This document shows, piece after piece, positions 1-64,000 of a stretch of 64,000 nt of DNA. The notes under the pieces are model-generated. The model did not search any database. It had not been told where the DNA came from and saw nothing but the letters and a program-made list of their open reading frames with translations. The stretch is from contig NZ_CAJHAF010000001.1 of assembly GCF_904846315.1 (NCBI RefSeq), forward strand, positions 1,426,001 to 1,490,000. The letters run 5' to 3'. Each line of letters begins with the position of its first letter. Position 1 is the stretch's first letter. The position numbers and the translations under genes were made by a program. Source of the stretch: Psychrobacter jeotgali (GTDB taxonomy: Bacteria; Pseudomonadota; Gammaproteobacteria; Pseudomonadales; Moraxellaceae).

Positions 1-52
1 CACTCACATTCCTCAATCACACACCTCTAACCCAGAATCAAACAGCGATAAT

Positions 53-778
53 ATGAATAATAAACATCAAAACGCTGTGGTACTACTATCAGGCGGTCTT
101 GATTCTGTCACTTGTTTGTACTGGGCCAAAGCGCGTTACGCCTCTGTGACCGCCGTTAGTTTTAATTATGGTCAACGCCATAATAGCGAGCTGGTCGCTG
201 CTAAAAATATTGCAGAAACTGCGGAGGTTAGCCATCGCATTATCGATATCGACATTGCCCAACTCGGCGGCTCATCTTTGACCGATCACAGCATGATTGT
301 GCCCGATGGGGATACCAATAAATTCCCTAATAAAAAGTATGATGAGATCGATAACGACACTATTCCAAATACCTATGTACCGGCACGTAATACCATATTT
401 TTATCTTACGCTCTAGCCGTTGCTGAGGTGACTGATGCCAACCATATCGTTATTGGGGTGAGCTCCGTAGATTATTCAGGCTATCCTGATTGCCGACCTG
501 AATATATTGATGCCTTTGAAAAAATGGCTAACCTGGCGACCAAAGCCGGGGTAACTGGTCATCATTTAGCTATTCAGACCCCTTTGCAGCATCTGTCTAA
601 GGCCAAAACTATTGAGCTGGGACTGTCATTAGGAATAGATTATGGGCAAACGATTTCTTGCTATAAAGCGGATGCAAATGGGCGTGCTTGCGGAGTATGC
701 GATAGCTGCGCTCTTCGTCGCCAAGGTTTTGCTCAGGCCGGAGTCGCTGACCCTACTCATTATCAGCTCGCTAAATAA
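53..778 (+). CDS. queC: 7-cyano-7-deazaguanine synthase (preQ0 synthase) QueC
   Basis: QueC converts 7-carboxy-7-deazaguanine, ammonia and ATP to preQ0, the precursor of queuosine in tRNA. The 241-residue length is normal for the family. The N-terminal SGGLDS motif (about residues 13-18) is the PP-loop ATP pyrophosphatase signature, and the C-terminal zinc site is seen as CGVCDSCALRRQGF, with the expected clustered cysteines plus an upstream cysteine in ISCYKAD. The ATG at 53 has no strong Shine-Dalgarno sequence (AGCGATAAT upstream), but the PP-loop sits at the usual distance from it. queE, the enzyme of the preceding step, lies about 45 kb away at 45221, so the pathway is not an operon here. 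Identification is secure. Confidence 0.96.
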   Translation: MNNKHQNAVVLLSGGLDSVTCLYWAKARYASVTAVSFNYGQRHNSELVAAKNIAETAEVSHRIIDIDIAQLGGSSLTDHSMIVPDGDTNKFPNKKYDEIDNDTIPNTYVPARNTIFLSYALAVAEVTDANHIVIGVSSVDYSGYPDCRPEYIDAFEKMANLATKAGVTGHHLAIQTPLQHLSKAKTIELGLSLGIDYGQTISCYKADANGRACGVCDSCALRRQGFAQAGVADPTHYQLAK

Positions 779-955
779 CGTTAAAAGTAAGAACTTTGTA
801 ATTATAATAAACAATATTAAATAAGTATCGAACGATAGAGATTTAAACATAAGCGTAACAATTGCTTGCATCAATACAGCATTAGCATGGTGTTTTTGCT
901 GGCGATAATTGTTATCGTATTAAACTCTGTATTTATGATAATTAAGAGGACATCT

Positions 956-1285
956 ATGAAGCTGTTGCAAATCCTACCTTTAGCACTAGTTGGTCTGGTT
1001 GCTATGCCGCAAGCTAATGCAGTTGACATCAAGCAAAGTAATATCAACCAGTGTATTGAAGGCGCGGTTAAATATAAAGTTGCTGATCGCAGTACCGCCT
1101 CTAAGCTCTGCAACTGTACCATTAATGTCCGTAGCAACATGACCATCGGACAGATGTGGGAAATTGAGAGTTATGCCCAAAACAAAAAGGACCCTTCAGG
1201 TCTGCCCTATGTTAAAAAGATGCAGAATGACTTGCAGCAATGCACAGTTGGATTAGATCTAAAACAGCCTCAAAAACCTTCTTAA
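956..1285 (+). CDS. small exported protein of unknown function, four cysteines
   Basis: I do not recognise this 109-residue protein. It opens with a clear Sec signal peptide (MKLLQILPLALVGLVAMPQANA, given here split as MKLL, a hydrophobic core, and the cleavage site ANA before VD), so the mature protein of about 87 residues should be periplasmic. The mature part has four cysteines (NQC, LCNC, QQC), enough for two disulfides, and no other known motif. The ATG at 956 was chosen over an upstream in-frame start at 866 because AAGAGGA lies at a good distance before it and the signal peptide begins right there. A rho-independent terminator follows at 1419. Confidence 0.7.
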   Translation: MKLLQILPLALVGLVAMPQANAVDIKQSNINQCIEGAVKYKVADRSTASKLCNCTINVRSNMTIGQMWEIESYAQNKKDPSGLPYVKKMQNDLQQCTVGLDLKQPQKPS

Positions 1286-1626
1286 ATTTTTTCCAATTTA
1301 GTATGAGCTAGCACTGGACTAGAACCCAGTCTAAATCAATAATGCTATAGGACTGAAACTGAGGTGTTTTACTCGGCTAATATAGCCCAGTAATGTATCA
1401 TTTAAGATACCAATAATTAAAGACTGACCATTGTCAGTCTTTTTTTGTTGTCAGCAGTTGCCAATAAAGAGCCAAAGTGTAAGACTAAGGAAGTCCTCCA
1501 TTCAGAGAATAATATTCTCAACTAGATTTATCATAATGCTTTTTGTCATGTTTTTCGTCCTATATTGACTACTTAGAATAGACTTTCAATCAGCTTTAAT
1601 CACTTTAAAATAATAAGGATATACTA
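1286..1626. other. intergenic region without a gene
   Basis: A stretch of 341 bp between the small exported protein gene and bcp. Apart from the terminator at 1419-1447 it shows only a weak stem (ACTGG/CCAGT near 1312-1334) and AT-rich sequence that probably holds the bcp promoter. No open frame with a ribosome binding site was found. Confidence 0.6.
1419..1447 (+). terminator. rho-independent terminator
   Basis: AAAGACTGAC and GTCAGTCTTT form a perfect 10-bp stem around a 3-4 nt loop and run into seven T residues. It lies 130 bp after the small exported protein gene and before bcp. Confidence 0.85.
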
Positions 1627-2124
1627 ATGGCTAAGCCAACTACTGAAACCACTCCTCTACCAGATTTTCCAGTCACTATCGTTCGTGAATTAGATGGTCA
1701 CTTTATTCATGATGACATCAACTTAAAGGAGTTAATTGAGAATACCCGAAAAGGACTGATTCTCTATTTTTATCCTAAGGATAATACCCCGGGCTGCACT
1801 ACCCAAGCGCTAGACTTTACCGAATACCTAAACACTTTTGATGATTTAGGCTACGACATCATTGGAGTCTCCCGCGACAGTGTTGAATCACACGAAAAAT
1901 TTATTGCCAAACATGACTTACATATTCCCCTTATTAGCGATAGCGATGAAAAACTCTGCCAGTACTTTGAGGTAATTAAAGAAAAGAACATGTACGGCAA
2001 AAAAACGCTCGGCTTAGTACGCTCAACCTTCGTCTATGATAAAGACGGTACCCTTACTCACGCTCAGCGTAATCTAAGAGCCAAAGGTTATGCCGAACGC
2101 CTATTACAAACTTTAAAAGCATAG
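1627..2124 (+). CDS. bcp: thioredoxin-dependent peroxiredoxin, Bcp/PrxQ type
   Basis: Bcp-type peroxiredoxins reduce hydrogen peroxide and organic hydroperoxides in the cytoplasm using thioredoxin. The 165-residue protein has the peroxidatic motif YPKDNTPGCT with Cys57, and the AhpC/TSA fold is supported by IIGVSRDSVESHEKF and the STFVYDKDG strand. In E. coli Bcp a resolving cysteine follows five residues after the peroxidatic one (CTxQAC); here that position is Leu62 (CTTQALDF). The only other cysteine I see is Cys111 (EKLCQYF), so the enzyme may be 1-Cys or resolve differently. The ATG follows AATAAGGATATACTA, a good ribosome binding site. It appears monocistronic. Confidence 0.93.
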   Translation: MAKPTTETTPLPDFPVTIVRELDGHFIHDDINLKELIENTRKGLILYFYPKDNTPGCTTQALDFTEYLNTFDDLGYDIIGVSRDSVESHEKFIAKHDLHIPLISDSDEKLCQYFEVIKEKNMYGKKTLGLVRSTFVYDKDGTLTHAQRNLRAKGYAERLLQTLKA

Positions 2125-2339
2125 AGCAACTTATAGGGTTTATTGATCAAATCCTTATAATTATAATTTGTCAACGTTCTACAACAGGTATTGATTGCAC
2201 TCTTCATTATAAACATTTACCCTACAATAGTATTGATATGTTTAGCTAAACTTATATAAAACCTAGCCATACACCCCTAGAAGTGGATAGTAGTTGCATA
2301 GATTTTGAATTAATTTAAAAACAATAGAGAATAAATAAT

Positions 2340-3821
2340 ATGAATGACTCGTCTAATAATGCTAATAGTAAAGTGACTCGCAAAGTTTCTGTCGCCGTCA
2401 TTGGTGCTGGTACTGCAGGACAAAACGCCTTTCGTCAAGCCCTGAAGACCACCAAAAATATCGTTATTATCAATGAAGGCTATTGGACCACTACTTGTGT
2501 CGCTGTGGGCTGTATGCCAAGCAAGCTACTCATAGCCGCAGCTAACCGTGCTCACACCTCCAAATACTCTGAGGAGTTTGGTATTCATAGTGAGGTTAAG
2601 ATAAATGGCAAACAAGTCATGGCTCGAGTACAAGCTGAGCGTAGCCATTTTGAGAGTTTTGTTGAAAAACAAGTGGAGAGCTGGCCTGCAGATAAGAAAA
2701 TAGATGGACGCGCTTATATCAATAAAGAGGGTTTGATCGAAGTCAATGATGAGATTATTGAAGCTGATAAAATCATCGTAGCGACTGGTAGTACACCCTT
2801 TGTTCCTGATGGCTGGAGCGATAAGCTGGGTGAAACTTTGATTACTTCTGATAGCGTATTCGATTTGTCAGATTTACCTGACTCAATGGCAGTAGTCGGT
2901 ACTGGCTCAGTAGGTTTGGAGCTTGCGCAAGCGTTTTCACGTTTAGGCGTTGGAGTAACTTCATTTAATCGTGAAAACAGGGTCGCAGGTCTCATTGACA
3001 ATGATATTAACGCTAAAGCTATCGACTGCTTAAGTGGAGATCTGACCTTTAATTTAGGCAGCAAAATTACTGAAGTAGGCACTAAAGTAGATGAGAGCGA
3101 TAAATTAGTCGCCTTTATTAAATATACTGATAAAGATGGCGAAGAGGGTCAATGGCAAGGCGACTATGTGCTAGCAGCTACTGGCCGCCGCAATACTATT
3201 AAATCACTGGGAGTTGAAAACTTAGGCGTTGAGCTCGATGACGACAACCGTCCAAAAAACCTAGACATAAATACCGGACAGATTGGCGACCTAGAGGTTT
3301 ATGTCGTGGGTGACGCCAATGCGCATATTCCGCTATTACATGTCGCTAGTGATGAAGGCTTTAGTTCTGGCAGCATGGTATGTGATAAAAATACTGATGC
3401 CTATATTCGTCCACCGTCTGTCCCTTTCTCTATTGTATTTTCTGAGCCGCAAATCGTTAATGTGGGTAAAACGATACCCGAAATTGAGCAAGATCCAGAG
3501 CTTGAATATGTGATTGGTGAAGTCAGCTTCGATAACCAAGGACGTAGCCGAGTCATGGGAGTAAACTGTGGTTTGCTGCATATCTATGGCTGTAAAAAAA
3601 CTGACAGTATCTTAGGCGCTAGTATGGTTGGTCCAGATGCTGAATATATTGGTCATATATTAGCAAACGCTATTACTAATAACATAACAGTAAAAAAGCT
3701 GCTTGATGCGCCTTTTTATCATCCTACTATTTTGGAAGGACTGCGCTCAGCGCTACGAGATGTCCAACATAAGATGTCGATACCCTATCAGTCTCATGAT
3801 GCTCAAGAAGATAGCTTTTAG
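2340..3821 (+). CDS. Lpd-like FAD-dependent pyridine nucleotide-disulfide oxidoreductase
   Basis: This 493-residue protein belongs to the dihydrolipoyl dehydrogenase/glutathione reductase flavoprotein family. The N-terminal FAD-binding GAGTAG motif (residues 22-27), the redox pair Cys53/Cys58 (TTTCVAVGCMPSK), an NAD(P)H-binding VVGTGSVGLELA segment, the VVGDANAHIPLLH FAD segment and the C-terminal catalytic HPTxxE (His461, Glu466) are all present. The redox motif departs from the usual GGTCxNVGCxPSK by having TTT before the first cysteine and Ala in place of Asn. No E1/E2 dehydrogenase subunits are nearby, so it is unlikely to be the main PDH/OGDH E3. Substrate is not known. A strong hairpin terminator follows at 3867. 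Confidence 0.85.
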   Translation: MNDSSNNANSKVTRKVSVAVIGAGTAGQNAFRQALKTTKNIVIINEGYWTTTCVAVGCMPSKLLIAAANRAHTSKYSEEFGIHSEVKINGKQVMARVQAERSHFESFVEKQVESWPADKKIDGRAYINKEGLIEVNDEIIEADKIIVATGSTPFVPDGWSDKLGETLITSDSVFDLSDLPDSMAVVGTGSVGLELAQAFSRLGVGVTSFNRENRVAGLIDNDINAKAIDCLSGDLTFNLGSKITEVGTKVDESDKLVAFIKYTDKDGEEGQWQGDYVLAATGRRNTIKSLGVENLGVELDDDNRPKNLDINTGQIGDLEVYVVGDANAHIPLLHVASDEGFSSGSMVCDKNTDAYIRPPSVPFSIVFSEPQIVNVGKTIPEIEQDPELEYVIGEVSFDNQGRSRVMGVNCGLLHIYGCKKTDSILGASMVGPDAEYIGHILANAITNNITVKKLLDAPFYHPTILEGLRSALRDVQHKMSIPYQSHDAQEDSF

Positions 3822-3866
3822 GCGATAGCTGAGCTACAATTTTACCAGAACGCTTTTTATAATAGC

Positions 3867-3912
3867 TTCGGTTAACCATCAGCTAACTACAGTCTGGTTG
3901 ACCGAATTTTGT
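3867..3912 (+). terminator. probable rho-independent terminator
   Basis: A 12-bp stem (TTCGGTTAACCA with TGGTTGACCGAA, one G-T wobble) ends directly at TTTTGT. It separates the Lpd-like gene from the MscS gene, so the latter probably has its own promoter. Confidence 0.65.
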
Positions 3913-3935
3913 AGCACCTTCAGAACTAATTTGGC

Positions 3936-5192
3936 ATGGACAAAACAATGGCAATCGCTGGGATTACTGATTTTTTTCAAGAAATCATTCAAGATTTATA
4001 TACCAGCTTATATCTTGCTATTGGCGGCTCTGTAGAAGAAGAATCACGTGATTGGTCAGCTTTTGCTGTAGAGTTTGTGAGTACGAGTATCAAAATCCTA
4101 ATATTGCTAGCGATACTAGGATTTTTTTATTGGATTGCTATTTATTTTATTAAGCACAATAAATCGCGAATGCGCCTTAACGAGCGGCGAGTCAATATTG
4201 CCCGCTCCATACTGCGTTATATTTGGATTGTCGCTAGCTTGATTGCGGTCATGAGTCAAATGAACTTTGAACCCAGCACAGTTAAAGCTACAGCCAAAGC
4301 GAGTACTTGGGCGGGTATCTATTATATATTATGGACCTCGTCAGGGCAGATTATCCATAGAGTATTACAACATTATGGACTAAATGCATCCATTGAACAG
4401 TTACTAAAAAACATTCTATCAGTACTAATTTGGGTGCTGGGCTTGGCCAGTGTTATGGCCCAGTTCGGTTTTGACATTGTATCGTTAGTAGCAGGTCTAG
4501 GTATCGTAGGTTTGGCCGTAGGTTTTGCAGCCCAATCGACATTGGCAAACTTTATCGCTGGTATCACCATTTTGCTTGAGCAGTCTTTTCAAGTCGGTGA
4601 TTGGATCAATATGAATGATCAAGAAGGCCGCGTGGTGCTTATCTCTCTACGTACCACTCATATATTGACCCGCGACAATATTACCGTAATTATTCCTAAT
4701 TCTAACATGGCCTCTTCTGAGGTTACTAACCTGACTTCTAAGAATTTTATCCGTTTCGATATTCGTATGCGCATAGCTTTTGAAGACGATATTGAAAAGG
4801 CACGTGAGCAGATACTACAGGTACTAACCGAAAATGAAGCGGTACTCAATCGTCCCGAATCTTCGGCCACCGTAGCTGAGATTGGTGAGTATGGCGTATT
4901 TTTTATCATCCGCTTTTGGGTCAAGCCAGCTTCAGTCGCTCGTATGCCTAAGATAAAAGAAAACTTGCAAGAAAGGATCAAACGAGCTTTTGATGCCGCC
5001 GACATCTCTACCCCTTACCCCCATATGCGCTTACTTATGCCCAAAGATGTAGATTATCCGATAGCTACTAAACCTTTTGCCACCACTACCCAGTTGTTGG
5101 CAGAAGATGGGCTCACAGAACCTTCTTTATCAAAAGAGGCCGCAGCAAAAAACCATACCTCAGATGTCTCCTTAACTAAAAAAGATAAATAA
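3936..5192 (+). CDS. small-conductance mechanosensitive channel, MscS family
   Basis: MscS channels open under membrane tension to release solutes on hypo-osmotic shock. The 418-residue protein has three to four hydrophobic segments in its first half. These lead into the pore-lining TM3 and beta domain signature: GLGIVGLAVGFAAQS, then NFIAGI, LLEQSFQVGDWI and later RTTHILTRDNITVIIPNSN, all hallmarks of MscS. The C-terminal tail after about residue 365 is polar and variable. It is longer than E. coli MscS (286 aa), mainly through an N-terminal extension with an additional membrane segment. Two in-frame ATGs (3936 and 3948) are possible; neither has a strong ribosome binding site. It is flanked by its own terminator-like structures and seems monocistronic. 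Confidence 0.92.
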   Translation: MDKTMAIAGITDFFQEIIQDLYTSLYLAIGGSVEEESRDWSAFAVEFVSTSIKILILLAILGFFYWIAIYFIKHNKSRMRLNERRVNIARSILRYIWIVASLIAVMSQMNFEPSTVKATAKASTWAGIYYILWTSSGQIIHRVLQHYGLNASIEQLLKNILSVLIWVLGLASVMAQFGFDIVSLVAGLGIVGLAVGFAAQSTLANFIAGITILLEQSFQVGDWINMNDQEGRVVLISLRTTHILTRDNITVIIPNSNMASSEVTNLTSKNFIRFDIRMRIAFEDDIEKAREQILQVLTENEAVLNRPESSATVAEIGEYGVFFIIRFWVKPASVARMPKIKENLQERIKRAFDAADISTPYPHMRLLMPKDVDYPIATKPFATTTQLLAEDGLTEPSLSKEAAAKNHTSDVSLTKKDK

Positions 5193-5369
5193 AGATTAGG
5201 GTCTATTAACCCTAAATACTGCTAACCTTAAGTAATGCTAACTTTAGCTGCTTTAAACCATAAAGCCCTAAATTATGGTAAAATTACCGGTTGAACATTC
5301 TATCTAATGACTCATTCAGCTATTGTTAGTTTCTTAACTCATGATGCATGACCGCCCACAGGTAACCGT

Positions 5370-7664
5370 ATGACCGAACAGAATACCCCCGCATCTTTCA
5401 CAGCCTCTTCGCCCGAGCTTGCGCTTGACCTTATTGTCACTTGTGCCGATGGCCTTGAAATTCCTTTACAAACTGAACTGACAAGCTTTGGTATTGTAAG
5501 TGCTATAAAAAGTACGGGACGTTTAACCGTTACTGGTAACTTACAAGACCTATATACTATCTGCCTATGGTCACGGGTAGCGTCACGGGTACTGATGCTG
5601 ATTAAACGTAAGAATATCAACACCGAATACGATGTAGCCGAGCAGCTTTATGGCTTAGCTAAGTCAGTCAATTGGACTGAGCAGTTTAAGCTTGAGCAGA
5701 CTTTTGCGATTCGCTTATCGGTGGATAAACGGGTGGCAGTCAGTCAGCAGTTTGCTATGCTACGTATCAAGGATGCAATCGCTGATACCTTTAATGAAGC
5801 TTACGATAGCCGTCCTAACGTCGACAGTAGAAATCCAGATTTTGCTATTTTTGCCACTGTTAATGATAAGCAAGCAGAGCTCTATTTAGATTTGTCTGGC
5901 ACCAGCTTGCATCGCCGTGGCTATCGGGTAGCTATGACCGAAGCACCGCTCAAAGAGAATTTAGCTGCTGCCCTCCTCTATAGTGCTGGCTGGCATCAAA
6001 AAAATAACGATAGCACCCCTTTTTATAACGCTTTGATAGATCCTATGTGCGGTTCAGGCACCTTTATTATTGAAGCGCTATTGATGCATTGCGATTATGC
6101 AGTTGGTATCGATAAAGCCGCCAATCAGTTCGGCTTTTATGAGTGGCAGCATCACGATGAGCGCTTATGGCAGCAGATGATTGATGAGGCTCAAGACCGC
6201 TTTAGGGAAGCTTTAGCTATTGCTATTGAGCAGCCGGATACCTTGCCTCTGATATTAGGTTTTGATGCCGATAGTGGCGCTATTATCGCCACAGAGAAAA
6301 ACTTGATCGCCGCCGGTCTACAGGATTTACTACCCTTATTAGATATTGAAACGCGTGCGCTTGATAAGTTGAGTAATAGACTACGTCCTATGGTAAAAGA
6401 TGGCCGACTAAGCCATCCTTTAGTAATTACTAACCCGCCTTACGGTGAGCGTTTGGGCGATGAGGATTTTATTCGTCCGCTGTATCAAGCATTAGGACTT
6501 ATCTTGCAGGATAGCTTTGCTGATAGTGGCATCCATCCTATGCTGGGCATCCTTGCCGCTCATGTCGAACAAGTAGATATCCTGCCGATCAGAGAGCCAC
6601 AAACCCTGCGTTGTCATAACGGCGCAATTACCGTCTATTTCCGCTATGGTAAGCTCCTTTCTGGACAAAGTGGAAATCTGGTCAGCCGTTTTGAGAAGCG
6701 TGAGATTGAAGTAGAAGACGGCCAAGATTTTATCAATCGTCTGCAGAAGAATCTGACTCGGCTGAGAAAGCAAGCCAATAAAGAACAAGTCAGTAACCTG
6801 CGCGTCTATGATGCTGACTTGCCTGACTTTAAAGTCGCTGTTGATTTATACGGTGATTATGCTCATGTGCAAGAATACGCACCACCGAAAACCATTCCTC
6901 CGGAAACTGCCAAAAAGCGTTTTAATTTAGCGCTAATGGGCATTCGTGAAGTCCTTAACGTCAATCGTGAGCAAGTCTTTATCAAAACCCGCGCTCGTCA
7001 ATCGGGCAATGAGCAATATACCAAACAAGCTCAGACGGATAAGCGTGGTAAATTCTATATCGCTCGAGAAGACGGTGCTTATTTTTACGTCAACTTTACC
7101 GATTATCTCGATACTGGGCTATTTATTGACCACCGTAATATGCGTATGCGCATCAAAGCCAATAGCAGTGGTAAGTCGGTATTGAATTTATTCGCTTATA
7201 CTTGTACCGCCAGTGTTCATGCTGCCCTCGCTGGTGCCAAAAAAGTCACTAGCGTGGACTTATCACAGAATTATCTAGACTGGGGCAAGCAAAACTTTGT
7301 GTTAAATGGTTTGGATATCAACCAGCGTAAATACGAGTTTGTTGCTGCGGATATCTTTGAGTGGATTAAAAACAATACTGAACAGTTTGACGTTATCTTT
7401 ATTGATCCGCCGACTTTTTCTAACTCCAAAAAGTTTCAAGGTACCTTCGATGTGCAACGTGACCATGCGGCGCTGATCAATCGAGCGATGAACCGCTTGA
7501 CTGCTGATGGTGTGCTTTATTTCTCTAATAACTTTACACGTTTTGAGCTTGATGAGCAGTTAACCGAGCGTTATAACATTACCGACATTACTCATCAGAC
7601 GATTGGTTTTGATTTTAATCCTAAAAAGCCGATTCATCAGAGTTTTGAGATTCGTCACCTTTAG
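5370..7664 (+). CDS. rlmL: bifunctional 23S rRNA methyltransferase RlmKL (m2G2445 and m7G2069)
   Basis: RlmKL is a fused enzyme that methylates G2445 (RlmL half) and G2069 (RlmK half) of 23S rRNA. The 764 residues match the fused family. An N-terminal THUMP domain (about 50-170) precedes the RlmL methyltransferase with DPMCGSGTFIIEAL and the catalytic NPPYGER. After a linker follows the RlmK methyltransferase with VLNLFAYTCTASVHAALAGA, SVDLS and IDPPTFSNSKKF. The start at 5370 is the first in-frame ATG, preceded by CACAGGTAACCGT as a modest ribosome binding site. A terminator-like hairpin at 7712 ends the unit. Confidence 0.96.
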   Translation: MTEQNTPASFTASSPELALDLIVTCADGLEIPLQTELTSFGIVSAIKSTGRLTVTGNLQDLYTICLWSRVASRVLMLIKRKNINTEYDVAEQLYGLAKSVNWTEQFKLEQTFAIRLSVDKRVAVSQQFAMLRIKDAIADTFNEAYDSRPNVDSRNPDFAIFATVNDKQAELYLDLSGTSLHRRGYRVAMTEAPLKENLAAALLYSAGWHQKNNDSTPFYNALIDPMCGSGTFIIEALLMHCDYAVGIDKAANQFGFYEWQHHDERLWQQMIDEAQDRFREALAIAIEQPDTLPLILGFDADSGAIIATEKNLIAAGLQDLLPLLDIETRALDKLSNRLRPMVKDGRLSHPLVITNPPYGERLGDEDFIRPLYQALGLILQDSFADSGIHPMLGILAAHVEQVDILPIREPQTLRCHNGAITVYFRYGKLLSGQSGNLVSRFEKREIEVEDGQDFINRLQKNLTRLRKQANKEQVSNLRVYDADLPDFKVAVDLYGDYAHVQEYAPPKTIPPETAKKRFNLALMGIREVLNVNREQVFIKTRARQSGNEQYTKQAQTDKRGKFYIAREDGAYFYVNFTDYLDTGLFIDHRNMRMRIKANSSGKSVLNLFAYTCTASVHAALAGAKKVTSVDLSQNYLDWGKQNFVLNGLDINQRKYEFVAADIFEWIKNNTEQFDVIFIDPPTFSNSKKFQGTFDVQRDHAALINRAMNRLTADGVLYFSNNFTRFELDEQLTERYNITDITHQTIGFDFNPKKPIHQSFEIRHL

Positions 7665-7711
7665 AATGGTTTTATTAGCAAGCAGTAACATTAAGTCAGA
7701 AGCTAAATCTA

Positions 7712-7743
7712 CCCAATCGGCTTTGATTGGGTTAAATTTTGTT
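7712..7743 (+). terminator. probable terminator of rlmL
   Basis: CCCAATC and GATTGGG form a 7-bp stem with a hexanucleotide loop, followed by TTAAATTTTGTT. The T-tract is interrupted, so termination may be partial, and the hairpin also lies just upstream of the terD promoter region. Confidence 0.55.
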
Positions 7744-7829
7744 GTTATGATAGAAAGCTGCTAATCGGTGTAAAAATCATAATCATAAAATACTTATAAA
7801 CCCTATTCATAAACATAAAAGGAAAGCTC

Positions 7830-8405
7830 ATGGCTTTATCACTCAATAAAGGCGGTAATTTATCGCTAACCAAAACTGACCCTAACTTAAATAAGCTACT
7901 CATTGGTCTAGGCTGGGACGAGCGGGCTACCTCTGGCGCTGAGTTCGATCTTGATGCTAGCGTCTTTTTGGTCAACAATGCCGGTAAAGTACGCGGCGAT
8001 CACGATTTTATCTTCTACAATCAGCTCAAGTCTGACAATGGCGCAGTTGAGCATACTGGTGACAACCGTACTGGCGAAGGTGACGGCGATGATGAAGTCA
8101 TCAAGGTGAATCTAACCCAAGTGCCAGCGGATATTGACAAAATTGTGGTTACGGTCACCATTCATGATGCCGCAGCTCGTGGCCAAAATTTTGGTCAAGT
8201 CGCCAACGCTTTTATTCGGGTAGTCAACGAAGAGACGGGTACAGAAGTGGTGCGTTTTGACTTAGCAGAAGACTATTCAGTCGAAACCGCTATGGTATTT
8301 GGTGAAGTTTATCGTCATAATAACGAATGGAAATTCCGCGCGGTCGGTCAAGGCTATTCAGGCGGTTTGCAAGCCATGTGTCACCAATATGGCGTTGATA
8401 TTTGA
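7830..8405 (+). CDS. TerD-family calcium-binding stress protein (copy 1)
   Basis: TerD proteins are cytoplasmic Ca2+-binding proteins of tellurite/stress-resistance loci. The 191-residue length is typical. The sequence starts with the family [12 protein letters not shown] beta strand, has GLGWD at residues 26-30, FDLDAS at 39-44, and the acidic Ca2+ site [13 protein letters not shown] at residues 77-89, all intact. The C-terminus [14 protein letters not shown] is also characteristic. AAAGGA precedes the ATG. It heads the plus-strand Ter group (this gene, DUF475, a second TerD, AIM24, TerZ-like), although terminators after it and after the DUF475 gene suggest separate transcripts. About two thirds identical by eye to the TerD at 10196, implying an old duplication. 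Confidence 0.93.
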
Positions 8406-8751
8406 TAGCCCATACCTTATGCGTATTGAGTATTTAAAAATATTGAATGACGTTAAATAATGTATTGTTTAACGTCATTTTATTTGTCTGAACTATTTTT
8501 CTTAGATTTCTTCAATATAATATTTAAAATAAATTAACCATTGCAGTTTTATTTTCAGTCATACGTCACAATAATAAGTAAAATCATAAAAGTATTTGCA
8601 ATTATTTTATAGAAAAAACCTTAATAATTCTTTATATTCCTTCTATGCTTATACCCAAAAAGTAGTGTTATTAGCTGCTTTTTATGGTTTAACCTCTATT
8701 CTTTATAGAAACAGACCAACTTTAGTTTTATGTAACCAGACAGGACATGTC
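8406..8751. other. intergenic region between TerD and DUF475 genes
   Basis: 346 bp, very AT-rich. It holds the terminator at 8446-8486 and presumably the promoter of the DUF475 gene. An open frame continues upstream of 8752, but it has no ribosome binding site and reads as low-complexity sequence, so I treat it as untranslated. Confidence 0.55.
8446..8486 (+). terminator. rho-independent terminator after first TerD gene
   Basis: AATGACGTTAAA and TTTAACGTCATT pair in a perfect 12-bp stem with a 10-nt loop, followed by TTTATTTG. Confidence 0.8.
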
Positions 8752-9819
8752 ATGAGACATTTTTATTTAGATTTTATCTTCACTGCCATTGCCTTAGCGG
8801 TAGCGGCTTGGTGGGGATATTCACATGGCGGTATGGGCGGGCTGATTGCCACGCTATCGATTACCGCTATTTTGGCCGTCATGGAAATCTCATTATCATT
8901 CGATAATGCGGTGGTCAACGCCTCGGTGCTTAAAGGCTGGGATGATTTTTGGAAAAAGATTTTCTTAACCGTTGGTATTTTAATCGCAGTATTCGGTATG
9001 CGTTTGGTGTTCCCTATCGTGATTGTCGCCGTTACCGCAGACTTAGGGATGATGCAGGTCATTGATTTAGCTTTGAATGATCCTAAAGAATACTCAGCAA
9101 GACTAATGGCTCATCATGCTGAGATCTCAGCATTTGGTGGTATGTTCTTGTTATTGGTTTTCTTAAACTTTATATTCGATGACAAAGATGTTCATTGGTT
9201 TAACTGGCTCGAGAGCCGCTTGGTGAAGCTAGGCAAAGTTGACGCTATGAGTGTATTTGTAGCACTCATTGTACTGATGATAGCGGTAACTTGGGCTAGT
9301 GCTGAGCAATCTTCAGCAGTATTAATGGCTGGTATTTGGGGCATTCTAATCTACTTAGGCGTACAAGTAGTATCCGGTATGCTTGAAGGTGATCTCGAAG
9401 AAGAACTAGAGAGTGACGGATCGGGTGCTGCTGCCACCAGCGCTATTATGAAGGGTGGTATCATTGGTTTCTTATACCTAGAAGTACTGGATGCCTCGTT
9501 CAGTTTTGATGGCGTAATTGGTGCCTTTGCTATTACTAATGACGTTATTGTCATTATGTTAGGTCTAGCGATTGGTGCGATGTTCGTCCGTTCTATGACC
9601 ATCTTCTTGGTGGATAAAGGCACACTTGATGAGTTTGTCTATCTTGAGCACGGTGCGCATTATGCTATTGGAGCCCTAGCAGTGATTATGCTGTTATCTG
9701 TAAAATTCCATGTACCAGAGCTCATTACTGGTTTAATCGGTATCGCCTTTATCGGCTGGGCACTAATCGCCTCATTGCAGTATCGCAAACGCCATCCAAA
9801 TGAAGTCACTGAGTTATAA
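8752..9819 (+). CDS. TerC-superfamily integral membrane protein, DUF475 type
   Basis: A 355-residue polytopic membrane protein with about nine hydrophobic segments. It matches the DUF475 branch of the TerC/LysE-like superfamily, whose members are encoded with TerD proteins and are thought to form membrane-linked metal-sensing or transport complexes. Conserved acidic membrane motifs are visible: MEISLSFDNAVVNA in an early helix and the mirrored EVLDASFSFDGVIGAF in a later one. Both contain the (S/F)FD(N/G) signature typical of TerC pairs. The start at 8752 was chosen over an in-frame start at 8596 because AGGA precedes it and hydrophobic sequence begins immediately. A strong terminator follows. 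Confidence 0.88.
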   Translation: MRHFYLDFIFTAIALAVAAWWGYSHGGMGGLIATLSITAILAVMEISLSFDNAVVNASVLKGWDDFWKKIFLTVGILIAVFGMRLVFPIVIVAVTADLGMMQVIDLALNDPKEYSARLMAHHAEISAFGGMFLLLVFLNFIFDDKDVHWFNWLESRLVKLGKVDAMSVFVALIVLMIAVTWASAEQSSAVLMAGIWGILIYLGVQVVSGMLEGDLEEELESDGSGAAATSAIMKGGIIGFLYLEVLDASFSFDGVIGAFAITNDVIVIMLGLAIGAMFVRSMTIFLVDKGTLDEFVYLEHGAHYAIGALAVIMLLSVKFHVPELITGLIGIAFIGWALIASLQYRKRHPNEVTEL

Positions 9820-9866
9820 AATAAGGTAATTTATATTTACTTACTTAGACCTTAGCTTTAATACTT

Positions 9867-9906
9867 ACAGGCTATATCAAATAAATTGATATAGCCTGTT
9901 TTTTTA
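9867..9906 (+). terminator. strong rho-independent terminator after DUF475 gene
   Basis: ACAGGCTATATCAA and TTGATATAGCCTGT pair in a 14-bp perfect stem with a 5-nt loop and run into seven T residues. Confidence 0.92.
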
Positions 9907-10195
9907 GAAAAATGCCTTTAACAGATTGATAAAGAGATGATTTTTTAGCCTTACTAACCTTTAGTAAAATAGTTAAAAAAGTATAAATTAATTCAGGTTA
10001 GTAAGTGAGTTAAATAAAAAAGTAAGCACACAAAATACGCCTTGCTTAGTAAGCAAACGCTTAGTATAGTAAAACTTAACCTATTTGATGGCGTATTGTA
10101 AGTGCTCACCTCTTTAATTTGAGTCTATATTTAGCTATTGCATAGGACATTTTTTATTTCATTAAATTCTAAAGATTAATTAAAAGGACAGTTAT
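9907..10195. other. untranslated region with nested inverted repeats upstream of second TerD gene
   Basis: Two inverted-repeat pairs occupy this region. CTTACTAACC at 9950-9959 is matched by GGTTAGTAAG at 9996-10005. AGCAC..AATACGCC at 10025-10041 is matched by GGCGTATTGTAAGTGCT at 10090-10106, and a small palindrome TTGCTTAGTAAGCAA lies inside the second loop. No coding frame. These could be a structured 5' leader, operators of the downstream gene, or the remains of a small palindromic element. Confidence 0.5.
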
Positions 10196-10771
10196 ATGGC
10201 TATTAGCTTAACGAAAGGCGGCAACGTTAACTTATCAAAAGAAGCCCCAGGTCTTACCAACATTACCGTTGGTCTTGGCTGGGATCCACGTGCTACTGAT
10301 GGCCAAGAGTTTGACTTGGATGCTATTGGCTTTTTGCTTGGGGAAAGTGGCAAAGTACGTAACGATCAAGACTTTATTTTCTTTAATAATTTAAAATCAG
10401 ACAACGGCGCAGTTGAGCACACCGGTGATAACCGTACTGGCGAAGGCGATGGCGATGATGAAAAAATCAAAGTCAATCTAGCGAGCATTCCTGCTGATGT
10501 TAGCAAAGTCGCTTTATGCGCCATTATCTATGAAGGTCAAGCTCGTAACCAAAACTTTGGTCAAGTTGGTGACGCTTATATTCGTGTCGTTAATGACAAT
10601 GGTAATAGCGAGATTGCTCGTTATGACTTGTCAGAAGACGGTAGTACTGAAACCGCTATGATCTTTGGTGAGCTTTATCGCCATAACAATGATTGGAAAT
10701 TCCGCGCAGTAGGTCAAGGCTTCAGCGGTGGACTCGGTCCACTAGCAGCTTCTTATGGCGTAAATGTTTAA
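10196..10771 (+). CDS. TerD-family calcium-binding stress protein (copy 2, TerD/TerE-like)
   Basis: A second 191-residue TerD-family protein, collinear with the one at 7830. GLGWD, FDLDAI and the full acidic Ca2+ motif [13 protein letters not shown] (residues 77-89) are intact, and the C-terminus [16 protein letters not shown] closes the fold. TAAAAGGACAGTTAT precedes the ATG and is a strong ribosome binding site. The nested inverted repeats upstream suggest separate regulation from copy 1. Assigning TerD versus TerE by eye is not safe, so no symbol is given. Confidence 0.92.
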
Positions 10772-10945
10772 TATTACCTGTCAATAAGATAGTCAATATT
10801 TGTCGGTGGCAGGGCTAAGTAAGCACCTGCTACCTTATGCTATTAAACAAGCTACCCATTACTATTTTTAAAGCACAAAAGTACATTTATCAAAAATATT
10901 ACAGATTAAAGAATACAAGAATACAAGAATAAGGATTTACGCCCC

Positions 10946-11698
10946 ATGGCAGCGACATTTAGCTTGATCGGCACTATTGAACCATTCTTACATTGTAACC
11001 TTAAAAAAGGCGATTCAATATATTGTGAAGCCAACGCCATGGTAATGATGGAGTCTAACCTTGAATTAAAAGGTAAGCTCCAAGGCGGTCTTATGCAGTC
11101 GCTTATGCGCCGCTTTGCTAATGATGAATCATTATTTCAACAGCAAATTGAGGCGGTCAATGGTGAAGGCGATTGCTTGCTTGCCCCTACCCTTGATGGC
11201 GATATGCAAATCATTGAGGTTGGTGCGCAGCAATATACTTTGAGCGATGGCGCCTTTGTCGCCGCTCAAACCGGTGTCGATATTAGGGCTAATATCCAGC
11301 GTAATTTAGGCGGTGCAGTATTCGGTGATACTGGCGGCTTTATGGTGATGCAGACCCAAGGCAAAGGTCAGGTTGTGGTATCAGGATTTGGCTCGCTATT
11401 TGAGATTGAAGTGACCCCGGATAAAGACGTCATTATCGATAATGGTCATGTGGTTTGTTGGGATTCCAATCTTGATTATAAGCTATCAGTTTCGACTAGC
11501 AAGAAAAAAGGCATCATGAGCAATATTATCAACTCAGTCACCAGTGGTGAGGGTATGGTATTAAACTTTTCTGGTAGTGGAAAAGTCATTATTTGCTCGC
11601 GCAATCGTGACAGCTATCAAGGCTGGCTCCAAAGCATCCTCGGCACCAGCTCTGGTGGTCGCGGCGGCGGTGGTGGATTTTTAGATAATATTTTATAA
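10946..11698 (+). CDS. AIM24/TIGR00266-family protein in Ter cluster
   Basis: A 250-residue all-beta protein of the AIM24 (TIGR00266) family. Recognisable segments are the start FSLIGTIEPFLHCNLKKGDSI, the MMESNLELKGKLQGG stretch, the central GGAVFGDTGGFMVMQTQGKGQVVVSGFGSLFEIEV, and DNGHVVCWDSNLDY. The C-terminus is glycine-rich (GGRGGGGGF) and ends in LDNIL. Bacterial members of this family have no settled biochemical role; yeast AIM24 is a mitochondrial inner-membrane protein. It lies between two TerD-family genes in the same orientation, so it probably works with them. AAGGATTTACGCCCC upstream of the ATG is a moderate ribosome binding site. No signal peptide is seen. Confidence 0.82.
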   Translation: MAATFSLIGTIEPFLHCNLKKGDSIYCEANAMVMMESNLELKGKLQGGLMQSLMRRFANDESLFQQQIEAVNGEGDCLLAPTLDGDMQIIEVGAQQYTLSDGAFVAAQTGVDIRANIQRNLGGAVFGDTGGFMVMQTQGKGQVVVSGFGSLFEIEVTPDKDVIIDNGHVVCWDSNLDYKLSVSTSKKKGIMSNIINSVTSGEGMVLNFSGSGKVIICSRNRDSYQGWLQSILGTSSGGRGGGGGFLDNIL

Positions 11699-11838
11699 AT
11701 ATAGAATTATAACCATTCACTCATCAACAAGCCTTAAATGACTCGGGTCAGATAAACACTTACTCCTATATTGAATTTATAGAGATTATTCTTCACGAAT
11801 TATAATAATTTACTCACAACCTCTACAAGGACTCTCTT

Positions 11839-12447
11839 ATGGCAATCAATCTACAAAAGGGACAAAAGATCTCCCTAAATAAAGAAGCCGGTGGCACACT
11901 TACGCAAGTCAAACTAGGTCTAGGCTGGGATGTTGCGCAAGGTCCACAAGAAAAGAAGGGTGGCTTTTTAGGCAAACTGTTTGGTGGTGGTAGCGGCGGC
12001 GAATCTATCGATTTAGACGCCTCGTGCATTATGTTTGATGGCAATAAGCAGCCCGTCGATGCCATTTGGTTCAGCCAATTAAATTCAAAAGATGGCAGCA
12101 TCGTCCATACGGGCGATAACCGTACTGGCGATGGTGATGGCGACGACGAAGTCATAAGGGTTAATTTAGCAAAAGTACCTGCTAATGTCGTCTCGCTGGT
12201 TTTTACCGTTAACAGCTTTACGGGACAAACTTTTGAGACCGTTGAAAATGCTTTTTGTCGTATCGTTAACGCCGATAATGATACTGAGGTGGCCCGCTAC
12301 AATTTGTCAGCTCAAGGCGGCCATACCGCTATGATTATGGCAAAAGTCTATCGCCACAATGACGAGTGGAAAATGCATGCTATTGGTGAACCCGCCTCTG
12401 GTCGTACCTTTCACGACTTAATGCCTGCTATTACTCCGCATGCTTAA
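11839..12447 (+). CDS. TerD-family protein with Gly-rich insertion, TerZ-like
   Basis: This 202-residue TerD-domain protein differs from the other two by a short insertion after GLGWD: EKKGGFLGKLFGGGSGGESIDLDAS. That is the feature I associate with TerZ/TerX-type members. The acidic Ca2+ motif is intact as GDNRTGDGDGDDE, and the C-terminal strand WKMHAIGEPASGRTFHDL is more divergent. CAAGGACTCTCTT before the ATG is a good ribosome binding site. The gene converges on terA with a shared terminator at 12467. Likely cytoplasmic, acting with the other Ter proteins. Confidence 0.88.
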   Translation: MAINLQKGQKISLNKEAGGTLTQVKLGLGWDVAQGPQEKKGGFLGKLFGGGSGGESIDLDASCIMFDGNKQPVDAIWFSQLNSKDGSIVHTGDNRTGDGDGDDEVIRVNLAKVPANVVSLVFTVNSFTGQTFETVENAFCRIVNADNDTEVARYNLSAQGGHTAMIMAKVYRHNDEWKMHAIGEPASGRTFHDLMPAITPHA

Positions 12448-12466
12448 TTGCTATTATTGAATATCT

Positions 12467-12503
12467 AAAAAGCCGACCGATGATAACATTGGGCGGCTTT
12501 TTC
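12467..12503. terminator. bidirectional terminator between TerZ-like gene and terA
   Basis: AAAAAGCCGACC and GGGCGGCTTTTT pair (one mismatch) around a 12-nt loop. It has an A-run on one side and a T-run on the other, so it can serve both convergent genes. Confidence 0.8.
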
Positions 12504-12545
12504 TTAGCTCTAAACGGGTATGCAATATACCCAAATAAAAACTTG

Positions 12546-13832
12546 CTATTTCCTACCTTTTTTCCAGCTAAAGCCCCAATTAAAGGCTTTATCCATCTCT
12601 TGATGACCTTTAAAATATTGGTTAATCCGCTCAACATTGATACTACCCTGCTGATTAACCAATCGTGCAATTGCACACATCGGTGAGCTGTTTGAACCTT
12701 CGGTCAAACGGGTCTCAATCGGTGGCTGCTCAGGCACATGTATGGTCACCACGCCATCAGTTTGCGCCCAGTTGGGTGCGCCCTCATAGATAAAAGCAAA
12801 GATAAATACCTCTTCTATCTGCGACCACTGCTGACCATTGATATCGAGCCACTCCCCGCCGCTCACTTGCCCCGTTCGATCATCAGCACGTAAGCAAACA
12901 TAAGGCGGTGAAGACAGGCTACCAAAGCGATTGCCTAGTGCTTGTATTAAAGTTTTCTCGCCATTTTTTAGATGAATCATAGCGCCAACATCGAGATCAA
13001 TACCACTGCTAGAGCCATGCTGCTTGAATAAATCGCCTAACAAGCCTTTTTTAGGTGCCGACTTGTTGGTATTGGGACGTTGGTTCCAGTTGAGATTAAC
13101 AGAGATCTTACCGAAATCATCGCGTTTTTTCAGATTGATGCTCGATTGACTCTTAGTTAAAGTGACTTTACTTAAATTAATCGCAGGACTGGCTGGAATA
13201 GGCGGCGGCGTGCTGGATTGATTGGCGCTAACAGTGCCGCCCGCTTTTTGAGTATTAATAGGTCTTTGGGTATTAATCGGCTGCGCTTGGTTTTGGTTCT
13301 GGTTTTGGTTCTGGCTTTGAGCTTGAGCAGGTGCATCATCGGCAATCTCAACCCCAAAATGCTCAGATAAAGGCTTAAGCCCGCCTTCAAAGCCCTGATC
13401 GATAAAGCGAAACTTCCAGCTGCCCTGCCGACGATAACATTCCGCTAGGATAATGGCTTTTTCATTACGACCAGCGCTACTCACACGGCAAGTCAGTAGC
13501 ACTTGACTGCCTTGTAATACTTGAATATCGACATCACCAATCTGCGCTAGAGTCTGATTGCTCGAAAATGCTAAAGCAATTTTATCAATATTCGCCGGCT
13601 GTGCAGGCAAGTTGATATCAAAGAAACCATCGCTGTCATGACCACGAAAGCTCACGCTACCATCATCACTACGCGTCTGCCCATAAAATATCATATCGCC
13701 ATCGCCGCGTACTTTTCCAGCTGTGGTTAGACGATAAGCAGCGCAATCAATAGCATTTTGGCTTAAAATTCGCACGCTAATATTTTCATTAGGTAGTGGC
13801 GCATTGGCACCGGCGATTAATGTTTGACTCAT
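12546..13832 (-). CDS. terA: TerA-like protein with two TerD-type domains
   Basis: The 428-residue protein has an N-terminal TerD-type domain (about 1-165: KVRGDGDMIFYGQTRSDDGSV, then GSWKFRFIDQGFEGGLKPL). A Gln/Asn/Pro-rich low-complexity linker follows (about 166-225, with repeated QNQN), and then a second degenerate TerD domain with an SGIDLDVGA motif and DDRTGQVSGGEWLDI in place of the acidic Ca2+ loop. The end GHQEMDKAFNWGFSWKKGRK, split across the last 20 residues, resembles the TerA C-terminus. The acidic Ca2+ site is weakened in both domains, so a structural role is likely. AAAGGATAATCC precedes the ATG. It is divergent from the ATP-grasp gene with about 170 bp between them. Confidence 0.85.
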   Translation of the reverse strand: MSQTLIAGANAPLPNENISVRILSQNAIDCAAYRLTTAGKVRGDGDMIFYGQTRSDDGSVSFRGHDSDGFFDINLPAQPANIDKIALAFSSNQTLAQIGDVDIQVLQGSQVLLTCRVSSAGRNEKAIILAECYRRQGSWKFRFIDQGFEGGLKPLSEHFGVEIADDAPAQAQSQNQNQNQNQAQPINTQRPINTQKAGGTVSANQSSTPPPIPASPAINLSKVTLTKSQSSINLKKRDDFGKISVNLNWNQRPNTNKSAPKKGLLGDLFKQHGSSSGIDLDVGAMIHLKNGEKTLIQALGNRFGSLSSPPYVCLRADDRTGQVSGGEWLDINGQQWSQIEEVFIFAFIYEGAPNWAQTDGVVTIHVPEQPPIETRLTEGSNSSPMCAIARLVNQQGSINVERINQYFKGHQEMDKAFNWGFSWKKGRK

Positions 13833-14003
13833 GGATTATCCTTTAGGTTATTTATCGTATTGTCATTTGATTGCCCTATAGTAGCATGGATATTGAACGC
13901 TTTTTAATGGTGGTTTTTGAATGGTCAACAGACCCTAGTATTTATATCCTATAGCAATGTATATAATGGCTGTGATATTTATTTATGGGTGATTGAGAGT
14001 ATT

Positions 14004-15107
14004 ATGGATACTAGTAATAGTAATAAGAATAACAGCGAACAAGCCAAAGACTCTGCTGTTTGGCTGGCAGAGGGACAATCCAGCCAGCGCGATATGTTGC
14101 AGAGTCTGCAAGCGCTAAAAGCTAAATCAGAAACTCCCTTTACTATCATCGCTTCCCATCGTCAAAATCGTCCTGAGATTTTTGAGTTTGCTGATAAGGT
14201 CTATTCCGAACTCTCTGAACCCTCTTTATCACGCTGGCAATTGGTGCTTGAACAGGCGCAAAAAAACAAGGTTAAAGTATTGCTCACGGGTCGTAATAGT
14301 ATCGATTATGAAGCGCAGCGTGATAAGTTTGCCGCCGCTGGTATTCGGCTATTAACCGGTGCCACTAGCGTGGCGGCATTAGAGTCTATTGATGATAAAT
14401 TTGCCTTTATGCAGCACTGTCAGGCGCATGATATTCCCGTTGCTGCGGCGTGGCGCTTTGATAATAGCGCTGAGCTGAATGCTTTACTTAGCAAACATGG
14501 CGATCAACCACTTTGTGTCAAGCCTGTCACTGGCATATTTGCACAAGGGTTTTGGCGGCTGGATACCGGCAAAGCAGATCATGAGCAATACGATAGCTTT
14601 GAGCATCTTTACTTTACTGATAGCAAGAAAATCAGCACTGACCAGTTTGTAAATGCTTACGCCAACAGCAAAATGGTACATGAGCGCCCTATCCCGATGC
14701 TGCTCATGCCCTATTTAGCTGGACAAGAGTATTCTATCGATGTGGTGTGTGAATATGGTGAAGTGCTAGCCGCTATCACTCGGCATAAAACAGGTAAGGT
14801 GCAACATATTGGTTATGATGAAGCGGTTATGGAGGTGGTCATTCCACTGATTAAAGCGTTCAACTGCGACGGTATCGTCAGTGTGCAGACCAAAGCAGAT
14901 GATAATGGTCAACACTGCGTGCTTGAGATCAATAGTCGTCCCTCTGGGGGCATTGGCTATACGGCTCATAGCGGCGTGGACTTGACCCAAGTCGGCTTTG
15001 GCTATTGGCTTGGTTTGACTGACAAGCCTAAACTGGCGAATATCGTTAAGCAAATTAAACCCTGTCAGGTACGTTCGATAATGACCAGTGTAAAGATTGA
15101 AGATTAA
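14004..15107 (+). CDS. ATP-grasp enzyme of the Ter-linked biosynthetic module
   Basis: A 367-residue ATP-grasp ligase matching the Ter-operon type (ATPgrasp_Ter). Visible features are the pre-grasp segment LLTGATSVAALESIDDKFAFM, the KPVTGIFAQGFWRLD nucleotide-binding region, MLLMPYLAGQEYSIDVV, and the metal-binding LEINSRPSGGIGYTAHSGVDL. Such enzymes form amide, thioester or similar bonds through acyl-phosphates. In published comparative genomics of Ter systems (Anantharaman, Iyer and Aravind 2012) this family is grouped with PRTase, HAD, PELOTA and lyase proteins, which are all found here at 18735-23357. Start at 14004 was chosen because GAGAG precedes it; an in-frame ATG at 13917 has no ribosome binding site. 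Confidence 0.85.
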   Translation: MDTSNSNKNNSEQAKDSAVWLAEGQSSQRDMLQSLQALKAKSETPFTIIASHRQNRPEIFEFADKVYSELSEPSLSRWQLVLEQAQKNKVKVLLTGRNSIDYEAQRDKFAAAGIRLLTGATSVAALESIDDKFAFMQHCQAHDIPVAAAWRFDNSAELNALLSKHGDQPLCVKPVTGIFAQGFWRLDTGKADHEQYDSFEHLYFTDSKKISTDQFVNAYANSKMVHERPIPMLLMPYLAGQEYSIDVVCEYGEVLAAITRHKTGKVQHIGYDEAVMEVVIPLIKAFNCDGIVSVQTKADDNGQHCVLEINSRPSGGIGYTAHSGVDLTQVGFGYWLGLTDKPKLANIVKQIKPCQVRSIMTSVKIED

Positions 15108-15143
15108 CGATAAGTAACTCTTCAGTTTAACTGTGATACTTAA

Positions 15144-15166
15144 CCCTAAAAAACCCTTTTTTTAGG
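15144..15166 (+). terminator. possible AT-rich terminator after the ATP-grasp gene
   Basis: CCTAAAAAA and TTTTTTAGG form a hairpin around CCCT. The stem is AT-rich and the T-run lies inside it, so efficiency is doubtful. It lies at the boundary between the ATP-grasp gene and the CRISPR leader. Confidence 0.4.
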
Positions 15167-15284
15167 CGCTATAAAAAATACCAACAAAATCAATAATTTA
15201 TAATAGGGCTAAAAATGCAGGGTAATTTATGGTATTTTGCCCTCAACGCCTTGTCTTAACTGATTTTTTTGAGGTATAATTCTT
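15167..15284 (+). promoter_or_regulatory. CRISPR leader with IHF site and promoter
   Basis: An AT-rich leader of about 120 bp lies at the 5' side of the array as defined by the GAAA end of the repeat. AATCAATAATTTA at 15188-15200 matches the IHF consensus WATCAANNNNTTR at every fixed position and lies 84 bp before the first repeat. IHF bends the leader during spacer acquisition in type I systems. A sigma-70-like promoter is visible as TTGTCT (15251-15256), an 18-bp spacer and TATAAT (15275-15280), which would start transcription at about the first repeat. An AGGGC/GCCCT inverted repeat lies in the middle of the leader. Confidence 0.75.
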
Positions 15285-16388
15285 CTTAATCACCGCATAG
15301 GTGACTTAGAAAGTCGATATGCAGAGCTATGTTGTCTGTATTATCTTAATCACCGCATAGGTGACTTAGAAATGTGCGCAGACTAGCTCAGCTGCTAATA
15401 CCTGCTTAATCACCGCATAGGTGACTTAGAAATAGCATGTCGGTATACCCGTATTGTTCAGCTACTTAATCACCGCATAGGTGACTTAGAAAAATTTTAG
15501 AGATTAATATCATGGCCAAAACCACTTAATCACCGCATAGGTGACTTAGAAAATTATGAACAAACTCAACTTTATCTTCTCGAACTTAATCACCGCATAG
15601 GTGACTTAGAAATGCGCTTAGATACACCGCTGATTTTAGATATACTTAATCACCGCATAGGTGACTTAGAAATGTCATCGTAGCGTTTAATGCGCATAAT
15701 CTAACTTAATCACCGCATAGGTGACTTAGAAACCTACGCCTTCAAAATCAGCAACCGACACACCCTTAATCACCGCATAGGTGACTTAGAAACGATGGCG
15801 GCCGCTATTAGTTTATTAGTCTCACTTAATCACCGCATAGGTGACTTAGAAATCATTTACAAGGCGCTGAATAACGCTGATGACCTTAATCACCGCATAG
15901 GTGACTTAGAAATGAGACGCAAATCTATTTAATCTCACCACTGCCTTAATCACCGCATAGGTGACTTAGAAATACTATGAGGACAGGCGTAAGGTGTCAG
16001 GCAGCTTAATCACCGCATAGGTGACTTAGAAAACGCTACTTGCAGTAAACGAATTAAAAACAGTCTTAATCACCGCATAGGTGACTTAGAAATCATATAT
16101 TAGTATCACTCAGTTAACCGCAATCTTAATCACCGCATAGGTGACTTAGAAAAGTGTCATACTCATAATCTAGGCAACCTTTTACTTAATCACCGCATAG
16201 GTGACTTAGAAATGGTACTTGCAAGATACGTCTATGCCGGTCAACTTAATCACCGCATAGGTGACTTAGAAAGCTCACAAGCAAAGTAACATAGATTGCT
16301 TATCCTTAATCACCGCATAGGTGACTTAGAAACATTAGCCTCAGCTATAGCGTTCATCACATCACTTAATCACCGCATAGGTGACTTA
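15285..16388 (+). CRISPR. type I-F CRISPR array, 18 perfect repeats and a 19th degenerate one
   Basis: Eighteen identical 28-bp repeats occur at an exact 60-bp period starting at 15285. The 5' part is CTTAATCACCGCATAG and the 3' part GTGACTTAGAAA. All 18 spacers are 32 bp. The repeat length, the 5-bp stem TCACC/GGTGA with loop GCATA, and the 8-nt CTTAGAAA handle match type I-F, where crRNA 5' handles are CTAAGAAA-like. This sets transcription left to right, with the leader on the left. The repeat at 16365 matches for 24 bases and then reads TGAG in place of GAAA; it joins the structured trailer. No cas genes occur in the window, so interference must depend on a locus elsewhere. Confidence 0.98.
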
Positions 16389-16549
16389 TGAGCAGCGTTA
16401 AAAAATTGCATGCCAATTTTAGCTGCGCAAGGAAAATCCTTTAGATAGGATTTTCAGGAGTCATAACTTCAAGCGTAACCTGAATAGGAAAATCATAGAT
16501 TTCCCCTTGCGATGGGCTGAGCACTTCCCAAGTGCTCAGAATACCCCCA
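16389..16549 (+). repeat. structured trailer module A (four hairpins)
   Basis: Directly after the degenerate 19th repeat come four stem-loops. H1 is GCAGC (16392-16396) with GCTGC (16422-16426), plus an inner 7-bp AAAATTG/CAATTTT. H2 is GAAAATCCT (16432-16440) with AGGATTTTC (16447-16455). H3 is GGAAA (16487) with TTTCC (16500). H4 is CTGAGCACTT (16517-16526) with AAGTGCTCAG (16530-16539), a perfect 10-bp stem. The module then runs into a repeat relic at 16550. There is no open frame with a ribosome binding site. Related, diverged hairpins occur in the following module, with compensatory changes in the stems. I do not recognise the element; a structured RNA within the pre-crRNA transcript or a palindromic mobile element are the main options. 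Confidence 0.75.
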
Positions 16550-16577
16550 TCTCACACACTTATAGGTGACTTAGAAA
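16550..16577 (+). repeat. CRISPR repeat relic, 3' half intact
   Basis: The last 16 bases (ATAGGTGACTTAGAAA) match the array repeat exactly, while the first 12 are diverged (TCTCACACACTT). It closes trailer module A and is followed by one more spacer-length segment. Confidence 0.8.
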
Positions 16578-16609
16578 AGCGCCGTTACATTATCGGCGGC
16601 CATGGCAGC
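16578..16609 (+). CRISPR. isolated 32-bp spacer between repeat relics
   Basis: Exactly 32 bp separate the relic ending at 16577 from the next repeat at 16610, the same length as all spacers in the main array. This suggests the modules entered or arose within a once longer array. Confidence 0.75.
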
Positions 16610-16637
16610 CTTAATCACCGCATAGGTGACTTATGAG
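16610..16637 (+). repeat. CRISPR repeat relic with TGAG end
   Basis: Bases 1-24 are identical to the array repeat, and the last four are TGAG, exactly as in the degenerate repeat at 16365. The same TTATGAG junction occurs again at 17077-17083. Confidence 0.85.
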
Positions 16638-16916
16638 AGCCGTTAAAAAATTGTATACCAGTTTTAGGCTCGCAAGGAAAATCCTTTAAATATGAGAACC
16701 GTTAAAACAAAGCACTGCTTTGTTAGGTTTGCAAGGGAAATTCTTTAAATAGAATTTCCAAACTCAGAATTCATGCTTCTAAACGCAACTTGATAAAATA
16801 TATTTCATCGCCTAAGCGGCTTAGAAGTTATAACTCTAAACGTAACCTGAATAAGAAAATCACAGATTTCCTCTTGCGACGAGCTGAACATTCCTCGAAT
16901 CTTCAGAATACCCCCA
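16634..16916 (+). repeat. structured trailer module B (composite, diverged copies of module A hairpins)
   Basis: This module holds two copies of H1 and a near-complete remainder. First H1 is GAGCC (16637)/GGCTC (16667) with AAAATTG/CAGTTTT inside. A truncated H2 follows. A second H1 is AACC (16697)/GGTT (16726) with AACAAAGC/GCTTTGTT inside. H2 is GGAAATTCT (16736)/AGAATTTCC (16751), 9 bp. A repeat relic with a different stem lies at 16803-16827. H4 is CTGAACATTC (16884)/GAATCTTCAG (16897), with one mismatch. Compared with module A, many stem positions have changed on both arms so that pairing is kept. The layout suggests tandem duplication and decay of one ancestral unit. Confidence 0.75.
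16803..16827 (+). repeat. strongly diverged CRISPR-repeat-like relic
   Basis: TTCATCGCCTAAGCGGCTTA followed by GAAG resembles the array repeat in layout: a GCC/GGC stem around a 5-nt loop, followed by CTTAGAA. It is embedded within trailer module B. Confidence 0.5.
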
Positions 16917-16944
16917 TCTCACACACTCATAGGTGACTTAGAAA
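16917..16944 (+). repeat. CRISPR repeat relic closing module B
   Basis: As at 16550, the 3' 16 bases ATAGGTGACTTAGAAA are intact while the 5' part reads TCTCACACACTC. The two relics share their diverged 5' half, so they were duplicated after diverging from the array repeat. Confidence 0.8.
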
Positions 16945-17180
16945 AAATGGAAAGATAAAAATGAGTGTTTAGTCGCATAAACGTTTTTAGATAAAAACGT
17001 CCAGCGAGAGTGATTGATTATGAAAAACTTTTAAATCATTCATTTAGACTTCTGTCTTCATCAACGCATAGATGACTTATGAGCAGCGTTAAAAGCTCAG
17101 CTTATGCTTGTTTCTTTATCCCTTCTCCCTCTAAAAAAGCACCTTATTATCAAAACCCAATCTAACTCTCAACCCAACTA
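16945..17180 (+). other. end of CRISPR trailer with a last repeat relic
   Basis: From 16945 a 111-bp segment without spacer periodicity holds a perfect palindrome (ACGTTTTT AGA TAAAAACGT near 16980-17001). At 17056-17083 lies a further relic (CTTCATCAACGCATAGATGA then CTTATGAG) with the same TGAG junction and the same GCAGCGTTAAAA beginning of a module, which then decays into unrelated sequence. No gene is seen up to sotB. Confidence 0.6.
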
Positions 17181-18368
17181 CTAACGCAAATCAGCAAAGC
17201 GCCTTATCATAAATATCATCAGTAGCAGCGCCATACCAGCGACGCCAGCCCCGACAAAACCCACGCTTGATAGCGAGATATTAGTCACCGCATAGCCGCC
17301 AAGTAGCGCGCCCATCCCAATTCCTAAATTAATAACACCCGAGAACATCGCCATCACCATATCTTGGGCGTTGACATCAATCATAATGACTTTGGCCTGA
17401 ATAGAGATGATGAGCAGCATCAGTGCCGTGCCCCACAAGAGCGCATTTAGGCTCAGCGCCCATATCGACGTCACCACCAACAGTAGTGTGAGCATAGACA
17501 CCAACATCACCACCGTCGATACCAGCATCAATAGCGTATTGGACTTATCGCCCCAACGACTGAATATCACACTGCCGATAATCCCAGCGCCGCCGAACAG
17601 CAATAGCACTAAAGTAGCGCCATTTTCACTGATTGAACCTACTTCGCGCATAAAAGGTTCGATGTAAGAATAAGCGGCATAATGGGCAGTAAAGACCACA
17701 AAACAGAATAAATATAGACAGACTAATAACGGATTTTTCAGCAGCTTAGGCACTTTTGCAAATGAGCCTTCAAACATACTAGGCAGGGTTGGCAAGAGTC
17801 TTGCTTGCAAAACAAAGACGATAAAGGCAATCACCCCAATACCGCCAAAGGTCGCACGCCAGCCAAACCATTGACCAACCAAACGCCCTATCGGGACGCC
17901 AAGCACCATCGCCAGTGACGTTCCAGTTGCCAGTACACTAAGCGCCAACGCCCTTTTGCCCTCAGGTGCCACGCGCAGGGCTATCGCTGCGGTGATTGAC
18001 CAAAATATCGCATGCGAAAAGGCAATCCCTACTCGGCTAATCAACAGCACTTGAAAGCTCCATGCCAATACGGAAAGCACATGACTGGCAATAAACACCA
18101 CAAATACCGCCAGCAATAAACGCTTGCGCTCAAGCCGACTGGTCAGTAACATCAGCGGCAATGACATGGCAGCGACAATCCAAGCGTAAAGCGTCAGCAT
18201 CCAGCCGGTTTGAGCAGTGGTGATGGAGAAATCCTGCGCAATGTCACTAAGGAGCGCTACCGGAACAAACTCGGTGGTATTGACCACAAAGGCACTGACC
18301 CCCATCAAAATCATGCGCAGATATTGGGTTTGCCGCGAGACCGGTTCTGTATCAAGGTGATATGTCAT
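17181..18368 (-). CDS. sotB: MFS sugar efflux transporter SotB
   Basis: SotB/YdeA-type proteins export arabinose, IPTG and related sugars by proton antiport. The 395-residue protein has twelve predicted helices and clear family signatures: VNTTEFVPVALLSDIA near the N-terminus, LTLYAWIVAAMSLPLMLLTSRLERK, FSHAIFWSITAAIALRVAPEGKRA, VPIGRLVGQWFGWR and TAHYAAYSYIEPFMREV. It lies on the minus strand between the CRISPR trailer and the divergent TRSP gene, and so interrupts the Ter-linked enzyme genes. Whether it serves that pathway, for instance by exporting a product, or is just an insertion cannot be told from sequence. Confidence 0.92.
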   Translation of the reverse strand: MTYHLDTEPVSRQTQYLRMILMGVSAFVVNTTEFVPVALLSDIAQDFSITTAQTGWMLTLYAWIVAAMSLPLMLLTSRLERKRLLLAVFVVFIASHVLSVLAWSFQVLLISRVGIAFSHAIFWSITAAIALRVAPEGKRALALSVLATGTSLAMVLGVPIGRLVGQWFGWRATFGGIGVIAFIVFVLQARLLPTLPSMFEGSFAKVPKLLKNPLLVCLYLFCFVVFTAHYAAYSYIEPFMREVGSISENGATLVLLLFGGAGIIGSVIFSRWGDKSNTLLMLVSTVVMLVSMLTLLLVVTSIWALSLNALLWGTALMLLIISIQAKVIMIDVNAQDMVMAMFSGVINLGIGMGALLGGYAVTNISLSSVGFVGAGVAGMALLLMIFMIRRFADLR

Positions 18369-18734
18369 AAAATCCAGTAATAAAAAGATAGCAAGGTGTC
18401 AAAACGGCAGCATTAGCCAAAAATAGAGAGAAAGACTAGAGGATATGCGAGTGGCTGAGCAAGATAACAAGCCATAAGACTTAATTAGCGTTGTTTTTTA
18501 CTTTAGAATGGATAACAAGCTCTATTTCGCAGAAAAACCACCTATAAAAGTACAATAATTATTTAAACCCATTACTTGAATCAGCCGACTGCTAGAAGCA
18601 GATACTTATCAAGCTTATGCTTCTATATTCAGTCCGAAATAAAATAGGTACGTTAGGGTCTGTTTTAAAGTGAATCGACTATACAAAATTAAAAGTAGCA
18701 TTAAAAGCACTATTCAAAGTATCAAGGAATATGA
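18369..18734. promoter_or_regulatory. divergent promoter region between sotB and the TRSP gene
   Basis: 366 bp without a gene. An inverted repeat AGAAGCA (18594-18600)/TGCTTCT (18618-18624) with a 17-nt loop could be an operator or attenuator. TTTTAAAGTGAATCGACT with TATAC following (18663-18684) is shared with 59638-59659. AAGGAATATGA upstream of 18735 is the ribosome binding site of the TRSP gene. Confidence 0.5.
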
Positions 18735-20012
18735 ATGTCAAATAAGCCCCACAGCACTACCATTATGCTACCTCGAGGTACACTAGAGCTCAGTTATCAG
18801 ACCAATAAGGTTAAAGGAAGCGATAGCACTTATCAATTAGAATATTTATTAGGATTTGCTCAGCGTATCAATCCTAAACGTGCATTTTTATTCGTCTCCA
18901 AAGTCTTAGGGCGTCATATTCCCGTTGCGCCCAGCACCATGCGCCGCGCCTTTACCGATTTGGCAAACTTAGTACCTTATAATCTGCCTGAACCTATTTT
19001 AGTCATTGGTATGGCAGAAACCGCCGTGGGCTTATCCGCTGGTGTGCATCAAGCTTTGCAAACCCGCTATCCCAAGGCATTACTCCTAAACTCCACTCGG
19101 CATGCCCAGCATAATCAAAATGATGCTAATACGGCGCGCTTATTGACCACTTTTAGCGAAGATCATAGCCATGCTAGCCAACATTTGATTTATCAAAGTA
19201 GCGACCAGAGCATACAAGCAAAACTTCTTGCTAGTAAAACCTTAATTATGGTCGATGACGAAGCCTCAACTGGCAATACTTGTGTCAATGTCGTCACGGC
19301 GCTGCGTGATGCTGGACTTGACCAATTAGAGCAAGTACACCTGACCACCCTAGTCGATTGGTCGCTAGATCAGAATCAAAACCAACAACAGGATCAGGGT
19401 CAAGCTGACGATAACATAGCTCAGCGCTTGTCTAATATCGACTTTTATCGCCATCATCTGCTAGCGGGTGCTTGGCAATGGATCGATACTCCTAATCCTG
19501 AACCGATTATCATGCCCTCGGTCGATACTACCGAAGCTGGTAGTCAAGCGCTGGGCAATACCGGTAATTGGGGACGCATGCCGACACTCGATAGCATCGA
19601 TGGCTTTGCTGATTACTTAAAAAGGTTTCAACGAAGTTTTACTCGTTTTAGTAATCAAGTAGATTTTGATAAAGCTCAATTGCCACCGCGCATTTTGGTA
19701 TTAGGCAGTAATGAGTTTGTGTGGTTGCCGTTTTTATTGGCAGAATGGTTAGAAGCCCAGAGTGATGATATCGAAAAAAAATCAACGGTTAAATTTAGTG
19801 CCCTTACCCGCTCACCGATTGCCCTTGGTGGTGCGATTAGCACTATGCTCAGCTTTCAGGATAATTATGGACTCGGTATGACCAATTTTGCCTATAACGT
19901 TGCGCCTAGCGATTGGGATTTGATTGTATTGTGTGTGGAGACCTCTACCGATAGCGTAGATGATATGTGGCAAGGATTAGATAATGTGTTGGTGGTGGGT
20001 GTTGATGATTGA
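18735..20012 (+). CDS. Ter-linked phosphoribosyltransferase with C-terminal TRSP domain
   Basis: The 425-residue protein has an N-terminal type I phosphoribosyltransferase domain with the PRPP loop VDDEASTGNT at residues 173-182. Its C-terminal domain carries the name-giving TRSP motif (residues 358-361, in ALTRSPIALGG) after ILVLGSNEFVWLPFLLAEWLE. This PRTase_2-TRSP architecture is known from Ter systems, where it is proposed to attach or remove a ribose-phosphate on a base-like substrate. A Gln/Asn-rich stretch near residue 215 is probably a loop. It starts a plus-strand run of four related genes with short gaps (47, 74 and 35 bp), very likely an operon. Confidence 0.87.
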   Translation: MSNKPHSTTIMLPRGTLELSYQTNKVKGSDSTYQLEYLLGFAQRINPKRAFLFVSKVLGRHIPVAPSTMRRAFTDLANLVPYNLPEPILVIGMAETAVGLSAGVHQALQTRYPKALLLNSTRHAQHNQNDANTARLLTTFSEDHSHASQHLIYQSSDQSIQAKLLASKTLIMVDDEASTGNTCVNVVTALRDAGLDQLEQVHLTTLVDWSLDQNQNQQQDQGQADDNIAQRLSNIDFYRHHLLAGAWQWIDTPNPEPIIMPSVDTTEAGSQALGNTGNWGRMPTLDSIDGFADYLKRFQRSFTRFSNQVDFDKAQLPPRILVLGSNEFVWLPFLLAEWLEAQSDDIEKKSTVKFSALTRSPIALGGAISTMLSFQDNYGLGMTNFAYNVAPSDWDLIVLCVETSTDSVDDMWQGLDNVLVVGVDD

Positions 20013-20020
20013 GATTTGGC

Positions 20021-20037
20021 GTAGGGTGGCACCCTAC
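20021..20037. repeat. perfect hairpin between TRSP and HAD genes
   Basis: GTAGGGTG and CACCCTAC pair perfectly around a single G. There is no T-run, so it is not a terminator; it may affect translation or mRNA stability within the operon. Confidence 0.55.
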
Positions 20038-20059
20038 ATGAGCTATTTATTTTGAAGAT

Positions 20060-20917
20060 ATGACCCAACCCCAAAACTCATCAATGGAAAATCTTATGTC
20101 CACTCCCTTCTTTCAACCTGACTCAAATATCGTAAAACCTTATGCGTTAATGGATTTGGACGACACTCTATTTCAAACTCAGCGTAAAATTGACAAATGG
20201 GACTTACCAACAGCTGACGTTGAAGATTTGGTATACGCCACAGTGAATAAAGAAAACGAACCACTTAGTTTGATGACTCAGCGCCAAGCCAACCTTTTTA
20301 ATTGGTTACTCATTAGTACCGAGCTTATTGCCGTTACCGCGCGTGACCGTGATGAGATTAAACGGGTTAAATTACCTCTTGATAGCTGGCAAGTCTTGAC
20401 TCATGGTGCCACTATCATTCAGCCAAATGGTGATAGGCTTAATAGTTGGCTACAGCACATTTATAGAGAGCTTAAGCCTTTACAAGATAAACTAAAACAG
20501 CTCAGCCAATTATTTGATAAGCACAGCAAAAGTGACGATAGCCAGCTAGTGTTTAAAGCGCATACCGATAGCTTTAACAATGGCTCTGTCAATGAAGATT
20601 TGACTATTTATTTGGCGATTAAGCATGCGCAAAAAAACCATCAAGCGCTTGTTGAGTTGGCTAAGCAATTGCCCCATCTAGTCCGCGACTTTGATGATGA
20701 TTTTTATGTCCATGTTAATGCCAATAACTTAGCGATATTGCCACATGCCATTCATAAGCGGCATGCCGTCCAGTTTTTATTAGACAACCATTTAGATAAT
20801 GAGCGGCCTAGTTTTGGTTTTGGTGATAGCTTGGCTGACTTGCCATTTTTACAGCTATTAGACTGGTATGGGATGCCCAATCATGGTCAGCTGCACAATC
20901 AGCTTGATGCTAAATAA
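20060..20917 (+). CDS. HAD-superfamily hydrolase of the Ter-linked module
   Basis: A 285-residue HAD phosphatase-like protein. The nucleophile motif DLDDT is at residues 32-36 (ALMDLDDTLF), a Thr motif lies in LIAVTARDRDEI, and the C-terminal GFGDSLADLPFL supplies the last acidic metal ligands. HAD enzymes of this type dephosphorylate small molecules, and this one is expected to act on the product of the neighbouring PRTase. Start choice is uncertain: ATGs at 20060, 20084 and 20096 are all in frame, none with a strong ribosome binding site, and the catalytic domain begins only after about residue 27. It lies in the operon between TRSP and StiP-PELOTA. Confidence 0.83.
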   Translation: MTQPQNSSMENLMSTPFFQPDSNIVKPYALMDLDDTLFQTQRKIDKWDLPTADVEDLVYATVNKENEPLSLMTQRQANLFNWLLISTELIAVTARDRDEIKRVKLPLDSWQVLTHGATIIQPNGDRLNSWLQHIYRELKPLQDKLKQLSQLFDKHSKSDDSQLVFKAHTDSFNNGSVNEDLTIYLAIKHAQKNHQALVELAKQLPHLVRDFDDDFYVHVNANNLAILPHAIHKRHAVQFLLDNHLDNERPSFGFGDSLADLPFLQLLDWYGMPNHGQLHNQLDAK

Positions 20918-20930
20918 CTTATAAAAACAC

Positions 20931-20991
20931 AGTTTATAAAGAAATTATTTATAGAGAAACTATTTATAGAGACGTTACTTATAGAGACACT
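20931..20991 (+). repeat. 15-bp tandem repeats abutting the StiP-PELOTA start codon
   Basis: Three consecutive 15-bp units (20947-20961, 20962-20976, 20977-20991) share TTATAGAGA, and a fourth diverged unit precedes them at 20931. The last unit ends directly at the ATG, so its AGAGA serves as ribosome binding site and the upstream units offer further Shine-Dalgarno-like sequences. Confidence 0.75.
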
Positions 20992-22179
20992 ATGAACCAT
21001 ACGAAAACCCAAGTTTTTGATAAATTCAGCTCAGGCAGCTATCTTGCCAGCGATGTTACTATACTGCTCGATATCGTCGATAAAGATGCGGTTGCTGATG
21101 TGCCCGTTGCTCAAAAAGAAGCGCTGATTCAGAGTGGTCAGCGTCACTATTCAGACATGCTAACTTTGGAGCAAGCGCCCACTGCCGTGCACGAGCAATT
21201 ATATCAGCAGGCATTAGATCAAGGCACAGCTAGAACCGCCACTGATATTGCTAATCTGGCTTATAGCTTACAGCATATTTTTGATAAAACCGTCAGTTTT
21301 GATAAAACCGTCAGTGAGGAGCAGCCTTTAGTTCTGGTGAGCTTGGTGCGGGCAGGCTTACCGATTGGGGTATTATTGCAGCGCGCTTTAGCGGATGCAG
21401 ATAGCAGTTATGCGTTACCAAGTGTGCACTTTGGGATTAGTATTATTCGTGATCGTGGTTTGGATGCGCTAGCCTTGCAAATGATACTGGACGCTTATCC
21501 AAATAGCCCTATCGTATTCGTCGACGGCTGGACGGGCAAAGGCGCTATATATCAAGAATTAGCCCAGAGTTTAGCGCCATTTAACGATGCAAACCATGCT
21601 CATTTTGCCAATATTTTTCATCAGGGAAAAGACGTTATTCCGCTCTTGACCCTTGCCGATCCGGCAGGGGTTGCTTGGCTTGCTGCCAGTACGGAGGATT
21701 GGCTAATTCCATCCGGGCTACTTAATAGTACGGTATCAGGGCTGATATCACGCAGCTTATATACTGAGCCGCAATTGGGTCTGCATCGCAGTGTGTTTTA
21801 TGATAACTTAGTAGCGGTGGATCATAGCTTGGCATTCGTCAATCAGATTGAGGCGGCAAGACAGCGATTAACCGCCTGCCCCCAGCGTTTGCCAACCTTT
21901 AAACAACCCCGTTATCAAACGGCTGATTTGATTGATACCCTTGCGACCCGTTATCAGATTACCAATCGCAACCGCATTAAACCGACGATTGCAGAGGCAA
22001 CACGGGCTATCCTGCGCCGCGATCCTGAACGTATATTACTGGCTTACCCTGATCATCCTGATACGATTTTACTGCGTCATTTGTGCAGCGAACGAAATAT
22101 TGATATTACAGTCTTAGGTGCTAAAATATTACCTTACCAAGCCATCACCCTTATTAAACAACGCACAATAAAAAATTAA
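20992..22179 (+). CDS. StiP-type/PRTase-like protein with C-terminal PELOTA domain
   Basis: The 395-residue protein matches the Ter-module family with an N-terminal domain described as PRTase-like or as cysteine protease StiP. Key segments are FSSGSYLASDVTILL (residues 12-26), KEALIQSGQRHYSDML, LVSLVRAGLPIGVLLQRAL, FGISIIRDRGLD and IVFVDGWTGKGAIYQEL. The last resembles a PRPP-binding loop. The C-terminal 85 residues (RIKPTIAEATRAILRRDPERI onward, LLRHLCSERNIDI, PYQAITLIKQR) fit the PELOTA RNA-binding-like domain found in this family. The actual reaction is unknown. The start codon is fixed by the adjacent tandem repeat supplying AGAGA. It is third in the four-gene operon. Confidence 0.82.
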   Translation: MNHTKTQVFDKFSSGSYLASDVTILLDIVDKDAVADVPVAQKEALIQSGQRHYSDMLTLEQAPTAVHEQLYQQALDQGTARTATDIANLAYSLQHIFDKTVSFDKTVSEEQPLVLVSLVRAGLPIGVLLQRALADADSSYALPSVHFGISIIRDRGLDALALQMILDAYPNSPIVFVDGWTGKGAIYQELAQSLAPFNDANHAHFANIFHQGKDVIPLLTLADPAGVAWLAASTEDWLIPSGLLNSTVSGLISRSLYTEPQLGLHRSVFYDNLVAVDHSLAFVNQIEAARQRLTACPQRLPTFKQPRYQTADLIDTLATRYQITNRNRIKPTIAEATRAILRRDPERILLAYPDHPDTILLRHLCSERNIDITVLGAKILPYQAITLIKQRTIKN

Positions 22180-22214
22180 TTTAGGCGGATGCTGAACCCT
22201 TATAAGTAGGATAA

Positions 22215-23357
22215 ATGCTTATAGCATTATACCTACTCCATCACTCACTACTACTTATGATAGCCGCTACTATGCCTGATAAACCATCCAATCTTTATGA
22301 TTATACCCAGTCTTACGCTCATCTGATCACTGAGCGTCATGCGATGATTAAGCCGCACACTCACCATCCCTATCAGTTGGGGGCGAGCCTTTATATGCCG
22401 GCGACTCGGCAAGATATTTTGCAAGTGATTAAGCGTGATAAACTGCCTACGATTAATAGTATTATTATCTGTTTAGAAGATGCTGTCAGCCATAATGACG
22501 TTGAGCTGGCATTATTACGATTGCAGACTTTGCTTGAGGATTGGGCTAATAATATTGATAGTATAAATGAGCCTTCAAAACAGCCTGATAGTCAAACAGA
22601 GCAGCAGACCCATCAAACCCTCCAGCCGACACGACCTTTAGTATTTGTACGTCCACGTAATCCGACTATGCTGCAAAAGCTAGCAGACTTTGAACATATC
22701 GACCTGCTCGACGGTTTTGTGTTGCCTAAAGTAGATATGTATAGTTTATCTAATTGGCGCATGGCTTGTCAGAACCTAAGCGATCATCAGCTATTGATGC
22801 CGACTCTCGAGACCGCTGCGGTTTTTAATCCGCATCACAATCAAGAGTTGGCGATCGGTTTTAAAGAAGCTTTTAGCCAGCCTGTCTTTGCCCTACGTAT
22901 CGGCGGCAATGATTTATTTGCGGCTCTGCGTTTGCGTCGTCCTAAGAATAGCATCGTCTATGATACGCCTATCGGTACTCTTGCCTATCAGCTACTAGGC
23001 TGCTTTGTGCCGCACGGCTTTTATTTATCAGCGCCAGTATTCGAATACTTGGATGAGCCGGTACTATTTATGCAGGAGCTTGATCGTGATGTCAGCTTGG
23101 GATTGGTGGGCAAGACCGTCATTCATCCGAGCCAAATCGCTTTAGTCCAGCAAGCTTACTGCGTACCGATGAGTATCTTGGATGAGGCGCAAGCGATACT
23201 GCATAGTGAGGCCAAGGCAGTATTTAAGTATAACAATACTATGCTAGAGCCTGCTACTCACCGGGCTTGGGCGACTGAGATTGTCAATCGCGCCGAAGTA
23301 TTTGGCACCATCAACGACGGCAATAGTGACTATAACTCCTTGAGCGACTCGCTTTAA
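22215..23357 (+). CDS. HpcH/HpaI/citrate-lyase-like TIM-barrel C-C lyase of the Ter module
   Basis: The 380-residue protein resembles the citrate lyase beta/HpcH-HpaI family and the Ter-associated TIM-barrel C-C bond lyase. It has LGASLYMPAT, the metal-ligand motif ICLEDAV, VFVRPRNP, GFVLPKVD, LLMPTLETA, FALRIGGNDLF and the C-terminal KTVIHPSQIALVQQAY. These residues bind Mg2+ and an acyl-CoA or keto-acid substrate in relatives; the substrate here is not known. The ATG at 22215 has AGGA only 3 nt away, and later in-frame ATGs at 22257 and 22272 are possible true starts because the first 19 residues look hydrophobic and unconserved. It is last in the operon and followed by the TPP riboswitch. 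Confidence 0.82.
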   Translation: MLIALYLLHHSLLLMIAATMPDKPSNLYDYTQSYAHLITERHAMIKPHTHHPYQLGASLYMPATRQDILQVIKRDKLPTINSIIICLEDAVSHNDVELALLRLQTLLEDWANNIDSINEPSKQPDSQTEQQTHQTLQPTRPLVFVRPRNPTMLQKLADFEHIDLLDGFVLPKVDMYSLSNWRMACQNLSDHQLLMPTLETAAVFNPHHNQELAIGFKEAFSQPVFALRIGGNDLFAALRLRRPKNSIVYDTPIGTLAYQLLGCFVPHGFYLSAPVFEYLDEPVLFMQELDRDVSLGLVGKTVIHPSQIALVQQAYCVPMSILDEAQAILHSEAKAVFKYNNTMLEPATHRAWATEIVNRAEVFGTINDGNSDYNSLSDSL

Positions 23358-23451
23358 CCTTTAATTTTTTAATCTTATACCTTTTTCTACTTACTCAGCT
23401 AAGGGTTGTATTACTCTCATAAGTTGAGTAAGATGTTTTATAACGTTATTC

Positions 23452-23518
23452 ACAGGGGCGCCGCAAGGCTGAGAAGTACCCTTTGAACCTGATCCAGCTC
23501 GTACTGGCGTAGGGAGTG
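23452..23518 (+). promoter_or_regulatory. TPP (thi-box) riboswitch
   Basis: The conserved thi-box pieces are present in order: CAGGGGCGCC, AAGGCTGAGAAG, TACCCTTTGAACCTGATC, CAGCTCGTACTGGCGTAGGGAGTG. The GGCTGAGA, CCTGATC and GCGTAGGGA blocks are the thiamine pyrophosphate-binding core. It lies about 70 bp upstream of thiM, whose GGAGGGGAA ribosome binding site is the likely target, so TPP should repress thiMED translation. Confidence 0.95.
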
Positions 23519-23586
23519 TATAGCAATCATCGTATTATTCATGATTCTATGTATTTTCTCGCCTGCCATTTATTTATGGAGGGGAA

Positions 23587-24390
23587 ATGCAGCCTCAATT
23601 GATTCATTCTTGTTTTACCGCAACTCAAACGCAAGCACCCTTGGTGCAAAACATCACTAACTTTGTCGCTATGAATACCGCAGCCAATGTTCTTTTGGCC
23701 GCTGGCTGTTCGCCTGCCATGGTTTGGGCTTTAGAAGAAGCGCCTGAATTCGTGCGCTTGGCTCAAGCGCTTACCATCAATATCGGTACCTTATCGCCAG
23801 AAGGGTTAGCCGGTATGTTAGCGACAGCAGAAGTCGCTCATCAACATAATATTCCTTGGGTGTTTGACCCCGTTGCGGTAGGTGCCACCAGCTATCGCCA
23901 GCAAAGCTGTGCGCAATTATTGAGATTTAAACCTGACATAATCCGTGGTAATGCTTCGGAGATTTTGGCGTTAGCAGGCATGAGCAGCCAAAGCAAAGGC
24001 GCTGACAGCGGCGATACTGTCGAATCGGCAAAGCTAGCCGCAGAAGCTTTAACGCAGCATGCCAAGGTGGTCATTGTCACCGGTGAGATTGACTGGGTAA
24101 CTGATGGCACCCAGCAATGGTCAGTTCATCATGGGGTGCCTATGATGGAGGATGTCACTGCCTTGGGTTGTGCACTCACGGCACTGCTGGGCGGGTTTGT
24201 AGGTGCCAATCGTGATAATTTCGCAGCGGCAGCCATCAGCGCACTATGCTATTACGGTCAGGCAGGAGAAGTTGCCGCCCAGCAGGCGCAAGGCCCTGGC
24301 AGCTTTTATGTGCATTTTTTAGATGCGCTACATAGCTTGGATGCAGATAATGTAGCCAAAAATGCCAAGGTGACTTCTATAAAAGCCTAA
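23587..24390 (+). CDS. thiM: hydroxyethylthiazole kinase ThiM
   Basis: ThiM phosphorylates 4-methyl-5-(2-hydroxyethyl)thiazole in thiamine salvage. The 267-residue length is standard. The ribokinase-like features are VQNITNFVAMNTAANVLLAAG near the N-terminus, FDPVAVGATSYR, IIRGNASEI, VVIVTGEIDWV and the ALGCALTALLGGFV anion-hole region; the usual GTGC appears here as ALGC. GGAGGGGAA directly before the ATG is a very strong ribosome binding site. First gene of the thiM-thiE-thiD set under the TPP riboswitch. Confidence 0.95.
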   Translation: MQPQLIHSCFTATQTQAPLVQNITNFVAMNTAANVLLAAGCSPAMVWALEEAPEFVRLAQALTINIGTLSPEGLAGMLATAEVAHQHNIPWVFDPVAVGATSYRQQSCAQLLRFKPDIIRGNASEILALAGMSSQSKGADSGDTVESAKLAAEALTQHAKVVIVTGEIDWVTDGTQQWSVHHGVPMMEDVTALGCALTALLGGFVGANRDNFAAAAISALCYYGQAGEVAAQQAQGPGSFYVHFLDALHSLDADNVAKNAKVTSIKA

Positions 24391-24481
24391 TTTTCAACAT
24401 GCAAGCTGGGCTAAAAGCACCAGCCTACGCCGATATATTTTGCTAGTTGAGATTAGAGTATTATAAAAAAAGGTAAAAAAT

Positions 24482-25180
24482 ATGACAAATAACACTCATG
24501 AAATAAACGCTAACAATATGAGCAAACCCAGCTCAGCGTTAAGCTTATATCTGGTGACTGACGCTGCCATGTGTAATGAATATGGCTTAATTGATACTGT
24601 TTGCGCTGCTATTGATGGCGGGGTCACCATGGTACAACTGCGTGACAAACAAGCCGATGATGAGGAGTTATACCTAACAGCCTGTGCGCTTAAAGAAGCT
24701 ATCGCAGGACGAGTACCCCTATTACTCAATGATCGGGTAGCTATCGCTAAAAAAGCCAAACTAGATGGCGTACATCTAGGTCAAAGCGATATGTCGATTA
24801 ATGAAGCTCGGACGCTGCTAGGCTCAGAGGCTTGGCTGGGTTTGTCAGTAAATACGCTAGAGCAATTACAGCAGGCGCATAACCATCATTTATCACAGAT
24901 AGATTACTTTGGTTTTGGCCCTGTTTTTCCGACCACTACCAAGCGTAACCACGCTACTCCGCTAGGTTTAGAAGGGCTTGCTAAGCTTATTAAATCAAGC
25001 CAATTGCCTACGGTAGCTATTGGTGGTATCCACCTAGATACTGCTGCTCAAGTTTATGCTACTGGCTGTGACGGTATTGCGATTGTGTCTGCGATTTGTG
25101 CCGCCAAAGACCCAAAGGCCGCCGCTGCATCATTAACTAAAGCAAAAATAAAAGCCAACAGTATGGGAGAGCAGCCATGA
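24482..25180 (+). CDS. thiE: thiamine-phosphate synthase ThiE
   Basis: ThiE joins HMP pyrophosphate and thiazole phosphate into thiamine phosphate. The 232-residue TIM barrel has the expected motifs: LYLVTD, GGVTMVQLRDKQADDEEL, LLLNDRVAIAKKAKLDGVHLGQSDM, GLSVNTLEQL, YFGFGPVFPTTTK and VAIGGIHLDTAAQVYATGCDGIAIVSAI. The first 14 residues are polar and unconserved; an in-frame ATG at 24521 is an alternative start. Its stop overlaps the thiD start by four bases, so the two are translationally coupled. Confidence 0.96.
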   Translation: MTNNTHEINANNMSKPSSALSLYLVTDAAMCNEYGLIDTVCAAIDGGVTMVQLRDKQADDEELYLTACALKEAIAGRVPLLLNDRVAIAKKAKLDGVHLGQSDMSINEARTLLGSEAWLGLSVNTLEQLQQAHNHHLSQIDYFGFGPVFPTTTKRNHATPLGLEGLAKLIKSSQLPTVAIGGIHLDTAAQVYATGCDGIAIVSAICAAKDPKAAAASLTKAKIKANSMGEQP

Positions 25181-25959
25181 TTGCCAACATTTTATCTATC
25201 GCTGGCACCGACTGTACTGGCGGTGCGGGCATCCAAGCGGATATCAAAGCCATCAGTGCCAATGGCGCTTATGCCATGAGCGTCATTACTGCTGTGGTGG
25301 CGCAAAACACCCAAGGCGTCCAGCAAATCCAAATGATGTCGCCTGAGATGGTACGAGCGCAGCTTGATTCGGTGTTTACTGATGTGCATGTCGATGCGGT
25401 AAAGATTGGTATGCTCGGTAGCGCTGAGATTATTCGCTGCGTTGGCGAGGCCTTAGCAAAGTACCAACCCAAAAATGTCGTCCTCGATCCGGTTATGGTC
25501 GCCAAAAGTGGCGATCGTCTACTCGATACCGACGCCCTAGCTGCCATGCGTGAGCTATTGCCACAAATGGGACTGATCACCCCCAATCTACCAGAAGCCG
25601 CTGACTTACTTGGCGTGACAGAAGCCCAAAGCCGTGCCGAGATGATAGTGCAAGCTGAGCAATTTAAAGTGCCAGTGCTACTAAAAGGTGGACATTTAAG
25701 CAATGGAGACTCACCCGATTTATTAAGCATTAATAGTCAGCAGCACTGGTTTGAAAGCGAGCGTATTAATACTAAAAATAGCCATGGCACCGGTTGTACC
25801 TTATCCGCCGCCATTGCTACTTATTGGGGTCGCGGTGATACGCTTGCAGACGCTTGCGAAAAGGCTAAAGTCTATCTGACGGGCGCTTTGAAAGCGGCAG
25901 ATAGACTCAATGTCGGACAAGGACAAGGGCCTGTGCATCACTTTTATGAGTTTTATTAA
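25177..25959 (+). CDS. thiD: hydroxymethylpyrimidine/phosphomethylpyrimidine kinase ThiD
   Basis: ThiD phosphorylates HMP and HMP-P to HMP pyrophosphate for thiamine synthesis. The 260-residue protein shows the start IAGTDCTGGAGIQADIKAISANGAYAMSVITAVVAQNT (in pieces), VHVDAVKIGMLGSAEII, VVLDPVMVAKSGDRLL, ITPNLPEAADLLG, LLKGGHL and the catalytic SHGTGCTLSAAIA. The ATGA overlap with thiE and the strong AGAGCAG upstream show coupling in the operon under the TPP riboswitch. Confidence 0.96.
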   Translation: MIANILSIAGTDCTGGAGIQADIKAISANGAYAMSVITAVVAQNTQGVQQIQMMSPEMVRAQLDSVFTDVHVDAVKIGMLGSAEIIRCVGEALAKYQPKNVVLDPVMVAKSGDRLLDTDALAAMRELLPQMGLITPNLPEAADLLGVTEAQSRAEMIVQAEQFKVPVLLKGGHLSNGDSPDLLSINSQQHWFESERINTKNSHGTGCTLSAAIATYWGRGDTLADACEKAKVYLTGALKAADRLNVGQGQGPVHHFYEFY

Positions 25960-26025
25960 CGCCTTGTCTTATTGACATTTTATAAGGCTTTCATCATTTT
26001 TCGCCATTTATTGTGAGTCAGACTT

Positions 26026-26961
26026 ATGCTCAAAAAAGGACTACCCTCGCCCTATATCATGTTGGTTTTGGCTCCGCTGTTTTGGGCGACTAGTAACGTC
26101 ACTGGCAAGCTAGGTAAAGGGTGGCTCACTCCTTACGAGATGACATTTTTTCGCTGGTTTTTAGCCACCCTTATCTTGAGCTTTTTTGCCCGTAAGTTTA
26201 TTCGTCAAGATTGGGCGCAGCTCAAGCAGCATTGGCTATGGCTGTTCGTCGTAGGTGGTAGCGGCTTCGCCCTGTTTAATATCATTCTTTATAGTGCGTT
26301 TTCATTAGGGGCAAGCGTGGTCAATGTATCCATTATCACCGCTTTAATTCCCTTTGGCGTGATTTGTTTTAGTGCCTTTATCTACAAAGACCAACCGCAT
26401 ATCTTGCAGTGGCTGGGTATTGCTATTGCTTTTATGGGGGTGATTTGGGTATTGACTCAAGGTCAACCGTGGGTACTGGCCCAATATAACTTTGCTATAG
26501 GTGACGCTTTAGCGCTGGTCACAACTGGTATTTATATCGCCTATTCGCTGGCGCTACGTCATGCGCCCAAGATTCATTGGGCTAGTATGATGTGGGCGAT
26601 GAGTTTGGCAGGCTTGGTAGTCGCAGCACCTTTTTACGCTTATGATTTGGCTCATAACGGTTTGCATTTTCCAGATTGGCGTGGCTGGCTGATGCTGCTC
26701 TATATTGCTGTCTTTATCTCTATAATATCCAAGCTATTTTATATGGAAAGCGTAATTCAGATTGGTGCTAATCGAGCGGCATTGGCGATGAACTTTCTGC
26801 CGGTGTTTGGTGCGGTAATGGGAGTTCTATTTTTCAAAGATGAAGTTATGAGTATCAACCATCTTATTGCCTTGGGACTGGTTGTTATTGGTATTGTTTG
26901 CTCAGAGTATGGCGCAGCGCTCAAACGCCGACCTTTACCTGAGCGCGCCGGTGCTTACTAA
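26026..26961 (+). CDS. DMT-superfamily (EamA) transporter
   Basis: A 311-residue protein with ten predicted transmembrane helices in two EamA repeats (APLFWATSNVTGKLGKGWLTPYEMTFFRWFLA opening the first, GDALALVTTGIYIAYSLALRHAP the second). EamA proteins export or import small metabolites. The gene lies 66 bp after thiD in the same direction, so it may be co-transcribed and have a thiamine-related substrate, but nothing in the sequence fixes this. The first ATG is used; the ribosome binding site (GTGAGTCAGACTT) is weak. Confidence 0.88.
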   Translation: MLKKGLPSPYIMLVLAPLFWATSNVTGKLGKGWLTPYEMTFFRWFLATLILSFFARKFIRQDWAQLKQHWLWLFVVGGSGFALFNIILYSAFSLGASVVNVSIITALIPFGVICFSAFIYKDQPHILQWLGIAIAFMGVIWVLTQGQPWVLAQYNFAIGDALALVTTGIYIAYSLALRHAPKIHWASMMWAMSLAGLVVAAPFYAYDLAHNGLHFPDWRGWLMLLYIAVFISIISKLFYMESVIQIGANRAALAMNFLPVFGAVMGVLFFKDEVMSINHLIALGLVVIGIVCSEYGAALKRRPLPERAGAY

Positions 26962-26990
26962 TACCTATTAGTGAAACAATATCGTGATAA

Positions 26991-27803
26991 CTAAGCCTGA
27001 TTTTTTAAGAAGTTCTCAATAACTTTATTAACTTGCTCAGGCTCTTCCACTGTCGAGGTGTGCCCTGCCCCTTTTATGACTTCAAGCTTAGAGCCTTTTA
27101 TCGCCTGATGCATGCGCTCAGCTTTTGCAACTGGGGTAGCGGTATCTTCGTCGCCCACTATGATCAAAGTTGGCGTAGTGATATTGCTTAACTGCTCATA
27201 AGTGCCTTGACGCTCAATCACTCCTAACGTCGCTTTGGTGACCCCTTCTTTGTCATTTTCTTGAAGCATAGAGCGCCATTTTTTCTGTTCAGCTTTGCGA
27301 GCTTTGTCATTCAAAAAGCTCTCACCAAACATAATGGGCATCACCTTACCACTAACCGGCTTCATACCCAGCCAGCGAATGGCGGTAAGCAGTTTACGAT
27401 ATTCAGGGATGTTACTAGGATCTTCGGGGTCGGCAGAGGTTTCGAGCAGTATCAAGGTATGTAGTAGCTCAGGACGTTTCAGCGCGACCCGCTGCGCCAC
27501 AAAACCACCCATAGACAATCCCAAAAAGTGACATTTTTCGATGTTCAGAGCATCAAGCAACGCTAAAGCATCTTCGGCTAAAGTATCCATATCATAGCCA
27601 GATTCGGCTACTTGTGACTGACCTTGACCCCTAAAATCAAAAGCAATACAGCGATAATCATTTTTAAAATACTCAACCTGCTTATCATACAAGCGCGTAT
27701 TCCACAGCAGCCCATGCGCAAATACCATCACTGGCTTTTGGCTATCATTAGGGGCACTATCTTCGTAATAAATCTCGGTATTATTGACTTTGAGCTTTGG
27801 CAT
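26991..27803 (-). CDS. alpha/beta hydrolase
   Basis: A 270-residue alpha/beta-fold hydrolase. The nucleophile elbow is GLSMGG (FLGLSMGGFVAQRVAL), the oxyanion region VFAHGLLWNTRLYD, the acid in VGDEDTATPV and the catalytic His in GAGHTSTVEEPEQV. This close to the C-terminus the His fits the 3-oxoadipate enol-lactonase/haloperoxidase-like branch. The start at 27803 was chosen because AAGGAAGTTATT precedes it and the conserved MPKLKVNNTEIYYED begins there; an upstream ATG at 27869 lacks such a site. The substrate is unknown. It is divergent from the enoyl-CoA hydratase gene. Confidence 0.87.
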   Translation of the reverse strand: MPKLKVNNTEIYYEDSAPNDSQKPVMVFAHGLLWNTRLYDKQVEYFKNDYRCIAFDFRGQGQSQVAESGYDMDTLAEDALALLDALNIEKCHFLGLSMGGFVAQRVALKRPELLHTLILLETSADPEDPSNIPEYRKLLTAIRWLGMKPVSGKVMPIMFGESFLNDKARKAEQKKWRSMLQENDKEGVTKATLGVIERQGTYEQLSNITTPTLIIVGDEDTATPVAKAERMHQAIKGSKLEVIKGAGHTSTVEEPEQVNKVIENFLKNQA

Positions 27804-28107
27804 AATAACTTCCTTGTTTAGTGATTTAGAGGTTTGATAATCTAGAGAATAGACCTGTCCTTGAGTCATTCCTTGCTACTAGAGCCTTTTAGCATAAGGC
27901 ACAAACTTAGCATTTAATAGCACTATTTTTGAATCAGAAGTTTTTATAGCATATCGTAAAACCCTTCAGCCAGTAATAAGCTTAACCTGTTTGAGTATAA
28001 AACCTGCTTTTATAATAATGCCAAGCTGCTATAGTAATCTAGCATTGAGCCATTTATCACTATTAAACAGTCATTTTTAATCAATTATTTTGAATAAGGA
28101 CAACCCT
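27804..28107. promoter_or_regulatory. divergent promoter region, hydrolase and enoyl-CoA hydratase genes
   Basis: 304 bp, AT-rich, without an open frame that has a ribosome binding site. AATAAGGACAACCCT at the right edge is the ribosome binding site of the enoyl-CoA hydratase gene. I see no clear operator. Confidence 0.45.
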
Positions 28108-28905
28108 ATGTCGTCATCTCTAGTTGAGTATCAAGTTAATAACCATATTGCTACCATCACCTTGAATGATCCAAAAAGCCTAAACGCATTTAGTACGCCT
28201 TTAAAGAACAGCGTGTTAAAAGCGCTTAATGAGGCTGAAGCCGATGATCAGGTTCGAGTCATTGTCCTACAAGGAGCAGGCGGTAACTTTTCAAGTGGTG
28301 GCGATATCAAGGAGATGCTCTCTGACGGCATAGACAAAGAAGTCATTTCAAATAAGTTAAAAGGCATGGTCGAGGGTGCGGGAGAAGTGAGCCTAAAGCT
28401 GCGCAAAATTCATAAGCCTATTATTGCTAAGTTAGAGGGCGCAGTTGCCGGCGCAGGTATGAATCTAGCCTTAACTTGTGACTTTCGTATCACCGCCGAT
28501 AATGCAAAATTTATACAAGCCTTTGTACACATTGGCTTAGTACCCGATGCTGGCGGAGTCTATTTATTGAACCAATTAATCGGTCCTGCTAAGACCGCTG
28601 AGCTGGTAATGCTCGGTGAAAAAGTCAGCGCTACAGAAATGGCGGATTTAAACTTGGTCAACCAAGTGGTGCCAGTAGAAGCACTAGATGAAGCGGTATT
28701 AAAACTGGCTTCGCGTCTGAGTGCCCTACCCGGTAAAGCCTTATCCAGCATGAAGGATATGCTCAATACTCATGCCTACTTTGGTCTCAACGAAGCACTC
28801 GATATGGAAGTGCATCAGCAAGCTCGCCTAGCAAAAACTGATGACTTTATCGAAGGCGTGACTGCTTTTGTAGAAAAGCGTAAGCCGGTATATCAAGGCA
28901 AGTAG
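28108..28905 (+). CDS. enoyl-CoA hydratase/isomerase family protein
   Basis: A 265-residue crotonase-fold protein. It has the N-terminal strand ATITLNDPKSLNAFS, the oxyanion-hole loop LQGAGGNFSSGGDIKEM, the second oxyanion segment KLEGAVAGAGMNLALTCDFRI and the catalytic-region FVHIGLVPDAGGVYLLNQLIG. The canonical glutamate pair of true enoyl-CoA hydratases is not obvious, since the second site reads PDAG. It could therefore be a PaaG-like isomerase or another crotonase. ATG at 28108 is preceded by AAGGA; the upstream in-frame ATG at 28090 was rejected. A strong bidirectional terminator follows. Confidence 0.88.
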   Translation: MSSSLVEYQVNNHIATITLNDPKSLNAFSTPLKNSVLKALNEAEADDQVRVIVLQGAGGNFSSGGDIKEMLSDGIDKEVISNKLKGMVEGAGEVSLKLRKIHKPIIAKLEGAVAGAGMNLALTCDFRITADNAKFIQAFVHIGLVPDAGGVYLLNQLIGPAKTAELVMLGEKVSATEMADLNLVNQVVPVEALDEAVLKLASRLSALPGKALSSMKDMLNTHAYFGLNEALDMEVHQQARLAKTDDFIEGVTAFVEKRKPVYQGK

Positions 28906-28980
28906 ATAGCAAACCAAGCTTATTTTGTTAGAAAGTATTAACTATTAAAGTATCAGGTTATTAAAATATCAAGCACCATT

Positions 28981-29018
28981 AAAAAGACTTCGCTTATATG
29001 CTAAGCGAAGTCTTTTTA
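28981..29018. terminator. bidirectional terminator
   Basis: AAAAAGACTTCGCTTA and TAAGCGAAGTCTTTTT pair in a 16-bp perfect stem with a 5-nt loop. It lies between the convergent enoyl-CoA hydratase and DUF805 genes. Confidence 0.93.
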
Positions 29019-29064
29019 TTTATAATTCTAACGATAATATAAAGCCCCTATCAATCTAGCTTAT

Positions 29065-29526
29065 TTACTTAGCTGGAGGCCCCCATTGATTGGTCTCAAA
29101 TTTGGTTTGGCTAACGAAGAATATCAACAACACAATAGAACCTATAAGCGGGATAAGCGATAACAAAACCCACCATCCTGAGCGGCTGGTATCATGCAGT
29201 CTGCGAATAGTAACCGCCAAACCCGGTACGAACAGACCCAACGCCACTATTCCATAGAACAAAGGAAACCCTGAATCAAACAACATAGCATCAATCATTG
29301 AAGTAATGAACATCAGCACCGTATGTACCAGTACAAAATACCAGTATTCTTTCCGCCGAGCTCGACCAGAAAAATTGGTATAATTTCTCAGTGATTTTTT
29401 GAACCAATCGATAATACTATAATTTTCTTCTGCGGCATAAATATCATTATTATCGATAGTAGGATTAGTTGATGGGGGCTGGTAAACCTTATCAAGCGTA
29501 GTTTTGTTTTCTCTAGGATCTATCAT
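29065..29526 (-). CDS. DUF805 family membrane protein
   Basis: A 153-residue membrane protein with the DUF805 signatures: NFSGRARRKEYWYF before the first helix, and GLAVTIRRLHDTSRSGWW between later helices, with four hydrophobic segments in total. A polar N-terminal tail of about 45 residues is cytoplasmic. DUF805 proteins (YhaH/YhaI-like) have no established function. AGAGAG precedes the ATG. Its neighbour upstream is the PACE-type protein, 22 bp away, so the two are probably co-transcribed. Confidence 0.87.
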   Translation of the reverse strand: MIDPRENKTTLDKVYQPPSTNPTIDNNDIYAAEENYSIIDWFKKSLRNYTNFSGRARRKEYWYFVLVHTVLMFITSMIDAMLFDSGFPLFYGIVALGLFVPGLAVTIRRLHDTSRSGWWVLLSLIPLIGSIVLLIFFVSQTKFETNQWGPPAK

Positions 29527-29548
29527 GGGCTCTCTCTAAAGGTTGGTG

Positions 29549-30001
29549 TTATGCGTTAGAAGCAGAGTCTGACTTCTGCTGATAGGGTAAGGTAAATATC
29601 TTGTCAAAGATCAAAGTAAAGATAAAAGTATAAACCAAAAAGAATAATAGTAATGCAGCTTCCATCTTGAAAGCTTTTATCACACTCACATCGTACCATA
29701 TCATGTATAACGGTAAGCAAATTAGTACCAACCCGCCTTCAAAACCTACAGCATGAATAACCCGTATCAAGAGTGTACGCTGCGCTGCCCGCCGGCGACG
29801 CTCCCAAGCCTCAAAAGCGGTGTTATAAATAAAATTCCAAATGACTGCTGCCAATGACACCATCACCGCTACCGGCAAGGATTCTGCAGCATCGCCACCA
29901 CTTAGCAGCATCAACACAAAGGTAGATGCAATAATAGCAATAATCTCAAAAATGACCACATAAACGATACGACGTTTTAGCGGAGATAAAGTAATCACCA
30001 C
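29549..30001 (-). CDS. PACE-family efflux protein (bacterial transmembrane pair)
   Basis: The 150-residue protein has two tandem bacterial transmembrane pair repeats, that is four helices. Conserved motifs are RRIVYVVIFEIIAIIAS with the membrane-embedded glutamate, IWNFIYNTAFEAWERRR at the end of the second helix, RVIHAVGFEGGLVLICLPL and FFLVYTFIFTLIFDKIF. PACE transporters such as AceI of Acinetobacter export chlorhexidine and short-chain diamines by proton exchange. The first-helix glutamate (FEII) matches the essential one in AceI. It is likely co-transcribed with the DUF805 gene. Confidence 0.9.
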   Translation of the reverse strand: MVITLSPLKRRIVYVVIFEIIAIIASTFVLMLLSGGDAAESLPVAVMVSLAAVIWNFIYNTAFEAWERRRRAAQRTLLIRVIHAVGFEGGLVLICLPLYMIWYDVSVIKAFKMEAALLLFFLVYTFIFTLIFDKIFTLPYQQKSDSASNA

Positions 30002-30153
30002 GACTCCAAAGCACGTAAGTGCCTAATTAAAGCACCTAGTTAAAGTATCGGTCCGTCCCGAGATAGAAAAATAAATAGAATGCAAAGCCACGGTTTCCGC
30101 CTGCGCTGATATTATACCTAAAACAGTGTTATTAGACAGGGCGTGCTTAAATC

Positions 30154-30184
30154 AAAAAAACCCCGCATCATGACGATACGGGGT
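30154..30184 (-). terminator. rho-independent terminator of acnB
   Basis: On the minus strand CCCCG and CGGGG, extended by A-T pairs, form a hairpin around the loop TATCGTCATGATG and run into seven T residues. Confidence 0.88.
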
Positions 30185-30233
30185 TCCTATTTAAATAAAA
30201 GCTGTAAAACTTCAAAACGTTTAGATTAAAGAC

Positions 30234-32837
30234 CTAAGTCAACTGAGCAACGTTAATCTTATCCGCTTCTTCAGTGTACTCTTCCATACGGTCGAAGTTC
30301 ATGTACTGATAGACTTCATCGCCCATGCTGTTGAGCATGCCAGCGTACTGCTGATATTCATCGTTAGTTGGCAGTTTACCCAGTACCGCGGCTACCGCTG
30401 CAAGCTCGGCAGAAGCTAGGTAAACGTCAGCGCCTTGACCCAAACGGTTCGGGAAGTTACGGGTTGAGGTCGATACCGCCGTAGAGTTCGGGGCGATACG
30501 TGCTTGGTTACCCATACATAGTGAACAACCTGGCATCTCAGTACGAGCGCCGGCTTGTGCATAAATATTGTAGTAACCCTCTTCCATCAACTGACGCGCA
30601 TCCATCTTCGTCGGTGGCGCAATCCATAGACGAGTCTTGAGGCTACCTGCTGGGACGTCTTGTAGCAATTTACCCGCCGCACGGAAGTGACCAATGTTAG
30701 TCATACATGAACCAATGAATACTTCATCAATGGTATCGCCAGCAACGTCAGCCAAAGTTTTAGCATCGTCTGGATCGTTCGGGCAGCACAGGATTGGCTC
30801 TTTAATCTCAGACATATCGATAGTCATATCGATAGCGTATTCTGCATCTTCGTCAGCACGCATTAGGCTTGGATTAGCTAGCCATTCTTGCATTTGCTCA
30901 ACACGGCGGCTAATGGTACGCGCGTCGCCATAGCCTTCTGAGATCATCCACTTTAGAAGCGTGATGTTTGAGTTTAAATACTCAGTCACTGACTCTTCAG
31001 ATAAGGTAATCGTACAACCAGCAGCACTACGCTCAGCTGAGGCATCAGATAATTCAAACGCTTGCTCAGCCGTTAGGTCTTCTAGACCTTCAATCTCAAG
31101 AATACGGCCGTTGAACTCATTGATTTTACCTTTTTTATCAACGGTCAAATAACCTTCTTTGATAGCTTGATAAGGAATCGCATGGACTAGGTCACGCAAG
31201 GTGATACCAGGCTGGCGCTCGCCAACGAAGCGCACACGCACAGACTCAGGCATATCAAGTGGCATAACACCAGTCGCTGCAGCAAATGCAACCAGACCAG
31301 AACCGGCTGGGAACGAGATACCCATTGGGAAACGGGTATGCGAATCACCACCCGTACCAACGGTATCTGGAAGCAGCATACGGTTCAACCAGCTATGGAT
31401 AATACCATCACCCGGGCGTAAGCTCACGCCGCCGCGGTTCATGATAAAGTCAGGTAGGGTGTGCTGAGTCTCAACGTCAACTGGCTTTGGATAAGCGGCG
31501 GTATGACAGAATGACTGCATCACAAGATCCGCTTGGAAACCCAAGCATGCCAAGTCTTTTAGCTCATCACGAGTCATCGGACCAGTAGTATCTTGCGAGC
31601 CAACGGTAGTCATCTTAGGCTCACAGTACATACCCGGACGTACGCCTTCTAGACCACAAGCTTTTCCGACCATTTTTTGAGCAAGCGTAAAGCCTTTACC
31701 AGTATCGGCAGGCTCTTCTGGCTTAGCAAACACATCTGAATGACCAAGACCCATATATTCACGTGCGCGATTAGTCAATCCGCGACCAACGATTAATGGA
31801 ATACGGCCACCAGCACGCACTTCATCAAGCAAAGTTGGTGAGTTGAGTTTAAACTCAGAGATCACTTCATCAGAATCATGCTTGGTGATTTTGCCATCAT
31901 GCGGATAGATATCAAACACATCACCCATATCGATATTGTCAACAGCAACTTTTTCGATAGGCAAAGCGCCAGAATCTTCCATAGTGTTAAAGAAGATAGG
32001 AGCGATATTGTTACCAAGTACTAGACCACCGCCGCGTTTATTTGGCACATTAGGAATATCTTCGCCCATCAGCCATAATACTGAGTTGGTCGCAGATTTG
32101 CGGCTAGAGCCGGTACCTACTACATCACCAACATAAGCTAAGGGATGGCCTTTTTCTTTAAGCGCTTCGATCTGCTTCATTGGACCCACTACGCCTTCTT
32201 CATCAGCAGTAATGCCGTCGCGAGAGTTTTTGTGCATAGCTAATGAATGTAGTGGAATGTCCGGACGGCTCCATGCATCTTGTGCAGGTGATAAGTCATC
32301 GGTGTTAGTTTCACCAGTAACTTTGAATGCAGTGTAAGTTGACTTTTTAGGAACTTCTGCACGGTTTAAGAACCATTCAGCATCAGCCCAAGATTGGATA
32401 ACTTCTTTAGCGATGTCATTACCCGCTTCAGCTTTTTCAGTGACGTCGTTGAAGGCATCAAATACCAGCAAAGTCTTTTTCAAAGCTTCGGCAGCGTCTT
32501 GAGCAACATCGGCATCATCTAGCGCAGCAACTAATGGCTGAACGTTGTAGCCGCCTTGCATAGTACCTAGGATTTCAATCGCTTTTTTCTTATCGATAAG
32601 TGGCGACGTTGCTTCACCCTTAAGGATAGCAGCCAAAAAAGCAGCTTTCACATAAGCAGCTTGGTCAACCCCAGCAGGAATACGATTCTCTAACAAGTCC
32701 ATCAAGAACTCATTTTCACCGGCTGGTGGGTTTTTGAGAAGCTCAACCAATTGGGCTACTTGCTGCTCATTAAGTGGAAGGGGAACCGTTCCTTGTTCGG
32801 CACGTTCTGCGACATGTTTACGATAAGCTTCTAACAC
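30234..32837 (-). CDS. acnB: bifunctional aconitate hydratase 2 / 2-methylisocitrate dehydratase AcnB
   Basis: AcnB isomerises citrate and isocitrate in the TCA cycle and hydrates 2-methylaconitate. The 867 residues equal the family length. The N-terminal HEAT-like domain begins [15 protein letters not shown]; the swivel domain and the [4Fe-4S] ligands follow, visible as [17 protein letters not shown] and [12 protein letters not shown]. The start codon is GTG at 32837 (TTAGAAGCT follows), preceded by GAGGACGATTATT. This matches the N-terminus of other AcnB proteins exactly in position. It has its own terminator and appears monocistronic. Confidence 0.97.
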
Positions 32838-33244
32838 AATAATCGTCCTCGTCAGTTGGAGATTAGCACATCACGTGAGTAGTCAGGATGACTGCCTACA
32901 TCGATGTGCTATAAGAGATGGTCAATCAAATAATTATTCGTGCAATGATAGCTTAAAACGCTCAAAATGTTAATGACTCAGCTAATAAAAGGCCCATAAT
33001 AGCGCCATATTGGCTATTTATTATAAAAATGGTGCTATAAATAGGGCGATTGAGCCTATTTTTATCGTCAACCATAAGTAGGTAAAGTATCTAACTGCTG
33101 CTTAACTATGGTCAATTTATTTTGCTAGATATAGTTCGGCTGATATACTCTTTTAGGAGAGTACCCCTCAAAAAATGTAGTGCAGGAAAAGCACATCTGA
33201 TAACGTACGATATTATCGTAGCAAAACCGATTAAGGATGACAGT
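32838..33244. promoter_or_regulatory. divergent promoter region, acnB and carboxymuconolactone decarboxylase-like gene
   Basis: 407 bp without a gene. A perfect palindrome TACGATA-T-TATCGTA at 33206-33220 lies 25 bp before the rightward start codon and is a candidate operator or a site in the 5' untranslated region. An in-frame ATG farther upstream at 33122 has no good ribosome binding site. Confidence 0.5.
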
Positions 33245-33649
33245 ATGCCAAACCAAGCTAATTATGAAAAAGGTCTAAAAGTGCGCACCCAAGTGATGGG
33301 TGGAGATCATGTCAAACGCTCTCTTGATTCTGCAACGCCGTTCACTCAGCCGCTACAAGACTGGATCATTGAACATGCTTGGGGCAGTACATGGCAAGAT
33401 GATTCAATATTACCGCGCAAATATCGCTCCCTAATTACCATCGCATTTTTGATCGCTCAAAAAAGCCCAAATGAGTTGAAAGGTCATATTCGCGGCGCCA
33501 TAAACAACGGTGCCAGTGTGTCAGAGATTCAAGAAGTACTCATGCATAGCCTACCGTACTGCGGTGCCCCTGCTACCCAAGAAGCTTTTCGGGCCGCTAT
33601 AGAGATACTGAATGAACTGAATATTGATTTGAATAAAATTGATAACTGA
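33245..33649 (+). CDS. carboxymuconolactone decarboxylase family protein
   Basis: A 134-residue AhpD-like/CMD-family protein. The sequence YEKGLKVRTQVMGGDHV, TPFTQPLQDWIIEHAWGSTW, LPRKYRSLITIAFLIAQ and HIRGAINNGASVSEIQEVLMHSLPYCGAPATQEAF closely follows PcaC (4-carboxymuconolactone decarboxylase of protocatechuate degradation). The family CxxC of AhpD is absent, as in PcaC. No other protocatechuate genes are nearby, so the substrate may differ. ATG at 33245 follows AAGGATGACAGT, which is why the longer reading was rejected. Confidence 0.87.
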   Translation: MPNQANYEKGLKVRTQVMGGDHVKRSLDSATPFTQPLQDWIIEHAWGSTWQDDSILPRKYRSLITIAFLIAQKSPNELKGHIRGAINNGASVSEIQEVLMHSLPYCGAPATQEAFRAAIEILNELNIDLNKIDN

Positions 33650-33783
33650 TAAAAATATAGGGCTATGACCAACAGATGAGCAAAAAAATCAGATGCTATA
33701 TCTGCTATAATAACTCAACTCATAAAACATGCTGATAATTCCATAAACCCTTACTTTATAAAGGGTTAAGAGATGATTTAATT

Positions 33784-34839
33784 ATGACAATTGCCGTTCA
33801 AACCCATGTTCCTGCTGCCAAAGCAAAGCCCAAAAAAGCCGTTCAAGGCGAAAAGCTGCGCGGCTACGATAAAGTAGCGCGCATCCCTATTAAAGTAATC
33901 CCAACGGTCGAAGCGAAGAAAAAGCCCGATTGGATTCGAGTCAAGATGTCATCGCCAGCTGAGGTAGCGCGCATCAAAGCCACCTTACGTAAGCAAAAGC
34001 TCTATACCGTTTGCGAAGAGGCTGCCTGCCCCAACTTGCCGCAGTGCTTTGCCGATGGTACCGCCACCTTTATGATTATGGGTGATATCTGTACGCGCCG
34101 CTGTCCATTCTGCGATGTGGCACATGGTCGTCCTAATAATTTAGATCCGGATGAGCCGCGCCATACCGCTGAGACTATATTAGGTTTAGGACTTAAATAT
34201 GCGGTGATCACCTCGGTAGATCGTGATGATCTAAAAGATGGCGGGGCCCAGCATTTTGTCGATGTGATTAATGAATCAAAGGCGCTGAGCCCGAACTGTT
34301 TGATTGAAATACTGGTGCCAGATTTCCGTGGTCGTATGGATATCGCTTTGGATTTATTAACCGAAACTGCACCCGATGTCTTTAACCATAACATTGAGAC
34401 TGTGCCGCGTTTATATAAAGCCTTCCGCCCGGGTTCTGATTACCAGCATTCGCTTGATTTGCTCAAGCTCTATAAAAAGCGCCGTCCAGATATCGCTACC
34501 AAATGCGGCTTTATGGTCGGACTGGGTGAAACTGAAGAAGAGATATACGCCCTACTCGATGACCTAAAAGCACATAACGTCGATATGGTAACCGTTGGTC
34601 AGTATTTGCAGCCCAGTAAAAATCATGCGCCGGTTGATCGCTATGTCCATCCCGACGAGTTCCAACGCTATATGGATTATGGTAAAAAAATTGGTTTATT
34701 TAGCGTATGGGCAGGTCCAATGGTACGCTCAAGCTACTTTGCTGATCGTCAATATTATGGCGAAGATTGCCCTGCTCCTGTACGTAGTAAAAAAGCACTT
34801 GAGGCAGAAGGTAAAACTGAAGGCAAACTTGGTTGTTAA
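33784..34839 (+). CDS. lipA: lipoyl synthase LipA
   Basis: LipA inserts two sulfur atoms into octanoyl-carrier proteins by radical SAM chemistry. The 351-residue protein has the auxiliary cluster motif [12 protein letters not shown] and the radical SAM motif CTRRCPFC. Further family segments are [36 protein letters not shown] and [24 protein letters not shown], and the C-terminal [10 protein letters not shown] carries the conserved Arg-Ser-Ser-Tyr. Its N-terminus is basic and about 20 residues longer than E. coli LipA. lipB is not in the window. A strong terminator follows. Confidence 0.97.
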
Positions 34840-34871
34840 TAAGCCATTGATTGCGCTATCTGTATATAAAG

Positions 34872-34898
34872 AGGAGACCCAATAAGGTCTCTTTTTTA
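34872..34898 (+). terminator. rho-independent terminator of lipA
   Basis: GGAGACC and GGTCTC form a 6-bp GC-rich stem with loop CAATAA, followed by six T residues. Confidence 0.85.
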
Positions 34899-35078
34899 TT
34901 AGCGCCAATTAGCAAAGTAGTTATCCTAATTAGGTAAGATAATGCTATATTTTAAATATAGCTTTATTCTCAATTATCTAAGATTATTTGCTTAGGCTTT
35001 GGTTCATACTAAGTTGACAGTCAGGTAAATATCATAAATTAATAACCCTGTACCCTCTTATTAAAGAAGGATTGACCG

Positions 35079-35552
35079 ATGAGCAGTAAATTTATTCCAC
35101 AACAAGGCTCTTGCTCCTGTTATAGCAATACTTATACTATTAATCATACCCCTATTGAACGCTTTATTTGCCACTGCACTATTTGTCAAGAATATACTGG
35201 TCAGGCTTATAATGATGTGACAATTTTACTCAAGTCAGATGTAGATGACTTAAACTTGATTAGAACCAAGTTTCGCCGCTGGAAACTACCGCCCAATATT
35301 AGCCGAGGGCTTTGTACTCGCTGTAATAAACCTAGTATAGAGAAAGCAGTGGGTGGCAATCTGATCCTGATACCTACGAGCAATTATCCTGATGTAACCG
35401 CCTTGCCCAAGCCTACTATGCATCTATTTTATAATCGGCGTGTTGAGGATATAGAAGACAACTTGCCCAAGTATAAGGGTTTTATACAAAGTCAGGCCAT
35501 GATAGTAAAAGCTCTTGCGCAGGGTATGTATAAAAGAGTGGCTAAACGTTAG
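35079..35552 (+). CDS. GFA-domain (CENP-V/glutathione-dependent formaldehyde-activating-like) zinc protein
   Basis: A 157-residue protein with the zinc-ligand pattern of the GFA fold: Cys12 and Cys14 (GSCSCY), Cys31-Cys33-Cys36 (CHCTIC) and Cys79-Cys82 (CTRC). Proteins of this family bind zinc and often use thiol adducts, but most have no proven substrate. Here the C-terminal half (FYNRRVEDIEDNLPKYKGF) is typical of small, standalone members. AAGAAGGATTGACCG before the ATG is a good ribosome binding site. It stands alone between two strong terminators. Confidence 0.85.
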   Translation: MSSKFIPQQGSCSCYSNTYTINHTPIERFICHCTICQEYTGQAYNDVTILLKSDVDDLNLIRTKFRRWKLPPNISRGLCTRCNKPSIEKAVGGNLILIPTSNYPDVTALPKPTMHLFYNRRVEDIEDNLPKYKGFIQSQAMIVKALAQGMYKRVAKR

Positions 35553-35609
35553 TGGCTGTATTTAGAACCTATATCTAGAGTTTAAGTTTAAAATCTAAGA
35601 CTAGAATAT

Positions 35610-35649
35610 AAAAAGGGTGAGTAACAGATAACCGTTACTCACCCTTTTT
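35610..35649. terminator. bidirectional terminator between GFA gene and TRAP operon
   Basis: AAAAAGGGTGAGTAAC and GTTACTCACCCTTTTT pair perfectly over 16 bp with an 8-nt loop, serving the two convergent units. Confidence 0.93.
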
Positions 35650-35693
35650 ATTTATACCTTTAGTAGTCTCATAAATCGTTCAAAACTAACGCT

Positions 35694-37787
35694 TTATACT
35701 ACTAAAGTCGGCGTTGGCTTGCCACTGGTTTTTATATTCCAAACCGCAATCATCAATACTATAAACCCGCCTATTAACCCGGTAGTTATCTCAGGGTAAA
35801 TGAGCAGCAACGCACCAATCGCTAATATGGCACGGGTTACCGGATTCATAACACCTCTAAAAAAACCTTCCAAGGCTACACTTAAAGCGATAACTCCGGT
35901 CACAGAAGTCACCACCACCGTCACGATATCAACAATAGGAGGTAGCGGGAAATCTTTTGCCGTCACCGCCAACCCTGTAGGATCTATCATCAGCATGGTT
36001 GGGTTGTAGATAAACATAAAGGGCACGATAAATCCAGCTAGCGCTAGTTTTAGCGACAAGAATCCTGTCTTCATCGGATCGCCGCCTGATATACCTGCAC
36101 CTGCAAAGGCGGCGAGACAGACTGGCGGGGTAATATTAGCAAAAATACCGAAGTAGAAGACAAACATGTGCGCCGATAAAATAGGAATATCAAATCCAGC
36201 CAAAGCCGGTGCGGCCATGGTGGCGGTAATAATATAGGCTGGAATAGACGGCAGTCCCATCCCGAGCACCATTGACGCTAGCATGGTTAAAATAAGGGTG
36301 AGAAATAATGATCCTGCCCCCAAGGTTACGATAGATGAGGTCATTACCGTACCAAAGCTGGTTAAACTCACTACCCCAATAATCACCCCGACCACCGCAC
36401 ACGCTGCCATTACCGCTAGTGATTGGCGAGCGCCATCTTCTAAAGCACCCAAAATATCACTAACCCCCATACGGGTTTCTTTACGCAGCATACTAATTAC
36501 CACGGTAAAACCAATAGTATAAGCAGCAGCGTAACCTACAGGGACGTTTTTAATTAACAAGTAAATCAAAAACACAATAGGCAGTAACATATGTCCGCGT
36601 GCTTTTAATACATCCTTGACTCGAGGTAAGCTTTCCTTGGCAATACCCTTTAAGTCGCGGCGTCCAGCACGGAAATGCACTTGCGCAATAACGCCTAAAT
36701 AATAAAGCACGGCTGGCAATAAGGCGGCCAAAGCAATGGTGCTATAAGGCAAGCCTGTGGTTTCTGCCATAATAAAGGCACTGGCGCCCATAATAGGCGG
36801 CAATATTTGCCCGCCGACTGATGCACTTGCTTCTACCGCTCCGGCAAAATCTTTATGATAACCGACCTTTTTCATCAAAGGAATAGTAAAAGCACCGGTG
36901 CTAACGACGTTTGATAAGGCTGAACCATTAATACTGCCCATAAAGCCGCTGGAGATTACTGCTACTTTGGCAGGCCCGCCTTTTTTGTCCCCTGCCAGCG
37001 CCAAGGCTAAATCGTTAAACAGCTGCCCCATACCGGAACGCGCTAAAAACGCCCCAAATAGAATGAACAAAAAGATAAAAGTTACCGACGCACCGATAGC
37101 AACAGAATATAAGCCTTCGGTCTTTAAAAACAATTGACCAAAGATATCGCCCATATCATAAGGGCGTGTCAGTAAGCGATCAGGCATAAAGTCGAAATGA
37201 CTAACAAACGGATAAGCCAAAAATATCGATGCCAATATGGGCAAAATCCAGCCGGTAATTCGGCGACTACCTTCAAGTACACAAATCACTGTGATAATAG
37301 AAAATATCACATCAACTTGATTGGCCATACCGCCACGCGAGGTGACAATATCTTGATATTCATAGATAAGGTAGCTCATCCCTGATAAGGACAACGCAAA
37401 CCAAATCCAATCGTACCAAGCCACACGCTGGCGACTACTCTTTTTACTAGCCGGAAAAATCAAAAATATAAGGGCAAAACCAACGCCTACGTGCACGGAG
37501 CGCTGTAATAATGCAGGCATCGGATTAAAAGTGATATATAAATGAAAGAGGGAATATAAGATACAAATCCCAGCGATAAAATATTTGACTGGACCTTGGG
37601 TGATTTGGCGAGTAATTGATTCACGGTCGTACTTTTCTAATATAGCTTGATTGTGAGCCTGTACTTCAAGCTCAGTATCAACATGGGTATCCGCTTGGTC
37701 GGGGGAATGAATAGACTCGTCAACCCTGTTATCTGACATTGCTGCCATATTATTCACATTATCATGATCCGTCACTTGGGAGCTCAT
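35694..37787 (-). CDS. TAXI-type TRAP transporter fused permease (DctQM-like)
   Basis: The 697-residue integral membrane protein is the fused small and large permease of a TAXI-TRAP transporter, which imports organic acids with a sodium or proton gradient. About 17-18 hydrophobic segments are visible. The large-permease signatures are present: RSGMGQLFNDLALALAGDKKGGPAKVAVISSGFMGSINGSALSNVVSTGAFTIPLMKK (in parts), GGQILPPIMGASAFIMAE and GMGLPSIPAYIITATMAAPAL. The polar N-terminal 50 residues are acidic. It overlaps the DUF1850 gene by 26 bp, indicating tight coupling, and is the last gene of the operon. Confidence 0.94.
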   Translation of the reverse strand: MSSQVTDHDNVNNMAAMSDNRVDESIHSPDQADTHVDTELEVQAHNQAILEKYDRESITRQITQGPVKYFIAGICILYSLFHLYITFNPMPALLQRSVHVGVGFALIFLIFPASKKSSRQRVAWYDWIWFALSLSGMSYLIYEYQDIVTSRGGMANQVDVIFSIITVICVLEGSRRITGWILPILASIFLAYPFVSHFDFMPDRLLTRPYDMGDIFGQLFLKTEGLYSVAIGASVTFIFLFILFGAFLARSGMGQLFNDLALALAGDKKGGPAKVAVISSGFMGSINGSALSNVVSTGAFTIPLMKKVGYHKDFAGAVEASASVGGQILPPIMGASAFIMAETTGLPYSTIALAALLPAVLYYLGVIAQVHFRAGRRDLKGIAKESLPRVKDVLKARGHMLLPIVFLIYLLIKNVPVGYAAAYTIGFTVVISMLRKETRMGVSDILGALEDGARQSLAVMAACAVVGVIIGVVSLTSFGTVMTSSIVTLGAGSLFLTLILTMLASMVLGMGLPSIPAYIITATMAAPALAGFDIPILSAHMFVFYFGIFANITPPVCLAAFAGAGISGGDPMKTGFLSLKLALAGFIVPFMFIYNPTMLMIDPTGLAVTAKDFPLPPIVDIVTVVVTSVTGVIALSVALEGFFRGVMNPVTRAILAIGALLLIYPEITTGLIGGFIVLMIAVWNIKTSGKPTPTLVV

Positions 37788-38334
37788 GGCAAAAATCCTT
37801 TTTAAATCTATCCATTAAACTATAGGCTTTGGGTGTAATGGCTATCTCGGAATAATCCGGCACCCATTGGTGAATCAGAATTCGCTGGTCGCCATAATTA
37901 AGCTCACCTTTAGTAAGCCTTGACACTACCCAATTAAGCTTAGGCAGTTTCTCATCGATTTGATAGCCTAAATAGCCTGGTTTTTGGATGGGTGCAAGCG
38001 CTTCGGTCGATGGCGTCCCTGCCCCAAAAGCTTGAAAATAAGTAGTGGTTAACAACAGCCCATCATCTTTACGTTGATACTGCTCCTCCCACCACTGCTT
38101 TTCTACCGAATGCATCCAGCGCAGCTCAAAGTCGGCTTCAACGAAATAACAGACCGTTTTGCCTGATCCTTTAAAGCCACTATCGCCCTCAGTTTGTACT
38201 TCGATGACCGACTGGCGGCTAAACACTGCCCATAGTATAAAGATAACTAGTAGTATAAAAACAACTAACGCAACAATTAATGCTGCGCTAGGGAACGAGG
38301 ATAACCACCAGCGTTTATTTAGCGGCTTGTTCAT
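37762..38334 (-). CDS. DUF1850 domain protein of TAXI-TRAP operon
   Basis: A 190-residue protein with one N-terminal membrane helix (LIVALVVFILLVIFILWAVF) and a DUF1850 domain, recognised by ELRWMHSVEKQWWEEQYQ, TYFQAFGAGTPS and GYQIDEKLPKLNWVVSR. DUF1850 genes are commonly placed between the solute-binding and permease genes of TAXI-TRAP systems, as here, and are thought to help assembly or gating; no biochemical role is proven. It overlaps both neighbours (20 bp with the binding protein, 26 bp with the permease), so all three genes form one transcript. Confidence 0.88.
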   Translation of the reverse strand: MNKPLNKRWWLSSFPSAALIVALVVFILLVIFILWAVFSRQSVIEVQTEGDSGFKGSGKTVCYFVEADFELRWMHSVEKQWWEEQYQRKDDGLLLTTTYFQAFGAGTPSTEALAPIQKPGYLGYQIDEKLPKLNWVVSRLTKGELNYGDQRILIHQWVPDYSEIAITPKAYSLMDRFKKDFCHELPSDGS

Positions 38335-39355
38335 CGTAATACTTTTTGGCGCCCGGATGAATAGGCGCTACCATGCCGACGTTAGCGGTATCTAAGCTGA
38401 TATCGTTAGCCGCTTGGTGGGCTGTTTTTAGACCATCCAAGTTCTCAAATAGTGCTTTGGTAAGCTTATAACCGTCATCTTCAGACAGATCAGAGCGCAC
38501 CATTAAAGCGTTCATAATAGCGGCGGTTGGGATAGCTGTTTCGTTACCATAAGTGCCTACAGGTATCTCAAAGGTCTTGAAATAAGGCTTGGTGGCGATG
38601 ATCTCATTAAGCTTATCTTGATTAATAGTGATTAACTGCAAATCTAAGCCCTGCTCAAGCTCCATCAATGATGAGTTAGGCAGACCGCTACTAAAGAACG
38701 CCGCTTCAATTTTGCCCGCTTTCATACCATCAGCAGCTTCAGCGAAGCCTAAATAGTCTACTTCCACATCATCATAAGTAATGCCAAAGCCTTCCAATAG
38801 AGTACGAGCGTTGACTTCAGTGCCTGAACCTTGGTCGCCTACTGCAATACGCTTACCGCGCAAATCTTCAATATTTTTGATACCAGAATCTTTGGTAGTG
38901 ACAACTTGCACTACATTAGGATACAACACGGCAATTTGTTGAATATTACTTATCGGCTGATCAAAGTTATTTTCACCAACCACAGCATCAGTAACGACAT
39001 CGCTCAGTGCCAGTACCATATCGACTTTACCTTGGGTTAGCAGATTGACGTTTTCAACAGATGCGCCGGTGGTCTGGGTTTTTGAGTTAACCCCAAAAGT
39101 TTTGGCATAAACCTCTGATAATGAGGTACCAATGATATTATAAGGACCTGATGCACCGCCGGTTGCGATAGTAACGAACTTGGTATCGAGCTTGTCGCTA
39201 GCGGTAGATGATGGCGTTGATTGTGTTTCTGATTCGGTGGTCACCGCTGGATCAGAGGCTGTCGCCGTTTCATTATCAGTATCTGAACAAGCAGTGAATG
39301 CTAAGCTAGAGGCTAGCATAGCTACGATTAAAGAGGTTTTGTTGGTAAGCTTCAT
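38315..39355 (-). CDS. TAXI-family TRAP transporter solute-binding lipoprotein
   Basis: This 346-residue protein captures the substrate in the periplasm for the TRAP permease. A lipoprotein signal peptide is visible (IVAMLASSLAFTAC, lipobox LAFTAC with Cys23), followed by a Thr/Ser-rich linker. The TAXI domain begins FVTIATGGASGPYNIIGTSLSEVY and contains QTTGASVENVNLLTQGKVDMVLA, RGKRIAVGDQGSGTEVNART and the C-terminal HPGAKKYYDE. TAXI proteins usually bind glutamate, 2-oxoglutarate or related acids; the ligand is not predictable here. First gene of a three-gene minus-strand operon. Confidence 0.94.
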   Translation of the reverse strand: MKLTNKTSLIVAMLASSLAFTACSDTDNETATASDPAVTTESETQSTPSSTASDKLDTKFVTIATGGASGPYNIIGTSLSEVYAKTFGVNSKTQTTGASVENVNLLTQGKVDMVLALSDVVTDAVVGENNFDQPISNIQQIAVLYPNVVQVVTTKDSGIKNIEDLRGKRIAVGDQGSGTEVNARTLLEGFGITYDDVEVDYLGFAEAADGMKAGKIEAAFFSSGLPNSSLMELEQGLDLQLITINQDKLNEIIATKPYFKTFEIPVGTYGNETAIPTAAIMNALMVRSDLSEDDGYKLTKALFENLDGLKTAHQAANDISLDTANVGMVAPIHPGAKKYYDEQAAK

Positions 39356-39975
39356 TGATTTCTTCCTTGATAAAATAAACTAACTTTAGAAAATGAGGAG
39401 CAAGCATAATATGCTCTTATCACCCTAAATACTCTGTGTTCTCCTAAACTATACAACCTTTTGATTAAGACAATATATAAGCTACTCCTTGCCTTATATC
39501 TATAATAACATTTTAATTGACATATAAGCGTTAATACACGGTTTCACTATGCGAAACTATGTTTCATCATCTCACTATTTAAGCAGAATATAGATATCCT
39601 GTAAACCTTTATCCACTTATAATGGTCAAAAAGATGCTTTTAAGCAAATTGTTTTATCTCGATAACAACATCAACTACCGCTGGTACCCGTCTTAATAAA
39701 GCTTCTAACCATTTAACACCTTTAAACATCTACTCCTATAGTCTGACCCTATGCTCTCTTAACTGGCTAAGAGTATTTATAGTCGTAGCAGGCTATAATA
39801 ATTGCACTTCTTTTATTTTGAATAGATTACCGTTTAACTAGGACAACAATAAATAAGCTGAGTATAAACGCTCTGGTTTGTTACTATAAATCATATTATT
39901 GCTTGCATAGCTTTTACTATCAGGGCTAGAACTGCAGTTAAAACAACTTTTAAGAGAAGTCTTCAAGGGAATATA
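39356..39975. promoter_or_regulatory. long divergent control region between TRAP operon and amidohydrolase
   Basis: 620 bp without a gene, AT-rich throughout, the longest gene-free stretch outside the CRISPR region. The clear structure is the palindrome at 39541-39557, listed separately. No open frame has a ribosome binding site, and I see no tRNA or terminator-like hairpin. Confidence 0.55.
39541..39557. promoter_or_regulatory. palindromic operator candidate, IclR-like
   Basis: GTTTCACTATGCGAAAC has 5-bp arms GTTTC/GAAAC around a 7-nt centre, the pattern of many IclR-family operators (GTTTCGC..GCGAAAC type). A further half-site, ATGTTTCAT, follows at 39559. It lies between the divergent TRAP and amidohydrolase units and could control either. 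Confidence 0.45.
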
Positions 39976-41727
39976 ATGTTACTAAACACTTTATCCAAAC
40001 CTACTTTGCTAAGCCTAGCAGTTATAAGTGTCATCGGTTGTACGGCAACTCAGACAGCGACTCATTCAATGACTCAAACTACCTCTGGTCAAGCAACGGT
40101 TTATTACAACGGCGATATCATTACTATGGAGGGTGAGCAGCCACAGATGGTCGAGGCTTTGGTTACTCAAGCAGGCAAGATTGCTTATGTTGGCAGCTTA
40201 AAAGACGTCCAAAATAAATATAAAAATGCCGCGCAAATAGACTTACAAAACCAAACGCTACTACCAAGCTTTATCGATCCACACAGCCATTTCGGTATGG
40301 TATCGAACACTATGGGTCAAGTCGATCTGAACCCGCCCCCTATTGGTAATGTCGATAATATCGACAAAATGCTGCAAGCGCTAAAAGCTTACAAAGAAGA
40401 TAACAATATTGCTGATGGCGAATGGATATTTGGTTGGGGCTATGATGAGACCCAGCTTGCTGAGCAGCGCCATCCGACCAAAAATGATATCGATAAAGTA
40501 TTGCCTAATAATCCCGTTTATTTGCAGCATACCAGTGGTCATATGGGGGTAGCCAACTCCAAGGGCCTCGCCGCTATGAATATCAGCGCCGACAGCGAAG
40601 CGCCGGCTGGTGGTAATATTGCCCGTATGCCGGGCAGCGATGAGCCTAGTGGTTTGGTACAAGAAACTGCCATGTATCCGTTTATGTACAATCTGCTGCA
40701 GATACTAGAACCTAAACAAGCTGAGTTTTTTGAGCAGACCCAAGACTATTATGCTGAGAGTGGCGTGACTACCGCCCAAGATGGCTCAACCACCCGTGAC
40801 GCGATTAAGTTTTTTCAATCACAAGCAGATGCCGGTAAACTTAAAATCGATTTGGTGTCTTTAGCAGGCGCGAGCGATTTGGATGAAAACTTAGCGGATG
40901 AAAACTTTAGGTGGAAAACCTATCAAAACGGCTTTAAAGTCCAAGGTACCAAAATCATCGGTGATGGCTCGCCCCAAGGTAAAACCGCTTACTTTACTCA
41001 GCCTTATCTGACACCAGTTGAAGGCTGCGCGCGTGATTGCCGCGGATTACCTAGTCTCAGTCAAGATGAGATGAACGCGATGTTTGTGAAGGCTTATGCG
41101 CGTGATAATCAGTTGTTTATTCACAGTAATGGTGATGCCTCAATCGATATGATTATCAAAGCCCATGAACATGCCATCGAAAAAACCGGACAAGACGCTG
41201 ACAAAGACCGCCGTATTGTACCGGTCCATGCTCAGTTCGTTCGCCCTGATCAGCTAGAGACGTTCAAAAAATATAAAATGGTACCGTCGTTTTTTACCAA
41301 TCACGCTTACTTTTGGGGCGATGTCCACATCAAAAACTTAGGCGAAAAACGTGCTAACTTCTTAAGTCCGATTGCCACCGCTGATAAAATGGCCATTACC
41401 TATACCAACCATTCCGACGATACGGTAACGCCTTTAGATCCTTTATTCTCAGTATGGTCAGCAGTCAATCGCACCTCGCGCTCAGGTAAAGTCATCGGTG
41501 CCAATGAACGAATCACGCCTTATCAAGCCCTCCAAGCTATTACCACCAATGCTGCTTACCAGTATTTTGAGGAAGATAGCAAAGGATCACTGACGCCCGG
41601 CAAGTTGGCTGATTTGGTTATTTTAGATAACAACCCATTAACCGTTGATGCGAATAATATTCGTGATATAAAAGTTATTAGAACCATTAAAGAAGGTAAG
41701 ACTATTTATGAGCGCCCCAAATCATAA
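39976..41727 (+). CDS. exported YtcJ-like metal-dependent amidohydrolase
   Basis: The 583-residue protein belongs to the Amidohydro_3 (YtcJ-like) family. A signal sequence ends in SVIGC, a lipobox with Cys22, so it is probably a periplasmic or outer-membrane lipoprotein. Metal ligands are seen in FIDPHSHFG, the GWGYDETQL and GVTTAQDGSTT segments, KIIGDGSPQGKTA, LFIHSNGDASIDM, VPVHAQFVRPDQLETF and the C-terminal ITTNAAYQYFEEDSKGSLTPGKLADLVILD. Substrates in the family are mostly unknown amides or lactams. It is followed after 48 bp by a lipase-like gene in the same direction, so they may form an operon. Confidence 0.9.
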   Translation: MLLNTLSKPTLLSLAVISVIGCTATQTATHSMTQTTSGQATVYYNGDIITMEGEQPQMVEALVTQAGKIAYVGSLKDVQNKYKNAAQIDLQNQTLLPSFIDPHSHFGMVSNTMGQVDLNPPPIGNVDNIDKMLQALKAYKEDNNIADGEWIFGWGYDETQLAEQRHPTKNDIDKVLPNNPVYLQHTSGHMGVANSKGLAAMNISADSEAPAGGNIARMPGSDEPSGLVQETAMYPFMYNLLQILEPKQAEFFEQTQDYYAESGVTTAQDGSTTRDAIKFFQSQADAGKLKIDLVSLAGASDLDENLADENFRWKTYQNGFKVQGTKIIGDGSPQGKTAYFTQPYLTPVEGCARDCRGLPSLSQDEMNAMFVKAYARDNQLFIHSNGDASIDMIIKAHEHAIEKTGQDADKDRRIVPVHAQFVRPDQLETFKKYKMVPSFFTNHAYFWGDVHIKNLGEKRANFLSPIATADKMAITYTNHSDDTVTPLDPLFSVWSAVNRTSRSGKVIGANERITPYQALQAITTNAAYQYFEEDSKGSLTPGKLADLVILDNNPLTVDANNIRDIKVIRTIKEGKTIYERPKS

Positions 41728-41775
41728 CTTACTATAATAAAAAACAATTCTTAAAACTTAAACAAGGAAGCCTTT

Positions 41776-42750
41776 ATGAGCACCACTGATAAGAGCAATA
41801 ATCAAAGCAGCACTGAGCAAATCACTTCTTCTGATAATACTCATTATTTACACCATAGCTTTTTTGAGCCGACCGATAGCGATACGGATGTCAAAGCAAC
41901 CTTGCTAATCGTGCACGGTATGATGGAGCACGGCGGGCGCTATGCCGACTTTGCGCAGTTTTTGGCAGATAATGGTATCGCAGTCGCCACTTACGATCAG
42001 CTCGGTCATGGGCAGACGGTCAAATCCTCTGATGAATTTGGCTTTTTTGGTCGTGAGCATCCCATGCAATCGTTGCTAAAAGACGTCATTATCATGGCAG
42101 ACAGCTTAAAATCTCGTCATCCCCAGGTACCACACTTTATAATGGGACATTCAATGGGCTCATTTATTGTGCGTAATGTCCTCAAGCATCATGCCCAAGA
42201 CTTTGCAGGCGCTATTATTATGGGCTCCTCAGACGCCAATCCGTTGATTAAACTACTGATGCCGCTTAACAAAATATTAGCCAAAGCTGCACCCCGCAAG
42301 CCCAACCCTTTATTTGCCAACATCATGAATAAAATTCTTAATAGCAAGCTGGATAATCGTATCTCAGACTCTGAGCATGCTTGGTTAAACGAAGATCCGG
42401 CGGCTATTGAAGCTTATGAAGCCGATCCTTTAACCGGTTTTGATTTTACTAATAATGGTTTTTTGACCTTATTCGCCTTGATGCAATCCAGTCTCCATAA
42501 AGGCTGGGCGAAAACTATTACTAAAGATTTTCCCATGCTATTTGTCAGCGGCGAGAATGATCCTATCGGTGATATGGGCCGCGGTATTCGTAAAGTTATT
42601 GGTAATTTAGAGAAACAAGGGTTTAAAAATATAGATGAGCAGCTTTATCCGAATATGCGTCATGAGCCCCTGCATGAGCAAAACCATAGTATGGTCTATA
42701 ACGATATTTTAAACTGGATAGATAACTATATTGATGCCGACCAGGCTTAG
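41776..42750 (+). CDS. alpha/beta hydrolase, monoacylglycerol-lipase/lysophospholipase type
   Basis: A 324-residue alpha/beta hydrolase (Hydrolase_4 type). Characteristic parts are the oxyanion-region LLIVHGMMEHGGRYADFAQFLADNGIAVATYDQLGHGQT, the nucleophile elbow GHSMGSFI, the acid in FVSGENDPIGDMG and the catalytic His in NMRHEPLHE. This pattern is typical of bacterial monoacylglycerol lipases and lysophospholipases. No signal peptide is present, so it is likely cytoplasmic. AAGGAAGCCTTT before the ATG is a strong ribosome binding site. It may be co-transcribed with the amidohydrolase. Confidence 0.9.
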   Translation: MSTTDKSNNQSSTEQITSSDNTHYLHHSFFEPTDSDTDVKATLLIVHGMMEHGGRYADFAQFLADNGIAVATYDQLGHGQTVKSSDEFGFFGREHPMQSLLKDVIIMADSLKSRHPQVPHFIMGHSMGSFIVRNVLKHHAQDFAGAIIMGSSDANPLIKLLMPLNKILAKAAPRKPNPLFANIMNKILNSKLDNRISDSEHAWLNEDPAAIEAYEADPLTGFDFTNNGFLTLFALMQSSLHKGWAKTITKDFPMLFVSGENDPIGDMGRGIRKVIGNLEKQGFKNIDEQLYPNMRHEPLHEQNHSMVYNDILNWIDNYIDADQA

Positions 42751-42882
42751 AGTCTATTTGCTAAACTCAGTCAAATTAGCGACAATAGTTCGGGTGGTTT
42801 TTTATCTTTAAAACCGTTTATTGCGCTGGATATGGCACTAAAATTTTAATTCATTGCTAGCTCATTACTTTTAGGGATTTTT

Positions 42883-43704
42883 ATGTCACTGCAACAAACT
42901 ATCGAACAAGCTTTTGAGAATCGTAACGATTATAGTCCCGCCAATATGCCACAAGATGTGCGCGCGGCTATTGAGCAAGTGCTAGAACAACTTGATAACG
43001 GTAGCTTGCGAGTCGCTGAAAAAAAGGCTGGCGAATGGGTGGTCAATCAGTGGGCCAAAAAAGCGGTGCTATTGTCTTTTCGTCTCAATGATAACTACGC
43101 CATGCCAGCCGGTGAGCATGTGCAGTTCTATGACAAGGTACCGACCAAGTTTGCAGGCTGGACCGAAGCACAGTTCAAAGCAGCAGGCATACGTGTAGTC
43201 CCTCCAGCGGTTGCGCGTAAAGGCTCATATATTGCCGCTGGCGCAGTACTTATGCCCTCTTATATCAATATCGGTGCCTATGTCGATCAAGGTGCGATGG
43301 TTGATACTTGGGCAACGGTGGGCTCATGTGCACAAATCGGTAAAAACGTCCACCTATCAGGCGGTGTCGGTATCGGCGGCGTCTTAGAACCGCTACAAGC
43401 TAACCCTACTATCATTGAAGACAACTGTTTCATCGGCGCACGCTCTGAGATCGTTGAAGGCGTCATCGTAGAGGAAGGCGCCGTTATCTCGATGGGCGTT
43501 TACATCGGACAATCAACCCGTATCTATGATCGTGAAACCGGTGAGATTCATCGTGGACGAGTACCTGCAGGCTCAGTAGTGGTGCCGGGCAGCTTACCAT
43601 CGAAAGATGGCAGCCACAGCTTATACGCTGCTATTATCGTCAAAAAAGTCGATGCCCAGACTCGTGCTAAAACAGCGGTAAATGAGTTACTGCGTTTAGA
43701 CTAG
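42883..43704 (+). CDS. dapD: 2,3,4,5-tetrahydropyridine-2,6-dicarboxylate N-succinyltransferase DapD
   Basis: DapD transfers succinyl from succinyl-CoA to tetrahydrodipicolinate in lysine and diaminopimelate synthesis. The 273-residue protein has the N-terminal helical region ending [10 protein letters not shown] and a left-handed beta helix of hexapeptide repeats, including [48 protein letters not shown] and [23 protein letters not shown]. The length equals E. coli DapD (274). Terminator downstream at 43732. Confidence 0.97.
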
Positions 43705-43731
43705 GTTTATTGCTTAAAAAGGGTAGCGCTT

Positions 43732-43770
43732 AAAAAGCCGACTTGATAGCAGGTCGGCTTTATTGGTTTT
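43732..43770 (+). terminator. terminator of dapD
   Basis: AAAGCCGAC and GTCGGCTTT form a 9-bp perfect stem with a 10-nt loop, followed after six bases by TTTTTT. Confidence 0.75.
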
Positions 43771-43828
43771 TTAGCTTTTAGATTCATGGCATACTGGCTA
43801 TTTTTATGCTCTTATCAAGGGATTTGAT

Positions 43829-45037
43829 ATGGTTAATAATCATTACGCGGTCATTGGCGGAGGGATTAATGGACTCTCTGTGGCTCGGCAGTTACTACTG
43901 GATTTTCCAGACTCTAGAGTAACGGTATTTGAAAAAGAACAAAAGGTTGCCCAACATCAATCAAGTCACAACTCTGGAGTAGTACATGCTGGCCTTTATT
44001 ATGAGCCCGGCGGCCTTAAAGCTCGCTTATGCCGTCGAGGTGCGGAGCTAGTCAAGCAATACTGTTTAGAAAAGGATATCGCTTACGACGAATGTGGCAA
44101 AGTAGTGGTGGCATTAAACACCGTCGAAGAGATTAGGTTAGAGAGCATCTATCAAAGATCTATAGCCAATAAAGTGGCTGATGTTCGAATGCTAAATGCC
44201 GAAGAGATTAGCGCCGTTGAACCCAATTGCATTGGAACGAAAGCACTTTATTCTCCTCGTACCGCTATCGTAAGCTACGGAGATATTGCCCAAAAAATAG
44301 CGGAAGAAATCTTGGAAAAAGGGGCGGATATTATCCTTGGCAGAGCCGTAACTCATTTAACTGAAAACAATAAAAAAATCAGCGTCCACTTCTCTGATAA
44401 CGACCATCATGATTCTACTTTTGATTATGTGGTTAGCTGTGCAGGTTTACAGTCTGACCGACTGGCTGCTCATTCAGGCGATATCAAAACTCCCAAAATA
44501 GTGCCGTTTTTTGGTCAATATTACGTTATCGATGAGGCCTATAAAGAGCATGTTAAAGGTTTGATTTATCCGGTACCGGACCCGAGCTATCCTTTTTTAG
44601 GGGTACACTTTACCAAGCGTATTGACGGTCAGATGACTATTGGACCAAATGCCTTTATCTCTTTGGGTCGTGAAAATTATAGCGGTACAGATTACAACGT
44701 TGTAGATATTTATGATTTTCTTACTTATAGAGGGTTTTGGCGGTTCTCGTCGAAAAATGTGCCCGCCGCCGCGCGTGAGTTACGTACGGTTTTAAGCCAA
44801 ACTAACTTTGTTGCACAAGCCGCTAAATATGTGCCTTCTTTAGCCAATGTCTCAGTGACCCCTGCTACCCGAGGAATCCGAGCGCAGGCTATGGAAACTG
44901 ATGGCTCTTTAGTCGATGATTTTGTTATTAGAAAACAAGGGAATATCACCCACATTCGTAATGCGCCCTCACCCGGTGCTACCTCCTCTTTAGCTATTGC
45001 TGAATATATAGTAAAAGAGATCATGACCCATGAATAA
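43829..45037 (+). CDS. lhgO: L-2-hydroxyglutarate oxidase LhgO
   Basis: LhgO oxidises L-2-hydroxyglutarate to 2-oxoglutarate, feeding electrons into the membrane quinone pool. The 402-residue DAO-family flavoprotein begins with the FAD motif VIGGGINGLSVARQL, followed by HQSSHNSGVVHAGLYYEPGGLKARLCRRG (in parts), KIVPFFGQYYVI, LIYPVPDPSYPFLGVHFTKRIDG and the C-terminal IRNAPSPGATSSLAIAEYI, all typical. It starts shortly after the dapD terminator, with an AAGGGATTTGAT ribosome binding site. Confidence 0.95.
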   Translation: MVNNHYAVIGGGINGLSVARQLLLDFPDSRVTVFEKEQKVAQHQSSHNSGVVHAGLYYEPGGLKARLCRRGAELVKQYCLEKDIAYDECGKVVVALNTVEEIRLESIYQRSIANKVADVRMLNAEEISAVEPNCIGTKALYSPRTAIVSYGDIAQKIAEEILEKGADIILGRAVTHLTENNKKISVHFSDNDHHDSTFDYVVSCAGLQSDRLAAHSGDIKTPKIVPFFGQYYVIDEAYKEHVKGLIYPVPDPSYPFLGVHFTKRIDGQMTIGPNAFISLGRENYSGTDYNVVDIYDFLTYRGFWRFSSKNVPAAARELRTVLSQTNFVAQAAKYVPSLANVSVTPATRGIRAQAMETDGSLVDDFVIRKQGNITHIRNAPSPGATSSLAIAEYIVKEIMTHE

Positions 45038-45220
45038 ATCATAAAATTGACTCAAACATTATCATATATAAAGTCTCTATATCTTTTTTGCGGTTTAATA
45101 CAATAACTTAGGCTATAATCCATTAGTTATACGTCTTAACCCTTTATTAACTATTCTTTTTTTATTTTTTTCGATACCTATTTAACTGAGTATCGACAGC
45201 CAATTGTATTTGAAAACATT

Positions 45221-45955
45221 ATGACTAAGACCTTGCTACGCCAACCTCATATACCTGTCACTGACCCTGAAGCCGGTTTACGCATTACTGAGATATTTTA
45301 TTCTCTACAAGGTGAAGCGCTGACTTCAGGCTTGCCAACGATATTTGTGCGCCTAACCGGTTGTCCGCTGCGCTGCGTTTACTGTGATACCGAATACGCC
45401 TTTACTGGTGGTGAGCGGCAGTCGCTTGAAACCATTATAGAGACTATCAAAAGCTATCCTTGTAAACGTATTTGTGTGACCGGCGGCGAACCTTTAGCGC
45501 AGCCTAATGCTATCGAGCTCATCAAACGTCTGCTGAGCGATAATTATGAAATATCCTTGGAAACCGCAGGCGCACTCACAGTAGCTAACGTCCCGCCAGC
45601 TGTGAGCAAGGTTATGGATATTAAGACGCCAAGCTCAGGAGAAGCGGATCGAAACCTATGGTCAAATTTAGACTATTTGACCCCAAACGATCAGCTCAAG
45701 TTCGTCATTATGAATCGTGCTGATTATGACTGGTCAAAGACCATGCTGAAAGAATACAACCTTGAAAAACGTGTGGCTACGGTATGGTTCTCCCCCATGT
45801 TCAATGTGGTAGACGACGCTGACCCAAAGAGTGCTAGCCCTGAGGTGCCAGCACTTGCGCGCGAATTGGCGGAATGGATCCTAGCCGATGCGCTACCTGT
45901 ACGCTTTCAATTACAGCTGCATAAAATCATTTGGGCAGACGCTAAAGGTAAATAA
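45221..45955 (+). CDS. queE: 7-carboxy-7-deazaguanine synthase QueE
   Basis: QueE is a radical SAM enzyme that makes 7-carboxy-7-deazaguanine, the substrate of QueC at 53. The 244-residue protein has the compact cluster motif CPLRCVYC and EIFYSLQGEALTSGLPTIFVRLTGC before it, CVTGGEPLAQ and LETAGA in the SAM-binding part, and LKFVIMNRADYDW. The length fits gammaproteobacterial QueE. The C-terminus VRFQLQLHKIIWAD is also conserved. A small terminator follows at 45961. Confidence 0.96.
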   Translation: MTKTLLRQPHIPVTDPEAGLRITEIFYSLQGEALTSGLPTIFVRLTGCPLRCVYCDTEYAFTGGERQSLETIIETIKSYPCKRICVTGGEPLAQPNAIELIKRLLSDNYEISLETAGALTVANVPPAVSKVMDIKTPSSGEADRNLWSNLDYLTPNDQLKFVIMNRADYDWSKTMLKEYNLEKRVATVWFSPMFNVVDDADPKSASPEVPALARELAEWILADALPVRFQLQLHKIIWADAKGK

Positions 45956-45960
45956 GCATA

Positions 45961-45993
45961 TCAGCGAACGACGCTAGCTGAGCCTTTTTTATT
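45961..45993 (+). terminator. probable terminator of queE
   Basis: TCAGC and GCTGA form a short stem with loop GAACGACGCTA, close to a run of six T residues. The stem is short, hence moderate confidence. Confidence 0.5.
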
Positions 45994-46065
45994 TTAGTTT
46001 AATTGTTAGAGTGAATGGCGAGCAAACTATTAGATTGAGTGGCGAGCAAAGTTAAGGACACAGGG

Positions 46066-47190
46066 ATGGTCAAACTTATTTTGCTGGGCTTGTTAGCCGG
46101 TGCCTTTTTTAGCTCAACCTTTATCTTAAATGAGCTGATGAGTAGCGCTGGCGGTCATTGGTTTTGGTCAGCCAGTTTACGTTACGTTTTTATGTGGCTG
46201 ATACTCACCGCCATTATCACCATGCAACATGGTTTTGGGCGGATCAAAGCATTGACGACGCTATTCTTGGAGCATTGGGGATTTTGGTGCATTACCGGTA
46301 GTATTGGTTTTGGCATGTTTTATACCGGTATATGTTACGCTGCAGACCACGTTGCAGGATGGGTGGTTGCGGCAACCTTTATGTTCACTGTGGTCGCTAG
46401 TCTATTGGTATTATTAGCCTTTGGGCAGCGTTTTGATAAAAAGTTTGTCGTCTACGCCTGTCTAGTCTTTTTCGGGGTAGTATTGGTCAATCTTAGCGAA
46501 GGTTTGCGTGCCTCCGCCATGATCATAACAGACAGTAGCTCTGCGCTATCAATGACTGAAACCTTACTTTTCGGTGCCTTGCCAGCGCTAGTTGCGGCCT
46601 TTTGCTACCCGATTGGTAACCAACTGGTTTGGCAAGTGTCCTCCAATACTAAAAAGATAAATGCGCAACCGCCTCCTGCTGATTCACAGCTTATAATGGA
46701 AGCCTCTTTATTTACTCTCGTAGATAAGCCTGTCCTTAATAATGCTGATAATAACCATTCGTTCAACTTATCCCCTGACAAGCCTCCACCTTTATTACAG
46801 AAACTAATTGCCCGCATCCCTACCATTAGAACCACACTCTTGCATAATGCTTTTAACAAGGTCTGGCTGATGACGCTTGGCAGTTTGCCATTCTGGCTGA
46901 TTTTAGGCATGATGGTGCGACCTGAACTGCCTAATACTTCGCAGCTTTTCAACACTTTGCTAGTGGCCTTACTGGCTGGCGTGGCGGCGACCAGCCTGTT
47001 TTTGTATGCGCGTGAACAAGCGCTAACCTCAAGTGAAGTCGCTGGTGTGGATTCCACTCAAGCTAGCGAGGTTATATTCGCATTGATCGGCGGCATAATA
47101 TTGCTAGATAATGCGCTACCTTCAATGATGGGGCTAATAGGTATTGCGCTAATTGTGTTAGGACTGGTGTTATTTGCTAAAGGTGGCTAA
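46066..47190 (+). CDS. DMT-type multidrug resistance efflux transporter (EmrE-like, PF13536 type)
   Basis: A 374-residue membrane protein with about ten helices that starts VKLILLGLLAGAFFSSTFILNELMSSAGGHWFWSASLRY (in parts), the pattern of the putative multidrug resistance efflux transporter family. A hydrophilic loop at residues about 200-265 is longer than usual and Asn/Pro/Leu-rich. The C-terminal half has SEVAGVDSTQASEVIFALIGGI. ATG at 46066 with AAGGACACAGGG before it was preferred to a GTG at 46039. That GTG lies within an 11-bp direct duplication (TGGCGAGCAAA at 46016 and 46040). Confidence 0.82.
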   Translation: MVKLILLGLLAGAFFSSTFILNELMSSAGGHWFWSASLRYVFMWLILTAIITMQHGFGRIKALTTLFLEHWGFWCITGSIGFGMFYTGICYAADHVAGWVVAATFMFTVVASLLVLLAFGQRFDKKFVVYACLVFFGVVLVNLSEGLRASAMIITDSSSALSMTETLLFGALPALVAAFCYPIGNQLVWQVSSNTKKINAQPPPADSQLIMEASLFTLVDKPVLNNADNNHSFNLSPDKPPPLLQKLIARIPTIRTTLLHNAFNKVWLMTLGSLPFWLILGMMVRPELPNTSQLFNTLLVALLAGVAATSLFLYAREQALTSSEVAGVDSTQASEVIFALIGGIILLDNALPSMMGLIGIALIVLGLVLFAKGG

Positions 47191-47227
47191 AAATATTGAT
47201 AGACAATAATCAACTGGGTACATAACC

Positions 47228-47863
47228 ATGGTCAATGATTTGATTTTTCCTGATATCTTGTTGTATTTATTAGATATGGTTGGGGTAATTGCTTGTGCCG
47301 TCGCTGGTACTTTACTTGCGCAGCATAAAGGCTTTGATATTGCCGGCTGCATCTTGGTATCAATGGCCAATGCCGTGGGCGGCGGTACACTACGTGATAT
47401 AGCGCTGGATCGCCATCCTTTATTTTGGATGACTGATCTCAATTACCTTATCGTTATCACCGTAACCTCGCTTATCTTGCAGATCTTTTTCCATTTATAT
47501 CATAAGATTGATCGAGCGCTTAAGCTCTTCGATGCTATTGGCTTGGCAGCGTTTAGTGTTATCGGCTTCAAAGTGGCGTTAAATCAAGATATGGCGCCCC
47601 TTATTGCTATCTTGATGGGCGTTTGGACGGCAGTTATTGGCGGATTAATGCGCGATATTATTTGTCACGAAATCCCGCTACTGCTACAACGTGAGATTTA
47701 TATTACCGCTAGTATTGCAGGGTCAGTCACTTACTTAGTGCTCGATAGCTTGGGCGTAAATCCAGGATTAAATGAGTTTATTATGCTCGGTATTATCTTT
47801 TGGGTACGGATTTTAGCCCTACGTTTTGATTGGCACCTGCCTTCTATTCGCTTGGTTGATTAG
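47228..47863 (+). CDS. TRIC-family (UPF0126/YadS-like) cation channel
   Basis: A 211-residue protein with seven helices in two UPF0126 repeats. The family motifs GVIACAVAGTLLAQHKGFDIAGCILVSMANAVGGGTLRDI and its mirror DAIGLAAFSVIGFKVAL...GVWTAVIGGLMRDII are both visible (quoted in parts). Prokaryotic TRIC proteins conduct K+ and other monovalent cations. It lies 37 bp after the DMT transporter gene and is convergent with recJ. Confidence 0.92.
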   Translation: MVNDLIFPDILLYLLDMVGVIACAVAGTLLAQHKGFDIAGCILVSMANAVGGGTLRDIALDRHPLFWMTDLNYLIVITVTSLILQIFFHLYHKIDRALKLFDAIGLAAFSVIGFKVALNQDMAPLIAILMGVWTAVIGGLMRDIICHEIPLLLQREIYITASIAGSVTYLVLDSLGVNPGLNEFIMLGIIFWVRILALRFDWHLPSIRLVD

Positions 47864-47917
47864 GCTAAGAAAAAACAGCGGGTTTATTAAAGCTATCAAT
47901 GTTCACTCAGCGCTCAA

Positions 47918-49759
47918 TCACGGCTCAATGACAGCTAAGTCTCTGACCATCAGCTGTAAGCTCTGTTTGCCATTCCATTCGTTGATATCAAGCTCAAATA
48001 ATAAGTGCACTTGCTGGGCGCGGTAGTCCCATACTTGATGGTCAAAGTTAAAATAAATCGCCTCAATAGGATATTGCACACCCGGATAACGTAGCGATAA
48101 CTTAAGATGCTTGTCCTTTAGAATCTTAAAGCTGAGTACTTCAAATACCCCATCGAATATCGGCGGGGCAAAACCATGTCCCCAAATGCTAGCGTTAGTT
48201 AACTGCTCAGCAAATGATAAACTAAAATCACTCGCTTGTAGGCCGCCATCGGTAAACTTTTGCTCCGCAAACACCTCATCATCAAGCTCCGCCATCACCT
48301 CATTAAAGGCCGTGACAAAGTCATCGAAGTTGCTACGCTTGAGGGTCAAGCCCGCTGCCATCGCATGACCACCAAAATGACTAATCAAATCAGGATACTG
48401 CTCAGCAACCTGCTCAATCGCATCACGAATATGCACGCCAGCAATCGAGCGTGCTGAGCCTTTAATCGCATCATTATCACCGGTGCGCTGAGTATCCGCT
48501 GGCGCAAATACAATGCTGGGACGATAATGGCTCTCTTTTAAACGTCCAGCGACGATACCGATCACGCCTTGATGCCAGTCATCTTTATATAGCACAATAC
48601 TGCGTTTATCGTTTTCAGCTGCTCTTTGCTTAGAAGGTCTGTGAATAATAATATCGCCATGTTGATAATCATCCAAGCCCGCATTGTCATCGTCATCACT
48701 GCTATTAATATCAGCATCCGCATTCAAAGACTGTACGATAGCATCGGCTTGCGCGCGCATCTCACCCTCGACCTGTCGGCGGCTACGATTTAACTGTTCA
48801 AGCTCATGCGCCAGACGCTGGGCGCTACTCCAGTCCTCAGTCAACAAGCATTCGATACCAATACGCATATTATCCATGCGCCCAGCAGCATTAATCCTCG
48901 GACCAAGCACAAAACCGAAATCCTGCGCTTGCATTTGTTTGGGGTCACGGCCTGCTTGCTCAAGCAGTGCCAAAATACCTAAACAACAGCGACCTTGCCG
49001 AATAGCTGCTAGTCCATGATGCACCAAAATACGGTTATTTTTATCAAGTACTCCTACATCAGCAATAGTGCCCAAAGCCACTAAGTCGAGATACTGACTG
49101 ACTTGTACGGTAGATTTACCTGCCTCACGGCGCAATTTTGCCAAGCGTCCTAACACATAGAACGCCACTCCTACTCCAACCAAAGCCTTACTATCAAAGC
49201 CACATTCGAGCTGATTGGGATTAACTACCGCCTCAGCTGGCGGCACAGGTTTGGTGGTCAGGTGATGATCGGTAATAATAACGGTAATACCATCGGCCTG
49301 CGCTCGTGCTACACCTGCATGACTAGAGATGCCATTATCGACGGTAACAATCAAATCAGGCTGATAAGTCTCGATGCCCAGCTCAACAATCTCAGGCGTG
49401 AGCCCATAACCATACTTAAAACGATCGGGTACTAGAAAATCAACATTGGCGCCCATCTTAGTTAGGGCACGCATCATCAGCGCCGTACTAGTAGCGCCGT
49501 CGCAATCAAAATCACCAACGATTAAGATGCGCAGGCTCTCATCAATAGCACGATCTAACAGACGCACGGCTTCAGTAATGCCATGCAGCTGTTCAGCAGA
49601 CAATAGACCTGACAGCCCAGTATCAAGCTCGTCAGGATGCACGATACCGCGGCCAGCATAAAGTCTAGCTAAGGTAAAGGATTGGGCAGCAAGCGCTTGC
49701 AGCGCAGCAGGTAACTCGTCAATACGAGTAGCGGTAAAACGGGGGGTTAAATTTAGCAT
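47918..49759 (-). CDS. recJ: single-stranded-DNA-specific 5'-3' exonuclease RecJ
   Basis: RecJ degrades single-stranded DNA 5' to 3' in recombination and mismatch repair. The 613-residue protein has the DHH motifs: LRILIVGDFDCDGATSTALM, VTVDNGISSHAG and VIITDHHL, then LVGVGVAFYVLG, RINAAGRMDN and the DHHA1 motif GHAMAAGLTL. Its length exceeds E. coli RecJ (577) mostly by an Asp/Asn-rich insertion around residue 345 (ADADINSSDDDDNAGLDD). An ATG at 49759 begins LNLTPRF. Transcription appears independent. Confidence 0.96.
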   Translation of the reverse strand: MLNLTPRFTATRIDELPAALQALAAQSFTLARLYAGRGIVHPDELDTGLSGLLSAEQLHGITEAVRLLDRAIDESLRILIVGDFDCDGATSTALMMRALTKMGANVDFLVPDRFKYGYGLTPEIVELGIETYQPDLIVTVDNGISSHAGVARAQADGITVIITDHHLTTKPVPPAEAVVNPNQLECGFDSKALVGVGVAFYVLGRLAKLRREAGKSTVQVSQYLDLVALGTIADVGVLDKNNRILVHHGLAAIRQGRCCLGILALLEQAGRDPKQMQAQDFGFVLGPRINAAGRMDNMRIGIECLLTEDWSSAQRLAHELEQLNRSRRQVEGEMRAQADAIVQSLNADADINSSDDDDNAGLDDYQHGDIIIHRPSKQRAAENDKRSIVLYKDDWHQGVIGIVAGRLKESHYRPSIVFAPADTQRTGDNDAIKGSARSIAGVHIRDAIEQVAEQYPDLISHFGGHAMAAGLTLKRSNFDDFVTAFNEVMAELDDEVFAEQKFTDGGLQASDFSLSFAEQLTNASIWGHGFAPPIFDGVFEVLSFKILKDKHLKLSLRYPGVQYPIEAIYFNFDHQVWDYRAQQVHLLFELDINEWNGKQSLQLMVRDLAVIEP

Positions 49760-50093
49760 GAGCGTATTCTACTGTCTTTAGCAGACAGTCACAATATCAA
49801 TTTAGCATGTTAAATAATAAGCTAAGAATACTCAGTCTATTAACTCTATTTACAAGGCATGTAATTAAATTTATGCTAACTGGTAGTTACAAAAACCGTG
49901 CACAGTTACGGCAATTTTCTGCATTTTGCTACAAAGCTATGATTGTATGCTGCCGGTAAATCCATAAAATAGTAACTATTATAGATATCTATCATCTGCG
50001 AGATTTTTATTAAACTATCAAGTGTTTATTAAAGCGCAAGTGTTTATCAAATCGGCATTTATTTATATTTTTCACCATTTATGAGGATATTCC
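49760..50093. promoter_or_regulatory. divergent region between recJ and an unknown gene
   Basis: 334 bp without a gene. ACTGTCT and AGACAGT form a 7-bp inverted repeat with 5-nt loop at 49771-49789, close to the recJ start. Two direct copies of CAAGTGTTTAT (50019-50029, 50037-50047) lie 50-75 bp before the rightward gene and may be a regulator site. Confidence 0.45.
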
Positions 50094-50609
50094 ATGAAAA
50101 CAACCCCAAAAGCAGAAAAGCTTCCTAACACCATCGATCCTAGTTTAGACTTAGATAAAGTTAAAAAGGAATGTAAAAAACTAGTCAAAAAACGCGCTAG
50201 AATCTCAGCAGGTGTGGCTATTATTCCTATTCCCTTCTTTGATGTAGCCGTCGATGCTGGCATGTTGACTCATCTATTGCCAGAGATTAGTGAGCGTTTT
50301 GGACTGATTGAAGGTCGTGAATCGGCAGTTGACTTACAGTCGCGTGAAGTACACTGGAATGCTCTAAAAGACCGTACGGTTGACTTTGCTGGTCTTATGG
50401 CTACTCGTGGTATTGTCAAAAAAGCCATGCAGGGCTTTGGTGGACGTATAGCGGCTAAACAGGTTACCAAGTTCATTCCCCTAGGCGGTCAAATGGTAGC
50501 TGCCACTATGGGCTATATGATCTTTAAAAAAATCTCTTTTGATCACATCAATGAATGCTACACCCTAGCAAAAGATATTCAGAAAAAAGAACATGGTAAA
50601 AATGTTTAA
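50094..50609 (+). CDS. uncharacterised protein with amphipathic hydrophobic helices, DUF697-like
   Basis: I do not recognise this 171-residue protein with certainty. After a charged N-terminus rich in lysine (VKKECKKLVKKRARISAG) comes AGVAIIPIPFFDVAVDAGMLTHLLPEISERFG. This strongly resembles the IPIP..D segment of DUF697/YcjF-type proteins, which sit at membranes beside GTPase domains. A second hydrophobic part (FIPLGGQMVAATMGYMIFKKISF) is like the C-terminal helix of that family. It stands alone with its own terminator. No GTPase domain is nearby. GAGGATATTCC precedes the ATG. Confidence 0.7.
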   Translation: MKTTPKAEKLPNTIDPSLDLDKVKKECKKLVKKRARISAGVAIIPIPFFDVAVDAGMLTHLLPEISERFGLIEGRESAVDLQSREVHWNALKDRTVDFAGLMATRGIVKKAMQGFGGRIAAKQVTKFIPLGGQMVAATMGYMIFKKISFDHINECYTLAKDIQKKEHGKNV

Positions 50610-50633
50610 GCTTTAATGGTAATAAAAACAGAT

Positions 50634-50668
50634 AACCAGTTAAGAGGATTCTCTTAGCTGGTTTTTTT
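50634..50668 (+). terminator. rho-independent terminator after DUF697-like gene
   Basis: AACCAG and CTGGTT, extended by TAAGAG/CTCTTA, form a 12-13 bp stem with loop GATT and run into seven T residues. Confidence 0.88.
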
Positions 50669-50702
50669 GTTGAATGTCTTTACTATGCGACGAGCTCGGA
50701 AC

Positions 50703-50744
50703 AAAAAAAGCGCTATCAGTTCAATATCCTGATAGCGCTTTTTT
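50703..50744 (-). terminator. terminator of the minus-strand unknown gene
   Basis: AAAAAAGCGCTATCAG and CTGATAGCGCTTTTTT form a 16-bp perfect stem with a 9-nt loop. Symmetric A and T runs would allow both directions. Confidence 0.9.
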
Positions 50745-50765
50745 ATAACTAATCATCTAGCAGAT

Positions 50766-51146
50766 CTAATATTTATCGGCATCGGTAATGACAGCGCCAC
50801 TTCCTAGTGCTGCCGCCATAGGTATGGCTTTTTCCATACGAAAGTACTTAGAATGACTATCTATAATCTCATTGACCCCATCGACCAAATCTTCAATCAC
50901 GTCATCATAAATACCATGTTGTAATTCAGTTTCGAATGCGGTAAAAGGATGCTTGCGAGCCGCTGCTCTTACATCTGTTATGCCTTGCTTACTATAAAAC
51001 ATATTGACGCTACCATCACTGTTTAGCACACAGCTGAGATCGCCGTCATCAATCATTATATCGATTTTTTGAGGCGTAAAGATGTAGTCATCGACATCTA
51101 GTAATTGTTTTTCTACCTCTTTTTTAAATAACGACTTTACGTCCAT
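50766..51146 (-). CDS. unknown small acidic protein
   Basis: I do not recognise this 126-residue protein. It starts MDVKSLFKKEVEKQLLDVDDYIF and has no membrane segment or signal peptide. A Gly/Ala-rich stretch near the end (IPMAAALGSGAVITDADKY) is reminiscent of GTP-sensing or nucleotide-loop tails but carries no known motif. AAGGAATAGTTATA before the ATG and a perfect terminator downstream support a real, separately transcribed gene. Confidence 0.65.
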   Translation of the reverse strand: MDVKSLFKKEVEKQLLDVDDYIFTPQKIDIMIDDGDLSCVLNSDGSVNMFYSKQGITDVRAAARKHPFTAFETELQHGIYDDVIEDLVDGVNEIIDSHSKYFRMEKAIPMAAALGSGAVITDADKY

Positions 51147-51367
51147 TATAACTATTCCTTATGGTTCAAAATATTCAAATAAAACGAGCTCAACCCCGCT
51201 ATGCCATACTTATTTATCGTATAGTAAAGGTTCAGAAAATTGAATATAGACTGTGTAAACCTGCGTTTGCGCTTAGTAAGGATTTCAGCGCACCAGTCTA
51301 AAATCATTTCCATTGTCGCTGCGCTGATCTCTACTATTTTATCTACATTTACTATTATCGAAACTCT

Positions 51368-53482
51368 TTATTGTACCAAATGCGCTTTAAGCTCCAGCAC
51401 CTTATCACGAGTCTTCGCCGCATCTTCAAACTTCAAATCACGGGAGAATTGTTTCATCAACTTCTCAAGGCGATTGATCTCTTTAGCCAGCAGATCAGGG
51501 CTTCTGAGGATACTGATATCCACATCGGGCAGATTACTTTTAACTGGAATCGCTTGGTTGTCATTAGCATCCAAATCTTCACCGGTATCAATTTTATCGG
51601 TAACGTTTCGGCGTGCGCCTTTCGGGGTAATATTATGCTCAAGGTTAAAGGCGACTTGTTTTTCGCGGCGACGATCGGTCTCCTCTATTGCTTTTTGCAT
51701 ACTCGGCGTAATACGATCCGCATAAAGAATAGCCTTACCATTCAAGTGGCGCGCAGCACGCCCAATAGTCTGAATCAGCGCACGCTCAGAGCGCAAAAAG
51801 CCCTCTTTATCGGCATCAAATATCGCCACTAGCGATACCTCGGGCATATCTAAACCTTCACGTAGTAGGTTAATCCCAACCAATACATCATGCACGCCAG
51901 TGCGCAGCTCATGAATGATCTGCATACGTTCAACGGTATCAATATCAGAGTGTAGATAAGCGACTTTGACATCGTACTCTTTAAGATAACTGGTTAAATC
52001 CTCCGACATGCGCTTGGTCAAAGTGGTAATAAGTACGCGCTCATCAAGCTCACGGCGTTTGGTAATCTCCGAGAGCACATCATCGACCTGCGTGAGAACC
52101 GGACGAATCTCAATCTCAGGGTCAATCAGCCCCGTTGGACGCACCACTTGCTCAACCACTTGCTCGCTATGCTCAAGCTCATACTGCGCAGGGGTCGCAC
52201 TAACATAAATGGTCTTGGGTTTGATGCGCTCCCACTCTTCAAACTTCATTGGACGGTTATTCATCGCACTTGGCAGACGAAAGCCGTAATTCACGAGGTT
52301 CTCTTTACGTGATCTATCGCCTTTATACATGGCACCGACTTGCGATACCGTCACGTGCGATTCATCAATGAATAACAGCGCATCTTCTGGAATATAATCA
52401 AATAGCGTCGGCGGCGCCTCGCCCCACGGACGGCCAGAGAGATGCTGCGAGTAGTTCTCAATGCCGTTACAGTAACCCAGCTGCTGAATCATCTCTAGAT
52501 CATACTGGGTACGCTCTTTGATACGCTGGGCTTCGATCAATTTATTATTATCACGGAAGTACTCTAGCCGATCCTCCAGCTCATCACGAATGGTATGGCT
52601 AGCCGCCTCCAAGCGGTTACGCGGGGTGACATAATGCGATTTAGGATAAATAGTGATACGCGGCACGCTGCGTACGGTCTTACCCGTTAAAGGATCAAAC
52701 CAAGTGATCTTCTCTACTTCATCATCGAACAGATGCACGCGTACAGCGAGCTGCTCAGACTCAGCGGGATAAATATCTAGAAGCTCACCGCGTAAGCGAT
52801 AAGTACCCCGGCCAAAGTCCAGCTCGTTACGGGTATACTGCATCTCGACCAAGCGCTTGATGGTCGCCGTGCGATCTATTTTGTCACCTACGACCACATG
52901 CAACAGCATTTTCAGGTAACTCTCAGGATCGCCCAAACCATAAATACAAGAGACCGAAGCCACGATAATCGCATCACGGCGCTCAAGCAGTGCCCTAGTC
53001 GCTGACAGACGCATTTGGTCGATATGATCATTAATGGCGCTGTCTTTTTCAATAAAGGTATCGCTTGCTGCTACATAAGCCTCAGGCTGATAGTAGTCAT
53101 AATAGCTGACGAAATATTCGACTGCATTATTAGGGAAAAACGCTTTGAACTCGCCATACAACTGCGCAGCAAGGGTCTTGTTATGCGCCATGATAATCGT
53201 TGGCCGTTGGCACTCAGAAATAACTTTGGCCATGGTATAAGTCTTACCCGAGCCGGTGACCCCAAGCAAAAGCTGCTCATCCATGCCAGCATCGATGCCT
53301 TTCACAAGCTTGGCAATGGCTTGTGGCTGATCGCCTGCTGGCTCAAAATCAGTGAACATTTCAAAGGCACGGCTTGATATTTGCGTCCCTGACGCATTGA
53401 CACCAGTGATCTCAGCTTCGCCTTGTAGCTGAGTGGCCAATTGATTTAACTGACGCGACGAGCGCGGTTCGGGCATACGCAT
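51368..53482 (-). CDS. uvrB: excinuclease ABC subunit UvrB
   Basis: UvrB is the damage-recognition helicase of nucleotide excision repair. The 704-residue protein has the N-terminal [14 protein letters not shown], Walker [13 protein letters not shown], the beta-hairpin region [27 protein letters not shown] (in parts), DESHVT, the helicase motifs [23 protein letters not shown] and QTIGRAARH, and the C-terminal UvrC-binding UVR segment ([24 protein letters not shown]). About 40 residues precede the usual start, polar and Gln-rich, and are supported by AGGAAAAAATCAAAC upstream of the ATG. A start at 53476 is also in frame. Confidence 0.97.
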
Positions 53483-53795
53483 GTTTGATTTTTTCCTGGT
53501 TTTTATAAGAAGTAAGGTTTATAACAATGTGGGGGCCTTGAGGTGGTTTTTAAAGGCGGGTGGACTCGTCTCTCAATCAAAGACAATGCCATTTCTCGTG
53601 CCAAACTTACAAAGCTTTTCATGCTTAACAAAGTCATTACACGACCCCTTAACAAAGCCTAAAACATAGGGGTTCATTCATTCTAATAAGTTGATACTAT
53701 AGGTACTGAATTAATTAGTAAGCAATAAGTACAATTAATAAAGCGCTTAAAAGTTAATCCAATATCTAATAAAACCTAAAATAAAGGAGCAAAAT
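53483..53795. other. intergenic region between uvrB and dps
   Basis: 313 bp with nothing I can identify apart from AT-rich sequence next to dps. A short open frame crosses it but has no ribosome binding site. The divergent promoters of uvrB and dps should lie here. Confidence 0.45.
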
Positions 53796-54278
53796 ATGAG
53801 AGAACGTTATGCAAGTGGTATCAGTGATGAAACTGCAAAAAAAGTTATTGATATCCTTAATAAAAACTTAGCCAACGTCATCGATTTGACTTTAGATGGC
53901 AAGCAGTGCCACTGGAATCTACAAGGCACTGGATTTATCGGTGTACATCAGCTACTAGATGAAACCACAGCACGTATCCGTGAAATCTCAGATACTATCG
54001 CTGAACGTGTAGTGATTTTGGGCGGTAAAGCAAATGGTATCTCTAGCCGTGTTGCCGAAGACTCTATTTTAAAACCTTATCCTACGGACATTACTGAAGT
54101 AGATGAGCATGTTCGTGAGATCACATCTCGCTATAAAACAGTAGCCGAAGCCCTACGTGAAGCTATTGATGCTGTAGGAGATGCAGGCGATGAAGATACT
54201 GCCGACTTGCTAACAGAAGCTAGCCGTATCATTGATAAAGACGCATGGTTTATTGGTGCTAACGCTCCAAAAAAATAA
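53796..54278 (+). CDS. Dps-family ferritin-like protein
   Basis: Dps proteins form 12-subunit cages that oxidise ferrous iron with hydrogen peroxide and protect DNA. The 160-residue protein contains the intersubunit ferroxidase ligands in GKQCHWNLQGTGFIGVHQLLDETTARIREISDTIAERV (quoted in parts: HW, then H, D and E in the standard spacing). It is closest to the shorter, Dps-like proteins with EDTADLLTEASRIIDKDAWFIGA at the C-terminus. AAAGGAGCAAAAT is a very strong ribosome binding site, consistent with high expression. A terminator follows at 54311. Confidence 0.92.
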   Translation: MRERYASGISDETAKKVIDILNKNLANVIDLTLDGKQCHWNLQGTGFIGVHQLLDETTARIREISDTIAERVVILGGKANGISSRVAEDSILKPYPTDITEVDEHVREITSRYKTVAEALREAIDAVGDAGDEDTADLLTEASRIIDKDAWFIGANAPKK

Positions 54279-54310
54279 GATAACATTAAGTAAATATTTA
54301 TTTCATGACC

Positions 54311-54342
54311 AAAAGGCTGCCTTAAGAGGTAGCCTTTTTTTA
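54311..54342 (+). terminator. rho-independent terminator of dps
   Basis: AAAGGCTGCC and GGTAGCCTTT pair with one mismatch around loop TTAAGA and continue into a T-run. Confidence 0.85.
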
Positions 54343-54456
54343 TAGTTTACAGTTTTAGACCACCACATAGTATTAAGTAGTGCTATCATATACAATACCT
54401 ATCATTAGATAAACTAACAATAGATGCAGCACTTACAATTAAAATAGGAGGTAATT

Positions 54457-55437
54457 ATGGGCTTACTCGTTAATGGTAAATGGCAAGACCAATGGTACGA
54501 TACGGATGCTAGTGGCGGACGTTTTCAGCGTGAAGAGTCGGGGTTTAGAAACTGGATTACCAAAGATGGTAGCGCAGGCCCATCAGGTTCTGGCGGATTC
54601 AAAGCTGAACCCAATCGTTATCATTTGTACGTGTCTTTAGCTTGTCCTTGGGCACACCGCACGATGATATACCGTAAGCTAAAAGGGCTTGAGGATATGA
54701 TCTCCATCTCTGCGGTTCATCCCTTTATGCGTGAGCATGGCTGGACGTTTGCAGAAGGTACAGGCGTAATCTCCGATCCTATCTTCAACGCCGACTACAT
54801 GCACCAGATTTATACCGCAGCAAAATCTGATTATACTGGACGTGTGACTGTACCCGTATTATGGGATAAAAAGACCAATACTATCGTCAGTAATGAATCT
54901 TCTGAGATCATTCGTATGTTTAATTCTGCCTTTGATGACGTTGGGGCTTTACCAGTTGACTTTTTGCCCTCAAAGCTAGTCGATGAGATTGATGAGCTGA
55001 ACGCTTTTATTTACCCTAAAGTCAATAATGGTGTTTATCGCTCAGGCTTTGCCACCACTCAAGAAGCTTATGAAGAAGCGGTTACTGAGTTGTTTGAAGC
55101 GTTAGATACTTTAGAGAAACGCTTAGCAGATAAACGTTACCTTACCGGTAATACAATAACCGAAGCCGATTGGCGCTTGTTTACAACGTTAGTGCGCTTT
55201 GATCCGGTTTATGTCGGTCATTTTAAATGCAACATTCGCCGTATTGTCGATTATCCAAATCTATGGGGTTATGTGCGTGATTTATACCAAGTACCAGGTA
55301 TTGCAGAGACCGTAAATATGGATCACATCAAGACTCACTATTATGCTAGCCACGATACTATCAATCCAACAGAGATTGTGCCGGTTGGCCCTGCTATTGA
55401 CTTTGATAGCTCCCATGATCGTGCACATCTATCATAA
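54457..55437 (+). CDS. yqjG: glutathionyl-hydroquinone reductase (YqjG/Xi-class glutathione transferase)
   Basis: This enzyme reduces S-glutathionyl-hydroquinones with glutathione. The 326-residue protein has the N-terminal FRNWITKDG and the thioredoxin-like domain with the catalytic cysteine motif SLACPWAHRTMI, then ISAVHPFMREHGW. The Xi-class helical domain carries FIYPKVNNGVYRSGFATTQEAYEEAV, LTGNTITEADWRLFTTLVRFDPVYVGHFKCN and PGIAETVNMDHIKTHYYASH (the last two in parts). AATAGGAGGTAATT before the ATG is a near-perfect Shine-Dalgarno sequence. It ends in a strong terminator. Confidence 0.94.
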   Translation: MGLLVNGKWQDQWYDTDASGGRFQREESGFRNWITKDGSAGPSGSGGFKAEPNRYHLYVSLACPWAHRTMIYRKLKGLEDMISISAVHPFMREHGWTFAEGTGVISDPIFNADYMHQIYTAAKSDYTGRVTVPVLWDKKTNTIVSNESSEIIRMFNSAFDDVGALPVDFLPSKLVDEIDELNAFIYPKVNNGVYRSGFATTQEAYEEAVTELFEALDTLEKRLADKRYLTGNTITEADWRLFTTLVRFDPVYVGHFKCNIRRIVDYPNLWGYVRDLYQVPGIAETVNMDHIKTHYYASHDTINPTEIVPVGPAIDFDSSHDRAHLS

Positions 55438-55462
55438 ATTAAGCTCGCAAGCAGACTATCAG

Positions 55463-55505
55463 AAAGAAGCCTCAAATTACTCTATAGTTTGAGGCTTCTT
55501 TTTTA
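55463..55505. terminator. bidirectional terminator between yqjG-like and CDF genes
   Basis: AAAGAAGCCTCAAA and TTTGAGGCTTCTTT form a 14-bp perfect stem with an 11-nt loop and flanking T-run, serving the convergent CDF gene as well. Confidence 0.9.
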
Positions 55506-55532
55506 TATTATAATCTCTCAATCAGTGCTCTT

Positions 55533-56603
55533 CTAAACCGCTTGTTTGCTATCCAAACTCAAAAGACTGTCATTAGGCGCTGATAACGTCAAGATAGCTT
55601 CTTGAAATAACGGATTAGCACGGAATTGATTTTCAATAATTTCAAACTTTTCAGCAATATTTTTCTCTCGCTGATTATCTTTAATATCCACTGCTGCTAC
55701 CATAAATATCTTTTTAGGCCCTACCCATTCTAAATGTAGATAAGAGACGCTATCAATGTCAGGGTGACTAAGTAGTTCTCCTAGCACGTAGCGGTGCATA
55801 CTATCAGATACTTTATGTCCGACTAAAAAATCACGATTACGACTGATCAAAAATATCGCTACTGCGCCTAATAAGAGACCAACGATAATAGAGCCGAGCG
55901 CATCCCAAAATGGTTGTCCAGTGTAAGCATGCATACCCATAGCGGCAGCCGCAATAACCAAACCTATGACCGCCGCTAAATCTTCGAAGAATACCCCACG
56001 TAGTGTTGGATTAGAAGTATCGACAACATAGCCAATCGCACTTATGTTTAATTGCTCTCCGTGCTTTTTACTTTGCAAATAAGCTTGCACTAATGAGAAA
56101 CCCTCGAGCACAAAAGCTACTGCTAAAATAATAAAACCAATCGTATAGTTGGTTTCGGTCTCCGCAGCGTTCCACTCAGTGATACCTGTATAAATGGAGA
56201 CGATAGAACCGGCCATGAACACACCAAATGCGGCAATCATCGACCAGACATAAGACTCCTTGCCATAACCTAAAGGGTGGCTTTTGTCCGCAGGTTTGAC
56301 CGCCTTTTTTTCAGCGACAATAAGCAGGGCACCATTACCTGCATCTGCCCAAGAATGCGCCGACTCCGCTATCATAGAAGCAGAACCAGTCATAAATGCG
56401 GCAATAGTTTTGGCAATAGCAATAATAAGGTTGGCACCTACTGCTATTAGCACTGTCACTAATGAGCTTGAATTTTTATTATCATCGTTAGACTCAGGTT
56501 CGCCATTATTAGGCTGACCTGCACCGCGTGCACCTGAAGTGGTTGGTTTTGATGTTTCATCAAGATGAAGTTGAGGGTTGGCGATAGAAGGCTTTAAACT
56601 CAT
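55533..56603 (-). CDS. cation diffusion facilitator (CDF) transporter, SLC30A9/ZnT9-like
   Basis: CDF proteins export zinc, cobalt or other divalent cations by proton antiport. The 356-residue protein has a polar N-terminal tail of about 45 residues, then six helices. The metal site in helix 2 is AESAHSWADAGNGALL (His and Asp), and helix 5 carries FFEDLAAVIGLVIAAA, that is Glu-Asp where the main CDF groups have His-Asp. This His/Asp plus Glu/Asp arrangement matches the ZnT9-like subgroup. The C-terminal cytoplasmic domain shows VSYLHLEWVGPKKIFMVAAVDI. It stands alone with its own terminator. Confidence 0.9.
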   Translation of the reverse strand: MSLKPSIANPQLHLDETSKPTTSGARGAGQPNNGEPESNDDNKNSSSLVTVLIAVGANLIIAIAKTIAAFMTGSASMIAESAHSWADAGNGALLIVAEKKAVKPADKSHPLGYGKESYVWSMIAAFGVFMAGSIVSIYTGITEWNAAETETNYTIGFIILAVAFVLEGFSLVQAYLQSKKHGEQLNISAIGYVVDTSNPTLRGVFFEDLAAVIGLVIAAAAMGMHAYTGQPFWDALGSIIVGLLLGAVAIFLISRNRDFLVGHKVSDSMHRYVLGELLSHPDIDSVSYLHLEWVGPKKIFMVAAVDIKDNQREKNIAEKFEIIENQFRANPLFQEAILTLSAPNDSLLSLDSKQAV

Positions 56604-56821
56604 AATAAGCTCAATAAAAGGGTTACTGTCATGGCAAATTAATTATAATTTGGCATAATAAACTAAAGAGTATTTAGGGAAATAGAATTAGCCTAAAATA
56701 ATTACCCTGCAAGAACAGTAACTTTTTTAATGAATCATGTTTGAGATATTTAATTTTTACTACTTTTAGTAGTTCTTATTGACCGTATTAGTAGATTTTC
56801 TAACGATGTTGCTATTTGATT

Positions 56822-57337
56822 TTAAAAACTATCTAAATCACAACTAGGACGATCTGAGCTTTGCATACGCAAGTTTTTACGCTCTTCTGCGGCGTCAAAA
56901 CGACACTGCTGCAAGTCGCTCTTGATATCGAGTGGTGGAACAGGTGTAGGCTTGCCATTGTCATCTATAGCTACCATGGTAAAGTAACAACTGTTGGTAT
57001 GACGAATGGTGCGTGCACGCACGTCTTCTGCTTCTACCCGAATCCCAATCTCCATAGAAGTTTTGCCAACGTAGTTAACACTAGCAGCAAAGGTGACCAG
57101 TTCACCGACATAAATAGGCTCACGGAACATCACTTGGTCAACAGATAGAGTTACTACGTAATGACCACTATAACGGCTGGCGCAAGCGTAAGCTACTTGG
57201 TCTAGCATTTTTAGCAGATCGCCACCATGGACGTTACCGATGAAGTTTGCCATATCAGGCGTCATAAGCACTGACATATATAATTCATGGTTTAAAGGCG
57301 CTTTTTTAGCCGTTGAAGTGGTATTGTACTGTGCCAT
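56822..57337 (-). CDS. acyl-CoA thioesterase, YciA/hotdog family
   Basis: A 171-residue hotdog-fold thioesterase. Family features are MSVLMTPDMANFIGNVHGGDLLKMLDQVAYACASRYSGHYVVTLSVDQVMFREPIYVGELVTF (in parts: GNVHGGDLLKMLD holds the catalytic Asp) and TSMEIGIRVEAED. It hydrolyses acyl-CoA thioesters, chain length unknown. GCTTACAAGGAATATT before the ATG is a good ribosome binding site. It lies 120 bp downstream of the lipid-modification cluster on the same strand, possibly by coincidence. Confidence 0.92.
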   Translation of the reverse strand: MAQYNTTSTAKKAPLNHELYMSVLMTPDMANFIGNVHGGDLLKMLDQVAYACASRYSGHYVVTLSVDQVMFREPIYVGELVTFAASVNYVGKTSMEIGIRVEAEDVRARTIRHTNSCYFTMVAIDDNGKPTPVPPLDIKSDLQQCRFDAAEERKNLRMQSSDRPSCDLDSF

Positions 57338-57457
57338 AATATTCCTTGTAAGCGGTTATTAATTGAAAGTAATCTCTAAATATAAACCAGTGTAGCGCAA
57401 ACTACTCACCTGATGACAGTGTCTTGTCGGTCATAAATTAGAGATACTGACTCTAAT

Positions 57458-57868
57458 TTAGCTTAACCAATGAAAGCGATACGCCAACCACGCCACAATA
57501 GCACTGACCGTACCTGTCAATAACCCACCCCAGATGAAGTCCACCACCGCGGCATCTAAAGTATAACCTTTGAACAGTGCTAAGCTGGTAAAGTCATAAG
57601 TACCATACGCCATCAACCCTATTAGACCGCCCAACAGGAAAATATGGCCAATGGAAGCATTGGCTTTGATTTGTGGGTATAAAATCAACAGACATAGCGC
57701 CAATAAATAAAACATATAAAACACGCCAGCAGCGACCATATTGGGCTCATCAGCTAGCAAATGGCCGATGCGTTTTTCATAAAATAAGCCTGTCATAGTT
57801 TTGAGCCAAACCGCATCAATACCCAAAAATATCGCCACAGCAGCGAGATATATATAAACATAACCCAT
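57458..57868 (-). CDS. DUF2177 family membrane protein
   Basis: A 136-residue protein with four helices. It begins YVYIYLAAVAIFLGIDAVWLKTM and contains GGLIGLMAYGTYDFTSLALFKGYTLDAAVVDFIWGGLLTGTVSA (in parts), the DUF2177 signature. Function unproven. It starts 12 bp after the Cfa-like gene ends, so the two are surely co-transcribed, which suggests a role in membrane-lipid modification or in anchoring the enzymes. Confidence 0.88.
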   Translation of the reverse strand: MGYVYIYLAAVAIFLGIDAVWLKTMTGLFYEKRIGHLLADEPNMVAAGVFYMFYLLALCLLILYPQIKANASIGHIFLLGGLIGLMAYGTYDFTSLALFKGYTLDAAVVDFIWGGLLTGTVSAIVAWLAYRFHWLS

Positions 57869-57880
57869 GATAAAATCCTT

Positions 57881-59371
57881 TTATGTGATGGTTATTTGTT
57901 CATCGCAACATTTTGGAAAACTAGGATAAAGCTCTTTAGCTACTCCATGAGCTGCTGGCAAATCAGAAAAATGCAGCGTATCGATATTATCAGGCTTCAC
58001 CGCAGTCACTTGCACCACGCCTATTGTGCGCTCCAAAAACCCACCTTCACAGTAGCAGAAGTAAAACTCCCACAAACGGATAAAGGCCTCATCATAGCCA
58101 AGCGCTTTTATTTGCTCATGCTGTGCCATAAACGCAGCACGCCAATCACGCAAAGTGTAGGCATAGTCAAAACCATAATCGTGTAATTGCTTGATGACCA
58201 TGTCGGTCTGTTCGGTAAATTGGATGGTTAGCTCTTGATTGGATAGCAAACAGCCACCTGGGAAAATGTGGGTCTGGATAAAATCCACTGACTCTAGATA
58301 GCTCTTATAATTTTGGTCATTAAAGGTAATGGCTTGCAAAACCATCAGCCCTGTTGGCTTAAGCAAGCTATTACATTTAGCAAAAAAGGTGGGCAAATAC
58401 TCATGACCCACGGCTTCAATCATCTCAATGCTCACCAGTTTGTCATATTGCCCAGTTAGCTTGCGATAATCTTGTTTTAATAGCGTAATTTTATTAGATA
58501 ACCCCGCTGCTTTAACACGGCGCTCTGCCTCTTTGAATTGCGCATCCGATATCGTAGTGGTGGTCACATGACAGCCATAATGGGGGGCAGCATAAATGGC
58601 AAAACCACCCCAACCGGTGCCAATCTCAATAATCTTATCGTCAGCACTTAATTGTAAACGCTGACAAATAAGCTCAAGCTTATGCTGCTGAGCCTCGCTA
58701 AGCGAGCTATCTGCTGCTGGATAGACGGCGGATGAATACATCATTGATTCATCTAAAAACCGCTGATACATCTCGTTACCCAAATCGTAATGCGCTAAGA
58801 TATTAGACTTGGAGCCTACGGCATCATTACTACGCAGCTGATGGTTGGCTTTTTCAAACGCCTTACTGATACCAGCAAAACGGTTCTCAAGCTTATTTAA
58901 TACCGCTAAATTACGCGCCGCCAAACGTATCAGTCCGGTCAAGTCATCAGTGTCCCACTGGCCTTCAATATAGCTATCAGCAAGGGCAATCGAACCCCCC
59001 AAAAGCAGTCTACGATAGACCCTGCTATCATGAAGCGTCAAGGTCACATGTAGAGAATGCCGACCTACCTTAGAGCTGGTGAGCTGAGCTGGCTGCTGCT
59101 CTTTTTTGCCGATTGCAGAGTCTTTGACAGGCTCACCAAAGATTTGACCAAAAGTTTGCTGGCTTGGTGCAGCCTGGCCGAAGTTCTCTATGAGGGTTAA
59201 GCTCCCAAACTGCAGATGCTTTAAAGCGCGAAATATCGCCTTTCTAGCCAAATAATTTAGGCTTTGGTTAACTGGTTTTAAAGCGGTGCTGGTACTTATC
59301 GTTTGGCTAATCTTGGCACTGAGCTTTTCTATTTTTGAGGTCGGCGTACGATCGGTTGGGCGTGCGGCCAT
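57881..59371 (-). CDS. cyclopropane-fatty-acyl-phospholipid synthase-family SAM methyltransferase
   Basis: Cfa-type enzymes transfer a methyl group from SAM to the double bond of membrane phospholipid acyl chains. The 496-residue protein has an N-terminal lipid-binding part (GSIALADSYIEGQWDTDDLTGLIRL) and the SAM-binding motif EIGTGWGGFAIYAA near residue 248. The Cfa signatures NILAHYDLGNEMYQRFLDESMMYSSAVY and IFPGGCLLS also appear (both in parts), with FYFCYCEGGFLERTIGVVQV at the C-terminus. It is about 110 residues longer than E. coli Cfa, mainly at the N-terminus. Together with its DUF1365, FAD-oxidoreductase, SDR and DUF2177 neighbours it belongs to a cluster known in other proteobacteria, often under stress-sigma control; no sigma factor gene is seen here. 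Confidence 0.9.
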   Translation of the reverse strand: MAARPTDRTPTSKIEKLSAKISQTISTSTALKPVNQSLNYLARKAIFRALKHLQFGSLTLIENFGQAAPSQQTFGQIFGEPVKDSAIGKKEQQPAQLTSSKVGRHSLHVTLTLHDSRVYRRLLLGGSIALADSYIEGQWDTDDLTGLIRLAARNLAVLNKLENRFAGISKAFEKANHQLRSNDAVGSKSNILAHYDLGNEMYQRFLDESMMYSSAVYPAADSSLSEAQQHKLELICQRLQLSADDKIIEIGTGWGGFAIYAAPHYGCHVTTTTISDAQFKEAERRVKAAGLSNKITLLKQDYRKLTGQYDKLVSIEMIEAVGHEYLPTFFAKCNSLLKPTGLMVLQAITFNDQNYKSYLESVDFIQTHIFPGGCLLSNQELTIQFTEQTDMVIKQLHDYGFDYAYTLRDWRAAFMAQHEQIKALGYDEAFIRLWEFYFCYCEGGFLERTIGVVQVTAVKPDNIDTLHFSDLPAAHGVAKELYPSFPKCCDEQITIT

Positions 59372-59688
59372 GCTGCTAGTATCCTTTTGTGATAGCGTAA
59401 ATAAATTTATTACCCACTATTTTTATAGACTTTTCCTTGAAATACTGTATTTGCAGCGTTATAGCTAATAGTTAGCTAAATACTATCTAGCACAAATATT
59501 TATAGTCAATTGAAAACAAACTGTTATAGATTTAAGTGCGCTACTGGTATAAATTTTACTTGCTGGCTGCTTGCGTATACTTCACAGAGGCTGCGCAACC
59601 CATATTTAAAAAAAGCATCCCAGCAGCGCTATCTCATTTTTAAAGTGCATCGACTCTACTTAGGTCAAACATTACTTTTTGATACCTT
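59372..59688. other. intergenic region in the lipid-modification cluster
   Basis: 317 bp without a gene. It holds a palindromic repeat copy at 59536-59630 and the motif TTTTAAAGTGCATCGACTCTAC at 59638, split here as TTTTAAAGTG, CATCGACT and CTAC, which also occurs near 18663 with two base differences. No open frame has a ribosome binding site. Confidence 0.6.
59536..59630. repeat. intergenic palindromic repeat, copy 1
   Basis: The element begins GTGCGCTACTGGTATAAATT and ends ATCCCAGCAGCGCT, with complementary ends (CGCTACTGG/CCCAGCAGCG, one mismatch). Internal TTTTACTTGC, GCTGC and AGAGGCTGCGCAA are shared with copies 2 and 3. Some extra A residues lengthen this copy. Confidence 0.78.
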
Positions 59689-60723
59689 TTATTTTTCTTG
59701 TTGCTGACTGTCCGCCAGCTTTTCATCGTAATTAATATAAGGGACTTTTTTGATGGCATACAGCTTAAAAGCGTGCCAATAAATACGGCTTAGTGAGGTC
59801 ATATTCATCAGTGGGTTTTTCTTTAGGCTTTGCTGAATACTTTGAGCAGTCATCATTTCGCCGGTCATTTTTATGCCTGTTTTGAGCACTTCGCCGCGCT
59901 CGTCACTGATATTGATAGCGATACGAACCTGCAAGCCATTATTTGGCTTGGTTTTTACTTTATCCTTTCCTACTTCACGCTTTGCTGCTGCATTTTTTCC
60001 TATCTCTTGTTTTACGGACACCTGCCAGCGATACAATTGGTCTATAGGATTAAATGGCGACACATGGAAGTCTTTATCGTGACAAAACTCAGTCTCTGCT
60101 CCATCCAATAAAAACCCATAATAATGACGCTTATCCCAAGGGGTGTTAGAGACCTCAGCCAATAAATGGGTCGGTGTTTGCGCCTCATCAAAACCTAAAT
60201 AAAAATTCACAGGGCTAAAATAAATACCGACATTACGGCAAACCAGCATTCCCATTATATCGCCTGTAGGAGCGCTACCCGTATGATGGATGAAGGCTTG
60301 ATTTAAACGCTGCATTAGCGCTTGCACGGGATTAACGTCGTCATCGATTTTGTTAACTGTACTGCTGCTAGTCGTCTCATTAACGCTATTTGCATTCTTT
60401 TTCTCTGGTTCCTGCAAATAATCAGCAGGGTAAAATTGCTGCAAGGCTCGGTGCTGAGCAGAAAATAACGGCAAAGCTTTTGCCAATATTTTATTAAAGG
60501 GTAGTCTGTTTAGAAGCTTATTACTCACGCTCGCATTAACTTCAGGCAGCGCCTGCCCGGCCGCCAAAGCACTAAAGTTGACCCCCCAATACCGATACGG
60601 ATAAGCAAATTTATGCACACTCGGTAATAAGCGACTGTGCCACGTCGTGCCATGAAATAGCTGATGCGGCATCGTGGCTGCGTTGGTCGCTTTATCGTTG
60701 GACGGCTGCTCTTTGGCGGGCAT
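59689..60723 (-). CDS. DUF1365 domain protein
   Basis: A 344-residue DUF1365 protein. It starts with TTWHSRLLPSVHKFAYPYRYWGVN (the domain's N-terminal motif, split as RLLPSVHKFAYPYRY), then MGMLVCRNVGIYFSPVNFYLGFD, LLAEVSNTPWDKRHYY, and DFHVSPFNPIDQLYRWQVSV. A low-complexity insertion rich in Asn, Ser and Thr lies near residues 95-120. DUF1365 proteins are consistently encoded beside FAD-dependent oxidoreductase and Cfa-like methyltransferase genes, and a role in unsaturated or methylated acyl chain modification is inferred. The ATG follows AAAGAGAACGTT. Confidence 0.9.
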   Translation of the reverse strand: MPAKEQPSNDKATNAATMPHQLFHGTTWHSRLLPSVHKFAYPYRYWGVNFSALAAGQALPEVNASVSNKLLNRLPFNKILAKALPLFSAQHRALQQFYPADYLQEPEKKNANSVNETTSSSTVNKIDDDVNPVQALMQRLNQAFIHHTGSAPTGDIMGMLVCRNVGIYFSPVNFYLGFDEAQTPTHLLAEVSNTPWDKRHYYGFLLDGAETEFCHDKDFHVSPFNPIDQLYRWQVSVKQEIGKNAAAKREVGKDKVKTKPNNGLQVRIAINISDERGEVLKTGIKMTGEMMTAQSIQQSLKKNPLMNMTSLSRIYWHAFKLYAIKKVPYINYDEKLADSQQQEK

Positions 60724-60786
60724 AACGTTCTCTTTTATGGGTTCGAGATTACTGTAGTCGGTTGAAACTGATACATAGGTTTGAAT

Positions 60787-60866
60787 GTGCTACTGGTATA
60801 AGTTTTCCTTGCTTGCTGTGCGACTCCGTCACTCCAGAGGCTGCACAAAATTCATCCCAGTAGCAC
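60787..60866. repeat. intergenic palindromic repeat, copy 2
   Basis: An 80-bp element from GTGCTACTGGTATAAG to CATCCCAGTAGCAC, whose ends are complementary (GTGCTACTGG/CCCAGTAGCAC). The middle holds TTTTCCTTGC, GCTGTGCG and AGAGGCTGCACAAAA. It lies between the FAD-oxidoreductase and DUF1365 genes. Confidence 0.82.
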
Positions 60867-60907
60867 TATGCTCTTTTTAGAATACGTCAAATATTCTAAA
60901 TAGTTCA

Positions 60908-62659
60908 TTAACTCTTTGCTTTACGGCGTCCAAATAAACCGCGCTTTTTCTTAACCGGCGTGATGCTTGCTTGTAAGGTAGCGATATAGTCTACTAGCTC
61001 TTGATTGGTGCTTGCGGTCAGGACTTGGCGCTTATTAAGGGTGCGCGAGCTTTTATCGGCTTTAACAGGCAATTCCTTATAGCGAAAAGGCGTGTGCGCC
61101 GTATCGCTGTCAGGCAAATGGCTGGGATCAACCTTGTCTTTGATATCGATGGCACTACCGAGCGCCTGACAAACCCTAAGGCCACTACGCACCCCATCTT
61201 CATGAAAGCCATTGAACCAATATGCCCCGCAAAAATGAGTGTGCGATCCATTACTAGAGATGCGAGGCCACGCGCCTTGCGCCGCTATCATCTCATTATC
61301 AAACACCGGATGACTGTAATCGATACTTTTAATAATTTGCGCCTCATCGATACCGTTATTTAAAATAACTGGATTAAGCGTGACCAAATAATTATGCTGC
61401 TTGGTTAAGCGTTGCAAAATATTCATATGATAAGTGAGTACCGGCTTTGACGCGGCTTGATTAAGTACAGGCCGCTTTGATTTTTTGCCACTTATCTCAT
61501 CCAGCTTGTTGTTTAACTTATTATTAATAAGATAATTCCAGCTCGCCCAAGCTAGCGGTTTTTTGGGTAAAACGCTGGTATCGGTATGCAAAACTGCGGT
61601 ATTTTTAGTGAAATGAAAATTCTGCAATACCTCAGTCTCATCATTACTGGCATCGCTAAGTAAACGCAGCGCCACATCTGCATGACAAGCAAAAATCACC
61701 TCATCAAATACCAGCTCTTGCAAATCATCATTGAGTTTATTAGCAACCAGTAACTTCACCTCGTTATCACGGCGACTAACCGACTGTACCGGACTGTTTA
61801 CTCGTACTGTACCACCCGCCTTTACAAAGCGCGGAATGAGCTTATTGACATACTGCTTTGAGCCGCCTTTGATGGTAAACCACTGCGGACGATTGACCAC
61901 ATCAAGCAGACCGTGATTGTCAAAAAACTGGGCGAAAAATATCAGCGGAAAATCTTGTACATCTTCAAGGCTGGTTGACCAAATAGCAGATACCATCGGC
62001 AGTAGATAGTTATCCGTAAACAGTTTGCCATAGCCCTTAGCGCTTAAATAACCGCCCAAAGTCTGCTTAGTAAAAGCACTGGTGTCTTTAGCGCTCACTC
62101 GCGCCTCGTCATAGTCTTGGCGCAGCGCTTTGATATGTTTATTAAACTGCAGAATGTCTTTGATAAATTGCCAAAACATCGGGTTTAAGACGTTTTTGCG
62201 CTGTGATAATAAGGTATTAAGGGTATGCCCATTATATTCAAAATTAAGCGCGGTGTTTTTCACCGAAAAGCTCATGTCAGTCGCTTGAAACGGCACTTGC
62301 AAATCGTGCAGCAGACGAAAAAAGTTAGGATAAGTACGCTCGTTAAAGACGATAAATCCGGTATCAATGGCGCTGGTTTCAACGTGCTTATTTTTTATAA
62401 ACGGCCACTTTACTTTTTTATCCGCTTGTAGCGCCACATCGATGGTATTAACATGTCCGCCGATATAGTCATTAGCTTCAAATAAAGTTACGTCATGCAA
62501 CTTTGCTAGATAGTGCGCACAAGTTAAACCTGACACCCCGGAACCAATAATAGCTATGCGCTTTTTAAGGTTAGCATTATCAGTGTTTTTCATTTTGCCC
62601 ACTTGATTACTCTTATGGTTACTTTTATCTTTTGCACGCTTTGAGCGGATAAATGACAT
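60908..62659 (-). CDS. FAD-dependent oxidoreductase (amine-oxidase-like) of the lipid-modification cluster
   Basis: A 583-residue flavoprotein with the FAD-binding motif IAIIGSGVSGLTCAHYLAKLHDVTLFEA (in parts), GGHVNT, DTGFIVFNERTYPNFFRLLHDL and a C-terminal CGAYWFNGFHEDGVRSGLRVCQAL. This is the NAD(P)/FAD-binding protein regularly found beside DUF1365 and Cfa-like genes. A Lys/Arg-rich tail (KKKRGLFGRRKAKS) ends the protein. The start at 62659 was chosen because AGAGAAACTGCAATT precedes it; a farther upstream GTG at 62725 lies inside the flanking repeat and another ATG at 62590 is possible. Reaction unknown; related desaturation or hydroxylation of acyl chains is conjecture. Confidence 0.87.
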   Translation of the reverse strand: MSFIRSKRAKDKSNHKSNQVGKMKNTDNANLKKRIAIIGSGVSGLTCAHYLAKLHDVTLFEANDYIGGHVNTIDVALQADKKVKWPFIKNKHVETSAIDTGFIVFNERTYPNFFRLLHDLQVPFQATDMSFSVKNTALNFEYNGHTLNTLLSQRKNVLNPMFWQFIKDILQFNKHIKALRQDYDEARVSAKDTSAFTKQTLGGYLSAKGYGKLFTDNYLLPMVSAIWSTSLEDVQDFPLIFFAQFFDNHGLLDVVNRPQWFTIKGGSKQYVNKLIPRFVKAGGTVRVNSPVQSVSRRDNEVKLLVANKLNDDLQELVFDEVIFACHADVALRLLSDASNDETEVLQNFHFTKNTAVLHTDTSVLPKKPLAWASWNYLINNKLNNKLDEISGKKSKRPVLNQAASKPVLTYHMNILQRLTKQHNYLVTLNPVILNNGIDEAQIIKSIDYSHPVFDNEMIAAQGAWPRISSNGSHTHFCGAYWFNGFHEDGVRSGLRVCQALGSAIDIKDKVDPSHLPDSDTAHTPFRYKELPVKADKSSRTLNKRQVLTASTNQELVDYIATLQASITPVKKKRGLFGRRKAKS

Positions 62660-62725
62660 AATTGCAGTTTCTCTTACTTTGGGTGTTATAGTCGATATAC
62701 AATAAAACTGATAATCTCTTACCAC

Positions 62726-62801
62726 GTGCTACTGGTAAAAATTTTACTTGCGTGCTGTGCCTACGCCGACAGAGGCTGCGCAAAATTAATACCAGTAGCA
62801 C
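62726..62801. repeat. intergenic palindromic repeat, copy 3
   Basis: A 76-bp element from GTGCTACTGGTAAAAATT to ATACCAGTAGCAC. The ends GTGCTACTGGTA and TACCAGTAGCAC are perfectly complementary over 12 bp. The middle holds TTTTACTTGCGTGCTG and AGAGGCTGCGCAAAA. It lies between the SDR and FAD-oxidoreductase genes. Confidence 0.85.
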
Positions 62802-62829
62802 TGTATCGTTTGTGATATTTTTGACTCTA

Positions 62830-63570
62830 TTAATCCTCTTTATACAGCTTAGTGGTGACTTGTTGCCAAACCATATCGGGCAATGCGCCTAAAGTTTTTA
62901 ATGGCAAGGTGAGTTTTTTGGGAAATTCAATAACCTCATTACCATTAGCAATACCATCACGAATTGCTCGGCTTGCCTGCTCGGTGGTCTGCAAAAAAGG
63001 CATAGGGAAATCGTTTTGCTTAGTCATCGGGGTCTCAACAAAGCCCGGAACCACCAAACTTACCGCCACATCGTATGGCGCTAGACTAATTTGCAAGGTT
63101 TTCATCAGATAATGAATCGCCGCCTTGGAGCCGCCATAAGCTTCAGCACGCGGGAAAGGCACATAAGCAGATGCTGACCCTATACCCACCAAGCGTCCTT
63201 TTGACGCTATCAGTTTGGGCAATACTCCTTCGATAGCGTGCGAAAGTGTTCCCAAATTAATAGATATCACTTTCATAAAGCACTCACTGTCAAAGTTGGG
63301 CATGTCTAAATATTCGCAGGTGCCGGCGCAGCAAATCGCCAAATCCACTTGGTCGATCTCAGCAAATGCAGCAATCACTTTTTCTCTATCCATCAGGTCC
63401 AAATCGATAGCTGTCGCGCCAAGCTCTTTCAATTCAGCTAATGCCTCGTCATCACGCCCAACCGTGTAGACTGTATTCCCATCTAGCAAATAGTCTTTGG
63501 CTACTTGCTTGCCAATACCAGAAGTAGCGCCGGTAATAAGAATATGTAAGCTTTGAGGAGAGTCGGTCAT
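62830..63570 (-). CDS. short-chain dehydrogenase/reductase (SDR)
   Basis: A 246-residue classical SDR. The cofactor motif is ITGATSGIGKQVA, with NADP/NAD discrimination by VGRDDE, then CCAGTCEYLDM, the catalytic Ser in VGIGSASAYVPF and Tyr-x-x-x-Lys as AYGGSKAAI. The C-terminal segment VSLVVPGFVETPMTKQNDFPMPF is typical. ATG at 63570 has AAGGATTTTTAAA upstream; the longer reading from 63600 was rejected. It heads the cluster of five minus-strand genes and probably acts on a carbonyl or hydroxyl group of the lipid product. Confidence 0.9.
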   Translation of the reverse strand: MTDSPQSLHILITGATSGIGKQVAKDYLLDGNTVYTVGRDDEALAELKELGATAIDLDLMDREKVIAAFAEIDQVDLAICCAGTCEYLDMPNFDSECFMKVISINLGTLSHAIEGVLPKLIASKGRLVGIGSASAYVPFPRAEAYGGSKAAIHYLMKTLQISLAPYDVAVSLVVPGFVETPMTKQNDFPMPFLQTTEQASRAIRDGIANGNEVIEFPKKLTLPLKTLGALPDMVWQQVTTKLYKED

Positions 63571-63955
63571 TTTAAAAATCCTTTTTAAAATATTCTTCAA
63601 AATATAATCGGCTTTAAGAAATAAGCGAATCGATAGTCAATCAAAGATCAAAGACCAAAGACCAAAGAGTGCAAATTACTTCTGCTCAACTATAATCATT
63701 ATTAAAATAAATCTTATATTTAACAGCCATTTATTCATTAAAGCTAAATAATCGCATAATTACCATATGCGGTAAAGCGATTATTGTTGTTACTTCACAA
63801 TTCAATGTTCAAAGACGAATTATGTATACCGTCGCTAAATGCTATATTTTCTTTTATAGCGCTATAAGACAGCACTATATAGCCATGCTACAATAATTAT
63901 CCGTAGCCACCATTACTGTTCCTAACTTCCACTCACCTATAAAAAAGGATATTCC
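63571..63955. promoter_or_regulatory. divergent control region, SDR cluster and aminotransferase
   Basis: 385 bp without a gene. It holds a 7-bp tandem repeat (YCAAAGA, four copies, 63641-63668) and a long imperfect hairpin. In the hairpin AATAATCGC (63747-63755) pairs with GCGATTATT (63777-63785), and TTACC/GGTAA lies inside. Neither is followed by a T-run in a terminator position. AAAAAAGGATATTCC at 63941-63955 is the ribosome binding site of the next gene. Confidence 0.55.
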
Positions 63956-64000
63956 ATGAGCGAATTACAACTATCCAACCGTGTCAATAACATCAAGCCA
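63956..64000 (+). CDS. start of a PLP-dependent (aspartate-type) aminotransferase, cut by the window end
   Basis: Only 15 codons are inside the window, reading MSELQLSNRVNNIKP. The pattern LSxRVxxIKP is the conserved start of class I aspartate/aromatic aminotransferases (typically continuing SATLAVS...). AAGGATATTCC is a strong ribosome binding site. The identification is tentative because so little is visible. Confidence 0.5.
   Translation, partial: MSELQLSNRVNNIKP

Follow-up and report, generated by a model that had tools for sequence, protein, structure and literature searches.

REP sequences are 20-50 nt palindromes that start with a conserved tetranucleotide at their 5' side, usually GTAG, and the REPIN, an inverted doublet of them, acts as the replication unit. 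CreTA combines a degenerate mini-array and a toxin RNA beside cas genes. The consulted excerpts of two REP/REPIN papers describe small extragenic palindromes with a conserved 5' foot tetranucleotide, inverted pairs of which form a larger unit (PMC3116915, PMC8266576). In RNA anti-CRISPRs and solitary repeat units (Racr) a CRISPR repeat hairpin is joined to non-spacer sequence, according to the excerpted source (PMC10651486), and the insertion of IS elements into cas genes is published as well (PMC10359306, in excerpt). MITEs and CRISPR arrays are both named, apart from each other, in the excerpt of PMC3718332. A term search of the accessible text of PMC3733652 returned neither Psychrobacter nor TGAG, and the titles and abstract openings of the literature surveyed do not name palindromic elements in CRISPR repeats.

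The window, a stretch of 64,000 nucleotides from Psychrobacter jeotgali (contig NZ_CAJHAF010000001.1, positions 1,426,001 to 1,490,000), contains a CRISPR array on its forward strand at 15285..16388. Direct reading and repeat finding give 19 copies of a 28-nt repeat, CTTAATCACCGCATAGGTGACTTAGAAA, with a spacing of 60 nt. The assignment of this array (array 1) to type I-F is based on array 2 of the genome, which shares a nearly identical repeat and adjoins Cas6f; the sole Cas6f match of the genome (C1:882310-882894) lies about 0.55 Mb from the window array. TerC-like and TerD-like stress genes, named by reading, are found upstream of the array (8753-12447). The only Rfam match at cut-off in the whole window is a TPP riboswitch (23444-23532, + strand), away from the modules described below.

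Multi-hairpin modules distal to this array had been reported in a preliminary description, and both direct reading and repeat finding confirm them; all lie on the + strand. The last regular, i.e. 19th, repeat (16365-16388) ends in CTTA-TGAG and not in CTTA-GAAA, giving the repeat end CTTATGAG. It is followed by module 1 (16389..16554, 166 nt), a complete two-ended module with the order TGAG-H1-GCAAG-H2-linker-H3-CTTGC-H4-CTCA. Its end had been set at 16549, five bases too early. The H1 core of unit A (16389..16430, 42 nt) is a dispersed, covarying element, recovered with a covariance model at C1:1442389-1442430. The predicted fold adds the hairpins H2 (AAAATCC...GGATTTT, 16431..16455) and H3 (GGAAAATCATAGATTTCC, 16487..16504). 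The H4 arm with the CTCA end occupies 16511..16554, and H3 and H4 together make up unit B, which repeats the plan of unit A in inverted orientation. The module exits, by direct reading, through the repeat relic CACACTTATAGGTGACTTAGAAA (16555..16577).

The entry repeat of module 2 (16610..16633) again ends in CTTA, followed by TGAG. Module 2 itself (16634..16921) is a 288 nt composite of two H1 units (starting at 16634 and 16693), an internal decayed repeat, and H3/H4. The second H1 unit (16693..16734) is nested in the H2 loop of the first and is entered after TTTAAATA. The preliminary description had recognised the two H1 copies, placed the end at 16916, and left unreported the decayed I-F repeat relic inside the module, which direct reading locates at about 16804..16827. 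A repeat relic resembling that of module 1 follows at 16922..16944 (direct reading), so the exit through a repeat relic holds for both modules. A 48-aa frame with a TTG start (16790-16936) overlaps module 2. The third module is decayed, as had been proposed: its repeat-module junction (17056..17094) comprises the entry repeat (17056-17079) and TGAGCAGCGTTAAAA, and the remainder is lost.

The basic unit is about 65-70 nt long and consists of TGAG, a variable stem-loop, GCAAG and a second hairpin, with the 42-nt double stem TGAG-H1-GCAAG as the core of the module. Its tag is TGAG, sometimes TGAA and never GTAG among the collected units, for which TGAG/TGAA was itself a search criterion. In the predicted fold of module 1 three arms are joined with nearly no linker, leaving TGA and TCA at the base: H1, a middle arm closed by GCAAG/CTTGC and bearing H2 and H3, and H4. 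Several longer or composite modules are predicted to fold differently. On the opposite strand, the end of module 1 reads TGAG, stem-loop, GCAAG and AAAATC/GATTTT hairpin, which is the plan of its start; the module thus consists of two units of a single kind, placed in inverted orientation (TGAG...CTCA).

The fold of window positions 16365-16585, flanking repeats included, has a z of -5.3 against 200 shuffles. Among 66 distinct 42-nt copies of H1, from CRISPR and non-CRISPR sites, 97.2% of the cells are paired, two-sided changes occur at 8 of the 12 pairs, and the covariation score is 0.382 versus 0.117 in shuffled data, in a test that kinship inflates. Across 30 complete modules (10 I-F and 20 III-B), the outer stem of H1 pairs in 123 of 150 cases (shuffled mean 84.0) and that of H4 in 141 of 180 (shuffled mean 124.9); some III-B module types pair poorly at these outer-stem positions. 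The earlier option that the modules are degenerate array sequence agrees poorly with this conserved and covarying structure. Pairing is kept equally in dispersed and CRISPR copies of H1, and is thus a trait of the element and not proof of a CRISPR role. An Rfam identity was rejected, no family matching the module at its curated cut-off; with E up to 5, positions 15100-17250 yielded only CRISPR-DR4, below its cut-off.

The junction GGTGRCTTATGAGNNNCG is present 41 times in 17 of 105 genomes of the genus, compared with 8 matches of a reversed control pattern. One of the 17 genomes (G006) has no array within the 19 kb examined, so a few of the junction matches may be chance or relics. The excess over the control, the fold z of -5.3 and the H1 covariation over 66 copies together argue that the module is more than chance. 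TTA precedes TGAG in 35 distinct I-F copies, partly by construction, as this set was chosen by its repeat end. Entry through a repeat ending in TTATGAG instead of TTAGAAA, described earlier as the rule, has one exception, a module of G078 (C1:1478400) that follows an intact TTAGAAA and lacks TGAG. The I-F insertion point is located 4 nt beyond the expected Cas6f cut. Most long I-F modules have an altered right-hand hairpin copy (CACACTTATAGG), short ones lack H4, and last copies often lack the exit hairpin.

Cas6f is present in 24 of the 105 genomes. Modules occur in the arrays of ten Cas6f genomes (G000, G002, G011, G013, G061, G077, G078, G080, G083 and G100), and in eleven the array end is visible and carries no module, so that the module is common but dispensable. 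The remaining Cas6f genomes are G055 (one locus at a contig end, one without a module), G025 (at a contig end) and G073 (outside the comparison); the stretch of G002 that was examined stops short of Cas6f. The I-F array of G078 (L059) includes a 2.6 kb gap, in which reading alone identifies two sets of IS-type transposase genes. The I-F arrays of G080 (L068) and G002 (L067) exceed 160 units each, with a few exact duplicate spacers, which lie far apart.

Other module copies occupy 36-nt repeats, GTCTGAAA...GGGATTAAGAC, of type III-B. The III-B locus of the P. jeotgali genome contains Cmr1, Cmr2, Cmr4, Cmr6 and a CARF nuclease, and a Cas6 match below the curated cut-off. The elements start after ...TCCCTGATTCnTAAGG or ...TAAGGG. 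Type III Cas6 is expected to cut so as to leave an 8-nt handle, and the III-B insertion point lies at, or one base before, this expected cut. Nine stretches contain 32 III-B insertions, 22 of them with a second repeat hairpin within 900 nt downstream; within the same distance none was found for the other 10, many of which are the last array unit. As far as the sequences go, this second hairpin would fit an insertion with duplication and a spacer replacement by recombination alike. Twenty complete III-B modules without unread bases were collected by requiring TGAG or TGAA at the start and a distance of 90-400 nt between two hairpins, with the end left free. They end in CTCA (11), TTCA (7), ATCA (1) and CTAA (1), and in 18 of the 20 CTCA or TTCA stands immediately before the next hairpin. 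Their H1 parts belong to several sequence types of one plan. The III-B locus of P. jeotgali (L153:10515-11705, L154:3476-4629) further contains two small coiled-coil gene pairs between short III-B arrays. In each pair one gene matches PADLOC Unk_03 (E 4e-94 and 6e-4), and the other has no match in PADLOC or Pfam at E 0.01.

The exact H1 pattern was detected in 72 of 105 Psychrobacter genomes, and whole-module matches in 89 of 100. The covariance-model search proposed earlier, run with the H1 core, retrieves 19 copies from the P. jeotgali genome, eight of them inside CRISPR arrays or directly at array ends; it also finds matches in 56 of 149 genomes of the family, 41 from Psychrobacter and 15, weaker, from four other genera. 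Seven sites outside the genus were inspected, of which four are CGAG-start copies beside tRNA and three are TGAG copies. Among the matches listed in a scan of named genomes, mostly chance-like, P. urativorans (L284) is the only one with an H1 unit; the P. maritimus stretch (L287) has none among the matches listed there. Twenty of 44 distinct dispersed H1 copies start directly at a tRNA-like 5' end (CCC-TGAG), and CCC precedes TGAG in 25 of the 44; no duplication was seen at the tRNA sites. Other dispersed copies sit within other palindromic repeats, including GTAG-type palindromes.

A direct genus-wide pattern search for H3 resulted in 101 sites in 40 genomes, which loose expressions sort into I-F arrays (12), III-B arrays (32), Flavo-1-like elements (33) and sites elsewhere (24). 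The sites outside CRISPR are the majority (57 of 101). An exclusive association of the paired form with CRISPR, suggested by a first set from loci not selected for H3, with 40 of 42 cases in arrays and the other two also near III-B repeats, was given up after this search. Unit A is found upstream of H3, by a loose expression, at 40 of the 44 CRISPR sites versus 17 of the 57 others, a contrast to which the classification itself contributes, since sites could enter the CRISPR class by having TGAG/TGAA behind a repeat. G061 possesses six similar H3-H4 insertions (L444, L466, L467, L469, L470 and L471), most of them between a CCCCCTTTTT-like and an AGGGG-like arm, i.e. inside another palindrome, and perhaps a recent burst. 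Some H3-H4 units lie in the middle of elements resembling the Flavo-1 RNA (RF01705), e.g. at L441:1437-1648. The one locus tested at a low threshold scores 40.6 bits, where the cut-off is 42, a value that all 8 loci examined fail to reach; the CRISPR modules of the window, in contrast, match no Rfam family.

Arrays and modules account for about 0.24% of the P. jeotgali genome, assuming 2.5 kb for III-B. If copies were independent, the chance probability of 8 of 19 H1 copies in CRISPR would be near 1e-16, and that of 4 of 19 near 1e-7; since H1 copies are not independent, these values are guides only. All enrichment counts depend on the regular expressions used and come from related genomes that are not phylogenetically independent. 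Matches scattered across genomes with no link to CRISPR had been named as the outcome that would favour an ordinary palindromic repeat family. Half of this outcome is seen: H1 is scattered throughout the genus, but its association with CRISPR repeats is strong and reaches a second CRISPR type.

The modules are probably copies of a non-autonomous, REPIN-like palindromic mobile element of Psychrobacter, for which CRISPR repeats are a frequent and tolerated home. Single units are dispersed, and the inverted two-unit form TGAG...CTCA is the complete element. I-F and III-B repeats are occupied repeatedly on the 3' side of the repeat hairpin, in III-B mostly with flanking hairpin copies. CRISPR repeats, tRNA genes and other palindromes follow a common rule: a stem-loop has TGAG at its 3' foot or close to it. 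Of the options raised in the preliminary description, an element with CRISPR repeats as its insertion target fits best, although most H3 sites lie outside CRISPR.

As in REP/REPIN systems, the TGAG element is a dispersed tagged palindrome whose inverted pairs form a complete module. It differs in its tag, TGAG and not GTAG, in hairpins that vary and are exchanged, and in the concentration of its paired form in CRISPR repeats, a trait not mentioned in the excerpts of PMC3116915 and PMC8266576. An associated RAYT, furthermore, was not found: the H1 unit is absent from all 24 RAYT-like loci, a status judged by length and a weaker score. The search for an autonomous partner covered 53 Y1_Tnp loci, namely three genes of the P. 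jeotgali genome, 30 further loci (29 short IS200-like) and 20 more RAYT-like ones. None contains H1, including 29 of 29 IS200-like loci, and RAYT was rejected as the mobiliser; G100 and G064, both of which carry modules, gave no Y1_Tnp match at all. GTAG-type words are present in 23 of the 24 RAYT-like loci (L498-L517, L022-L024, L212), which suggests that the usual RAYT system of Psychrobacter works on another repeat family. TGAG units are sometimes inserted within GTAG palindromes. With MITEs and IS elements the module shares its short, non-coding form and inverted ends inside an array, and the G078 array likewise has an IS-type gap; it differs in that its inverted ends comprise only about 4 nt, that its position within the repeat is shared by two CRISPR types and that the flanking duplication would be the repeat hairpin.

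Insertion may proceed by joining of the TGAG end to the 3' foot of a palindrome. As such a foot exists on both strands of a palindrome, a two-ended element would enter via staggered cuts that flank the palindrome, and the repair step would duplicate this target of 16-19 nt. In a CRISPR repeat this would leave a Cas6 hairpin on each side, so that both neighbouring spacers would still be processable and the insertion would be tolerated. A stronger form of this reading is possible, though we hold it only tentatively: CRISPR repeats may be the preferred and not an incidental home of the complete TGAG element, whose chemistry would duplicate the palindrome and regenerate Cas6 sites on both sides; the family would be adapted to living in arrays of unrelated CRISPR types while leaving these intact, with their ends as a stable refuge.

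The position of modules within arrays is uneven. Of 34 module-bearing arrays with at least 2 units (18 I-F, 16 III-B), 22 have a module as their final unit, with 6.8 expected at random; the split is 12 of 18 for I-F (2.45 expected) and 10 of 16 for III-B (4.34 expected). In 30 of the 34 a module is last or next to last. Several arrays carry interior modules too. One array of G080 contains four near-identical modules by different spacers and a diverged last module, i.e. four of five are interior. Six pairs of duplicated spacers occur in the same array, none adjoining a module, which argues against simple segmental duplication. Two G077 arrays carry module copies with 96% identity.

Such an end bias, a structure conserved in both CRISPR types and the stable fold would also suit a domesticated array trailer, an element recruited to leader-distal ends, with a three-armed RNA that would shield the pre-crRNA or terminate it, and maintained there by selection. 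We consider this rather unlikely, given the eleven Cas6f genomes with module-free array ends, the interior modules of G080 and elsewhere, and the identical pairing kept in dispersed copies. No intrinsic terminator was found after the window modules on their strand, and the scan total does not exceed that of shuffles. The bias itself can follow from trailer function or from the survival of the oldest repeat; for the REPIN-like element we propose that insertions gather at leader-distal ends because the last repeat escapes loss through repeat-repeat recombination. An ancestral trailer as the sole account was rejected in view of the interior and III-B copies.

A role as decoy or regulator of Cas6 or Cascade, one of the options considered earlier, would have Cas6f free a long RNA with 5' CUUAUGAG, a structured body and a 3' repeat hairpin, which would occupy Cas6f or regulate the system, by a logic similar to that of repeat-mimicking RNA anti-CRISPRs. 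The repeat hairpin before the module, and often after it, agrees with such processing, as do the stable structure of the module and the change of the 5' handle from CTTAGAAA to CTTATGAG or CTTATGAA in I-F copies, which were collected by that junction. We judge this role very unlikely nevertheless, with homologues widespread without CRISPR, one I-F module retaining the normal handle, and the H1 unit in none of 46 viral stretches with the junction pattern. Racr likewise join a repeat hairpin to non-spacer sequence, but the modules are chromosomal, lie within host arrays and have a large structured body with homology to the dispersed repeats, and the viral junction matches without H1 separate them further. 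These 46 stretches derive from two viral scans, on the basis of which a phage origin was rejected. The H1 pattern itself occurs in three viral stretches, of which a stricter expression keeps two, neither following an I-F repeat.

Modules might also be a by-product of array recombination, a single old insertion or trailer fragment copied by homologous recombination between repeats with no further transposition. Tandem modules (G013, G002) and composites (G000, G011) fit unequal exchange, and the left-hand neighbours of array 1 match in G011 and G083 by eye, so that array 1 modules may be inherited. As a general account this is highly doubtful: H1 and H4 of differing types are found at one and the same position in III-B arrays, the two CRISPR types concerned have unrelated repeats, and the duplicated spacers of G080 lie away from modules. 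A CreR/CreT-like RNA, also proposed earlier, seems unlikely from the many non-CRISPR homologues and the array-end position; where CreTA lies beside cas genes, array 1 is separated from Cas6f by about 0.55 Mb, and its unit has dispersed homologues.

Repeat-spacer callers may misread the modules as degenerate repeats and long spacers. If the REPIN-like reading is true, CRISPR arrays would not only be written by Cas1-Cas2, they would also be a landing ground for a palindrome-seeking element, one able to avoid harm through duplication of the Cas6 hairpin. Array trapping would provide a genetic handle on the enzyme that moves TGAG palindromes, and the arrays a natural test of how far foreign structured DNA is tolerated. 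The irregular array ends in many Psychrobacter genomes would thereby be explained.
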